Source: a virus
Length of the DNA stretch: 42,222 nt
Strand: one strand, 5' to 3'
Virus record (IMG/VR): IMGVR_UViG_3300005531_000214
Coordinates: 1-42,222 of that record
Shown here: positions 1-42,222 of the stretch, piece by piece
How the letters are laid out: every line of letters begins with the position of its first letter
How positions within the stretch are numbered: the first letter of the stretch is position 1
Made by a program: the position numbers and the translations under genes
Notes under the pieces: model-generated
Databases searched by the model: none
The model's input: only the letters and a program-made list of their open reading frames with translations
What the model was told of the DNA's origin: nothing

Positions 1-1416
1 ATGCGCGACGTCGTGGCGTCGCTCGGGGCCCAGGCGCTCACCGATATCGGGAACGCCCAGCGCTTCGTGTATGCGCACGGCGACAGTGTGCGCTACGTGC
101 CGGCGCAGGAGGCGTGGTACGTCTACGACGGCCGGCGCTGGGCCTTGGACGAGACGTGCGAGGTCGAGCGGCGGTGTCAGGCGACGGCCATGGACATCTA
201 CCGCGAGGTGCCCCACACGCTCGATGCGGACGCGCGGAAGGCGCTCGCCAAGTGGGCGCAGGCCTCGGAGAGCCATAGCCGGCTCCGGGCCATGCAGGCG
301 TGCGCGCAGGCGATCGAGGGCATCGCGATTCGGCCCGATGCCTTCGATGCGGATCCGTGGGCCTTGAACGTCGCCAACGGGACGATCGACCTCCGGACGG
401 GCCAGCTCCGGCCGCATGCCCGCGAGGATCTCATCACGAAGGTCGCGCCCGTCGCGTACGACCCGCTCGCGCGGTGCGATCGGTGGGAGCGGTTCGTGAG
501 CGAGATCGCAGCCGGTCGCGCGGACTTAGTCGCGTTCCTCCAGCGGGCGCTCGGCTACTCGCTCACGGGTCTCACGCGGGACCAGTGCTTTTTCCTCTGC
601 TACGGCGCTGGCGCGAATGGCAAGACGATCCTCTTCGAGACGCAGCGGAAACTCCGGGGCGGCTACGGGCTCGAGGCCGACTTCTCGACGTTCGTGGAGC
701 AGCCCGTCGAGCGGCCGCGGCCCGATCTTGCGCGGCTTGCGGGCGCGCGGATGGTCTGCGCCGAGGAGGGGCGCGAGCGGGCGCGGCTCGCGGAGTCGGT
801 CATCAAGTCGCTCACGGGCGGCTCGACGGTCACAGCGCGGTATCTCTACGGCCGGGAGTTCGAGTTCGAGCCGACGTTCAAGCTCTGGCTCGCGGCCAAC
901 CATCGGCCGCAGATCGCGGCCACGGACTACGGCATGTGGCGCCGCGTGCACTTGGTGCCCTTCGACGTGCGCTTCGAGGGGGAGAACCGGGACGACACGC
1001 TCCGCGAGACCTTGGCCGCCGAGCTGCCTGGGATCCTCGCGTGGACGGTCGCCGGGTGTCTCCTCTGGCAGCGCACGGGCCTCCGGCAGCCGCCCTGCGT
1101 CGAGCGTGCGACGGCCGACTACCGCGCCGAGTCGGATATCGTTGGCCAGTTCCTAAAAGAGCGGTGCGCCGAGGGCGGCGAGACGCCGGCGGGCGCGCTC
1201 TACCAGGCGTACCGGGCGTGGGCCGAGGAGAACGGCGAGCGGCCGATGACGGCGCAGATGTTCGGTCGCCGGCTGGGCGAGCGGGGGCTCCCGGTCGAAC
1301 TCCGGCGGCTCCCCGCCGGCGTGGCGAAGATCCGACTCGGGGTCCGGCTCCTCTGGACGACCGCCAGGAGTGCTGTAACCGATGTCACCGCTGTAACCAA
1401 TCCGGGCGCCCACTAA
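1..1416 (+). CDS. P4-family phage/plasmid replication helicase (D5_N + SF3)
   Basis: A 471-residue replicative helicase of the phage/plasmid primase P4 family. Residues about 1-180 resemble the D5_N region that precedes the motor. The superfamily 3 ATPase follows, with a Walker A motif GAGANGKT at 202-209, an acidic Walker B-like MVCAEE at 251-256, the sensor asparagine in WLAANHRP (N300) and basic W313-R314-R315. The catalytic primase half found at the N-terminus of the longer (about 770-residue) family members is not visible, so this is probably a helicase-only member. The gene opens at the first base of the window. The window's last bases supply a good ribosome site for this ATG if the ends are joined. 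Its last codons (VTDVTAVTN) are themselves part of an iteron-like repeat, which fits a Rep protein next to its origin. Confidence 0.9.
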   Translation: MRDVVASLGAQALTDIGNAQRFVYAHGDSVRYVPAQEAWYVYDGRRWALDETCEVERRCQATAMDIYREVPHTLDADARKALAKWAQASESHSRLRAMQACAQAIEGIAIRPDAFDADPWALNVANGTIDLRTGQLRPHAREDLITKVAPVAYDPLARCDRWERFVSEIAAGRADLVAFLQRALGYSLTGLTRDQCFFLCYGAGANGKTILFETQRKLRGGYGLEADFSTFVEQPVERPRPDLARLAGARMVCAEEGRERARLAESVIKSLTGGSTVTARYLYGREFEFEPTFKLWLAANHRPQIAATDYGMWRRVHLVPFDVRFEGENRDDTLRETLAAELPGILAWTVAGCLLWQRTGLRQPPCVERATADYRAESDIVGQFLKERCAEGGETPAGALYQAYRAWAEENGERPMTAQMFGRRLGERGLPVELRRLPAGVAKIRLGVRLLWTTARSAVTDVTAVTNPGAH

Positions 1417-1488
1417 GGAAAGTTCGCATATGCGCGCACACATGCGGGATTTACGTCTGAGAAGAAATATCGGTTACAATCGGTTACA
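1374..1488. repeat. iteron-like repeat cluster, candidate replication origin
   Basis: Two blocks of the same short word face each other around the helicase stop codon. The left block (1375-1401) has three 9-bp units: GTAACCGAT, GTCACCGCT and GTAACCAAT. The right block (1469-1488) has two tandem 10-bp units of ATCGGTTACA, the reverse complement of TGTAACCGAT. Between them lie a perfect palindrome CGCATATGCG (1425-1434) and the most AT-rich stretch nearby (about 1449-1470, with GAAGAAATAT). Iterons beside a rep/helicase gene are a known plasmid and P4-type origin design. Origin function here is inferred. The segment 1417-1602 has no convincing gene. Confidence 0.6.
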
Positions 1489-1602
1489 GGGTACTACCCG
1501 CCGGCGGTTGTGGCGCGTTTCGTGGCCTCAACGCTCGCGGTGGGCGATTGGTGCTGTCCTCTGGCCAGGACACCCGTGGAGATCCCCGGTGCCGGGGGAG
1601 CC

Positions 1603-1938
1603 ATGACCGCGGCCATTCGAGTCCGCGCGCTGGACCGCCGCGACGAGGGCGACCTGCAGCGCGAGGTGTGGCAGCTCCTGAAACTCGCGGGCTGCAAGTC
1701 CTACTGGCTCTCGCAGGTGCGGAAGACCCAGCAAACCAAAGGCGTGGCGGACATCCTGACGTTCTCGCCGCGCCGCGGCCAAGCGTGGATCGAGTGCAAG
1801 CACCCGAGGAGCCGGAGCTCGAAGCAGCGGCCGGAGCAGCTCGAGTTCCAGCAATGGTGCCACCGCTCGGGCGTCACGTACCTCCTCGTCCGCGATGCGC
1901 AGACCGTGGCGGATTGGCTTTCCGGGAGGGCCGTATGA
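1603..1938 (+). CDS. VRR-NUC domain nuclease
   Basis: A 111-residue protein with the compact VRR-NUC (PD-(D/E)xK superfamily) layout. An N-terminal helix with EGDLQREVWQLL carries the early acidic residue. GVADILTF supplies the catalytic aspartate and AWIECKHP the E-x-K pair. The last third reads EQLEFQQWC...VTYLLVRDAQ, typical of the family's closing strand and helix. The reading frame is open upstream to 1510, but the ATG at 1603 is preceded by GGGGGAG at a good distance and gives a protein of normal stand-alone size. Such nucleases are common next to phage helicases and probably act on branched or flapped replication intermediates. The stop overlaps the next start (ATGA at 1935). Confidence 0.88.
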   Translation: MTAAIRVRALDRRDEGDLQREVWQLLKLAGCKSYWLSQVRKTQQTKGVADILTFSPRRGQAWIECKHPRSRSSKQRPEQLEFQQWCHRSGVTYLLVRDAQTVADWLSGRAV

Positions 1939-2099
1939 CGGATCTCGGGCGCGCACTGGCGGTCGCAGAGGCGTCGTGCCGGGTGTGGGCGCGCTACCGC
2001 GCGCTGCCATGGTGGAAGCGCCTCATCACGCCGCGGCCCACCTATCTCGACGCGTTGGTTGAGGCGTCGCGCGCGGCGCTCGGGGTGAAGGCGCCATGA
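1935..2099 (+). CDS. small hypothetical protein
   Basis: A 54-residue protein beginning MTDLGRALAV and ending RAALGVKAP. It contains a central basic/aromatic stretch (RALPWWKRLITPRPTY) and helices on either side. The start is coupled to the nuclease stop by an ATGA overlap, and GGGAGGG lies just upstream. The stop overlaps the next start in the same way. No family is recognised. Coupling on both sides supports it being a real gene. Confidence 0.6.
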   Translation: MTDLGRALAVAEASCRVWARYRALPWWKRLITPRPTYLDALVEASRAALGVKAP

Positions 2100-2167
2100 T
2101 CGCCTGGCTCAAGAAACTCTGGACGAAGCTGCTGGACCGGCTGCTCGGGTACCATGACACGAACTAG
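2096..2167 (+). CDS. tiny amphipathic peptide (23 aa)
   Basis: A 23-residue ORF coupled by ATGA to the previous gene. The sequence starts MIAWLKKLWTKLLDRLLG and ends YHDTN. Tryptophans and leucines recur every 3-4 residues (W4, L5, L8, W9, L12, L13, L16, L17) with lysines and arginine on the other face, so it would form a cationic amphipathic helix. GGGGTGAAGG upstream can serve as ribosome site. It could be a membrane-active or protein-binding peptide, or only a by-product of coupling. No homologue is recognised. Confidence 0.45.
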   Translation: MIAWLKKLWTKLLDRLLGYHDTN

Positions 2168-2197
2168 TGACACCTCATATACGGGAGCGCTGGCACG

Positions 2198-3244
2198 ATG
2201 CTGACACCGGTGCTGCGGTTGGCGAAGGGCGGGCATACGAGCCGCGAGCAGGGCATGTGCGCGATGGAGGCTGCGGCCTATGTGGCGAACCTGCCGCACT
2301 CGGACCGGCCGGAGTGTGTGTCGCCCGTGATCGGGGTGTGGTTCCGGAACTGGAACGACGCGATGGACGACGACGACCGGCAAATGCTGGCGCCCTACAC
2401 GGTCAAGGTGCTGGGCACGGCGACCGGCCAGGGCGACGAGCTGACGCGCTCGTGGATGGCGCTCGACTGGCTCTGTCGCGTGCAGACCCCAGCGTGGCTC
2501 CGGCTCGCGGGACTCACGGCCGAAGCGCAAGCGCTCGAAGCGACGGCCCGCATCGTCGACGCCGTGACTGCGCGCGTAGCCCAACCCGCGCTCGATACAG
2601 CGCGAGCGAAAGCGAGCGCCGCGGGGGCTGCCGCGTGGGCTGCCGCGTGGGCTGCCGCGGGGGATGCCGCGGGGGATGCCGCGGGGGATGCCGCGTGGGC
2701 TGCCGCGTGGGCTGCCGCGAGGGCTGCCGCGGGGGCTGCCGCGAGGGCTGCCGCGTGGGCTGCCGCGTGGGCTGCCGCGAGGGCTGCCGCGGGGGATGCC
2801 GCGGGGGATGCCGCGGGGGATGCCGCGTGGGCTGCCGCGTGGGCTGCCGCGAGGGCTGCCGCGGGGGCTGCCGCGTGGGATGCCGCGTGGGCTGCCGCGG
2901 GGGCTGCCGCGAGGGCTGCCGCGAGGGCTGCCGCGGGGGATGCCGCGGGGGATGCCGCGGGGGCTGCCGCGGGGGATGCCGCGGGGGATGCCGCGTGGGC
3001 TGCCGCGAGGGCTGCCGCGGGGGCTGCCGCGTGGGCTGCCGCGAGGGCTGCCGCGGGGGATGCCGCGGGGGATGCCGCGTGGGCTGCCGCGAGGGCTGCC
3101 GCAAGGGATGCGCTCCGACCTACGGTCGTCGCGCTCCAGCGGTCAGCGCTCGGGCTGTTAGACGAGATGATCCAGGTCGGCGAGCGTGAGTCGGTGCCGC
3201 TCGTGAAGGAGCGGGTAGCGTATGTGCTGGCGGACAATGGGTAG
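2198..3244 (+). CDS. hypothetical protein with Ala-rich tetrapeptide repeats
   Basis: A 348-residue protein in three parts. Residues 1-105 are a conserved-looking globular domain ([56 protein letters not shown]) of a type common in hypothetical proteins of actinobacteria and their phages. Residues about 140-303 are roughly 41 tandem four-residue units of the form [A/D]-A-A-[W/G/R]. A short tail follows ([20 protein letters not shown]). The tetrad repeat should make a long alanine-rich helix with W, R or G at fixed spacing. The start ATG follows GGGAGCG. The repeat is free of stops in other frames too, but only this frame has normal flanking domains, so the other frames are shadows. Confidence 0.8.
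2615..3106 (+). repeat. 12-bp coding minisatellite, about 41 units
   Basis: Tandem units of the form G(C/A)TGCCGCG(T/G/A)GG run without interruption. Only base 2 (Ala or Asp) and base 10 (Trp, Gly or Arg) vary. All other positions are constant except in the edge units (AGC at the first, GCAAGG at the last). A seven-unit pattern ([28 protein letters not shown]) occurs twice, 11 units (132 bp) apart, which indicates duplication of a larger block. Confidence 0.95.
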
Positions 3245-3306
3245 TGGCAACGATTGCCATAGCTGACTAGAAGTTCGGTTCTCACATCTGATCCCTGAGC
3301 GAGTGC

Positions 3307-3528
3307 ATGATGCTGTCGTATCAGCGTGACCGTGACTTCGACGTATTGGAAGTGTCCGTGCGGACGCTGCGGCAGATCGCCACACTGCATGCGACGCCGA
3401 ACCTGCCGATCACGCTAGAGGGGCGGCTAAAGGGTGCCGAGACGTATATGGCCGGCGTCGTAGAGGCCGCGCTCGATGCGGCGCTGTGTCGTCCGGTTCG
3501 GGAAGTGAAGGAGCCCGCCAATGGCTGA
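3307..3528 (+). CDS. small hypothetical protein, first of a coupled chain
   Basis: A 73-residue protein (MMLSYQRDRDFDVLEVSVRT...VREVKEPANG). The middle (PITLEGRLKGAETYMAGVVEAALDAAL) is helical. It ends in EPANG, the shared C-terminal signature of the four-gene chain that follows, because its stop codon lies inside the junction sequence that also starts the next gene. There are two candidate ATGs (3307 and 3310) and only a weak ribosome site. The function is unknown. Confidence 0.65.
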   Translation: MMLSYQRDRDFDVLEVSVRTLRQIATLHATPNLPITLEGRLKGAETYMAGVVEAALDAALCRPVREVKEPANG

Positions 3529-3688
3529 GACTCACAAGTGCACGACGGACGGGCCGTGCTGCTGCTACCAGTGGGGCGACGAGCCCAACTACAGGTGCCC
3601 TCGGCACGGCTTCTACGCCGGCAACCGCTGCACGATCTGCGGTCGGTTCATGCGTGTCGTGCAGGTTCAGGAGCCCGCCAATGGCTGA
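3521..3688 (+). CDS. small cysteine-rich (zinc-binding-like) protein
   Basis: A 55-residue protein with eight cysteines: CTTDGPCCC near residues 7-15, then CPRHGFYAGNRCTICGRF. The second half has a C-x-x-H...C-x-x-C pattern typical of a small zinc ribbon. It begins MAETHKC inside the junction repeat and ends EPANG in the next copy. It is too short and too plain to name a function. Nucleic-acid or protein binding is possible. Confidence 0.7.
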   Translation: MAETHKCTTDGPCCCYQWGDEPNYRCPRHGFYAGNRCTICGRFMRVVQVQEPANG

Positions 3689-3890
3689 GACGATCAGTGT
3701 CGGCCCTGGCTGGACCGTCTGCGGCCGATGTGGCCAGCCCGTGCCGTGGCGCGACATGGAGTGTACTGGGGTCGTAGAGCACCTGTGCGTCGCCGACGGC
3801 GACCGCGCGTTTCTGTGCACTCGCACTTGGCGCTCGTTCGTGCTCCGCGCCGACGGTACTCGGCATCCGCCGGAGCCCGCCAATGGCTGA
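3681..3890 (+). CDS. small CxxC protein
   Basis: A 69-residue protein, MAETISVGPGWTVCGRCGQP..., with C-x-x-C (CGRC) near residue 14 and further cysteines in MECTGVVEHLC and FLCTRTW, so a zinc site is likely. It starts and stops in copies of the junction repeat. It may be a distant relative of the preceding Cys-rich protein, but the similarity is too low to claim duplication. Confidence 0.7.
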   Translation: MAETISVGPGWTVCGRCGQPVPWRDMECTGVVEHLCVADGDRAFLCTRTWRSFVLRADGTRHPPEPANG

Positions 3891-4107
3891 GACGCAAGCT
3901 GACCGGATCGCGGAGATTGAACGCCGCTGTCGCCGCGCACCCGGAGGGCCGTGGTACATCGATCGCGGCGTTACGGAGCGACTCGCGATCGCAGAAGGCC
4001 ACCCGGAGTTCGCCGAGCCGGTCGCAGAGTTGATCGCGCACGCTCCTGACGACCTGCGGTGGCTGCTGACTCTCGTGAAGCCACTATCGGAGCCCGCCAA
4101 TGGCTAA
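3883..4107 (+). CDS. small phage protein of the 'PGPW...IAHAPDDL' type
   Basis: A 74-residue protein. It has the pattern of a large group of phage hypothetical proteins: an N-terminal helix (ADRIAEIERRCRRA), PGGPW, then a C-terminal EPVAELIAHAPDDLRWLLTLV helix pair. The next gene has the same plan. It starts and ends in junction repeats. No biochemical role is established for this group. Confidence 0.72.
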   Translation: MAETQADRIAEIERRCRRAPGGPWYIDRGVTERLAIAEGHPEFAEPVAELIAHAPDDLRWLLTLVKPLSEPANG

Positions 4108-4489
4108 CGACGCCCCGCGCGAGGCGCCCAGCGGGCCGCTCGACCCGGAGACGGAGGCGTGGCTGGCGGCCGTCGCCGCGCGGCTCGCCGCCTGTACGCC
4201 GGGCCCGTGGATGGGCGCGCCGGCTGACGCCGAGTACCACGACGGTCTCGTGGCGCAGGCGTCAAGCGGTGGCACGATCGCCCGCGTGGACTATGGCGCC
4301 CAGACGGGCGCGCACCAGCCGGACGGCGACCTGGCGCTCATCGCGGCGGCGCCAACCGATCTGGCACGCGCTGTCGCGCTCATCCGCGCCCTAGAGGCCG
4401 AGAACGTGGCACTGTTCGCCCGCGTAACCATGTCGGCTGCGCCTCATCGACGACGTACCGGCCGCGCCGATGCCGACCTTTCCGCATGA
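4100..4489 (+). CDS. 'TPGPW' small phage protein, with an aberrant tail
   Basis: A 129-residue protein related in plan to the preceding gene: a helix (ETEAWLAAVAARLAACTPGPW), a beta-rich middle, then GDLALIAAAPTDLARAVALIRALEAENVAL. Residues from about 108 onward (RVTMSAAPHRRRTGRADADLSA) do not look like this family. They are read out of frame from DNA that, in the next frame, encodes methyltransferase-like sequence. The simplest reading is that a deletion fused this gene's 3' end to the remains of a methyltransferase gene. Confidence 0.7.
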   Translation: MANDAPREAPSGPLDPETEAWLAAVAARLAACTPGPWMGAPADAEYHDGLVAQASSGGTIARVDYGAQTGAHQPDGDLALIAAAPTDLARAVALIRALEAENVALFARVTMSAAPHRRRTGRADADLSA

Positions 4490-4874
4490 CGACTACATCT
4501 GCGACCGCCATGTGCTCAACGCCCGTTGGCTCGGGCAGGAGCAGGACCGCTCGCGGTCCTTTGTGCATGGGCGCCGTTGGTGTGCCAAGGTGCGCCCGCT
4601 ACGCATCGAAACCCTGGCGCTCGAGCCAGCGGCATACGCGCGGACCGTCACATCGTCGCACGCCGGCGGCCGTCCGCGTATGAAGGGTCGTATCGAATCG
4701 CTCAGCGTCGAGGAGGCGTTGCGGCGTCAGGGATGCCCGCCCGAGTTCTTCGGGCCTGACTCGCCATTCAAGCGGCAGAAGCAACTGAAAATGATCGCCC
4801 AGGGCGTCCCGCTCCCGATGGGACGCGCGGTCGCGCGAGCCGTGCGCGCGGCGCTAGCGGAGCAGGCGGCGTGA
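4470..4874 (+). pseudogene. C-terminal stub of a DNA cytosine methyltransferase
   Basis: A 134-residue ORF resembling only the end of C5-cytosine methyltransferases found in phages. CDRHVLNARWLGQEQDRSRSF and GRPRMKGRIESLSVEEALRRQGCPPEFF look like the target-recognition end and motif IX. QKQLKMIAQGVPLPMGRAVARAV corresponds to motif X, with Gln where GN(G/A)VP enzymes have Asn. The SAM-binding motif, the PCQ loop with the catalytic cysteine and the ENV motif are all missing. The same frame stays open upstream only to a TAA at 4425, and the deduced residues there (RLRLIDDVPAAP) continue the methyltransferase-like text. It is probably inactive as an enzyme. It could be retained as a DNA-binding fragment. 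Confidence 0.65.
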
Positions 4875-4902
4875 TGCATCGCCTCACGCATAGGAGCGCA
4901 TG

Positions 4903-5208
4903 ATGGTTGACGTAGCACAGCACAATCGCGCGGCGCGGCGCAGTAAGGAGGAGCGGGCCGTCGCGGCGCGATTCGGCACGCGGCGGGGTACGGGTTTCGC
5001 GAGCCGGCTGGAGCCGACGTACGACGGCATCCCTCTAGAGCATGCCAATGGCGGTCTCAAGGCGGCTGCTGAAGCTGTGGCCACCTACCTCCGTGACCAT
5101 CGCGGATACAACGCGAGCAGCCGGCACGACCCGCACTCCGAGAGCGTGGCCTGGTTGCTGAACGTCTTGCTCGACTGCGCGCGGCACGCCTACCCGCCAG
5201 CCAGGTAG
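4903..5208 (+). CDS. hypothetical protein
   Basis: A 101-residue protein. The start at 4903 is chosen over the ATG at 4900 because AGGAG (4892-4896) is then six bases away. The N-terminal half is basic (AARRSKEERAVAARFGTRRGTG). The C-terminal half is helical (GGLKAAAEAVATYLRDH, SVAWLLNVLLDCARHAY). No family is recognised. It is the last gene of the rightward block, and its 3' end overlaps the 3' end of the leftward operon by 19 bp. Confidence 0.65.
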   Translation: MVDVAQHNRAARRSKEERAVAARFGTRRGTGFASRLEPTYDGIPLEHANGGLKAAAEAVATYLRDHRGYNASSRHDPHSESVAWLLNVLLDCARHAYPPAR

Positions 5209-5387
5209 CGCGTGAGTCGCCGGAGCACGACGGCCGGGATCGGGACGGCGCCCGCTTGCCAGCGGCGCACCGTGCGCTCGTCGCGCGTCAGCACGTCCTC
5301 GGCAAACCGGCGCGCGCTGAGCCCCGAGCGGTCGATCGCCGCTCGGAGCAGGTCGCGCGGATCGGGGTCAGCGCGAGCGCGCGTCAC
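5190..5387 (-). CDS. small helix-turn-helix (XRE-like) DNA-binding protein
   Basis: A 65-residue protein. RDLLRAAIDRSGLSARRFAEDVLTRDERTVRRWQAGAVPIPAVVLRRL fits a Cro/C1-type helix-turn-helix with the recognition helix around RDERTVRRWQAG. A GTG start at 5387 has AGGTG seven bases upstream on the minus strand and is preferred to the TTG at 5393. It is the last gene of the leftward operon, where it may act as its regulator or as a phage switch protein. Confidence 0.7.
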   Translation of the reverse strand: MTRARADPDPRDLLRAAIDRSGLSARRFAEDVLTRDERTVRRWQAGAVPIPAVVLRRLTRYLAGG

Positions 5388-5400
5388 AGGCAAGCACCTG

Positions 5401-5748
5401 TTACCACCCGTGTGCGCCGGGAACTGCGCTATCGAGGCGCGCGTCCACGGGCACCGCGTCCGCGCGTTGCAGGTATGCGCGCCGCGCCGCCTCGAACGCC
5501 TTCCGCTCGGCCGCCTCCTCCTCGGGCGTCGGATCGTAGGTCTCGCCGTACACCCGCGTGCCGTCTTGGTAGCGGATGCGCGCCGCCTTCCGCTCGCTCA
5601 GGATTCCGCTCTCGAGCCAGCCAATCGCGGGGTTGGCCGCCATCGTCCGGTCATAGGCGCGGTCGATCCACGCCAGCGCCTCGCGGCGCGAGGTAAACCG
5701 CTGCCAGGCGTGGTGGACGCTGCCAGGTATGCCGATGCGTGCGATCAT
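5401..5748 (-). CDS. hypothetical protein
   Basis: A 115-residue leftward gene starting MIARIGIPGSVHHAWQRFTSRREALAWIDRAYDR. A good ribosome site (GAGGAGG, eight bases upstream) fixes the start. The middle holds an acidic/basic helix (TPEEEAAERKAFEAARRAYL). It starts three bases after the previous gene's stop. No family is recognised. Confidence 0.7.
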   Translation of the reverse strand: MIARIGIPGSVHHAWQRFTSRREALAWIDRAYDRTMAANPAIGWLESGILSERKAARIRYQDGTRVYGETYDPTPEEEAAERKAFEAARRAYLQRADAVPVDARLDSAVPGAHGW

Positions 5749-5751
5749 GGG

Positions 5752-5970
5752 TTAGCCCTCCTCTTGGCTGTCGGCGGCACGCCGCCGGTGGTGTTCCGCC
5801 CGTCGCAGCGCGGCCACCGCTTGGCGTGCCTCGGGGTAGTGTCGGCCGAGGCCCAGGGGTGGCTCCCCTGGGCGCTCCAGCTGATAGCTCGTCTCGTCGT
5901 CGTGTGTGACGAGCGCGTCGGGCCAGAGGATCTGGACCTCGCGGGACAGGTAGCCGTCGATCGATCGCAC
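5752..5970 (-). CDS. small hypothetical protein
   Basis: A 72-residue leftward gene with a GTG start, beginning MRSIDGYLSREVQILWPDALV. The first half looks beta-rich and the second is a basic helix (YPEARQAVAALRRAEHHRRRA). Its start lies just past the previous stop (5974) and a G-run serves as ribosome site. The function is unknown. Confidence 0.6.
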   Translation of the reverse strand: MRSIDGYLSREVQILWPDALVTHDDETSYQLERPGEPPLGLGRHYPEARQAVAALRRAEHHRRRAADSQEEG

Positions 5971-5973
5971 GGG

Positions 5974-6276
5974 TCAGGCCCCCCGAGCCCACGGGTAGTC
6001 ACGCTGGTACCACCGCAGCACCTGCGCCTGCGTCCGCCGATGCTCGCGCCGGAGCACATCGACGAGCGGCCCGTCAGCAGGGTACCACAGCAGCGTCGGC
6101 CCGGAGGAGCAGAGCCCTTCGCAGATCTGCCGGCCGTCGATTCCGTAGCGGACGTACCCGCCATTGGGCGGTGCGTAGTACTCGGTCTCGACGTACTCGT
6201 CACGCAGGTCGTCCCACTCGGAGACCGTGGCGCGGTGGGGGAAGTGCGGGTCAGCGGCAAATCGGGTGCGTGGCAT
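5974..6276 (-). CDS. hypothetical protein
   Basis: A 100-residue leftward gene starting MPRTRFAADPHFPHRATVSEW. It is tyrosine- and tryptophan-rich (ETEYYAPPNGGYVRYGIDGRQICEGL, LLWYPADGPLVDVLRREHRRTQAQVLRWYQRDYPW). GAGGAG stands eight bases before the ATG. No family is recognised. Confidence 0.68.
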   Translation of the reverse strand: MPRTRFAADPHFPHRATVSEWDDLRDEYVETEYYAPPNGGYVRYGIDGRQICEGLCSSGPTLLWYPADGPLVDVLRREHRRTQAQVLRWYQRDYPWARGA

Positions 6277-6387
6277 CGCTCAGTCTCCTCGGGGAGATAC
6301 AGACAGGGTCGGGTCCACACCCGGGACTCCTCGGGGCCGATGGCGGATCTAGGGGGCGCATCGGCTCGCCCCCGTGTCGCTCGCCGC

Positions 6388-7224
6388 TCAGTAGTCGTCC
6401 TGATGTGCCGCGCACAGCGCCTCGCCGGCGCCCGCGATCCACGCGACGTGGTGTGTGGTGCCGCAGACGGCGCAGCGGGCACCTGCGGGCGCCGGGCTCG
6501 CGTCGGGCTTGAACAGCGAGCCGTCGATCACCTGCCCGAGCGCCAGCGCACCGGGCTCGATCGCCGCGACGGCCGCCGCCTGCGTGCCAGCCGGCGCCGG
6601 TGCTGCATCACCGCCGAGCGTCGCGTCGATCTCGGCCAGCCGCGCGAGGAGCCGGGCGCGCTCAGCCTCAAGGGCGGCCCGGTCGACCGCGATCGGCCGC
6701 GCGGCGGGCGTCTGCTCAGGCACGATGTCGGCGGAGCCCAGCCCCCGGGTCGTCCACTCGGCGATCTCGCGCTCGGCCGCCTCGCGTGGCACGTCGCGGA
6801 TCAGGACGACGGCGCCCTCGCGCATCACGGTGTACCAGTTTTTGACGCTCCCGCCGCTCGTGACGCGGCCGGACAGTACGACGATTCCGCCGCCCAGCCG
6901 AGCGCCGGAGTCGCGGCCAGAGGCGTGTGCGATCTGCCGGCCGGCCGCGTAGAGGCCACCGTGGACGTCGGAGGCGACGTCACAGGTCGCGGTGAGCCTG
7001 AGGGTGACGAGGTCGCCGGTGGCGACAGTGCCGTCCGTGCCGTAGATCCGCCGGCAGAGGTCGCGGACCCGCGCCTCGTCGCGGAGGTCAAACAGCCAGG
7101 TGCGCGTGGTCGGCTCCCAGCGCCCGCCCAGCCGCTTGGCGGCGGGGGCAAAATCGGGGTTGTACGGGGAGGCGACGCGGACGGTCGTGGCGTCGGCGGT
7201 GATCGTGACGGCGGTGCTGCACAT
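6388..7224 (-). CDS. protein with HARP-like module and C-terminal zinc finger
   Basis: A 278-residue protein heading the leftward operon. CCAGGAG eight bases upstream selects the ATG at 7224 over an upstream one at 7254. Residues about 15-60 (VASPYNPDFAPAAKRLGGRWEPTTRTWLFDLRDEARVRDLCRRIYG) resemble the small HARP/SMARCAL1-type module also seen in plasmid and phage proteins. A beta-rich middle follows, then a coiled coil (ALEAERARLLARLAEIDATL). The C-terminal CAVCG...EALCAAH is a probable zinc finger. A nucleic-acid-binding accessory role in replication or repair is inferred from the module and not shown. Confidence 0.75.
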   Translation of the reverse strand: MCSTAVTITADATTVRVASPYNPDFAPAAKRLGGRWEPTTRTWLFDLRDEARVRDLCRRIYGTDGTVATGDLVTLRLTATCDVASDVHGGLYAAGRQIAHASGRDSGARLGGGIVVLSGRVTSGGSVKNWYTVMREGAVVLIRDVPREAAEREIAEWTTRGLGSADIVPEQTPAARPIAVDRAALEAERARLLARLAEIDATLGGDAAPAPAGTQAAAVAAIEPGALALGQVIDGSLFKPDASPAPAGARCAVCGTTHHVAWIAGAGEALCAAHQDDY

Positions 7225-7658
7225 ATCGGGGCTCCTGGTCGCTCGACCCGTCACCCGCGGGCCCTCGGGGCCGACGACTCAGCGCGCGTCGGCTCGCGTC
7301 CTGCACGTGGGAGCAAAATAGGGCATATGCCCCCACTGCGCAAGAGGGAGATTTAGGGACCTATGACACCTGGCACGCTCACGCTCGATTGCGCGCGATC
7401 TGCCGTGCCTCGGCTCGTGAGTTCAGGCGACCCGCACCGGGTGTGTCCCGGTACATCCCGGTCGGGGTGAGGGCATGAGCGATTCGGGTCGCGAGCCGAG
7501 GATGGCACGGCAGCGCCGCCCCGGGCATGGCGCCCAGTGCCCCGTCGGGGATGGACATGCAAGGAGAGCTCGCGCAGCTCGGCTGGGGCCTGAGCGGGGT
7601 CGGCCCCCGGGCGAGGATCGGGGACAATCGAAGCGGACGACGCAGCGTGGAATTGTTA
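7225..7658. promoter_or_regulatory. divergent intergenic region with palindromic operator candidate
   Basis: A 434-bp stretch between the leftward operon and the rightward late block with no convincing gene. ORFs here are arginine/glycine-rich and lack a good start. It holds the perfect 12-bp palindrome GGGCATATGCCC (7321-7332), flanked by an AT-rich run (AGCAAAATA) and an outer GTGGG/CCCAC pair. Repeated CCCGGT words occur around 7447-7464 (TCCCGGTACATCCCGGTC). Divergent promoters and a repressor site are expected here, but -35/-10 boxes cannot be assigned with confidence. Confidence 0.45.
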
Positions 7659-8393
7659 ATGCCGTCTTCCGTGGCTGATGGACGACGGCCCCGGCGTCGT
7701 CCATCAGCCACTGAGCCGTCCGACGCGCTCTCTCCGGCCCAGCACGGGCGCGTCAAGCGCGCGCACCACCCGTACGAGTACACGCAGTACCAGCGCCGCG
7801 AGGCGGCTGCGCGCGAGGCGCGCCGCTGCATCTGCGAGATGGACCCCGCCGTCCGGCCCGGGGCCGTCCTCGTCACCCCAGGCCACGCCGAGCGCCGCCG
7901 CGACCCCGCGCGACTGGCCGAGCCGCTCCAGCAGGTCTACGCGCTGCTCCTCGGCATGCTGGACGTGGCCCAGCGCAACGCCACCAACTGGATCTTGTAC
8001 GTCGCCCACACGAGCGGCCAGCCGCTCACGGATCTCCCCGGCCTCCCACTGCTGCTGGCGATCGCCGCGCGCCGGCTTCCACTCCGCCGCGGGGACGTCA
8101 TCGACCTCATCGCGCAACTCCACGCGGCGGGCGTGACACACCCGCGCGCCCCGCGGCAGCCTGAGCGGCGGGCGATCCACATGGACGCAGCGGGCGCCCA
8201 CATGCGGCCCGCCTGCCCACACTCCGAGCTCTGGCGCTGCACGCGGCCGATGTCGGCCGTCCTGCGCTACCACGCACACCACGGCCACTGGCCAGCAGAC
8301 CTCGCGCCCTTCGGCGGCCACGACCAGACGGCGCCCACGGCGCAGGCACCACCCAAACGGCGGCGACGACAGCCACGCGAACGGGCGGCATAA
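7659..8393 (+). CDS. hypothetical protein opening the late region
   Basis: A 244-residue protein if started at ATG 7659. The frame is open upstream to 7527, but that part reads like non-coding sequence. The first in-frame ATG clearly past the hairpin is at 7839, which would cut off the basic region RVKRAHHPYEYTQYQRREAAAREARR. The body is helical (LAEPLQQVYALLLGMLDVAQRNATNWILYVAH, GDVIDLIAQLHAAG), followed by His/Cys-rich sequence (HMRPACPHSELWRCT) and a very basic tail. No family is recognised. A perfect 17-bp hairpin covers codons 5-18 and could control its translation. Confidence 0.55.
   Translation: MPSSVADGRRPRRRPSATEPSDALSPAQHGRVKRAHHPYEYTQYQRREAAAREARRCICEMDPAVRPGAVLVTPGHAERRRDPARLAEPLQQVYALLLGMLDVAQRNATNWILYVAHTSGQPLTDLPGLPLLLAIAARRLPLRRGDVIDLIAQLHAAGVTHPRAPRQPERRAIHMDAAGAHMRPACPHSELWRCTRPMSAVLRYHAHHGHWPADLAPFGGHDQTAPTAQAPPKRRRRQPRERAA
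7671..7711. repeat. perfect 17-bp inverted repeat, hairpin
   Basis: GTGGCTGATGGACGACG (7671-7687), a seven-base loop GCCCCGG, then the exact reverse complement at 7695-7711. No T-run follows on either side, so it is not a standard intrinsic terminator. It lies just inside the likely start of the first late gene. Confidence 0.9.
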
Positions 8394-8533
8394 CCCGCTC
8401 GGGCGTCACGTCTTACGTGCCGTGCCCTTGCGCGCTGTCAGTAGCTTTAATCTAGGCAGAGTCCGCCACGCGCAGACCAGCCCCGCGCGCCCGTCGCCGG
8501 TTCCCACCGGGTCCCCACACCCCACGTGCCCAG

Positions 8534-8887
8534 ATGTCAAAGATCCCGCCACGGCCGCCCATCCGCGGGCGCCGCCCGTTCGGCGCTGATAGCGATCGGC
8601 CGACGCGTGAGGAGATATCCGTCTTCGTCTCCAACGCCCTCGAGGCCCACGCTGAGGCGACGGCGCGGACGATCGAGCAGACGTTTCACGAGTTTTTCGC
8701 CACGGCCGTCGAGTGCGGGCTGTTCGTGCCCGAGGGACTCGAGCGGCTACAGCAAAAGCAGCAGGCGGCTGCGGCAGCCGCCGCCCACGGTGGCGATGAG
8801 GCTACCCAGCCGGTCGCGGCGGGCGAGCCGGGCGCTGCGCCAGTGACGATCGACGATCCGCTGCCGCAGCTCGAGCTCGTCCACTAG
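8534..8887 (+). CDS. hypothetical protein
   Basis: A 117-residue protein. A Pro/Arg-rich start (MSKIPPRPPIRGRRPFG) leads into an amphipathic helical region (TREEISVFVSNALEAHAEATARTIEQTFHEFFATAVECGL). A Gln/Ala-rich linker and an acidic C-terminus (DDPLPQLELVH) follow. The 140-bp gap before it has a short AT-rich patch (AGCTTTAATCTAG, 8443-8455) but no clear promoter. It is probably a virion-assembly accessory. No family is recognised. Confidence 0.68.
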   Translation: MSKIPPRPPIRGRRPFGADSDRPTREEISVFVSNALEAHAEATARTIEQTFHEFFATAVECGLFVPEGLERLQQKQQAAAAAAAHGGDEATQPVAAGEPGAAPVTIDDPLPQLELVH

Positions 8888-8916
8888 TCCCCCCACGCGC
8901 ACGCCGGAGACGCACC

Positions 8917-9162
8917 ATGGGATTCCGCACGAAGCCAAGCGCAGGGATCACGCTGCCCACGATCGCGCTGCCGACGGCACCGAGCCTACCGCGCGTGCCA
9001 CTCGCGGGCGGCGGTGGCGCGCTCGCTGGCCACACATTCAGTCCCGGCCACGACGCTGGCATGGGCGGTGGGGTAGCCGACGCCTCGCTTGCCATCCACC
9101 AGTCGCGCGAGGGCCGCGCCGGATTCGGCAACCCGCGCCGCGGCCGGATGCCTGGCCGCTGA
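8917..9162 (+). CDS. small Gly/Pro-rich hypothetical protein
   Basis: An 81-residue protein starting MGFRTKPSAGITLPTIALPTAPSL, with a glycine-rich middle (AGGGGALAGHTF) and a basic tail (FGNPRRGRMPGR). It looks mostly unstructured. Its place in the late operon suggests a structural or assembly role. Confidence 0.6.
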   Translation: MGFRTKPSAGITLPTIALPTAPSLPRVPLAGGGGALAGHTFSPGHDAGMGGGVADASLAIHQSREGRAGFGNPRRGRMPGR

Positions 9163-9176
9163 GGCGACGCAGCGAC

Positions 9177-9338
9177 ATGGGCGGTCGGCGCACCGCACCG
9201 GTCGGCGACCCCGCCGGCGGACGGCTAGAGCCCGGTGAGCATCCATCGCGGGGCGGTGACGCCGTTTGGGCGTGGGCACTTCACCATGCTGGCCCCGTCA
9301 CGCTCGTGACGCATCCACCCCGGCCTGACGCGCAATGA
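9177..9338 (+). CDS. small hypothetical protein
   Basis: A 53-residue ORF starting MGGRRTAPVGDPAGGRLEPGE and ending THPPRPDAQ. Its stop overlaps the next start (ATGA at 9335-9338). Coupling is the main support. Composition alone would not prove it is coding. Confidence 0.4.
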   Translation: MGGRRTAPVGDPAGGRLEPGEHPSRGGDAVWAWALHHAGPVTLVTHPPRPDAQ

Positions 9339-9544
9339 CCGACAACCAGCGCTACGCGCCGTCCGGCTCCGTCCTCTGCGGCTGCCCGGTCTGCAGCCCG
9401 AGGCTCGAGGCGCTCGTCCGGGCCCATCTCGCCCACAGTCCGCAGAGCTGGACGCGCGCGCCGCTGGACCACGAGCGACCCGCGTCACCCACGACGCCAC
9501 TCCCAGCCGTCTGGCACGGATTCCACGACCCCGCGCTGCCGTAA
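9335..9544 (+). CDS. small protein with C-x-C-x-x-C motif
   Basis: A 69-residue protein starting MTDNQRYAPSGSVLCGCPVCSPRLEALVRAHLAH. The closely spaced cysteines suggest a small metal site. The remainder is Pro-rich and ends WHGFHDPALP. The function is unknown. Confidence 0.6.
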   Translation: MTDNQRYAPSGSVLCGCPVCSPRLEALVRAHLAHSPQSWTRAPLDHERPASPTTPLPAVWHGFHDPALP

Positions 9545-9589
9545 GTCGGCGCCGGGCGGTCCGCCACATCTACCCGAGGCACCCCCACA

Positions 9590-9886
9590 ATGGCCGCTGA
9601 GCACCTCTCAGCGGCCCAGCGCCGCGCGATCCCGTCGCGCGAGTTCGCCGGGCCGCATCGCTCGTTCCCCGTCCGGAGCGCCCATGAGGTCAAGGCGGCG
9701 ATCCGACTCGCCGGTCACGCAGCCAACCCGGACGCCGTCCGAGCGCGCGTCAAGCAGCTCGCCAAGGAGCAGGGCCTCTCTGGCGCGCTCCCCAAGACCG
9801 CACACACCGACAAGGCGGCGAAAGGCTCGACGCGGTCGAGTCTCCGTCGCGGCAACGGCATCATGCAGATGCGCGTCGGTCGCTGA
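9590..9886 (+). CDS. DUF6582-like small late protein
   Basis: A 98-residue protein with a familiar phage pattern: RRAIPSREFAGPHRSFPVRSAHEVKAAIRLAGHAANPDAVRARVKQLAKEQGL. It matches the 'LPxSxFAxPxxRxYPVxDxxHAxxA' layout, seen free-standing and at the end of some head-protease or portal proteins. An RBS-like stretch and an ATG support the start. The role is not established, though a link with head assembly is plausible. Confidence 0.7.
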   Translation: MAAEHLSAAQRRAIPSREFAGPHRSFPVRSAHEVKAAIRLAGHAANPDAVRARVKQLAKEQGLSGALPKTAHTDKAAKGSTRSSLRRGNGIMQMRVGR

Positions 9887-9895
9887 GCTGGTCCC

Positions 9896-10105
9896 ATGCG
9901 CTTTTGCCTCTCCGCCGGCGAGACCGAGGCCGACATCCAGGACTACCTGGCCTCCGTCCGCGCACTCCACACGACCCTGGCCGGCCTTCAGCGCCAGGTC
10001 ATCGGGCTCCGCGCGGAGCTCCGCGCGGAGATCCGCGTCCTCCGCGGGCTCCTCACGGCACCGCCGTCTCACCCTCCTAGCCCTCCGTCATGCTCACCCT
10101 CCTGA
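9896..10105 (+). CDS. small coiled-coil protein
   Basis: A 69-residue protein starting MRFCLSAGETEADIQDYLASVRALHTTLAGLQRQVIGL. Heptad-like leucines continue through RAELRAEIRVLRGLL, followed by a Pro/Ser tail. The underlying DNA contains a tandem GCGCGGAG repeat. Its end overlaps the next gene by 16 bp. Confidence 0.6.
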   Translation: MRFCLSAGETEADIQDYLASVRALHTTLAGLQRQVIGLRAELRAEIRVLRGLLTAPPSHPPSPPSCSPS

Positions 10106-10260
10106 TCGTCTTCGTGGCCGGCGTGCTCGCCGGCGCCGTGGCCGCCGCGCTCGTCTACCACAACAACCAGCGGGCCGCGACGGCGGCGGTCGCAGCGGCG
10201 GAGGCCGACGTCGCCTCGCTCGTCGCGAAGGCGCGCGCGGCCGGGATCACACTGCCCTGA
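10090..10260 (+). CDS. small single-pass membrane protein
   Basis: A 56-residue protein. Residues 1-23 (MLTLLIVFVAGVLAGAVAAALVY) form one strongly hydrophobic segment. An alanine-rich helix (AATAAVAAAEADVASLVAKARAAG) follows. It could be an accessory lysis or membrane-anchoring protein. Nothing specific is recognised. Confidence 0.62.
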   Translation: MLTLLIVFVAGVLAGAVAAALVYHNNQRAATAAVAAAEADVASLVAKARAAGITLP

Positions 10261-10307
10261 CCCCTCGCGCGGCGGCTGACCGGCCGGGCCCGGCGGCTGG
10301 TCACCTG

Positions 10308-10715
10308 GTGCCGCAGCGGCATGGGGGCGCGCTCAAGCGCGGGGGCGGCTCGCACGCCCCGCGCCCGCGCCTCGCCTCCAAAGCCGAAGCGGTCCGCACG
10401 CTCCAGCGGCTCATCCACGATCCGGCGTGTGTCGCGCGCGTCCAGGCGGCGCTCACCGATCCCGCGACCGATCCCAAAGCGTTCCACGCCATGTGGTGCG
10501 CCGTCTGGGACCGGGTCTATGGGCGCCCGCGCGAATCGCTCGAGCTCTCCGGGACGGTCGGCGCCGTCGTCGAGCACCAGCCGATGACGATCCTCCTGCC
10601 GGCGCTGGACGCGCCACCGCCCGCCCCGCCGGCGCCCACGCACGTCCTGCCCTACTCCGCGCTCCCACCCGACCCGAGCCTCGCGCCCGACGTCGCGACC
10701 GAGGAGGAGCCATAG
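10308..10715 (+). CDS. probable terminase small subunit
   Basis: A 135-residue protein. SKAEAVRTLQRLIHDPACVARVQAALTDPATDPKAFHAMWCAVWDRVYGRPRESLELSG follows the plan of small phage proteins in which a helix of the type '(A)xxVLxRxYGxPxQ' precedes 'ELSG', common among small-terminase-like proteins. There is no ATG in frame, so the GTG at 10308 is taken as start. A GC-rich inverted repeat (TGACC at 10277-10281, GGTCA at 10299-10303) lies just before it. Its position upstream of the large terminase supports the call, although two tail genes intervene. Confidence 0.55.
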   Translation: MPQRHGGALKRGGGSHAPRPRLASKAEAVRTLQRLIHDPACVARVQAALTDPATDPKAFHAMWCAVWDRVYGRPRESLELSGTVGAVVEHQPMTILLPALDAPPPAPPAPTHVLPYSALPPDPSLAPDVATEEEP

Positions 10716-11071
10716 CTGACCTCACCTTCGCCGCACCGGTCGCGACCGTCGGCGAGACGTACACGTGGACGCCGACGATCGTCGATCCGGTCACGGGCGT
10801 CGCACCCGTCCCCGACCTCACGACGTACGCGTCGGGCGAAATAGCGGTGCGGGCCACCCCCGGCGGCGCGATCATCCTCCAGGCGACGACGACCAACGGG
10901 CAGATGACGTTCGGGCCGCCCGGGACCGGGCAATTCACGATCGTCTTCCCCGCTGGGCAGATCACGACGAGCGGCGCCTTCACGTGGGAGTGCAAGTTCG
11001 TCGATGCCGCCGGCAACGTCTCGAAGCCCTTTGGCGGTCAGTTCCTCGTGACACCGACGTTCACGACCTAG
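10712..11071 (+). CDS. BppU-like tail/baseplate N-terminal domain protein, ATA start
   Basis: A 119-residue beta-rich protein beginning (M)ADLTFAAPVATVGETYTWTPTIVDP and ending GQFLVTPTFTT. The text resembles N-terminal domains of the BppU/DUF2479 type that attach fibres to phage baseplates. No ATG, GTG or TTG exists in frame before the fold begins. The only start candidate is ATA at 10712, four bases after AGGAGG within GAGGAGGAG and overlapping the previous stop as ATAG. It stands directly before the giant tail protein and may be its adaptor. Confidence 0.6.
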   Translation: MADLTFAAPVATVGETYTWTPTIVDPVTGVAPVPDLTTYASGEIAVRATPGGAIILQATTTNGQMTFGPPGTGQFTIVFPAGQITTSGAFTWECKFVDAAGNVSKPFGGQFLVTPTFTT

Positions 11072-11079
11072 CCGGCTGC

Positions 11080-14000
11080 GTGTCGATCCTCCGCGGGGTC
11101 TCGGCCGGGAAGGTCACGCAGCCACGGGTCGTCATCGCCCCGTCCGGCCAGTACACGATCTACGTGACCGTGGGCTATAAGGCGCCGCAGCTCCTCTACG
11201 CGACGAGCGTCGGCGCCGCCGCGCAGGCCACGTCCAAGGCGAGCACGCTCTCGCTCGCGCCGGCCACGTTCGGCATCACGACCCAGAACGGCACGGTCCA
11301 GCTCCAGGCGACGGTGAAGGACCAGTTCGGGACGATCGTGAGCCCGACCCCGGCTCTCACGTGGACGACGAGCGACCCACGCGTCACCGTGAGCGGGACC
11401 GGACTCTGTACTGGCGTCGGGACGGGCGCCGCCGCGACGATCACGGCGACGGTAACCGGGACGACAGTGAGCGGCACGGCGACCGTGACGACGCCGGCCG
11501 CCGTGCCGACGACGCTCGCGATCAACGCCGGCTTCTCGACACTGGCCCAAGCGGCGGCGGCGGCCGGCACCCGCTTCGGCGTCTCGATCAACGACTCGTA
11601 CGAGAGCCACCCGAACTACAGCCAGAACTACGCGCAGACGGCGGGCGCGGGCGGGATCGTCGCCTTCGAGAAGTGGCACTCCCACTGGTTCAGCGGGTCG
11701 TTCACGAACACGGGCCTCTCTGGGGTGACGACCAATTTCCTAGAGTTCGCGCCCGAGATGGCGCGGCTCCAGGCGCAGGGGACGGCGTTCGGCGTCACGT
11801 ATATCGTCGATGAGGGCATCGATAGCTCGGGGAGTCTCTATCCCGGCATCGCGAGCCTCGTCACGAACGCGACCCAAGCGGAGACCATGCTCCAGACGAT
11901 GGTCGCGCTCACCACGGGGTTCTTCAATCCCCAGCCGCTCGGGCCCGCGTGGAATAGCGCGACCAACTACACGGTGGGGCAGGTGGTCTCGTCTGGCGGC
12001 GTGAACTACGCGTGCGTGACGCCGAACGTCAACACGCCGCCAGCGGGGAATATCTCCGCGTGGATGCCGATCCCGGTCGCGACGATCACGGCGTGGAGCT
12101 CGACCACCGCGTACACGCCAGGGCAGATCGTCACGAATGGCGGCCACACCTACACGTGCTTCGCGGCGAACACGAACCAGGCGCCGCCGAACGCCCAGTT
12201 CTGGCTCTGCACCGAGTCCGGCGTGGTCGATACCTATACGCCGATCAACGAATGCCTCTTAGGCGGCAGCGGCCAGGGCTTCTTTAACCGCTTCCTCGGG
12301 CCCTCGCCGAACAACTGGGTCCCGCGCGCGCTCAAGTACACGTACGCCGGCGATCCCGGCGCACGGAAGTACACGATCAACAACGGTCACGGCGAGTCAA
12401 CGGCGGACAGCGCGCAGCGCGCGGCGGTGCTGTCGCTCGCGAACGCCGCGATCGCCGTCTTCGCCGGGATCGGCCTCAGCGCGAGCAAGCTCACGGTCGG
12501 CATCGAAGGCCACGTCGATTGCCAGGAGATGCAGACGTCAGGCGGGTCGTTCGACACGACCAATACGCTCGCCTGGCTCAACAGCATCGTGGCGACCGGT
12601 GCGAGCTATGCGATCACCGAGTTCGACGTCACGGACCACATGCTCGAAGGCTCAGGCGCTGCGGGCGTTGCGCAGCGCCAGCAACTCGTGGGGCTCGCGT
12701 ACACGAATTTCCTGAACGTCGTCAAGCAGGCGAACGCCAAGCCAGACCACTTCACCTGCTGGCAACTCCGCAGCCCCGAAAACTGGCTCCAGAGCTTTAC
12801 GCCCCGGTCGGACGGGCTCCCGATGTTCCCGAACCCGTACGCCGACTTCAGCTTCACGACGCTCCCCGCCTACACGGCGATCGTGACGTGGCTCACGGGC
12901 CAATCGGGGCTCCAAGGGTCGATCACGCTCAACGACGCCCTGCCGCACCAGATCCCGGTGACGCTCGCGGACCAGTGGGGTGGGGCGATGTCGCCCTCGG
13001 TCGCCACCTGGTCCTCGACGGACACGACTAACCTCCCCGTGACGAGCGGGGGCGTCGTCCAGGCGAGTGCTGGTGGCCACAGCGCCACCATCACGGCGAC
13101 GGTCGCGAGCGTGACGCCGAACCTGACTGCCTCCGTCTCGGTGAGCAGCGCGGCGGCCGCTCTGGCGGCGATCGCCGTCTCACCTGGGAACGCCACGATC
13201 TCGACCGGCACGATCATCGAGTCGGCGAGCGAGACCGACCAGTACGGCAATCCGTTCGGCGGCAGCGGGAACGGCAACGTCACGGTCTACGCGGCTGGCG
13301 GGTTCGGCCTCTCGGCCAATATCCCGGGGGTGGCGGCGGCGACGACACTCCTCTGGACCAAGGGCCGCATCCTGGTCGATGCGATCCGGGCGGCCGGCCT
13401 CAATAGCGGTGTCGGGCTCCAGGCGATCGACTCCGACGGGGCCGGGACGAACAAGAAGTGGGAGGTCTACTTCCAGACCGGCAGTACTGCCTTCGTGCAG
13501 TTGGTCTGCGCTCCCTACAAGACCGGGAGCGTCCGCATGGGTCCTGCGCCCACCGCGTTCATCAACGAGACGGCGCTCCCGGCGAACGGGAACTACATCG
13601 AGTGGTTCGCCGGGTACGACCAAGCGGCGGGGCACTGCATCGTCGCGTTCTTCGACTCGGCCGGCAACCTCTTCAACGACGGCTCGCATACCTCGACGGC
13701 GACGGTCGCGATCACCGGGGCAGCCGCCCTCAATACCGATGGCGGCGCGAACGGTCGGGTCACGACGAACAAGGGCTTCAACGCGCACGCCGTGGCGCAG
13801 GCCGCCACGCACGACGGTCAGGCGCTCTACACGAGCGCGCTCCCCGCGCAATCGTCGCAGTGGACCAAGCCGCTCGCGAGCGACAGCGGGATTCAGGCCG
13901 GCTGGTACATGGGGGACGCCTCCAGCGGCGCGGTGACGAGCGGGGCGGCCTTCGCGGGCGGTCAAGCGCTCGTGCAGACGAGTGCGACGGGTGGCGTCGG

Positions 14001-15285
14001 GGACGCGGGCGCGTGGTCACCGCCCTCGGGCGCGACCAGCGTCAACTGGGCGAGCGATACGCCGAGCGTCGCGACGGTGAGCCCGGCGACGGGGACTGCG
14101 ACCACGGTGACGCCCGTCGCGCCCGGCACCGCCAATATCACCGCGACGGCGCCCACCAATCGCGCGATCTCGGGGACCGCCGTCATCACGGTCCAGGCGA
14201 CTCCCGTCCCCACGCAACTCACGATCGCGCCGACCGCCGTGACGCTGGCGGGGACCGGGACCACCGTGCAGCTGGTCCCGACCGTGGACGATCAGTTCGA
14301 CAACCCGATGACGGGCGTCACGGTCACCTACGCGTCGAGCAACACGGCGGTCGCCACGGTCTCCGCCGGCGGGCTCGTGACGTGGGCTGGGGTCGGGAGC
14401 GCGACGATCACGGCGACCGTCGCGAGCGTCACGCCGAATCTGACGGCCACCTGTGCCGTGACCGCGACCGCCGCACCAACGTCGATCGAGCCCAGTGGGA
14501 TGACCGTCATCCTCAACACGGGCGTCCTGACGGCGGTCCCGGCCAACGGGCAGACGATGACGGGCGGCTCGGTCTTCCAACTCGTCTCGCCCCCGAACGG
14601 CTCATTCACGACCACGGGGGACGCCAACCAACTCGTGCCGGTCCCCCCGAGCCAAGGGACGGGGCTCCGCGTGCTCTATCCGGCGTCCCTCCCCGGCGGG
14701 TTCGCGCCCGTGATCTTCGGCTTCACGCTCCCGGGCGCGGGGAAAACGCTCTACATCCGGATGCGCGTCCGGTACTCCCCCAACTGGACGAACAACGGGA
14801 ACGTCGGCACCAAGATTTGCGAGCCGCAGTTCGTCAACAGCAATAACGGCGGGAACGAGAACGACGCGATCGGTGGGCACTGCGATAACCCGCCCCAGGC
14901 CGACCAGTACCTCCAGGTGCTCCAGCAGTGGGGCAACGGGCTCCCGCTCGCGTTCCGCAACCTCCCCGACGGCAACCCGACGAGCTGGGCGCGGGCCGAC
15001 CCCAACGGGCAACTCGCAGGCCCGACGGCCGGCACGTGGCATACGATCGAGCTCCTATTCACGCCGCAATCGTCCACAAGCACGGCGGACGGCGGTTGCC
15101 GGATCATGAACGACGGCAACGAGTGCGTGAACGCCACGAACGTCCAGTGGGTCCAGGGCTCGGACTCTCAGAACTGGGGCTACATCCGCTTCGAACCCAC
15201 CTACGGCGGCGGCCATAACAGCCCGCCAAACGTCACACCCTTCCTCTACTGGGATTTCGACGAGCTCTACGTCAGCTCGAAGTGA
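11080..15285 (+). CDS. giant modular tail protein / depolymerase: Ig-like, GH10 with CBM5/12 insertions, jelly-rolls
   Basis: About 1401 residues from GTG 11080. Rough domain order: N-terminal tail domain 1-57; Ig-like (Big_2) 58-143; GH10-like glycosidase 144-608; Big_2 611-690; Big_2 first half 695-731; inserted concanavalin-like domain about 732-978; Big_2 second half 985-1040; Big_2 1041-1138; C-terminal jelly-roll resembling polysaccharide lyases 1138-1401. The GH10 signatures are the opening GTRFGVSIND, the acid/base Glu in TPINECL (E391, cf. VNEA), EGHVD, and the nucleophile Glu in ITEFDV (E514, cf. TELDV), followed by HFTCWQLRSPENW and a closing TAIVTWL. Two related CBM5/12-like modules, AWNSATNYTVGQVV (290-333) and AWSSTTAYTPGQIV (338-378), interrupt the barrel just before E391. 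It probably binds and cleaves a host surface glycan. The natural substrate is unknown. Confidence 0.85.
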   Translation: MSILRGVSAGKVTQPRVVIAPSGQYTIYVTVGYKAPQLLYATSVGAAAQATSKASTLSLAPATFGITTQNGTVQLQATVKDQFGTIVSPTPALTWTTSDPRVTVSGTGLCTGVGTGAAATITATVTGTTVSGTATVTTPAAVPTTLAINAGFSTLAQAAAAAGTRFGVSINDSYESHPNYSQNYAQTAGAGGIVAFEKWHSHWFSGSFTNTGLSGVTTNFLEFAPEMARLQAQGTAFGVTYIVDEGIDSSGSLYPGIASLVTNATQAETMLQTMVALTTGFFNPQPLGPAWNSATNYTVGQVVSSGGVNYACVTPNVNTPPAGNISAWMPIPVATITAWSSTTAYTPGQIVTNGGHTYTCFAANTNQAPPNAQFWLCTESGVVDTYTPINECLLGGSGQGFFNRFLGPSPNNWVPRALKYTYAGDPGARKYTINNGHGESTADSAQRAAVLSLANAAIAVFAGIGLSASKLTVGIEGHVDCQEMQTSGGSFDTTNTLAWLNSIVATGASYAITEFDVTDHMLEGSGAAGVAQRQQLVGLAYTNFLNVVKQANAKPDHFTCWQLRSPENWLQSFTPRSDGLPMFPNPYADFSFTTLPAYTAIVTWLTGQSGLQGSITLNDALPHQIPVTLADQWGGAMSPSVATWSSTDTTNLPVTSGGVVQASAGGHSATITATVASVTPNLTASVSVSSAAAALAAIAVSPGNATISTGTIIESASETDQYGNPFGGSGNGNVTVYAAGGFGLSANIPGVAAATTLLWTKGRILVDAIRAAGLNSGVGLQAIDSDGAGTNKKWEVYFQTGSTAFVQLVCAPYKTGSVRMGPAPTAFINETALPANGNYIEWFAGYDQAAGHCIVAFFDSAGNLFNDGSHTSTATVAITGAAALNTDGGANGRVTTNKGFNAHAVAQAATHDGQALYTSALPAQSSQWTKPLASDSGIQAGWYMGDASSGAVTSGAAFAGGQALVQTSATGGVGDAGAWSPPSGATSVNWASDTPSVATVSPATGTATTVTPVAPGTANITATAPTNRAISGTAVITVQATPVPTQLTIAPTAVTLAGTGTTVQLVPTVDDQFDNPMTGVTVTYASSNTAVATVSAGGLVTWAGVGSATITATVASVTPNLTATCAVTATAAPTSIEPSGMTVILNTGVLTAVPANGQTMTGGSVFQLVSPPNGSFTTTGDANQLVPVPPSQGTGLRVLYPASLPGGFAPVIFGFTLPGAGKTLYIRMRVRYSPNWTNNGNVGTKICEPQFVNSNNGGNENDAIGGHCDNPPQADQYLQVLQQWGNGLPLAFRNLPDGNPTSWARADPNGQLAGPTAGTWHTIELLFTPQSSTSTADGGCRIMNDGNECVNATNVQWVQGSDSQNWGYIRFEPTYGGGHNSPPNVTPFLYWDFDELYVSSK

Positions 15286-15289
15286 CGGG

Positions 15290-16738
15290 ATGCGACGCGA
15301 CGCGGGCCAGCTCCTCTGGCGGCCCCTCTCGGCGCCGCAGGCCAAGTTCGTGGCGAGTACCGAGTTCGAGGTGCTCTATGGCGGTGCGAAGGGAGGGGCG
15401 AAGACCGAATCGCTCGTCATCGCCCCACTCCAACAGATTGCGCACCCGCGCTTCAAGGGATTGCTGCTCCGCGAGAAGTGGGACGAACTCAAAGAGATCC
15501 ATGCGCGCTGCAAGACGTACTACAGCGCCGTAGGCGCCACCTTCCACGGCGGCGACAGTCAGTGGCGGTTCCCGTCCGGCGCGTTCGTCGAGATCGGCTA
15601 CCTCGAGGACGATGCTGACCTCAAGCGCTACCAGGGGCGCGAGTGGACCTTCGTTGGGTTCGACGAACTCGGGAATCTCAAAGACGAGTTGACGTGGGCC
15701 AAGATGCTCGCTGAGATCCGCTCCCCGGATCCGGCGCTGATCCGGATGGCGCGCGGGACGGCGAACCCCGGCGGGAAGGCGCATGCGTGGCTCAAACAGC
15801 GGATGATCGTGGCCACCGATCGCGGCCGCACCGTCGCGCGCGATCCGACGACCGGCCTCGCGCGGCGCTTCATCCCGAGCAAGGTCACGGACAATCCGAT
15901 CTATGCGAATGACGCGCAGTACATGGCGGTCCTCCGTGGCCTGCCGGACACGCAGCGCCGGCAGCTCTTGGACGGCGACTGGGATGCCGGCGAAGGTATG
16001 GCCCTGGATGAGCTGTCGCGCGCCGTGCACCTCATCCCGCCGCGAGCCGTCCCTGACTGGTGGTACCAGTGGGGCGCGCTCGATATCGGGTTCGGACACT
16101 GCTGGTGCTTCGCCTGGGCGGCCATGAGCCCCGATGGTCGGGCGTACGTCTGTGATTCGCTCCACGGGCAGCGGGATCGCTACGACGAGGTGGCGCGCCG
16201 GATCGTCGAGCAGGTCCCGCCGGCCGTGCTCGCCAATGTGGTCTGCGACAACTATGCGCGCCAGGAAGGCTCGCGTGGGCACCGCGACCGGACGCCATCC
16301 GTGATGGAGTTGTTCTCGGAGTACGGCATCATGATGGCCGAGGCCAACCAACGGCGCGTCCTCGGCCTCAATAACCTCCGGCTCTGGCTGGGCTGGCGGC
16401 TCGCGGACGGCAAGACGAAGACGCCGCGGCTCCGCTTCTTCGATACGCCGGGCAATCGCCTCACGTTCGATTGTCTCGAGCGGATGGTAGTCGATCCCAA
16501 GAACGTGGAAGACGTGCTCAAGGTGCACGCGGACGCACAGGGCCGGGGCGGCGACGACCCGTACGACACGGTGCGCTACCTCATGGCTGCCCACCCGTAC
16601 ACGCCGAACGAGCCGGTGACGCCCGATCCGGTCGGGCCGGACCGCGATCCCGCGCACTGGTTGCCGCGAGACCCGGACGACACCGATCCTGACGATCCCA
16701 ACCCCGAGACGATCGGGGGACTCTCCTACGGCTTCTGA
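15290..16738 (+). CDS. terL: terminase large subunit
   Basis: A 482-residue packaging motor. The ATPase has Walker A GGAKGGAKT (31-39) and Walker B FVGFDE with D125-E126. The RNase H-like nuclease domain shows D265 (ALDIGFG), D320 (VVCDN) and D422/D426 (DDPYDTVRYL). It starts five bases after the giant tail gene and five bases before the next gene, inside the same transcription unit. Its size and motif set are normal for headful or cos terminases. The packaging type cannot be told from sequence alone. Confidence 0.96.
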   Translation: MRRDAGQLLWRPLSAPQAKFVASTEFEVLYGGAKGGAKTESLVIAPLQQIAHPRFKGLLLREKWDELKEIHARCKTYYSAVGATFHGGDSQWRFPSGAFVEIGYLEDDADLKRYQGREWTFVGFDELGNLKDELTWAKMLAEIRSPDPALIRMARGTANPGGKAHAWLKQRMIVATDRGRTVARDPTTGLARRFIPSKVTDNPIYANDAQYMAVLRGLPDTQRRQLLDGDWDAGEGMALDELSRAVHLIPPRAVPDWWYQWGALDIGFGHCWCFAWAAMSPDGRAYVCDSLHGQRDRYDEVARRIVEQVPPAVLANVVCDNYARQEGSRGHRDRTPSVMELFSEYGIMMAEANQRRVLGLNNLRLWLGWRLADGKTKTPRLRFFDTPGNRLTFDCLERMVVDPKNVEDVLKVHADAQGRGGDDPYDTVRYLMAAHPYTPNEPVTPDPVGPDRDPAHWLPRDPDDTDPDDPNPETIGGLSYGF

Positions 16739-16744
16739 GATCCC

Positions 16745-17266
16745 ATGCCGACGATCCCGTCCTACGTCCACCTACTCCACGACTACGAGCAATCGGTCAA
16801 CGGCGCGCTCTTCGGCCGGCAGGAATACCTCGTCTGGGCGGACGCGAGCGCCGCGCAGGGCGCCAATCTCGCGGGCCTCAACAACGCGGCGCCCCAAGGG
16901 TCCGCGATCCAGGGCCGGCGGCTGATTGACCTCGCGGCTGACATCGCGGCTGGGATCTATACGGCGCTCGGTCCTGGGACCTACTACGCGCAGTTCCAGT
17001 TGACCGGGATGGTCAAGCCGACGATCGATCTTACCGCGACGTTCACCGGCGGGACGGTCACCACCGCCGCCTGGTCAACGTTCAGGGACGAGCAGACGCA
17101 GCGGCAGACGTTCGGCGGCACTGGGCCGCTCTCGACCGGGACGCTCCAGACCTCGACGCTCGCCTCGCCCAACGGGGAGAAGGTGGGCGTGCTCCAGATC
17201 GTCGTGGGTGCGGGCGGGAGCATCACGGCGTTCACCCGCGCCGAGCTCTCAGGTCAGCGGGGATAG
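16745..17266 (+). CDS. structural protein, probable tail/fibre accessory
   Basis: A 173-residue protein starting MPTIPSYVHLLHDYEQSVNGALFGRQEYLVW. The rest is beta-rich and Thr/Gly-rich (DLTATFTGGTVTTAAWSTF, GGTGPLSTGTLQTSTL). Composition and location between terminase and the jelly-roll gene suggest a virion surface protein. No family is named. Confidence 0.7.
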   Translation: MPTIPSYVHLLHDYEQSVNGALFGRQEYLVWADASAAQGANLAGLNNAAPQGSAIQGRRLIDLAADIAAGIYTALGPGTYYAQFQLTGMVKPTIDLTATFTGGTVTTAAWSTFRDEQTQRQTFGGTGPLSTGTLQTSTLASPNGEKVGVLQIVVGAGGSITAFTRAELSGQRG

Positions 17267-17272
17267 CGCGCC

Positions 17273-17572
17273 GTGCCCACGCTGACCCTCGTCGCAGCGC
17301 TCGTCGCGGGCGTCTGGGCGAGCGCGACCGGCGGCACCGTGATGGGCCTCGCGCTCTCGCCGGGCGCCGATGCGCGGCTCGTGATCCGCGCGCCCGGGCG
17401 GCCGCCGCTCTACTTCCGCGGCGCATGGCACGTCCACGCCGATAGCCTCTGCGTGGCGAGCGATGAGGCCGGGCGCTGTTGGCACGCAGAACTCCGCGGG
17501 ACCGACACGTTGATCGTCGCCGACCGGGTGTGGGTCCGGGCGGTGCGCGTCCCATCCGGGAGCGCGAGCTAG
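17273..17572 (+). CDS. small possibly secreted or structural protein
   Basis: A 99-residue protein with a GTG start after AGCGGGGA. The first 20 residues (MPTLTLVAALVAGVWASATG) look like a signal peptide or membrane helix. The mature part is beta-rich with a repeated hairpin pattern (LYFRGAWHVHADSLCVA, CWHAELRGTDTLIVADRVWV). The function is unknown. Confidence 0.6.
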   Translation: MPTLTLVAALVAGVWASATGGTVMGLALSPGADARLVIRAPGRPPLYFRGAWHVHADSLCVASDEAGRCWHAELRGTDTLIVADRVWVRAVRVPSGSAS

Positions 17573-17576
17573 TCTG

Positions 17577-18344
17577 ATGAGTGTCCTCGCAGTCCGAACG
17601 GTGGCCGGCGCGGCCTACGTGCGCGCGGGCGGCGGCACGCCGGGCGACATCACGACGCTCATGACGGCGCTCGGCGTCACGGTCAACGGGTTCTTCGACT
17701 GCCGGACCGGGATCGTGCTCAGCACCCAGCGCACGGTCGCGAACTGGAATGACGTCTCCGGGCACTCGCTCTCGCTCGCCCAGGCGACGCTCGCCAAGCA
17801 GCCGTCCGTCGCGGCCGATGGCTCGCTCTTCTTCACCGGCGCGGGCGGGATGAACCTGCTCCAGTCGGCGAGCGCCCTCCTCAACATCAGCGGTAGCTAC
17901 ACGTTGATCGTCGTCGGCGCCTTCACCGGCTCGCAGACCGGGACGGGGTATATCGCCGCGATCGGGGACGCCTCGAACGAGTTCCTCGGGATCAACCAGG
18001 GGGGCGGGAGCAACGTCTGGGCGGCCAAAGGCGGCAAGGTTCTGGCGACCGCGACGACCGGCGTCTCGACCGCGGCCACGCAATACCGCGTGGTCTCGGC
18101 AACGCTCAATGGCACGACGCCGCTGGGCATCCAGGTGCCCAACCAGGCGATCGTGACCGCGGCGATCGGGACGGCGAATACGAACGCGTCTGCCGTACTC
18201 TGCGCCGGTGGGTTCAACGGCGCCTCGGGGAGCGCGCAGTGCAATCTCCGCGCGATCATCTGCCTCCCGTCGCTCATCTCGGCCGCGAACCTCGCGCTCG
18301 TCATGGCGTGGGCCGCCGCGAACCACAACGCGGTCGCCGCCTAG
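17577..18344 (+). CDS. LamG/concanavalin-like fibre protein
   Basis: A 255-residue protein. The pattern VANWNDVSGHSLSLAQATLAKQPSV is the usual opening of phage-borne LamG-like jelly-rolls ('W.D.SGnG...QAt...rP'). It continues with YTLIVVGAFTG, the strand pair around GYIAAIGDASNEF and a closing helix NLALVMAWAAANHNAV. Such domains bind glycans. Together with the giant GH10 protein it points to a surface-polysaccharide receptor. Confidence 0.75.
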   Translation: MSVLAVRTVAGAAYVRAGGGTPGDITTLMTALGVTVNGFFDCRTGIVLSTQRTVANWNDVSGHSLSLAQATLAKQPSVAADGSLFFTGAGGMNLLQSASALLNISGSYTLIVVGAFTGSQTGTGYIAAIGDASNEFLGINQGGGSNVWAAKGGKVLATATTGVSTAATQYRVVSATLNGTTPLGIQVPNQAIVTAAIGTANTNASAVLCAGGFNGASGSAQCNLRAIICLPSLISAANLALVMAWAAANHNAVAA

Positions 18345-18394
18345 CGCAGCAGCGGCCGTCCGTCCGCACCACCATCACCTAGGAGTCTCTACAC

Positions 18395-18820
18395 ATGCCG
18401 CAGGGCCAGTGGGCTACCCAGCAGTCAGCGAGCAACGTCGCCGCCGTCACGGCACTCGAGCAAGCGATGGTCAACCGGGGCTACGTGCCGCAGGCCGGGA
18501 ACAACGAGGCGGGCTTGGTCCAGGACGCGATCAACGCACTCCTGAACTGCATCCCGCAGTCGATCGCGGTCGCGCTCACGCCCGTCGCGGTCGCGGCGGC
18601 CACGACGGCGGAGCAGACGTTCACCCCAGCCGCCCTCGCCGGATTGGCCGTGGGCGACACGGTCGTCGTCACCACGCCAGCCGCGCAGACGGCGGGGACC
18701 GGGATCGTCGGCGCGCGCGTATCGGCCGCCGGGACGCTCGCCATCACGTTCGTGAACGCGACCGCCGGCTCGCTCACCCCAGCGAGCGGCACGTATATCG
18801 TCCGCATTCTCCGCTCCTGA
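18395..18820 (+). CDS. structural protein (beta-rich)
   Basis: A 141-residue protein with a good ribosome site (AGGAG near 18381, before ATG 18395). A helical N-terminus (NVAAVTALEQAMVNRGYVPQAG, LVQDAINALLNCI) is followed by a small beta-sandwich (GLAVGDTVVVTTPAAQ, SAAGTLAITFVNATAGSLTPASGTYIVRIL) like those in phage fibre and decoration proteins. A virion location is inferred. Confidence 0.7.
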   Translation: MPQGQWATQQSASNVAAVTALEQAMVNRGYVPQAGNNEAGLVQDAINALLNCIPQSIAVALTPVAVAAATTAEQTFTPAALAGLAVGDTVVVTTPAAQTAGTGIVGARVSAAGTLAITFVNATAGSLTPASGTYIVRILRS

Positions 18821-18822
18821 GC

Positions 18823-19119
18823 GTGGCCTCAGTACTCGCGGCCTGTGTCTGGGTCGCGGGGCTCCTCTGGCTCTGGTGGCGCGCGGAGCCGCTGGTGCTC
18901 CGCGCGCTCACGCACTGGGAGCGGCAGGGCCAGGCGGCGACCGCGCGAGCGACCCCGCCCGTCCTGCCGAGCCCGGAGGCCATGCCGCTCGATCTCCGGC
19001 TCTGGATCGCGGAGCAGTCCGAGCCGTGGGCGAAAGAGCAACTCGCCCAGCGCGCCCAGGAGCTCTACGGGCAATACGGCGATTGGTCCGCCGTCCGCGT
19101 CGCGCTGACCGCCGCGTGA
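18823..19119 (+). CDS. membrane-anchored small protein
   Basis: A 98-residue protein from a GTG start two bases after the previous stop. Residues 1-22 (MASVLAACVWVAGLLWLWWRAE) form one membrane helix. The rest is hydrophilic and helical (LDLRLWIAEQSEPWAKEQLAQRAQELYGQYGDWSAV). It may be a portal-associated accessory. The gene precedes portal by ten bases. Confidence 0.65.
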   Translation: MASVLAACVWVAGLLWLWWRAEPLVLRALTHWERQGQAATARATPPVLPSPEAMPLDLRLWIAEQSEPWAKEQLAQRAQELYGQYGDWSAVRVALTAA

Positions 19120-19129
19120 GGGCCGCCGC

Positions 19130-21529
19130 GTGACGATCCCGCCCACCACGCTACCGGACGGCCTCCTCTTCGGTGAGGAGGATGGACTGGACGGGCTTGC
19201 CCGACTCCGAGCTGAGGCCGAACGGATACCGGGTGCGCGCGACCTCTCGTCGCACGACCATCCGGCGGACCAGGCGGCGCTCTCGACGGAGCAGCAGGCG
19301 CCGACGACCGCGCTCTTGCACAATGACGCGGATGGGTGGGACGACGATCCACGGGTTGGCGCGCACGGCACCCTGACCGGCGGCCCGATCGACGAGTCGT
19401 ACACGGAAGCGGCACTTGCCGGCCTCTACGGCGAGGCGTTCCCGCTGCTCAAAGGATCGGCCGTCGCTGACGATTGGGTCCGGTGGGCCGAATCCCTCTG
19501 GCAACGCTACGGGCCGGGGGTCTACGCGACGCTCCACCAGGTCGAGCGGAATCGGCTCTTCTACAACGGCAACCAATGGGTGTCGGCGATCGGCTTCGGC
19601 CCGTGGCGTGAGCCTGCGAAGCCGCGCGATGTAGTGCGCACCGTCCGCAATAAGATCAAGCCGGCGCTGGACATGCGGACGCAGATCCTCGCCGAGCAGC
19701 GGCCGGGGTTCAACTGTACGCCTGCCTCCGGCGATCCACAGGCGATGCAGCGGGCGGAGGCGGACCAGGTCGCGCTGGAATGGTCCTGGCACGAGCAGGA
19801 CATGGCGGGGATCTCGCTCGAAGCAGGACGCCGCGCCGGGACCGACGGCGTGACCTTCCTTGAGCTCTATTGGGATCCGGATGCGGGCCCCTGGTACCAG
19901 GTGCCGCGCGTGGTTGGGCCGGAGGTAGCGGAGTTCCCGCTCGGCAAGCGGCCGGGTGAGCGCTTCCCGTTGGGCGACGTCCGGACCAAGGTGCGGGCGA
20001 TCGAGCAGGTGCGCGTCTCACCTGACGCGACCAGCAATCGCCCGCCGATGATCTGGGTCGTCCGCGAGGTGATCGCCAAGACGCAGGCGATCCAGGAACA
20101 CGGAGCGTCCGTCGCGAAGGAATCGGGGTTCGGCGAGACGTCCGACGACATGCAGCATGTGACCGCGGCGCGCCACGGCTACGTGCTCCCGCAGCCGGAC
20201 GAGTTGCTCCGCGAGCAGGAGTCGGTCGTCCGGCTCACGGTCTATTGCGACCGGAGCGAGTTCCTGCCGAAGGGCCTCATGATGGTCGCCGTCGGCCAGC
20301 AGCTCGTCGTGCCGCCGATCCCGCTGCCGTACGGCCGGGTTCCGCTCGTACGCTGGACCGATGGCAGCACGGACCCGTCGTTCTACCCGACGGCCGTCAT
20401 GGTCGACTGGCTGGACGCGCAGATGCGGATCAACGCCATCGTGTCGAAATGGATCGAAGCGTTGCGCAAAGGCGCCTCGGCCAACTTCCTGGGGCGGGGC
20501 GGCGTGCTCAAGGGCGAGACGCTCCTGGGTGGGACGCTCAATCTCTACGAGGTGAACGCACCACTCGGCACACCGCTCTCCGAGGTGATCCAGCCGATCG
20601 GCCCGTTCGACATCTCGACGTCCGCAGAGCGCGCGCTCGCGCAAGAGACCAAAGAGATCGAGGACCTCACGGGCTGCAACGACGCGACGCGCGGGAGCTT
20701 TGCGGGAGACCAATCGGGCCGCGCCATCCTCGCGGTGCGTGAGCAGGTCGAGCGGATCTTCGCGCCGTTCGTGAACGCGGCGAGCCGGGCGATGTGCGAA
20801 TGGGCGGAGATCACGCTGGCGATCATGCAGGCCAACTACGACCTGCCCCGTATGATCGCGATCGAGGGCGCGGACCGACCGGACCTGGGCCGCCTGCTCT
20901 CCGGCGAGGATCTGGATATTGCGGCCCAGGTCTGGGTCGATCCCGAAACGCTCATGCCGATGCCGCGGTCGCTCCGCCTCGCGGTGCTCGACGACATGCT
21001 CTCACGGGGACTCATTCAGCCGCAGGAATACCGGCGGCGGATGCCGTTCGCGATGGTGCGGTCGTTAGAGGCGCCGGACGATGCCCAGACGGCACGCGCG
21101 CACCGGATCGCCGAGGCGATCCGCCGGACGGGCACCGACGCGGCCTTCCCGGTCCTCTGGATGGACGACGAGGCGGAGCATCAGGACGTGCTTGAACGGC
21201 AGCTCATCTTCAACGACTCGCTGCCGCCGCAGGTGCGCGCGGTGGCGTACGAGCGCTGGATGCGGCTCGGCCAGCAGGCGGAGCTCAAGGCGCAGGGGAT
21301 GGCGCTCCCGCCGGGCGAGCCGCAGCCCCAGGCGCCCCCTCAACAGTCGGGCGGCGCCCTGCCTGGCCAGACGACGGCGAGTGGGATGATCGGTCCGGCC
21401 CGCATGCTCGGACCGGCCCAGGCTCCGATCGGCCCGTCCTCGCCGGTCGCCTCGCAGCCGATGACGCAGATCGGACTGCCGGATCAGTTACAAGCGGCTG
21501 CGAGGTGGGAAAGAACGCAGCCTCAGTAG
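19130..21529 (+). CDS. portal protein (P22-like)
   Basis: A 799-residue protein with a GTG start, the size of podovirus portals. Recognisable stretches are the early WAESLWQRYGPGVYATLHQVERNRLFYNGNQWV, NKIKPALDMRTQILAEQRPGF, the central VPLVRWTDGSTDPSFYPTAVMVDWLDAQMRINAIVSKWIEAL, GCNDATRGSFAGDQSGRAI and a Pro/Gln-rich tail (PPGEPQPQAPPQQ). It forms the dodecameric channel through which terminase packages DNA. The acidic N-terminal extension (residues 1-100) is longer than in simple portals. Confidence 0.9.
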   Translation: MTIPPTTLPDGLLFGEEDGLDGLARLRAEAERIPGARDLSSHDHPADQAALSTEQQAPTTALLHNDADGWDDDPRVGAHGTLTGGPIDESYTEAALAGLYGEAFPLLKGSAVADDWVRWAESLWQRYGPGVYATLHQVERNRLFYNGNQWVSAIGFGPWREPAKPRDVVRTVRNKIKPALDMRTQILAEQRPGFNCTPASGDPQAMQRAEADQVALEWSWHEQDMAGISLEAGRRAGTDGVTFLELYWDPDAGPWYQVPRVVGPEVAEFPLGKRPGERFPLGDVRTKVRAIEQVRVSPDATSNRPPMIWVVREVIAKTQAIQEHGASVAKESGFGETSDDMQHVTAARHGYVLPQPDELLREQESVVRLTVYCDRSEFLPKGLMMVAVGQQLVVPPIPLPYGRVPLVRWTDGSTDPSFYPTAVMVDWLDAQMRINAIVSKWIEALRKGASANFLGRGGVLKGETLLGGTLNLYEVNAPLGTPLSEVIQPIGPFDISTSAERALAQETKEIEDLTGCNDATRGSFAGDQSGRAILAVREQVERIFAPFVNAASRAMCEWAEITLAIMQANYDLPRMIAIEGADRPDLGRLLSGEDLDIAAQVWVDPETLMPMPRSLRLAVLDDMLSRGLIQPQEYRRRMPFAMVRSLEAPDDAQTARAHRIAEAIRRTGTDAAFPVLWMDDEAEHQDVLERQLIFNDSLPPQVRAVAYERWMRLGQQAELKAQGMALPPGEPQPQAPPQQSGGALPGQTTASGMIGPARMLGPAQAPIGPSSPVASQPMTQIGLPDQLQAAARWERTQPQ

Positions 21530-21530
21530 G

Positions 21531-22010
21531 TCAGGCGTATCGCCCGTTGTCGCGCTTACGCAGCGGACTGTGATGCGCCGCGTGGCAACGGCGGCACAGA
21601 AGGTCGCACTTCGCCAGTTCCGCCTGTAGACGTGCCTCGTTGTTGATCCAGCGGGTCACCGATGCGATGCCAAATGACTTGGTCGCCGGATCGCGATGGT
21701 GGAAGTCCAAAAGCGACGGCGTTGTGTCGCCGCAGATCACACAGCCTTTCGCCTTCAGATCGGCCAGCCGTAACCGCGCCCGCTCCGCCGTGTCACGAGC
21801 GCGCTGGCGCATCTGCTCTCGGTTGCGCGCGTAGTACTCGCGAAAGGCGGCCAGGCGCTTCTGTCTCTGCGCTTCCCGGTCAACGGGCGGCTTCGGCGGA
21901 CGCGCTGCTTGCAACCGTAGGCGCCTCGCCTTCACTCGCGCGATGCACTCGGCGCGATGAGCCAGATACCACTCGTGCTGATAGGCCTTGGGATCATCAT
22001 GGTATCTCAT
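21531..22010 (-). CDS. HNH endonuclease (probable homing type)
   Basis: A 159-residue protein on the strand opposite to all neighbouring virion genes. The HNH core is CVICGDTTPSLLDFHH...NNEARLQAELAKCDLLCRRCHAAHH, with two C-x-x-C pairs for structural zinc and the DFHH catalytic His. The N-terminal half is basic and helical with KAYQHEWYLAHRAECIARVKARR and REYYARNREQMRQRARDT, typical DNA-contacting repeats of phage HNH proteins. It ends two bases past the portal stop. GC content is lower than in its neighbours, which fits insertion as a free-standing homing gene. Confidence 0.88.
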   Translation of the reverse strand: MRYHDDPKAYQHEWYLAHRAECIARVKARRLRLQAARPPKPPVDREAQRQKRLAAFREYYARNREQMRQRARDTAERARLRLADLKAKGCVICGDTTPSLLDFHHRDPATKSFGIASVTRWINNEARLQAELAKCDLLCRRCHAAHHSPLRKRDNGRYA

Positions 22011-22084
22011 GCCAGCAAGATGCTGCAAATAACACGCCGCTTTGATGTCCAAACGGCGGCCCGGTTCGAGCGGACGGCCCCGCA

Positions 22085-22369
22085 ATGACCGCGTATGCGC
22101 TCCGCGTCCTCGTCGCGTTCGACGTGTTCGTGAACGTCGTCTGCGGCGGTCTCCCGGACGAGACGATCTCGGCCCGGTGCCAGCGCATCGTGGCGACGCA
22201 TCCTGCCCCCTCCTGGCGGCAACCATTAGTTGCCGTCGCCTGGGCGATCCACTGGGGGCTCGCCCGACTGCAGCGCCGGCACGGAGTGCTGGCGGAAGCG
22301 AACGACTTGGCCCGTGCCGAACGGATCGAACACACCGAGGACGCCGCGCTCGGCCAGTCCGACGCCTAG
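22085..22369 (+). CDS. conserved small phage membrane-associated protein
   Basis: A 94-residue protein. LRVLVAFDVFVNVVCGGLPDETISARCQRI contains the 'FxNxxxGGxPDETISAR' pattern seen in many small tailed-phage proteins. A hydrophobic helix follows (WRQPLVAVAWAIHWGLARL). The function of this group is not established. Confidence 0.72.
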   Translation: MTAYALRVLVAFDVFVNVVCGGLPDETISARCQRIVATHPAPSWRQPLVAVAWAIHWGLARLQRRHGVLAEANDLARAERIEHTEDAALGQSDA

Positions 22370-22473
22370 GCGCCTCCGTCAGACCCTGCGCCCCCACGGC
22401 CGCGCGCAAGTGCCGTGACCAACTCGCTCAGCACGAGCCGCGCGCCCGCTGCTGACGGGAGAGTGACCTGACA

Positions 22474-23766
22474 ATGCCAGACGCCCCATCGACCGCCGGC
22501 CAAGCGCCGGCGGACGCGCTCGCGTGGATGAACGACGACGCCAACTGGAAGCACGACTCGCCGGCCGCGCGCGAACTGTTCCACGATATCGACGACCCGA
22601 AACCCGGCGCAGCTGTCCCGACGACGCCAATCGGCACGAGCGACGGCCTCGCCGATGCCACAAACAGTGACACGACCGCGCGCGACGAACTGGCGGAGTT
22701 GCTCGAGACGGAGTCGGCGGTCGGCGAAGCCGGCTACTCGCAAGACGAGCATGGCAAGTGGCACCGGCCGGACGGCGCGTTCGCCGACGCCAAGGAGATC
22801 GAGGCGATCGAAGCCGTCCTGGCGGAACAGGCCGCGCCACCCGCCGGGAAGTCCAGTGGGCCGGCGCCGGCCTCGGCTGGTGCGGCGCCCGAGACGGCCA
22901 CCGGCAAGAGCAAGCAGCCGATCGGCGACGTCGTAGTCTATGGCGCCGATGGGAAGCCGCTCGAGGCACTCCCCGCCTTGGCCGTCACGTATGCCGCCAA
23001 TGGCAAGACGCTCGAGAAAGTGCCGCTCGACAAGCTGATTCGGAAGGCGCAACTCGGCGAGTACAATGAGCAGCGCGAGCAGGACTCGCTGGCCGCGCGG
23101 CAAGCGGCGGAGCAGGCGCGCGCGCAGCTCGCGGACCTGACCGCGCACAATCAGCAATACGCGGCGTTTTTCGAGCGCGTGTTAGCAGACGATGCGTTTT
23201 ACCAAACGGCGAAGGCGTCGTTCGCTGCGCAGCACACGCCCGAGGCGTTGCTGGCAGCCAAGGACGCCGAGATCGCCGCGATCCATCGGCAGCAACAGGA
23301 GTCACAGACGCGCGCGCAGTCGGAGGCCTTCGTGGCGCAGCATATCGCGCCCCGGATCACCGGCTTGGCGCAGAGTCTCCCGCAGGATGATGTGACGCAG
23401 AAAGCCTTCTACGGCCAGATCGCCCTCTTGACCGCGCCCCTCCTGGTCAACGGGAAGGTTCCGCCGCAGCGGCTCCCCGAGGTCGTGCGGATCATTGACA
23501 CGGTGCTCACCCCCTGGGCTGAGCAGATCGTGCAGTCCCGCGCCGCGACCGACGATCGCGAGAAAGCCACCCTCCGTCGGCAGGTGGAGGCGGCCAAGGT
23601 CGCCCTCACCCTCGCCAAGAAGCGCGAGGCCCGCGTGATCGCCCCACAGGGGCGACCCGGACCGACGCGCGACACCCCCGCGGCCCCGCCGCCGCCCCGC
23701 TCAGCCGAGGAAGCGAACGAACGCTTCTTCGCCCAGCTCGACAAGCGATACGCCGGCACGCGCTGA
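22474..23766 (+). CDS. scaffolding-type protein
   Basis: A 430-residue acidic, Ala/Gln/Glu-rich protein immediately upstream of the major capsid gene. The N-terminal third is disordered-looking. The centre has a long helix (EQREQDSLAARQAAEQARAQLADLTAHNQQYAAFFERVL, PEALLAAKDAEIAAIHRQQQESQTRAQ). A Pro-rich linker precedes a short C-terminal helix (EEANERFFAQLDKRYAG), like coat-binding ends of scaffolds. GGGAGAG precedes the ATG. Position and composition support scaffold; there is no direct family match. Confidence 0.78.
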   Translation: MPDAPSTAGQAPADALAWMNDDANWKHDSPAARELFHDIDDPKPGAAVPTTPIGTSDGLADATNSDTTARDELAELLETESAVGEAGYSQDEHGKWHRPDGAFADAKEIEAIEAVLAEQAAPPAGKSSGPAPASAGAAPETATGKSKQPIGDVVVYGADGKPLEALPALAVTYAANGKTLEKVPLDKLIRKAQLGEYNEQREQDSLAARQAAEQARAQLADLTAHNQQYAAFFERVLADDAFYQTAKASFAAQHTPEALLAAKDAEIAAIHRQQQESQTRAQSEAFVAQHIAPRITGLAQSLPQDDVTQKAFYGQIALLTAPLLVNGKVPPQRLPEVVRIIDTVLTPWAEQIVQSRAATDDREKATLRRQVEAAKVALTLAKKREARVIAPQGRPGPTRDTPAAPPPPRSAEEANERFFAQLDKRYAGTR

Positions 23767-23834
23767 GCGCGTGCGGCTCGCGGTCGAGCGGCTGAGCGTC
23801 GCGGCCAGGCGCCACGACACTCGGACTTCTTCTC

Positions 23835-25169
23835 ATGGCAGCCACTCCGACCTACCTCACTGATACCGGCCTCGCCGGACTCACGAAGAACGTGTACGCG
23901 AACTACCGGATCAACACGTTTCCGCTCATGACTGCCCTGCTCGCCAACGTGCGACGGGGGACGAAGGGCGGCCCCGAGAACATGCGCTTCGCCGGGAAGG
24001 GCGTGTTCTGGGATGTGATCGTCGATCGCCCGGTCGGCTTCACCGCAAGCGCGAACGGCTTCCTGCCCGTCTCCTCGATCGCGCCGGAGCAGCAGGCGTC
24101 GCTCCAGGTGGCGCGGACCTACGTCCGGCGCCAGGTGGACGCGCTCGCCCTCATGGCGACCGAGGCGCGGGAAGGTGCCTACGTGCCGCTGGCCAAGAAG
24201 ATCATGCAGGAGATGACCGACCTGGGCCGGCTCGGCCAGCAGGAAGTCCTGCACGGCGACGGGCAGGCAATCAAGGCCGTGATCGCGTCGGTCACGAATG
24301 CCACGACGTTTGTCGTGACCTCGCCCTACGGCATCTCCGGCGCGGGGCAAGGCGGCCTCCTGCTCGCGCAGGGCATGTTTGTCGCCGTCCGCTCGGCGCC
24401 GGCGACGCCATATGCCGCGACCACGCTCCGCGGCAAGGCCAAGATTCTCTCCGTCGTGAACTCGGGCGACAACGCGACGGTGAGCGTGGATACGTCGATC
24501 GGGACCGCCGTCGCGACCGACATCATCGTCCCCGCGACGACCTCGGACGATTCCTACGCCGCCTACCCGTTCGGCTTGGTGGCCGTCACCAACCGCGGGG
24601 GCGCGTACGGCACCTTCGAGGGCATCTCGGGCGGGTCCGCCGGGACGTATCCGCGGTGGGACGCTCTTCAACTCACGGCCGGCCAGAACGTTGGGAACGC
24701 GAACACAGTCAGTGAACTCGATATCTGGCAGCTCGCCAGGCAGATCGCGGGCCGGTCCGGGAAAGACGCGCAGGCCAAGCCGAGCGAGTTCCTGCTGATC
24801 GCGACACCCGGTGTGGCCGAGATGCTGGCGACCACCATGATCGGCCAGCGGCAGTTCCGCACTGCAGACATGGTGGACATCAAGGGCGGCTTCAAGGCGG
24901 TGTCGATCGCCGGGATTCCGCTCGTCGAGGACTACTGGTGCCCGGCGGGCACGATCTACTTGCTCCACCTGCCGACGCTCACCTGGGTCGATCTCCTGGA
25001 CTGGGTGAAGCTCTCCTACGAGGGCGCCGGTCCCTGGCGGTGGATCCAGGATCAGGACGGCTACGAGCTGTCGTTCGGCTCGTACTGGAACTTCGGTGGC
25101 CTCCAGCGGAACACACACGGATCGATCGTGGGCTACAACGATCCGACCCGCTTCACGCACGTCATCTGA
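23835..25169 (+). CDS. major capsid protein
   Basis: A 444-residue protein starting MAATPTYLTDTGLAGLTKNVYANYR. Features typical of podovirus-type coat proteins are GGPENMRFAGKGVFWDVIVDRP, a long helix (ASLQVARTYVRRQVDALALMATEAREGAYVPLAKKIMQEMTDLGR), an inserted beta domain, and the terminal region QFRTADMVDIKGGFKAVSIAGIPLVEDYWCPAGTIYLL. An HK97-type fold is inferred. A hairpin follows the gene. Confidence 0.9.
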   Translation: MAATPTYLTDTGLAGLTKNVYANYRINTFPLMTALLANVRRGTKGGPENMRFAGKGVFWDVIVDRPVGFTASANGFLPVSSIAPEQQASLQVARTYVRRQVDALALMATEAREGAYVPLAKKIMQEMTDLGRLGQQEVLHGDGQAIKAVIASVTNATTFVVTSPYGISGAGQGGLLLAQGMFVAVRSAPATPYAATTLRGKAKILSVVNSGDNATVSVDTSIGTAVATDIIVPATTSDDSYAAYPFGLVAVTNRGGAYGTFEGISGGSAGTYPRWDALQLTAGQNVGNANTVSELDIWQLARQIAGRSGKDAQAKPSEFLLIATPGVAEMLATTMIGQRQFRTADMVDIKGGFKAVSIAGIPLVEDYWCPAGTIYLLHLPTLTWVDLLDWVKLSYEGAGPWRWIQDQDGYELSFGSYWNFGGLQRNTHGSIVGYNDPTRFTHVI

Positions 25170-25190
25170 GGCGCCCCCTGAGACGCGAGG

Positions 25191-25220
25191 CCGGCCCTCG
25201 GGCAGCGGTGCCCAGGCCGG
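25191..25220 (+). terminator. hairpin after the major capsid gene (attenuator candidate)
   Basis: CCGGCC (25191-25196) pairs with GGCCGG (25215-25220), and GGGC (25200-25203) pairs with GCCC (25210-25213) around loop AGCGGT, with a small internal bulge. No T-run follows. It may be a partial terminator or an mRNA-stability element below the most highly expressed gene. Confidence 0.5.
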
Positions 25221-25245
25221 TCCCGCGGATCGGGGCGAATAACCC

Positions 25246-25689
25246 ATGACGATGCGAAACGATCGCGCCGAGCAGCCGGGCGAGTACGGGAGCCAGATCA
25301 ACACGGAGTCCGTGCCATTCCCGACGATTGCCAACAGCACGACGACCACGGTGAACCTGGGCCTGTCGCCCCGGCTCCAGTGGTTCCGGCAGGGCTTCAT
25401 CGACCAACTGATCCTGGCGGCCAGTGCGTCGGCCTTGACCGTCCAGATTCAGAAGTTGGACTCCACGAACGGCTTCGCGGCGGTGAACTTGACGGCCGCG
25501 CAGGACATCACGAGTTCGACGCAGACCGCGAAGAAGACATTCGCGCTCGCGGCACTCACGACCCTCACCGACGCGCAGCGGACCCTGAATCCAGGCGATG
25601 CGCTCGTCGCGGTCTTCACGGCCGGCGGCTCGGTCACGAGCCAGGCGGTCGGCGGTATCGTGGGGGCCGAGCTGTTCATCCTGCGGTAA
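25246..25689 (+). CDS. probable capsid decoration / head protein
   Basis: A 147-residue beta-rich protein starting MTMRNDRAEQPGEYGSQINTESVPF. Strands include TTTTVNLGLSPRLQWF, SALTVQIQKLDSTNGFAAVNLT and GDALVAVFTAGGSVTSQAVGGIVGAELFIL. It sits directly downstream of the coat gene, where decoration or stabilising proteins usually lie. Hairpins flank it on both sides. Confidence 0.68.
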   Translation: MTMRNDRAEQPGEYGSQINTESVPFPTIANSTTTTVNLGLSPRLQWFRQGFIDQLILAASASALTVQIQKLDSTNGFAAVNLTAAQDITSSTQTAKKTFALAALTTLTDAQRTLNPGDALVAVFTAGGSVTSQAVGGIVGAELFILR

Positions 25690-25706
25690 GATCGCCGTCG
25701 CTCGGC

Positions 25707-25728
25707 CGCGGGCCCTACGGGGCCCGCG
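25707..25728 (+). terminator. 9-bp hairpin with UACG tetraloop
   Basis: CGCGGGCCC (25707-25715), loop TACG, then the exact complement GGGCCCGCG (25720-25728). In RNA the closing C(UACG)G is a member of the unusually stable UNCG tetraloop class. There is no T-run after it. It lies between the decoration gene and the next head gene. Confidence 0.6.
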
Positions 25729-25765
25729 CGCCGATGGCGACCCGCGCCATTCCTCCTGCATCCCT

Positions 25766-26281
25766 ATGAGTGTCCTCGTCACGCCACGCGGCGACCCGGC
25801 GCCGCCCGCTCAGATTCTCCGGTGTCTCCAAGCCGTTTCGCCTCGGCTCTCGCTCAAGTGGCTCAATACGGGCGGCGGCGCGTGGGCCATCATGTGCCAG
25901 TGGTCGGACGTGGACAGCCGGCGCGAGACCGTGCGGCAAGGGCTGACCAGCGAGGAGGATGCGCGCGATGTGCTCGCGTATCTCCCGCCGGACTGCTCCG
26001 TGGATGACGCGCGGAATTACTTCGAACTGGCCTGCTTCCGGGGCTACGGCGGGACGAACGCCGACGAGGTCCGTGCCCTGATGGCCAACATCCGGGCCTG
26101 GAACGACACGCAGCATCTCCGGAACGCCGAGTCGTCGATCGAATACGCAGCCGAGATCGCGCCGACGTTCGCGCCGTCGATCGGCGAGGAGTTGGGCCAC
26201 CGGGTCGTGCGGGTCGCGCAGCGCGAGCCGGGGAAACGGAAGCACCTGTTGCCGAAGGACCGCGCGCCAGGCGAGCTCTGA
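25766..26281 (+). CDS. head/neck hypothetical protein
   Basis: A 171-residue protein from ATG 25766 (MSVLVTPRGDPAPPAQILRCLQAV). Next come LSLKWLNTGGGAWAIMCQWSDVDSRRE, a helical region (EDARDVLAYLPPDCSVDDARNYFEL) and a basic C-terminus. The position between decoration and the gp4-like adaptor suggests a head-completion or DNA-associated virion protein. No clear ribosome site is seen. The frame is open upstream but that part is not convincing. Confidence 0.65.
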   Translation: MSVLVTPRGDPAPPAQILRCLQAVSPRLSLKWLNTGGGAWAIMCQWSDVDSRRETVRQGLTSEEDARDVLAYLPPDCSVDDARNYFELACFRGYGGTNADEVRALMANIRAWNDTQHLRNAESSIEYAAEIAPTFAPSIGEELGHRVVRVAQREPGKRKHLLPKDRAPGEL

Positions 26282-26289
26282 GCCCCCGC

Positions 26290-26967
26290 ATGGCGACCCG
26301 CGGGCAACTCCGGACCGATGTGCTCAACCTGGCGGACGCCTATGGGTCGCCACGCTGGGATGTCACGGCCGGTGGCGAGGTCGATCGCCGGCTCGGCATG
26401 GTACACGCCCGCGAGTGGAAAGCGATCCTCCAGGCGGCACCCTACTACCAGATCTCGCAACTCACGCCGACGACCGACCCGAACGGTGTCATCCCGCTCT
26501 CGGCCCTCTCGACCGGCTCGGGCGACACGCTCCAGCAGATGTATCGGATCTTGGGCGTGTGGTTCAACAATTTCCGCTACGAGTACGTCGAGGCGCGGAA
26601 CTGGCTCCAGACGGCGATCGTCCCGATCCAGGACTTCGTGTGGTTCCGGAGCGGGAGCGCGATCACGGTCCCTGGGGCGCCGTCGACGCAGGCAACCGCG
26701 ATCTTCGTCAACTGGTGGCCGCAGCGGTTCGACCAGCTCTCAAGCGACAGCGTCCCGGTCGGACTGCCACCGGACTACGACGATATATTCGCCCTGGCGG
26801 GCGCCGCGCGACTCCTGATGAAGGGTGCGGCCGAGACTGAGGCGTCAGCTGCGCTCAAGGCGGAGGCGGCGGAGGCGCGCGCGGACTTGCTCGCCGATCT
26901 CGCGCGGATCTCGACGGACCCGCAGACGATCGGCTTTGTCGATAATCCCCTCGACTGGGGCGAGTGA
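26290..26967 (+). CDS. P22 gp4-like head-tail adaptor
   Basis: A 225-residue protein starting MATRGQLRTDVLNLADAYGSPRWDVTAGGEVDRRLGMVHAREWKAIL. This is the helical opening of gp4-type neck proteins that bind beneath the portal. FVNWWPQRFDQLSSDSVPVGLPPDYDDIFALAGAARLLMKG and the alternating Ala/Glu helix match the second half of the family. It overlaps the hub gene start (GTGA). Confidence 0.78.
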   Translation: MATRGQLRTDVLNLADAYGSPRWDVTAGGEVDRRLGMVHAREWKAILQAAPYYQISQLTPTTDPNGVIPLSALSTGSGDTLQQMYRILGVWFNNFRYEYVEARNWLQTAIVPIQDFVWFRSGSAITVPGAPSTQATAIFVNWWPQRFDQLSSDSVPVGLPPDYDDIFALAGAARLLMKGAAETEASAALKAEAAEARADLLADLARISTDPQTIGFVDNPLDWGE

Positions 26968-28586
26968 CTGGTCTCGTGCCGCGCACGGTCGTCGAGGACA
27001 CCCAGACCGGGTTCACCGGGCTCAATACCACAGCCGACCCGGCGCACATTGGGCCGACCGAGATCACGATCGCCGCGAACGCCAAGTTCACGCTCTTTGG
27101 CGGTGTCACGCCGCGGAACGGGACGCAGCGGATGCACAGCGCCCCGTTCGCGGGGCCCGTGCAGGGGATCTACGTCTGGCCGACGCCCGGTGGCTCGTCC
27201 ATCCCGTCGCTCTGCGTCGTCGCGGCGAACACGCTCTATCTCGCGCCGCTCGTCATCGCTGGGTCGGGCCCCGTGACGCTCAACTTCACGGCCGCCTCGG
27301 GAGGGCCGTTCGGCGCCCCGACCTCGGGCACGGTGCGGCTCGCCGGATTCACGGACGGCAGCGCCGAGTGCCTCTACATCGCCGACAGCAGCAATCTCTG
27401 GAAGTACACGGCCGCGACGAACACGGTCGCCAAACTGGCCTCGCCGCCCGCGCTCGCGAGTGTGACCGTCCAGAACCGCCGGCTCTTCGGGATCACGGCC
27501 GCGAGTCAATCGCTGTACTGGTCGAGTCTCGATAGCGGGGACGATTGCGGCGTGCCGTCGGTCCCCGGCGCGGGTGGGAACACAGTCATTCGGACGTTTG
27601 GCGAGAGTGTGCTCACCGCGCTCCACGCGTACGGCCCGGGCCTCGTCATCGGGCACGCGCATGGCCTCTCGACATTCACCGGCTGGAGCCAGAACGACAT
27701 CGCGATCCAGACGGGGACGGCCAGCCTCTCGGCGGCGATCGGTCCGGTCGGAGCCGCCTCGATCCTCAACGTCGAGAGTTTCGCCGTCCTGGCCGCCAAT
27801 CAGGGTGCGTACGTCGTGACGCCGTTCGGCTTTCTCCAGCAGATCTCGAAGCCGATCGAATCGCTCTGGCCCTCGCCAGCACTCGTGAATCAACTCTCGA
27901 CGGTCGCGGCCGGTCTTGGCACGATCTACACGACACTCCTCCACGACGAGACGCAGCACACCGTGTACTTCGTTGGGGCTCGCGACTATGGGAGCCCGAT
28001 TCTCGTCTACAACTACCGGACCCAGGGCTGGAGCGGACCCTGGACCTTCGCGTGGACGAACCCGTTCACGTTCTCTGGGATCGGGTGCGCGGCGGGCGGC
28101 TACGACACCACACGGCGCTGGTGGAACTTTGTCGGCTGCTCGGACGGGTTCGTGCGCGCGCTCGACGTGCCCGGGCTGGGCCAGGACGACGTGCTCTCGA
28201 ATGGCACGGGCGGCACGCCGTACACCATGCAGGTGCGGACACGGCCCCTGTTTGGCGCCGATCCGCAGTCCGGCGCCCCGCTCGCCGATCGCGAGAAGGC
28301 GTGGCGCTGGGTCGATGTGCAGGCGCAACTCGTGAACCCGGCATCGAGCCAGGTGACGGCGACCACCTACCCGACCGAGGGGGTGGCGACGACCGTCCCG
28401 AACGATCGGCCGGCGTTCAACAACCAGCCGGATAGCTCACCGCGTACCTACCGCGTGCAGACGGGGGGCCGCGGACAGGCGGTCGTGGTCGATATCACGG
28501 ACACGCCGGTGAACAACCCATCCGGCCAGAACGTGTACATGGGTATCCGCACGATCGGCTTTGACTACGGGCGCCGATTTGCCTAA
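26964..28586 (+). CDS. P22 gp10-like tail hub (packaged-DNA stabilisation) protein
   Basis: A 540-residue, almost all-beta protein with a GTG start overlapping the previous stop. Blade-like repeats (VRLAGFTDGSAECLYIADSSNLWKY; VTVQNRRLFGITAASQSLYWSSL; LNVESFAVLAANQGAYVVTPFGF; YDTTRRWWNFVGCSDGFVRAL) suggest the propeller of the podovirus nozzle/hub family. The last 120 residues form a separate beta domain ending IRTIGFDYGRRF, common at the end of hub proteins. It is expected to plug the DNA exit under the adaptor and to bind fibres. Confidence 0.78.
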   Translation: MTGLVPRTVVEDTQTGFTGLNTTADPAHIGPTEITIAANAKFTLFGGVTPRNGTQRMHSAPFAGPVQGIYVWPTPGGSSIPSLCVVAANTLYLAPLVIAGSGPVTLNFTAASGGPFGAPTSGTVRLAGFTDGSAECLYIADSSNLWKYTAATNTVAKLASPPALASVTVQNRRLFGITAASQSLYWSSLDSGDDCGVPSVPGAGGNTVIRTFGESVLTALHAYGPGLVIGHAHGLSTFTGWSQNDIAIQTGTASLSAAIGPVGAASILNVESFAVLAANQGAYVVTPFGFLQQISKPIESLWPSPALVNQLSTVAAGLGTIYTTLLHDETQHTVYFVGARDYGSPILVYNYRTQGWSGPWTFAWTNPFTFSGIGCAAGGYDTTRRWWNFVGCSDGFVRALDVPGLGQDDVLSNGTGGTPYTMQVRTRPLFGADPQSGAPLADREKAWRWVDVQAQLVNPASSQVTATTYPTEGVATTVPNDRPAFNNQPDSSPRTYRVQTGGRGQAVVVDITDTPVNNPSGQNVYMGIRTIGFDYGRRFA

Positions 28587-28596
28587 GGCGCCATGG

Positions 28597-28953
28597 GTGA
28601 ATAGCGCCGCATGGCCCGGCGCGCTCATGCCCAGTGATCCAGCGCCGGCGACCCTGGGCTCCGGCGGCCCGTTCGCCGCGCGCGAGGCCCGGCAACTCGC
28701 AGTCCTCCGACGGCGCGTGCTCACCGCGGCCGGCACGGCCGTGAACGTCGCCGTCACCGCGAGCGCGACGACACTCGCGGTGACGTTCGCGCAGCCCGAG
28801 GTCGATACGAGTTACGGGGTCACGGTAACGCCCAACTGGAATACGACCGTGTGGGTCACGGCGAAGAGCGTGAGCGGGATGACGCTCAACTTTGGCACGG
28901 CGGCCCCCGCGAACGCCACCGTCGATTGGCACAGTTTCCGGAGCGAATCGTAA
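28597..28953 (+). CDS. small beta-sandwich virion protein
   Basis: A 118-residue protein. A GTG at 28597, eight bases after AAGG, is taken as start. TTG 28579 and ATG 28627 are alternatives. The N-terminal helix PFAAREARQLAVLRRRV precedes the beta part TAVNVAVTASATTLAVTFAQPEVDTSYGVTVTPNWNTTVWV. The latter is a fold seen in phage tail-fibre or needle accessory proteins ('xxYxVxVTPxWNT'). The stop overlaps the next start (TAATG). Confidence 0.65.
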   Translation: MNSAAWPGALMPSDPAPATLGSGGPFAAREARQLAVLRRRVLTAAGTAVNVAVTASATTLAVTFAQPEVDTSYGVTVTPNWNTTVWVTAKSVSGMTLNFGTAAPANATVDWHSFRSES

Positions 28954-29663
28954 TGGGCATCTCTCTCCCAGTTCTGCTCGGCCTTCAGGCGATCCAGGGC
29001 CTCGCGAGTGGTGCGGACCAGAGCCAACTCGCCGGCCAGGCGCAGAAGGAGAGCTACACGCTCGGGAAGCGCGGGATGGCGGACCAGGAAGCGCTGGCCG
29101 CCAACCAACTCGCGCGCCAGAGCCAGCTCTCGCCGCTCCGCGATCAGGCGATCTATCAGCTCTCGGGGATGTTGGGCGTGAGCCCGCATGCGTTCAACCC
29201 GACGTCCTACCTCACCCCAACGAATAGCGGCCCGCAGGGGATCGGCGGCGTCGATCTCAACGGGCTGGCCGCGCGGAGCGCCGCCTATCAGCCCGGGATG
29301 GGCGGCGTCACGTCGAACGTGCCGCAGATGATCCTCAACCGGCTGGGCTACGGGAACACGGGGACCGGGACGCTCTTCGACAATCCGACGACGCGGCCGG
29401 ATCACCTGACCGGGATGCCTGGCGCGGCGCAGACGATGGGTGGCGTCACGGCCGGCGGCGGAGGCGCCCTGGGCGCAGCACCGACCGCCGCCCCCTTCAC
29501 GAATCCCACGCTCGGCGCGGCGCTCGGCGGGACGCAGCGCACGATGTTCCCGCCGAGCGGTGGGATGGCGGGCGCGCCGCCAGGCTATGGGCTCCAGGGG
29601 CAGCCGCCGGCCGTCGGCCTCGCCGAGCGGCTCCGACAACTGAACGGGCTCGGGGGCTACTGA
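28953..29663 (+). CDS. ejection-type virion protein
   Basis: A 236-residue protein starting MGISLPVLLGLQAIQGLASGADQSQLAGQAQ. The hydrophobic start and the Gln/Ala helix ALAANQLARQSQLSPLRDQAIYQLSGMLG resemble small internal virion proteins of podoviruses. The second half is Gly/Pro/Met-rich and looks disordered (GGVTAGGGGALGAAPTAAP). It is followed directly by two larger proteins of similar style. Confidence 0.6.
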   Translation: MGISLPVLLGLQAIQGLASGADQSQLAGQAQKESYTLGKRGMADQEALAANQLARQSQLSPLRDQAIYQLSGMLGVSPHAFNPTSYLTPTNSGPQGIGGVDLNGLAARSAAYQPGMGGVTSNVPQMILNRLGYGNTGTGTLFDNPTTRPDHLTGMPGAAQTMGGVTAGGGGALGAAPTAAPFTNPTLGAALGGTQRTMFPPSGGMAGAPPGYGLQGQPPAVGLAERLRQLNGLGGY

Positions 29664-29664
29664 G

Positions 29665-30957
29665 ATGGCTGGTTTCTATAGCCCGCTCGCGCAGCAGTAC
29701 GGCGGCTGGAAGCCGCCCCTCCGGCCCGCGCCTGCGCAGGCGCCGCAACCCGGTGCGCCACCGCCCAGCGGGCCTCCAAGTGGGCCACCGCCGCAACCGG
29801 GCGCGCCACAGACGTTCGCCCAGATGCAGCGGGCGGGGCAACCGCGTCCGCCGGCGCCGGCCTATCGCGCGCCCGTCTCCGCATACCCGATGCCCTATCC
29901 GGCACCGGCGCCCGGCGGCGGTCCCCAGTCGTCCTTCGGGCCGCCGCCGGTCCCGCAGGCCGCCGCCGGTGCGGCGCCGAACGGCGGCTACACCAACGGC
30001 TCCGTGTGGTCGCCCACGCCGCAGAACGGCTACCGGCCCGTCACGTCCGCGGTACCAGGCCAGCCCGGCTGGAGCGCGCCCGGTTATGGGCCAGCGGTCA
30101 GTACCGGCGGCTCGACGGTCACGGGCCCTGGAGCGCAGCCCGGCCCGCAGACGGGCCCGCAGCCACAGCCCCCACCGGTGGGCGCGAATCCCTTCACCGC
30201 TGCGGCGCCGGGCGGGAGCTACGGCGCCACACCGCCTGTCGCCGCCAGTCAACAGCAGACGGCGAATGACATGGGGAGCGCGGTCCAGAACCTCCTCCTG
30301 GGCAGCCTCCAGAATCCGAACCCCTACGCGTCGTCGCCGCTCCTGGGCACTGCGGCCAGTCTCGCGCAGGCGCAGGGGCAGGAGGTCAACCCGTATCTCA
30401 CGTCCGGACTCGTCGGCGGGGCGGAGAGCGCCATCCTCGGGCAACTCCGGAACCCCAATCCGTACAACGCGACCAACGTCCAGCAGATGATGTCCGTGCT
30501 CCAACAGCCGATTCTGGAGCAACAGCAGCAGCAGATCCAAGCGGTGAACGCGGACGCGGCGCGGCGCGGCATCTTCGATTCATCGATCGCTGAAGGGAAC
30601 CTCAAGGACGTGGACACGGCGGCGGGTCGCGCCCAACTCTCGATCGCTGACACGCTCGCGCAACAGATCGCACAGGCGCAACTCGCGGGCACGAACAGCG
30701 CGATCGCAAACGCGGGTGGCCTCGAAGGGCAGCTGGCCGGCCAGTGGCAGACCGGGACGAACAGCGCGATCGGGAACCTGGCCGGGCTTGAGAGCCAGCA
30801 ATTCGGCCAGGACCAGGCCGCGCGGACCAACGCGATCGCGAATCTCCTCGGCTACTCCGGTCAGACGTTCAACCAGGGCCTCCAGTCGGCGCAGATGAAC
30901 CTCGCACAGCAACAGGCCCAAGCGCAGGACTATCTGACGATGCTGGGGCTCACATGA
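29665..30957 (+). CDS. ejection-type virion protein with Pro-rich N-terminus
   Basis: A 430-residue protein. Residues 1-195 are Pro/Gly/Ala/Gln-rich and probably unfolded (PAPAQAPQPGAPPPSGPP). From about 200 on it is Gln/Asn-rich and helical (VQNLLLGSLQNPNPYASSPLLGTAASLAQAQGQ, LQQPILEQQQQQIQAVNADAARRGIFDSSIAEGNLKD, AGTNSAIANAGGLEGQLAGQWQTGTNSAIGNL). The last part repeats an 'AGTNSAIxNxxGLExQ' unit. The pattern is typical of proteins carried in the head and ejected with DNA. The stop overlaps the next start. Confidence 0.68.
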   Translation: MAGFYSPLAQQYGGWKPPLRPAPAQAPQPGAPPPSGPPSGPPPQPGAPQTFAQMQRAGQPRPPAPAYRAPVSAYPMPYPAPAPGGGPQSSFGPPPVPQAAAGAAPNGGYTNGSVWSPTPQNGYRPVTSAVPGQPGWSAPGYGPAVSTGGSTVTGPGAQPGPQTGPQPQPPPVGANPFTAAAPGGSYGATPPVAASQQQTANDMGSAVQNLLLGSLQNPNPYASSPLLGTAASLAQAQGQEVNPYLTSGLVGGAESAILGQLRNPNPYNATNVQQMMSVLQQPILEQQQQQIQAVNADAARRGIFDSSIAEGNLKDVDTAAGRAQLSIADTLAQQIAQAQLAGTNSAIANAGGLEGQLAGQWQTGTNSAIGNLAGLESQQFGQDQAARTNAIANLLGYSGQTFNQGLQSAQMNLAQQQAQAQDYLTMLGLT

Positions 30958-32372
30958 GCGTCTGGGGTGCCATCGCCGGCGCGGCGGGCGGCGCGGCCAA
31001 CGCGATCCAGCAGCAGCGGGAGCTCCAGATGCGGCAACTGCTGCTCAACGCGCAACTCGCGATGATGGGTGCGAGTAAGGCCCCGAGTGGGCCGTCGGGC
31101 CCCGACGTGCCCACTGTCGATGCGTCGCAGCTCGCGGCCGGGCTCACGGCCACGCCACAAGGCGGCCCAGCCACACCGCCGGCGACGAGTGGGCCGGTCC
31201 CATCGGCTGACGTCTCGACGCCCGCACTGCCGGCGCTCGGCGCCGCCACGATCGCGCGCCGCCCTGGCGTGTCGGTCGATCGCATCCCCACCGACCAGGC
31301 GAGTGTGATCCAGCGGATGCGCACGCTCGCGAGCGGACCGCAGACGCCAGCGACGCCACCGGTCGCGACACCAGCGTCTGCGGTCGGCGGTCCGGCGCCA
31401 GTCTCCGCACCAAGCGGCACGCCAACGCCAGGGATGAGTCCGACCGGCGCCGATCCCCTGGGTCCCGACTCAGGACTCACCGCGGTCATCGCTCAGTACA
31501 CGAAGACGCTTCCGCACGGCACGGTCGATCTGGGCCAAGGTTACCAGATGGATGTGGGTCGGACGCCGCAGGCCGTGGAAGGGCAGCGTGCGCTCCTCAG
31601 CATCCTGGCCAGCGCGGCGCAACAGCGGGCGCAGTTCGGCCAGCAGCGCGCGCTCGAGGGGCAGCGCGAAGGATTCGAGGCGGAGCAGCAGGCCAGGCAA
31701 CTCGCGTCCGCGCAGACGCTCGCGGGTGAGCGGAATGCCCTCGAAGCGAAACTCGCTGGGGCGCGGAACGCGGTCGAATACGCGGGGATCGCTGCGCAGA
31801 TCAAGCGCGCGGACGCCGAGATGGCGATGCTGACCCAGGGCCGCAGTGACCAGGAGGTGCAGAAGGTGACGGCCGATCTCCGGCCGTACGAGGACCAACT
31901 CCCGGTCTACGCCAAGTTCGAGGCGATCACGCCTGCCGCCGCGCAACAGAGCCCCGCAGTCGCGCAGCAAGCACTCATGGAAGCGCTCCAAACGGGCATT
32001 GGCGGGGCCAATTTCCAGTCACGTCTCGCGAAACTTGCGCAGACGTCTGAGCGGCAGTCGCCCGACCAGATCGTGAGCGCCTTCGTGCAGAAGCTCCAGA
32101 CGGGCGCGATCCCGGCCTCACAGTTCGCCGATCTCCAGCGTCAGGTGGCGATCAACAAGGCGGCGCTCCGCGCCCAGCACGCGCGGCTCCTCCAGCAGGA
32201 TCTCCAGCAGTACCCGCTCGCCGCCAGTAATCCCGGCCTCGCCGGTCGGACGGATGCGCTCTTCGGGCCGAAGGGCGGCCTAGAGCCGCAGCCCGAACCG
32301 TACCCGCGGACCACGGCCGCATACCAGCAATACCTCCAGGACCACGCCCGATGGGTAGCGGCGTCTCGGTAG
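30954..32372 (+). CDS. ejection-type virion protein with coiled coil
   Basis: A 472-residue protein starting MSVWGAIAGAAGGAANAIQQQ, a small glycine/alanine membrane-type helix, then Gln-rich helix. Residues 40-165 are Pro/Thr/Ser-rich. Residues about 200-300 form a long coiled coil (AAQQRAQFGQQRALEGQREGFEAEQQARQLASAQTLAGERNALEAKL). The C-terminal third remains helical. It is probably an inner-core or ejection protein. Its 3' end overlaps the next gene by 22 bp. Confidence 0.68.
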   Translation: MSVWGAIAGAAGGAANAIQQQRELQMRQLLLNAQLAMMGASKAPSGPSGPDVPTVDASQLAAGLTATPQGGPATPPATSGPVPSADVSTPALPALGAATIARRPGVSVDRIPTDQASVIQRMRTLASGPQTPATPPVATPASAVGGPAPVSAPSGTPTPGMSPTGADPLGPDSGLTAVIAQYTKTLPHGTVDLGQGYQMDVGRTPQAVEGQRALLSILASAAQQRAQFGQQRALEGQREGFEAEQQARQLASAQTLAGERNALEAKLAGARNAVEYAGIAAQIKRADAEMAMLTQGRSDQEVQKVTADLRPYEDQLPVYAKFEAITPAAAQQSPAVAQQALMEALQTGIGGANFQSRLAKLAQTSERQSPDQIVSAFVQKLQTGAIPASQFADLQRQVAINKAALRAQHARLLQQDLQQYPLAASNPGLAGRTDALFGPKGGLEPQPEPYPRTTAAYQQYLQDHARWVAASR

Positions 32373-34513
32373 GTGCCGACCCGCCGCCGGCGCAGCGCGC
32401 GGGCGCGCCGGCGCCGGTCACGGAGGAGGAGTTCATGCGCCGGGCCGGCGGTACGCCGACCGGCGGATCATCGGATGCATCGACCGCTGGGGCTCGTCCG
32501 ACTGGAGCGCCGGTCTCGGAAGAGGAATTCTTCTCCCGCGCCGCGGGGCAGGGACCGGCGGTCGGCGCCGATGACGGGCCGATGGCGCCCATCAATCCGG
32601 AGCATCCGGACGCGCAGGCGTTCTTCGATCACCTGGCGAATACGGTGAGCTTCGGCCTTGGGCCCAAGGCCGTCGCTGCGGTACAGGGGATCGGTGACGC
32701 GCTCCACGGGGAGGGATACGACTACGGCGCGCGACTCGATGCGATGCGCCGGATGCTCGCTGCGGAGGACGCGGCGAGCCCGGGCGCGTCGACCGTTGGG
32801 AGCGTGGCTGGCGCCGTGACATCGCCGGTGGGCCTCGGCATCGAGCGCGGGGTCGCCAAGGTGCTGCCGGCCGCCGCGGGCGTCCTGGGACGCATCGGGC
32901 GCGCCGCCGTGACGGGTGGCGCCCTGGGCGGGGCCTACGCGGCGGGCACGGGTGATGGGAGCCTCTCCGATCGCGCAGCGCAGGTCGCCACCGGAACCGC
33001 CGGTGGCGCGGTCGCCGGCGGCCTGATCGGAGCGGTTGGCGGCATCGCGGGCAAGGTCCTCTCGTTCTTCCACCCGCCCAGCGCGGCCGACCAGCTCGCG
33101 AGCGCGGTGACGACCGCCGAACCGGCGTCCACGAGCGCGTCCCGGATGCCGGCCGACCAGGCCCGTGATCTGGCACGCTATCTCCGCGGGCAGTCGCCAG
33201 CGGCGCGCGAGACGATCGACGAGGCACTGGCGGCGCGAGCCAAGCAGCAGTTCCAGCGCGTCGCGGCGACACTCGCCGACGGGATGGGCGTCGATCCGGC
33301 ATCGACGTCGCAGGATATCGCGGACCAGATCACGAGTATGAAGGCGGCCGCCGCCCCGCACTACGACGTGGCCTACCGCGCGCCGCCGATCACCGATCCG
33401 GACTTCGTCAAAGCGTTCCGCGCGCTTGCCACCACGGCCGGCGGTAAGTCGGCGTACGAGGCGGGCGCCCGGATCGCCGAGGTGGAAGGTGATCCGTTGC
33501 CGCCGATCAGCAAGGGCGGGGGCGAACCGGATTGGATTGCCGGGATGCGGGCGGCCCTTGGCCGCGATCCGACGCCGGAGGAACTCCAACTCGCGAGCGC
33601 GCACAACCCGAGTTTGGCACCGCCGACCGGGCCAGGCGTGTCCGTCCGGCAACTGGATTACTTCAAACGCGGGCTCGACGCCCTCATCGACGCTCGGCAG
33701 GGCTCGACGGCGACCCTCAACCGACAGGAAGGTCGCGCGCTCCGGATGCGCCTCAACGGGCTCCTCCAGCAGGCGGACCAGCTCGTGCCCGAATACGGCG
33801 TGGCGCGGCAGACGGCTGCGCAGGGCTTCGGCTTGGAGGAGGCGGCAGCGCTCGGCCGCGACCACTTTGCGAGTCCCAGTGCCGCGACGCCAGAAGATGT
33901 CGCGACGACGGTCGCGACAATGTCTGAGCCTGAGCGGCGCGTCTACACGCAGGCGGCAGTCGGGCGCACGCTCGACAATCTCCAGGCGACGGCGGGCAGC
34001 GCCACCGGCCGGGCGGACCTCGTGAGCAAGTTGTGGTCGAGTATCGGCGGTCGCGACAAACTCCTCGCGATCGCGCAGTCGCCGGCACAGGGCGCCCAGA
34101 TGGCGCAGGCGCTCGAAGACCTCGCGAACGAGAACGAGACGCGCGCCTACGTGAGTCGGGGCAGTCAGACCGCACCACAGGCGAGCCTCGCGTCACGGTT
34201 CGCATCCGGGATCCGACGGGTAGTGCCATCGCCGTGGGTGGCCCTGGAGGCCGCGCACGGAAGCCCTGCGGCATGGACGTATATCGCGAGTCGAGTACCC
34301 GGCGCCCTCCGGACCTCCGGTGCGAGCGCGGCGGCTGATGCGCTCGCACCGCTCCTGGTGCGCCCCGGGGCGAGTCTGAGCGACATCGTGGCCGCCGCGC
34401 AGTCGGCGCCGACACCCGCGGCGGGCGGACGGGCGCTCGACGCGCTCACGCGCGCGGCAGCGCTCCGCCCGGTCACCGGCGCAGGCCGTCGCGCCAGCCA
34501 GGCGACCCCATGA
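32351..34513 (+). CDS. large ejection / internal virion protein
   Basis: A 720-residue protein, the largest internal protein here. The N-terminus has two copies of a short motif, VTEEEFMRRAGG and VSEEEFFSRAAG, spaced by Gly/Ser-rich linkers. Such '(T/S)EEEFxxRA' pieces recur in podovirus ejection proteins. Residues 150-240 are Gly/Ala-rich and membrane-active-looking (GALGGAYAAGTGDGS, AGGAVAGGLIGAVGGIAGKVLSF). The remainder is helical with VSVRQLDYFKRGLDALIDARQGS. It is thought to help form the channel for DNA entry. Confidence 0.68.
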   Translation: MGSGVSVGADPPPAQRAGAPAPVTEEEFMRRAGGTPTGGSSDASTAGARPTGAPVSEEEFFSRAAGQGPAVGADDGPMAPINPEHPDAQAFFDHLANTVSFGLGPKAVAAVQGIGDALHGEGYDYGARLDAMRRMLAAEDAASPGASTVGSVAGAVTSPVGLGIERGVAKVLPAAAGVLGRIGRAAVTGGALGGAYAAGTGDGSLSDRAAQVATGTAGGAVAGGLIGAVGGIAGKVLSFFHPPSAADQLASAVTTAEPASTSASRMPADQARDLARYLRGQSPAARETIDEALAARAKQQFQRVAATLADGMGVDPASTSQDIADQITSMKAAAAPHYDVAYRAPPITDPDFVKAFRALATTAGGKSAYEAGARIAEVEGDPLPPISKGGGEPDWIAGMRAALGRDPTPEELQLASAHNPSLAPPTGPGVSVRQLDYFKRGLDALIDARQGSTATLNRQEGRALRMRLNGLLQQADQLVPEYGVARQTAAQGFGLEEAAALGRDHFASPSAATPEDVATTVATMSEPERRVYTQAAVGRTLDNLQATAGSATGRADLVSKLWSSIGGRDKLLAIAQSPAQGAQMAQALEDLANENETRAYVSRGSQTAPQASLASRFASGIRRVVPSPWVALEAAHGSPAAWTYIASRVPGALRTSGASAAADALAPLLVRPGASLSDIVAAAQSAPTPAAGGRALDALTRAAALRPVTGAGRRASQATP

Positions 34514-34809
34514 TTCCCCTGTCGCCCGAGATCGTGGCTGTGCTCGTCAGCATGCTCGGCTTGATCTTCGCCGTGCTCCGCGCGGGTGCGTCCACCGTGC
34601 GCACGAACGCCCGCGTGGCGGAGTCGGTCGAGACACTGGCGCGGAGCGTCAAGAAGATCGAGGATCGGGTCGAGAGCTACATCGCGAACGAGGACCGGCG
34701 GGACGATGCGATGGAGGCCTGGCGCCGGACTGTGGACGCGCGGCTCGCCTCGATCGAGGCGACGCTCACCGCGTTCACGCGCACGGGCCGGCGGCGGACC
34801 GACCGATGA
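34510..34809 (+). CDS. membrane protein with coiled coil (lysis cassette)
   Basis: A 99-residue protein: one membrane helix (IVAVLVSMLGLIFAVLRAG, residues 8-26) followed by a charged coiled coil (ESVETLARSVKKIEDRVESYIANEDRRDDAMEAWRR) and a basic tail. The plan suits a pinholin/antiholin partner or another membrane accessory of lysis. ATGA overlaps join it to both neighbours. Confidence 0.65.
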   Translation: MIPLSPEIVAVLVSMLGLIFAVLRAGASTVRTNARVAESVETLARSVKKIEDRVESYIANEDRRDDAMEAWRRTVDARLASIEATLTAFTRTGRRRTDR

Positions 34810-35105
34810 GCGCGGTCAAGCGACTCATGGCGGCGCTGGACGCCGAGCTTGCGGACCTGCCGTCGGTGAACCTGAAGGCGGCCGAACTCGTGGTGCTCGA
34901 TCTCGCGACAGGCGTCGTGGGCGTCGTGCTCTGTTTCGTCCCGCATACGGCCGATGCGATGGGCGTCTTCGGGGACTGGCTCGAGTTCCTGGCCGCGATC
35001 CACGGCGCGACCGTCGGCGCCTTCTGGCTGGCCACGCGGAGCGCGACCACCACGGCGGGCGGCCAGCAGGTCAAGCCCCCCGCGCCACCCGCGGAGGGCG
35101 ATTAG
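34806..35105 (+). CDS. holin candidate
   Basis: A 99-residue protein with two hydrophobic segments (VVLDLATGVVGVVLCFVPHTADAMG and LEFLAAIHGATVGAFWLATRS), a charged N-terminus and a Pro-rich tail. It stands directly before the endolysin. Size, topology and position fit a class II-type holin. No named holin family is recognised. Confidence 0.6.
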   Translation: MSAVKRLMAALDAELADLPSVNLKAAELVVLDLATGVVGVVLCFVPHTADAMGVFGDWLEFLAAIHGATVGAFWLATRSATTTAGGQQVKPPAPPAEGD

Positions 35106-35107
35106 GA

Positions 35108-35533
35108 ATGCCGGTGCGCTGGGATGTGGAGCGGGGGCTCTTAGACGCGGACTTCGCGGCCGATGTGGACACGCTCCTCGCTCACTCGCCCTACGCGTGG
35201 GCCGTCGTCCAGGGCTTCCGGAGCGAGGAGACGCAAAACGCACTCTACCAGAAGTATCGGGCCGGTGGGCCGCTGGCCGCGCCGCCTGGCCACTCCGCGC
35301 ATGAACACGGGTTGGCGGTCGATGTGTGCGAAGTGGTTGACGGCCATGACCTGTGGGACACGAGTCGGCCCGCATGGCGCTGGCTCTGGCAGGCCGTCGC
35401 GGCGCACCCGCGGCTTCATTCGGGCCACGAGTTCCCGACGCCACCGGGGCCCGACGATGACCACATCCAGAGCACGACGTGGGGCGCCGTGCGCGCGCGA
35501 CTCGTCGCCGCTGGCCAGTGGAACGCAGCGTGA
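35108..35533 (+). CDS. endolysin: M15 (VanY-like) L,D/D,D-peptidase
   Basis: A 141-residue single-domain peptidase. GFRSEETQNALYQKYRAGG is the M15 signature arginine region (R38). S63-A-H65-E-H-G-L-A-V-D72 is the S-x-H-x-x-G-x-A-x-D zinc motif, and D116-D-D-H119 supplies the last ligand and catalytic acid. It cuts peptide bonds in peptidoglycan. There is no signal peptide and no wall-binding domain, as usual for Gram-negative phage lysins. The previous gene is the holin candidate and the next is spanin-like. Confidence 0.9.
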   Translation: MPVRWDVERGLLDADFAADVDTLLAHSPYAWAVVQGFRSEETQNALYQKYRAGGPLAAPPGHSAHEHGLAVDVCEVVDGHDLWDTSRPAWRWLWQAVAAHPRLHSGHEFPTPPGPDDDHIQSTTWGAVRARLVAAGQWNAA

Positions 35534-36219
35534 GCGCGTGGCCCACGCTCTCGGTCGGCCCGCGGTGGGCGCTTGTCGCTAGCGGCGGTCTATTGGTCGC
35601 CATAAGTTGCGGCATGGGGCTCCGAGCCTGCGGAGACCGGCGCGTGGCTGAGGCGGTCGCGCGGGAGCGAGCCGAGGTCGCGGACTCCGTGAGTCAGGCG
35701 GATGCCGTGCGGTTCGAGGCCGCTCGTGGAGCGGCAGTCCGCGCGGCGACGCGGGCCGACCAGGCGGCCGAGACGGCGCGAGCGCGTGAGCAGGCGGCGC
35801 GGACTGAGGCGGACGCGGCCGAGGCGGAGGCGGCGCAGGCCCGGCGAGCGATGAAGGCCATTCCGAGCGGCCAGCTCCGGGAGGTCCCCGACAGCGTCCG
35901 GCGGGCGCTCGTCGAGCTCGCGAACGCGAACCTGGCACTCACCGCGAGTAACCTCCATCTCCGCTCGGCGCTCGGCGAGCAGCGGAGCGTCATCGACTCG
36001 CTCACCCGCGCCCAGACGCTCCTCCTGGCCGCGCTCGGCGAGGCGCGGACCACGATCGCCGAGAAGACACAGGCCGTCGCGGCCTTCAAGAGGCTCGGCC
36101 GCCCGCGCACCGGGCTCTGGTCGCGCCTGGGCTGCCTGGTGGGCGCCGGCGTGACCGAGTCCGGCGGTCGGGTCTACGCTGGCCCGCAAGCGGCGTGCGG
36201 GATCCGCGTCACGCCGTAG
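35530..36219 (+). CDS. Rz-like spanin / lysis protein
   Basis: A 229-residue protein from a GTG that overlaps the endolysin stop. The N-terminal membrane anchor (WALVASGGLLVAISCGMGL) is followed by a long coiled coil (EAVARERAEVADSVSQADAVRFEAARGAAVRAATRADQ ... EAAQARRAMKAI) and a compact C-terminal domain (GLWSRLGCLVGAGVTESGGRVYAGPQAACGIRV). The anchor-coil-domain order and position match i-spanin-type proteins that fuse inner and outer membrane. The Cys within the anchor region is not a clean lipobox. Confidence 0.65.
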   Translation: MSAWPTLSVGPRWALVASGGLLVAISCGMGLRACGDRRVAEAVARERAEVADSVSQADAVRFEAARGAAVRAATRADQAAETARAREQAARTEADAAEAEAAQARRAMKAIPSGQLREVPDSVRRALVELANANLALTASNLHLRSALGEQRSVIDSLTRAQTLLLAALGEARTTIAEKTQAVAAFKRLGRPRTGLWSRLGCLVGAGVTESGGRVYAGPQAACGIRVTP

Positions 36220-36254
36220 CGCGTCGCGCGGCGAGCGAGCGCGTCGCTATCGCC

Positions 36255-36285
36255 AAGGGCTCACCGATTCGGTGGGCCCTTTGCT
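36255..36285 (+). terminator. intrinsic terminator of the late operon
   Basis: AAGGGCTCACC (36255-36265), loop GATTC, then GGTGGGCCCTT (36271-36281): an 11-bp stem with one G-T pair, followed by TTGCTGTTGT. It closes the rightward structural/lysis unit 35 bp after its last stop. The stem also covers the 3' end of the opposing lipoprotein gene (stop at 36261), so it may serve both directions. Confidence 0.82.
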
Positions 36286-36725
36286 GTTGTGGCCTGGGCG
36301 CAGACCGCGGCCACGATCGCCTCGGCGCGCGAGTCCGGCGCCGGCCGTTCCCACAGGGCGAACTCGCCGAGCGCCACATGCAGGGTCGCGTTGCCGTCCA
36401 CATCGGTCGCGGTCTGCTCCCGCGTGGCCACCTCACGCGAGCGGCAGCGGACGCCGAGATGTTCCATGAGGATATGGGCCCGGACGTGCCGGCCGAATCC
36501 GGTGACAAGCACGCGCTCCCCGTCGATCGTTGTCCGGACCCAGACCTCATGTCGCGCTCGGCCCACGTCGGCCGCCGTCGTGTCGATCTCGACGACGTCA
36601 CTGCCCGTGTCCGGAATCCTCGTCCAGCGGGGTCCCGCCGCACCCGCTCGGGTGGGAGGGGCCGGCCGAGTGCAGCTCGTGAGGCCAACGGCGAGCGCGC
36701 ACGCCGCGAGCGATACTCGACGCAT
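36261..36725 (-). CDS. surface lipoprotein, adhesin-E-like (candidate lysogenic conversion gene)
   Basis: A 154-residue protein on the opposite strand. MRRVSLAACALAVGLTSC is a lipoprotein signal peptide with lipobox LTSC (Cys18). The mature part (RWTRIPDTGSDVVEIDTTAADVGRARHEVWVRTTI ... HLGVRCRSREVATREQTATDVDGN) has the plan of surface-adhesin-E-like proteins: start 'W..I', 'VWV' strand, Cys, then a closing Cys near the end (VAAVCAQ). GGGAGGG precedes the ATG. Its lone leftward orientation between the late and immunity regions suggests expression in the lysogen. The role is unknown. Confidence 0.75.
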   Translation of the reverse strand: MRRVSLAACALAVGLTSCTRPAPPTRAGAAGPRWTRIPDTGSDVVEIDTTAADVGRARHEVWVRTTIDGERVLVTGFGRHVRAHILMEHLGVRCRSREVATREQTATDVDGNATLHVALGEFALWERPAPDSRAEAIVAAVCAQATTAKGPPNR

Positions 36726-36749
36726 GGTCCCTCCCTAGCAAACAGGTGA

Positions 36750-36793
36750 GTCTCTCGTCAACATGCAGATGTCCACCGCTGGTGTCGAGAGAC
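36750..36793. promoter_or_regulatory. nested inverted repeats upstream of the lipoprotein gene
   Basis: GTCTCTCG (36750-36757) and its exact complement CGAGAGAC (36786-36793) enclose a smaller stem CACC-GCT-GGTG (36774-36784). The element lies in the 111-bp gap between the divergent lipoprotein gene and the gene at 36837. It could be an operator or an RNA structure. Confidence 0.4.
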
Positions 36794-36836
36794 GCGGGCG
36801 AGCAGTGGGGGGCGAACGGGCCGCTGCGAGGAGCCG

Positions 36837-37031
36837 ATGGACCGAGACGTCTATGTCGCGGAGTTCGGGGGCCTGACGGAGTTGGCCGCCGTTGACGAGC
36901 GGGGGCAGATCTTGAAGCGCGTGAGCGTCCGGACGGAGTTCTATACCGCGCGCGACCTAGAGGACTTGCGCGCGTGGCTCGAGCGCGTCCGGCCGTCCGT
37001 CAGCCCGCGCGTCGCCTTGCGCCTCGTCTAG
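36837..37031 (+). CDS. small hypothetical protein
   Basis: A 64-residue protein after a clear GAGGAG site. Two short strands (DVYVAEFGGLTELAAVDERGQILKRVSVRT) are followed by a helix (TARDLEDLRAWLERVRP). The size and fold resemble small Ribbon-type or antirepressor accessory proteins, but no family is recognised. Its 3' end overlaps the 3' end of the repressor gene. Confidence 0.6.
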   Translation: MDRDVYVAEFGGLTELAAVDERGQILKRVSVRTEFYTARDLEDLRAWLERVRPSVSPRVALRLV

Positions 37032-37335
37032 TCGGCTCACCGGGCACGCGCGGCGGTGCGGGTCGCGCGACCGACGCACCGCCGCCCTCCCCGGGTCGGG
37101 CGCATCCGTCAAGGTCCTCCCCGAAGGCGATCCACCCGGCGGGCCGACCGACGACCGCCGCGATGCGGGCGATCGTCTCCAGGTCCGGCTCGCGCTCGCC
37201 GCGCTCCCAGTTCGAGACCGTGACCTCGTGCACCCCGACGCGGACCGCGAGCTCCGTCTGGAGGAGATCGGCCGCGCGCCGCGCCTGCCGAATCCGCCGC
37301 CCTCGCGCCTTGGCATCTCCTGGCGACACCACCAC
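37000..37335 (-). CDS. C1/Cro-type helix-turn-helix repressor
   Basis: A 111-residue protein with a GTG start. RGRRIRQARRAADLLQTELAVRVGVHEVTVSNWERGEREPDLETIARIAAVVGRPAGWIAFG is a complete XRE helix-turn-helix with the recognition helix at VHEVTVSNWERG. The C-terminal 40 residues are Arg/Pro-rich and not a peptidase domain, so induction would not be by LexA-like self-cleavage. The divergent position beside the operator/promoter and the recombination genes makes it the best immunity repressor candidate. Confidence 0.82.
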   Translation of the reverse strand: MVVSPGDAKARGRRIRQARRAADLLQTELAVRVGVHEVTVSNWERGEREPDLETIARIAAVVGRPAGWIAFGEDLDGCARPGEGGGASVARPAPPRVPGEPTRRGARRRAG

Positions 37336-37370
37336 TTAACCCCCCGCGCTGACTCGCGTAACGCACCCTA

Positions 37371-37399
37371 TTGACTTACTTAGCGTTCACTGCTAAGTT
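37371..37399 (+). promoter_or_regulatory. sigma-70-type promoter containing an operator
   Basis: A -35 box TTGACT (37371-37376), 17-bp spacer and -10 box TAAGTT (37394-37399) face rightward. A perfect inverted repeat, ACTTAGC (37378-37384), gttcact, GCTAAGT (37392-37398), fills the spacer. A repressor bound there would block RNA polymerase. This is the most AT-rich stretch for kilobases and lies between the divergent repressor and the Phd-like gene. Confidence 0.65.
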
Positions 37400-37444
37400 G
37401 ACTCCGCACCGGGCAACAGGACCACCACCGTCAACAGCGTCAAT

Positions 37445-37648
37445 ATGCCTACTGCTATCTCGTTGCGGAATCGGGACGGGTCGGACGCAGTCGCAGTCGA
37501 GGCGACGGAGGCGCGGCGCCTACTCGGCGGTCTCATCAATCGCGTCGAATACGGCCGCGAGCGGGTCTTGATCCTCCGGCGTGGCAGGCTGATCGGCGCG
37601 CTCGTGCCCGTCGCTGATCTGGGATCACTCTCGGACGAGGCCGCGTGA
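37445..37648 (+). CDS. Phd/YefM-like antitoxin-type protein (orphan)
   Basis: A 67-residue protein. VEATEARRLLGGLINRVEYGRERVLILRRGRLIGALVPVADLGSL matches the Phd/YefM fold: a DNA-binding N-terminal half and 'RxGxxxAxLVPxxD'. Members usually pair with a Doc or RelE-type toxin. The next genes do not look like one. As first gene from the operator-controlled promoter it may act as a regulator of the early operon. It could also protect against a host toxin. Confidence 0.78.
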   Translation: MPTAISLRNRDGSDAVAVEATEARRLLGGLINRVEYGRERVLILRRGRLIGALVPVADLGSLSDEAA

Positions 37649-37649
37649 G

Positions 37650-38015
37650 ATGCACACGACGAGCCGGGCCGTTCTCGCGCGATTCGCGGGCGCAATCCGC
37701 GCGATGAGTCCATGTGCGGCGCGCGATCCACAGGCGCCTGCGGCGCCGATGCACCGGGTCAGCGTCTACGTGCCGGGATGCGGATGGATCGACGCCGGCG
37801 AGTACCCAGCGAGCCGTGGCTATTTCAGCGCGCTCGACGACGTGCGCGCGCGCTACCCTGGGGCGACGACCTGTCGGATCGAGCCGGCCGCACCCGACGC
37901 CGACGCGCTGGCCGAGTACGACTCGTGGTCGGAGCGGGCCTACCGACTGGCGGACTACTGCGACGATGCACGTGCGCGTGCGGCGTCGGACGCGATCGTG
38001 TGGGACGGCGACTGA
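37650..38015 (+). CDS. hypothetical protein
   Basis: A 121-residue protein one base after the previous stop, with GAGG as ribosome site. The first 33 residues are of low complexity. A start at the internal ATG (MHRVSVYVPGCGWIDAGEY) is possible. The body looks mixed alpha/beta (VSVYVPGCGWIDAGEYPASRGYFSALDDVRARYPGAT) with an acidic C-terminus. It is not toxin-like by eye. The stop overlaps the next start. Confidence 0.6.
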   Translation: MHTTSRAVLARFAGAIRAMSPCAARDPQAPAAPMHRVSVYVPGCGWIDAGEYPASRGYFSALDDVRARYPGATTCRIEPAAPDADALAEYDSWSERAYRLADYCDDARARAASDAIVWDGD

Positions 38016-38152
38016 TGCGGGTCATGCGCGCGCTCGGTGCCGCCTGCCTCCGCGCCTGGCGCCTCACGGACACGGATCGCGTGACCCTCGATGTGATCGA
38101 CCGGGAGCGTGGGCGGCTGCGGGATATCGTCTGCCTACATGGAAGGGGCTAA
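38015..38152 (+). CDS. small hypothetical protein
   Basis: A 45-residue basic protein (MRVMRALGAACLRAWRLTDTDRVTLDVI...). It is joined by overlaps to both neighbours (TGATG and TAATG). It is helical and unassigned. Confidence 0.5.
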   Translation: MRVMRALGAACLRAWRLTDTDRVTLDVIDRERGRLRDIVCLHGRG

Positions 38153-38520
38153 TGATCGATCCAACGGTTGTTGACGCCATCCGACGGGCCATCGTTCGGG
38201 CGGATCTCGATCCGGACCTCGTGCGGAAGGGCCTGGCGGCGTTCGACGCGAGCGGGGGCGCGCTCGCCGCAGACGACTGGGACGGATGCTTCGTGGCCCG
38301 CATGTACGGACCGGTCGGCGCGCTCCGGAGCGCGCTCGGCGAGGCGCAGGAGCACGGCACCATGTGGTCGGACGACGATCTCTTTCTGTTTGCGGCGGAC
38401 CGCCTGGGCCTCGCGCCGTCGCTCGTGCGCGAGCTCGCCGATCGCTACGACGGCGCGCCAGAGGCGCTCCACGCGGCCTGCGTCGCGTACCTGGCGGATC
38501 AGGAGGTCGCCCATGCCTAG
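38152..38520 (+). CDS. hypothetical helical protein
   Basis: A 122-residue, mostly helical acidic protein starting MIDPTVVDAIRRAIVRADLDPDLVRKGLAAFDAS. It contains ADDWDGCFVARMYGPVGALRSALG and a terminal helix PEALHAACVAYLADQEV. No family is recognised. It belongs to the early operon. Confidence 0.65.
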   Translation: MIDPTVVDAIRRAIVRADLDPDLVRKGLAAFDASGGALAADDWDGCFVARMYGPVGALRSALGEAQEHGTMWSDDDLFLFAADRLGLAPSLVRELADRYDGAPEALHAACVAYLADQEVAHA

Positions 38521-38644
38521 CAACTGGCGCCGACGCCGGCGAGTGAGCACCGACGTGCTCGCCTTCGCGCTCTGGCTCCTCATCGCGGCAGCCGCCGTGC
38601 TTGCCGCGCTCATCTACCGTCGCCTCGAGGGCTCGCTCCCATGA
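38513..38644 (+). CDS. small membrane protein
   Basis: A 43-residue protein: a very basic N-terminus (MPSNWRRRRRVSTD), then one membrane helix (VLAFALWLLIAAAAVLAALIY) and a short charged end. It overlaps both neighbours. It could be a superinfection-exclusion type inner-membrane protein. This is inference from size, topology and position only. Confidence 0.6.
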   Translation: MPSNWRRRRRVSTDVLAFALWLLIAAAAVLAALIYRRLEGSLP

Positions 38645-39234
38645 GCGCCCCAGCGCTGGTCCGCTCCATCCTGGCCGACGGGATCGTCCCGGCGGATGAC
38701 TCCGAGCGGGCCGAGCTCGAGGCCGTCGGCGCGATCGCGCGCGGGGACGCGCGCGTGGCGGCCCCGGACATCGATGTCCTGGCCTCCGCACTCCTCCGGC
38801 GCCTCGCCGAGGCCGAAGCCGATATCGCGCGCTACGAGCGCGCATGGGACCTCGAGAGACTCGCCCTCGACACGCGCTACCGGACGCTCCTCGAGGGCCC
38901 GCGGTCGCACGAGGCGATGCTCCGGTCCGCGATCGCGACGCTGGCGGCACAGGCCGACTTCGGGCCCGCGAAGTCGCGCCGCGTGGGGTTCGGCACCTAC
39001 GGGCGGCGGACCGTGCCGGCCAAGGTGACGATCGCCGACGCCGCGGCCCTCCTCGCGTGGGCGCGCGACCATCTCCCCGCTGCCGTGCGGCAGACCGTCA
39101 AGGAGGACGTACCGCACAAGCGCGTTGCGGCGCACCTGGACGCGACGGGCGAACTCCCGCCGGGCTGCGAGTACACGCCAGCCCACGAGGAGTGTTACGC
39201 GAAGGCCGATCCAATCATCGGAGGGACGCGATGA
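38641..39234 (+). CDS. Gam / Gp157-like protein
   Basis: A 197-residue protein. The N-terminal half is a long helical coil (SALLRRLAEAEADIARYERAWDLERLALDTRY ... EAMLRSAIATLAAQADF). A conserved-looking beta part follows (KSRRVGFGTYGRRTVPAKVTIADAAALLAWARDHLPAAVRQTVKEDVPHKRVAAHL), as in Mu Gam and siphovirus Gp157-type proteins that bind DNA ends and protect them from host exonucleases. The stop overlaps the recT start. The pairing with RecT supports the call. Confidence 0.72.
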   Translation: MSAPALVRSILADGIVPADDSERAELEAVGAIARGDARVAAPDIDVLASALLRRLAEAEADIARYERAWDLERLALDTRYRTLLEGPRSHEAMLRSAIATLAAQADFGPAKSRRVGFGTYGRRTVPAKVTIADAAALLAWARDHLPAAVRQTVKEDVPHKRVAAHLDATGELPPGCEYTPAHEECYAKADPIIGGTR

Positions 39235-40157
39235 ACCCTGCGACCGGAGCGGTGACGGGGACAGCGCTCGCCCCAGTCCCGACGAGTGCGCAGTCGCTGG
39301 CGCGTGCGGCGGACGAGCGTGGCGACTCGCTTGAGTCGCTGCTCCGCTTGGCCCAGCACCTTGTGCCGACGGGATTCTTGCCGGATCACATCAAGACGCC
39401 CGGCCAGGCGGTCGCGATCATCTTGGCGGGCCGTGAGATGGGCATCGGCCCCATGACGGCGCTCCGCGGCATCAGTCTGGTCAAGGGCAAGGTGACCGTG
39501 AGCGCCGATCTCCTCCTCGCCCGGTTCAAGGCGGCGGGCGGCCGGGCGCAATGGAGGCGCGATGAGGCGACCGGCGCCACCCTTGTGCTCACGCTCCCGA
39601 ATGGGGATCGGTACACGTCGAGTTTTACGGAGCAGGACGCGCGGCGCGCTGGCCTCTGGGGGAAGGCCGGGCCCTGGCAGGCCTATCCGCGAGCGATGTT
39701 GCGGGCGCGGGCCATCACGGCGGGGCTCAAAGCCCTTGGGTGGGAACCCGCCTCGGGGGTCTACGACGGGCCCTCCGGCGAACTGCCCGACGCGCCCACG
39801 CTCCCGGAGACAGCATCGGGGCTCCGCGCGGATGTGGAACTGGCGCTCGCGCCTGAGGTGCACGAGGGGCCCGGCGGGCCTGAGGCGGCGAGCGACCCGT
39901 CGGCGGCGGAGCCGGCTGACGAGCGCGCCGCGACGGAAGAGCAACTCGCGGAGATCGCTGCGCTCGTGGCACATCCTGCGGTTGCGACTTGGCGCGGCGC
40001 GCTCGAGCGGCGGATTCGGAAGGGATTGAGCGCCCACGAGGCGGCGACCGCGATCGAGGCCATGCGCCGGAGCGTGCGGGACGCCGGAGACGATCCGGCA
40101 CTGCCGTTGGCTGACCGGCGACGGCCGCCGCCGAGCGCGATTGCGGAGGGTCACTAG
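39231..40157 (+). CDS. recT: RecT-family single-strand annealing protein
   Basis: A 308-residue protein. The core DHIKTPGQAVAIILAGREMGIGPMTALRGISLVKGKVTVSADLLLARFKAAGGRAQW and AYPRAMLRARAITAGLKALGWEPASGVYDGPSGEL are characteristic of RecT/Bet-type recombinases. The C-terminal 100 residues are an acidic linker plus a helical end. It anneals complementary single strands during phage recombination. A partner exonuclease of the RecE, Exo or YqaJ type is not present in the window. Confidence 0.9.
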   Translation: MNPATGAVTGTALAPVPTSAQSLARAADERGDSLESLLRLAQHLVPTGFLPDHIKTPGQAVAIILAGREMGIGPMTALRGISLVKGKVTVSADLLLARFKAAGGRAQWRRDEATGATLVLTLPNGDRYTSSFTEQDARRAGLWGKAGPWQAYPRAMLRARAITAGLKALGWEPASGVYDGPSGELPDAPTLPETASGLRADVELALAPEVHEGPGGPEAASDPSAAEPADERAATEEQLAEIAALVAHPAVATWRGALERRIRKGLSAHEAATAIEAMRRSVRDAGDDPALPLADRRRPPPSAIAEGH

Positions 40158-40171
40158 ACCGTGAGGAGCCC

Positions 40172-40378
40172 GTGACGCGGGAACAGGAGGCGGTCGTTCG
40201 GGCCGCGGTCCACCTCGCGCGCTACGACGGCGCGATCACCGTCCGGCATCCGGTGCCCGGCGATCCGTTCGGTGGCCGGCGGGCGGCCGAGGCGGCGAGC
40301 GCGCTCAGCGCGCTCGTGGAGGCCGTCCGCGCCTACCGCGCAAGCCTCGCGCTCCCTACGGGCCCGGACGCCGCGTGA
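40172..40378 (+). CDS. small hypothetical protein
   Basis: A 68-residue protein from a GTG that closely follows GAGGAGCCC. It is helical (REQEAVVRAAVHLARYDG; RRAAEAASALSALVEAVRAYRASLAL). The stop overlaps the next start. Small proteins of this type often sit among early phage genes. The function is unknown. Confidence 0.55.
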   Translation: MTREQEAVVRAAVHLARYDGAITVRHPVPGDPFGGRRAAEAASALSALVEAVRAYRASLALPTGPDAA

Positions 40379-40740
40379 CGGATCGGGCGATGGATGGCGT
40401 GATGGACCTCGTGGACGTGCTCGCGGAGCTCCGCGCCGAGGCGGCCACGCTCCGGCTACACGGACATGCGCACGACGCGGCGCTCCTTGAACAGACGGTG
40501 GACCGGGTGCGGGAGGCCGCAGGGGACCACGTCACGTGGCTCACGGAGGACGACGCGATGCTGCGGAGCGGTCGGTCTCGCGGCTATCTCCGCGCACGCT
40601 TCGCCGAGTGGGAGCGGGACGGGCATGCGAAACGGGATGGGCGGCGGCGGCGGTACCGAGCCTGCGCGATCGCGCGCCGCGCGAACCTGGCGGCGGCGCG
40701 CGATGCCGCACGACGGGCGGTCCACGGGAGCGCCGCGTAA
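40375..40740 (+). CDS. helix-turn-helix protein, possible excisionase-like
   Basis: A 121-residue protein. After a helical N-terminus (LVDVLAELRAEAATLRLHGHAHDAALLEQTVDRV) comes VTWLTEDDAMLRSGRSRGYLRARFAEWERDGHAKRDGRRRRYRACAI. This is a winged or MerR-like helix-turn-helix layout used by excisionases and small regulators. It lies immediately upstream of the integrase, so a directionality-factor role is reasonable but unproven. Confidence 0.6.
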   Translation: MTDRAMDGVMDLVDVLAELRAEAATLRLHGHAHDAALLEQTVDRVREAAGDHVTWLTEDDAMLRSGRSRGYLRARFAEWERDGHAKRDGRRRRYRACAIARRANLAAARDAARRAVHGSAA

Positions 40741-40742
40741 GC

Positions 40743-41882
40743 ATGCAGCGGCGCCGGATCGCTCGATATGGCCTCCGTGGGGCGACGGTCGCGGTGTTCA
40801 GCGAGCGGACGCCGGCGGGCCGCTATTGCCGGGTCCAGTGGCGGGAGGGGGGCCGGCGCCGGACGCGATCGTTCCCAGACAGCGCGGCCGGGCGGCTCGA
40901 GGCCAAAGCGTTCGCGGCGCAGATTGCGGCCGAGCAGCGGCCGGCCGGCCAGGCGCCTGCGATCACACTCCACGCCCTCTGGACGACGTACGTCGCCGCG
41001 GAGTTCGACGCGCTACGACCCAAGACACAGACCAACTACCGACACCAGTGGTGGAAGTGGGAGCAGTTCGTGGACCCGACGACGCCGGCGCGCGCCGTGA
41101 CGCGCGAGGATCTGGACCGGTTCCGGAAAGCGCTCCGCGCCCAGCAGCTCGCGGTCAAGCAGATCCGGAACTGCGTCGATCTCGTGAAGCTGGTCTACCG
41201 CTTTGGGGTCGATCGGGACCTCGTGCCGCCGACCCGGATCTTGGAGTACCGGGTGAAGGCGGGCAAGGACGAGAAGCGTCTCGAGACGGCGGAGTATCGG
41301 CCGCAGGAAGGGCTCCGGATCCTCGGTGCGCTCGATCCGTCACGCGCCGAGCAGTGGAGAGCGTGGGCGCTGTTCACGATCCTCCACTACATGGGCCCTC
41401 GGGTCGCCGCGGCGCTCAGGCTCCAGTGGTCGGATATCGACGTCGCTCGCGCGATGATCACCTGGCCGGTCGCGACCGACAAGATGGGGAAGCGCCGGGA
41501 GCAGCCGGTCCCCGCCCAGGTCGCGCATGCGCTCCAGGTCGCCTGGGCCTGGCGGACAGCGGACGGGTACGCAGGCCCCTGGGTGTTCTACACGCCGCGC
41601 CGGCGGTGGAAAGGCGACCGGCCGCTCACCTACGGCGGCGTGCAGCGGATGCTCCGAGAGGCGGAGCGCCGCGCCGGGGTCGCCCATGTGCACATGAACG
41701 CCACCCACCGGTTCCGGCGTGGTGCGGCGGGCACCGTGTACGAGCTGACGGGCGATGCGGGCCGGGCGATGGAGTGGATCGGGGACGATATCCGGCAGGC
41801 GGGTCGCTACGTCAAGGCCCGCGGCCAGCGGCTCCGCGCGGTGGCTGACCTCTTGTCCGGAGCAGACGATGGCAAGCGGTGA
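40743..41882 (+). CDS. int: tyrosine recombinase integrase
   Basis: A 379-residue integrase. An N-terminal arm domain (YCRVQWREGGRRRTRSF) and a core-binding domain (TLHALWTTYVAAEFDALRPKTQTNYRHQWWKWEQFV) precede the catalytic domain with R220 (YMGPR), a lysine at K247 or K250 (ATDKMGKRR), H322-x-x-R325 (THRFRRG) and Y356 (GRYVK). The His/Trp position is W345. It integrates the phage at attB. No attP core or tRNA-derived sequence could be picked out nearby. It overlaps the next gene by 14 bp. Confidence 0.93.
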   Translation: MQRRRIARYGLRGATVAVFSERTPAGRYCRVQWREGGRRRTRSFPDSAAGRLEAKAFAAQIAAEQRPAGQAPAITLHALWTTYVAAEFDALRPKTQTNYRHQWWKWEQFVDPTTPARAVTREDLDRFRKALRAQQLAVKQIRNCVDLVKLVYRFGVDRDLVPPTRILEYRVKAGKDEKRLETAEYRPQEGLRILGALDPSRAEQWRAWALFTILHYMGPRVAAALRLQWSDIDVARAMITWPVATDKMGKRREQPVPAQVAHALQVAWAWRTADGYAGPWVFYTPRRRWKGDRPLTYGGVQRMLREAERRAGVAHVHMNATHRFRRGAAGTVYELTGDAGRAMEWIGDDIRQAGRYVKARGQRLRAVADLLSGADDGKR

Positions 41883-42222
41883 GGAGTGGAAGGGCGAGCC
41901 GGCGCCGTGGCAGCCGCGGAGCATTCTGGATGCGCTGCAGGGTCCGCCGCCGACGGCCGAGGAGCGCGCGGCGTTCGAGCGTCGGCGCGCGGAGGCCCTC
42001 GCCGTGGGCGAACTGGCCGGGGCGGGCCTCCCCGCGTGCGGGGCGGTCCGGCGGTGCCCCAAGTGTGGGCACGAGAAGCGGCGGACAGCCTACTGTGCCG
42101 CCGAGGAGTCGGCCCAGCGCCTCTGGTGCGCCGCGCGGGCGGGTGCGCGAGAGCATCTCCACCGACAGTGTCGGTCGTGCGGCTATCTCTGGATCGAGCG
42201 CGTGCTCGAGGAGGATCGATGA
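41869..42222 (+). CDS. zinc-ribbon protein upstream of the helicase
   Basis: A 117-residue protein from ATG 41869, overlapping the integrase end. The N-terminal half is hydrophilic and helical (PPPTAEERAAFERRRAEALAVGELAG). The C-terminal half has CPKCGHEKRRTAYC and HLHRQCRSCGYLW, giving a zinc ribbon or two zinc knuckles. It ends exactly at the window end. If the map is circular it is the gene just before the helicase and may be a replication accessory. Confidence 0.7.
   Translation: MASGEEWKGEPAPWQPRSILDALQGPPPTAEERAAFERRRAEALAVGELAGAGLPACGAVRRCPKCGHEKRRTAYCAAEESAQRLWCAARAGAREHLHRQCRSCGYLWIERVLEEDR
42208..42222 (+). promoter_or_regulatory. ribosome-binding site for the helicase across the window join
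   Basis: GAGGAGGA (42208-42215) followed by TCGATGA places a full Shine-Dalgarno core eight bases before the ATG at position 1 when the ends are joined. Confidence 0.6.

Follow-up and report, generated by a model that had tools for sequence, protein, structure and literature searches.

The window, which spans an entire virus record (42,222 bases), contains a gene for a 1401-amino-acid protein that carries a GH10 glycosidase domain (Table 1). A short N-terminal part is followed in this protein by an Ig-like region, the split GH10 domain, Ig-like (Big_2) domains and a C-terminal region. Pfam matched two CBM_5_12 stretches, two Big_2 stretches and the second half of GH10, all above the curated cut-offs, and the second Big_2 stretch likewise lies C-terminal to the GH10 domain. 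The Ig-like part resembles PHROG_215, 'structural protein with Ig domain' (E 3.9e-23), which is the sole structural label on the protein. Two stretches of the C-terminal part were compared with PDB sequences and gave no credible match.

Table 1. Positions of the GH10 gene, its domains and its flanking genes in the window
Feature	Position	Residues	Strand	Basis or remark
Small protein	10712..11071		+	Ends 8 bases 5′ of the GTG start of the next gene; faint Ig-like (Big_13) similarity under the Pfam threshold
1401-aa multi-domain protein	11080..15285		+	Open frame, GTG start, Pfam, PHROG
GH10 barrel, first half	11533..11934	152-285	+	Strands 1-3, helices 1-3; hhalign without the insert, model
Two tandem CBM5/12-family modules	11947..12213	290-378	+	PF02839; deletion scan; model
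GH10 barrel, second half	12217..12897	380-606	+	Strands 4-8; PF00331, hhalign
E391, predicted acid/base, motif INE	12250..12252	391	+	Just after strand 4; invariant column
E514, predicted nucleophile, motif ITEFD	12619..12621	514	+	In strand 7; invariant column
Big_2 (bacterial Ig-like, group 2)	14212..14451	1045-1124	+	PF02368, 38.7 bits
Terminase large subunit	15290..16738		+	PHROG_979, E 3.4e-39

The GH10 gene is tied to the packaging and structural module because its stop lies only 4 bases 5′ of the terminase large subunit gene. As the terminase gene is followed by genes for a P22-like portal and a major head protein, the window is, by gene content, a phage of the short-tailed type. The GH10 gene sits among the packaging genes, apart from the later virion genes further downstream. 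The apparent start of the small protein encoded just upstream is none of ATG, GTG and TTG: an ATA there overlaps the preceding stop and follows GGAGGAG. Elsewhere in the window, a protein with a long degenerate Ala-rich repeat is encoded at 2198-3244, and a forward frame of 714 Arg-rich residues at 5212-7356 matches no family and is probably not a coding frame. A second possible adhesin-like protein, which by eye resembles a concanavalin-type fold and has no Pfam match, lies between the terminase and portal genes (17577-18344). Neither an Rfam match nor a tRNA was found in the 42,222 bases.

An earlier note on this DNA had described a GH10-type barrel in a phage tail protein from motifs that all lie at the residues quoted there: GTRFGVSIND at 163-172, INECL with E391, ITEFDV with E514 (123 residues on), WQLRSPENW at 561-569 and TAIVTWL at about 599-605. 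Pfam, profile comparison, a PDB sequence search and a structure model agree on the family and the fold. The Pfam GH10 profile (PF00331) matched residues 400-602 of the whole protein with 27.2 bits, against a curated cut-off of 22.1, and the excised domain with 30.1 bits (E 3.8e-7); over all searches the score was 27.2-31.7 bits, and the match lay in the second half only. The nearest solved structures by sequence were two GH10 beta-xylanases, 9uj3 and 9upa. When the domain was compared by hhalign with a profile of 46 bacterial GH10s, removal of the proposed insert lengthened the alignment from 209 columns (residues 382-606, E 1e-18) to 327 columns starting at residue 153 (E 4e-20). The first half of the barrel on its own gave an E of 0.0056; its divergence has gone so far that this comparison does not recognise it alone.

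An AlphaFold model contained eight strands and eight helices in order, as in a complete (beta/alpha)8 barrel. The order of elements was beta1-alpha1-beta2-alpha2-beta3-alpha3, two small beta modules, and then beta4-alpha4 through beta8-alpha8, with beta1 at 166-170, beta3 at 231-235, alpha3 at 264-282, beta4 at 383-390 and beta7 at 509-518. Confidence was limited (mean pLDDT 65.7, pTM 0.69), the second half being better modelled and stretches of the first half and the insert being weaker. The best 50 listed matches of a fold search against the PDB were all GH10 enzymes, with TM of at most 0.78 by target length, and a fold search of viral models gave no match at E < 0.001. The first half of a first AlphaFold model was discarded; MAFFT had aligned the N-terminal half of the relatives' barrels with the CBM region, and signal peptides with the N-terminal half of the barrel, and neither half-row splitting of the relatives nor added CBM rows repaired the alignment. 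For the model used here the relatives were trimmed and added singly. From sequence and model together we conclude that residues 152-606, approximately, form a diverged GH10 barrel.

The two stretches matched by PF02839 (CBM_5_12) scored 43.6-51.4 bits against a cut-off of 26.2. In a sliding deletion of 95 residues through the domain, only removal of 284-378 clearly raised the hhalign score against the 46 GH10s (from 138.0 to 144.4), and deletions elsewhere left it level or lower. The model places the insert between helix 3 and strand 4, with the strands of the insert at 302-362. The rows of the AlphaFold alignment were picked to leave the insert unaligned, so the model is not independent evidence for its place; the deletion scan is. 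Thus the claim that two CBM5/12 modules interrupt the barrel just before strand 4 was upheld by Pfam, the deletion scan and the model.

The suggestion that these modules flank the active site and frame the entrance to the cleft was not supported. In a (beta/alpha)8 barrel the active site lies at the C-terminal ends of the strands, and the helix-to-strand loops are on the opposite, N-terminal face. Because the helix 3-strand 4 loop belongs to that N-terminal face, the CBM pair is, by its position in sequence and model, attached on the face opposite the cleft; this is a statement about the topology of attachment, the orientation of the insert being modelled at low confidence. The presence of CBM5/12-like modules is ordinary for phages, since they occur in many phage contigs, commonly in proteins with no recognised glycosidase adjacent. 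An alignment with ChiA1-CBM12 covered the first 31 residues only, short of the chitin-binding Trp687. Over the rest of ChiA1-CBM12, neither module has an apparent Trp687 equivalent, and we treat this as a lead only.

The columns of E391 and E514 were invariant among 17 cellular GH10 relatives. N390-E391 and E514 fall in invariant columns and at the expected places in the model, in agreement with the proposed catalytic pair at strands 4 and 7. Neither outcome named by the earlier note as refuting its proposal, a model lacking the TIM barrel or one with E391 and E514 away from strands 4 and 7, was obtained. Conserved GH10 columns were also matched by H478, D516, W561 and W569. The first half presents another picture. 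The ENEMK motif is replaced by EKWHS, and GHTLLW by GTAFGV or GVTYIV, depending on the alignment, neither of which has a His or Trp. Equivalents of N44, K47, H80 and W84, the -2/-1 subsite residues of xylanases, are not kept, and the Q203 equivalent is E476. We take N44, K47, H80 and W84, in the numbering of Cellulomonas Cex, to be the residues that hold xylose; the set is a xylanase trait and no condition of GH10 membership. Because these residues have been lost, xylan is an unlikely substrate. The retention of the catalytic machinery together with the loss of xylose recognition argues, at the level of residues, for a different sugar and, less likely, for lost activity.

Lost activity would fit an adhesin derived from GH10, in which the barrel is inactive and its sole task, shared with the CBMs and Ig-like domains, is attachment to a host glycan. 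Of the strongly conserved columns, the first half retains 9 of 23 and the second half 31 of 67, and these losses, along with those at the -2/-1 subsites and Q203, point that way. So does the tree, in which the window protein stood on an end branch of 3.67 changes per column. Retention of both catalytic Glu residues, N390, H478, W561 and W569 would nevertheless be unexpected after a long loss of catalysis, and we consider such an adhesin unlikely, although it deserves to be kept in mind. With a branch of this length the position of the protein had no support, so the tree does not settle its place or its kinship to a substrate type.

By path length, the rows nearest to the window protein in this tree were GH10s from Holophagaceae (one) and from cyanobacteria; several of the cyanobacterial genes belong to exopolysaccharide clusters. 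Among 83 related bacterial loci, 23 had a GH43 neighbour, of the xylan-degradation type, and 5 had neighbours of exopolysaccharide type (WecG/TagA, Wzy, Wzx or a sugar transferase); both counts are lower bounds, as neighbours were sought with few query proteins. The five (L004, L025, L046, L047 and L049) come from cyanobacteria and one Xanthobacteraceae genome and have GH10 in or beside exopolysaccharide biosynthesis genes. A GH10 gene, prmN, is also found in the promonan cluster of a freshwater Sphingomonas, and its deletion left promonan production unchanged (PMC11340318); even for prmN, therefore, action of GH10 on an exopolysaccharide is putative. Exopolysaccharide as the target of the window protein is a lead suggested by these gene neighbourhoods.

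Published viral GH10s have been listed as auxiliary CAZymes and treated as auxiliary metabolic genes (PMC6460857, PMC8319345), and most close cellular relatives with a telling neighbour adjoin GH43 genes. The window phage could likewise provide its host or the lysate with a plant-xylan-degrading enzyme, the role suggested for GH10s of soil and sediment viruses. The N-terminus of the protein speaks against this: within the first 44 residues hydrophobicity averages at most 0.99 over 11 residues, compared with 2.7 in the GH10 of phage L088, and the absence of any strongly hydrophobic stretch makes a free secreted enzyme unlikely. The GH10 domain is moreover embedded in a large Ig-rich protein whose gene adjoins that of the terminase, and the residues for xylose recognition have been lost. 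We regard an auxiliary xylanase as very improbable.

The gene context and the PHROG structural match make a GH10-bearing 'tail protein' plausible. The same label allows a position on the head. PHROG_215 is filed under head and packaging, and the gene lies among packaging genes rather than with the later virion genes; in a decoration fibre comparable to Ig-domain capsid proteins, GH10 would trim or hold a glycan-rich layer and would not open the way to a receptor. As the PHROG match stems from Ig-like domains, which are common to many head and tail proteins, a head-borne fibre seems to us improbable.

The window query had no GH10 match among 50,697 phage records, in which matches were to the CBM part or insignificant. 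GH10 in viruses nevertheless has precedents, in the published listings and in the phage contigs described below. With a bacterial GH10 as query, only unannotated faecal contigs in the same 50,697 records matched. A few GH10s are present in IMG/VR, in which three queries found no close relatives of the 1401-residue protein. A terminase comparison identified as sister phages L123, a short contig, at 44% and two others at 26%; the annotated phage ctjLE16, whose terminase is 36% identical, has no large gene before the terminase.

At least three further phage lineages carry GH10 genes within or next to their virion genes. L090 encodes a terminase, a portal and a head protease followed by a 450-residue GH10, and has an 88% identical partner from another metagenome (L128). 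A tail sheath, a tape measure and GH10 occur together in L089, with a 68% relative in a second record (L131); these two are prophages of isolates. L088 has a weak tail-collar match, a GDSL-esterase protein, DNA polymerase A and GH10. In this last contig (8375-10981) the GH10 gene, whose product has a signal-peptide-like start, directly follows the GDSL-esterase gene, and a deacetylase-glycosidase pair is possible. The GH10 of L090 (9998-11350), like that of L128, has a different, phage-type domain inserted after strand 4, on the active-site side as judged by sequence position; the inserted domain recurs in another viral contig, L129, at 55% identity. Several candidates were set aside. In L087 an O-antigen-ligase-type gene adjoins the GH10 gene, which probably belongs to the host and flanks a prophage, and, by inspection, the identical lipoprotein-like GH10 of L091 and L092 and the Bacteroidetes-type xylanase with inserted modules in L093 are probably bacterial.

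From these data we infer catalysis, substrate, virion attachment and a role for the modules. Our preferred explanation, held with slightly better than even confidence, is that the protein is a virion-borne depolymerase of host exopolysaccharide with altered sugar specificity. We picture an Ig-rich fibre or spike that is produced together with the packaging and structural proteins and is probably anchored on the virion. An exopolysaccharide or capsular chain from the host envelope would lie in the cleft on the C-terminal face of the GH10 barrel, where E391, acting as acid/base, and E514, the nucleophile, would cleave it by the retaining mechanism of the family. On the opposite face, the CBM5/12 pair may tether the enzyme to a glycan close by or act as a spacer or docking site, and would not line the cleft. 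This depolymerase is favoured by the agreement of Pfam, the PDB search, hhalign and the best 50 listed fold matches on GH10, by the kept catalytic residues with N390, H478, W561 and W569, and by a gene packed against the terminase gene, with a structural Ig match, in a genome with a P22-like portal and major head protein. The N-terminus, the GH10s associated with virion modules in L090/L128, L089/L131 and L088, and the bacterial GH10s in exopolysaccharide clusters, including prmN, are also in its favour. Against it, loss of the -2/-1 residues could mean that activity was lost as well as altered, GH43-adjacent relatives outnumber those in exopolysaccharide clusters, and the prmN deletion was without effect on promonan production. 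The GH10 observation of the earlier note is thus confirmed and its interpretation partly supported.

Should the protein prove to be a virion component that cuts host exopolysaccharide, GH10 would be added to the enzyme families with which phages pass the slime layer of their hosts, and some of the viral GH10s that soil and sediment studies now class with auxiliary carbon-cycle genes would be infection enzymes. A broader proposal, which we advance tentatively and rate somewhat below even, is that GH10 constitutes an unrecognised class of virion-borne depolymerases. Several unrelated phages would have taken up GH10 barrels, at least one would have shifted from xylan to host exopolysaccharide, and phage adhesin modules would have been inserted at new sites in the barrel (behind strand 4 in L090, between helix 3 and strand 4 in the window protein).

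The phage GH10s of L090/L128, L089/L131 and L088 resemble that of the window in lying in or beside a virion module, and L090 also has a module inserted in the barrel, although after strand 4. They differ in keeping the GHT and K47 motifs of the first half, none has CBM5/12, and the N-terminus of L088 is signal-peptide-like. Beta-helical tail spikes have a fold and a domain plan different from those of the window protein. The role proposed here, particle-borne cutting of capsule or exopolysaccharide, is that of tail-spike and tail-fibre depolymerases, for which a review lists glycosidases among the activities and does not name GH10 (PMC7916357). In prmN of Sphingomonas (PMC11340318) and in the Nostoc locus L004, GH10 is linked to bacterial surface polysaccharide and not to plant xylan; these are cellular genes of putative function, with neither a phage structural fusion nor an insert. 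A close parallel in architecture is provided by Xyn10C-like GH10 xylanases of gut Bacteroidetes such as Pm25, in which the barrel is likewise split by two tandem CBMs and the catalytic Glu pair follows the insert (PMC7848910). There the modules are a CBM4 pair between strand 3 and helix 3, on the active-site side, whereas those of the window are CBM5/12 modules between helix 3 and strand 4; the Pm25-type enzymes are xylan-specific and encoded in polysaccharide utilisation loci (PMC7848910), whereas the window encodes a phage protein that lacks several xylose-recognition residues. The helix 3-strand 4 insert is a third way of placing a module inside the GH10 barrel, beside those of the Xyn10C-like enzymes and of L090.
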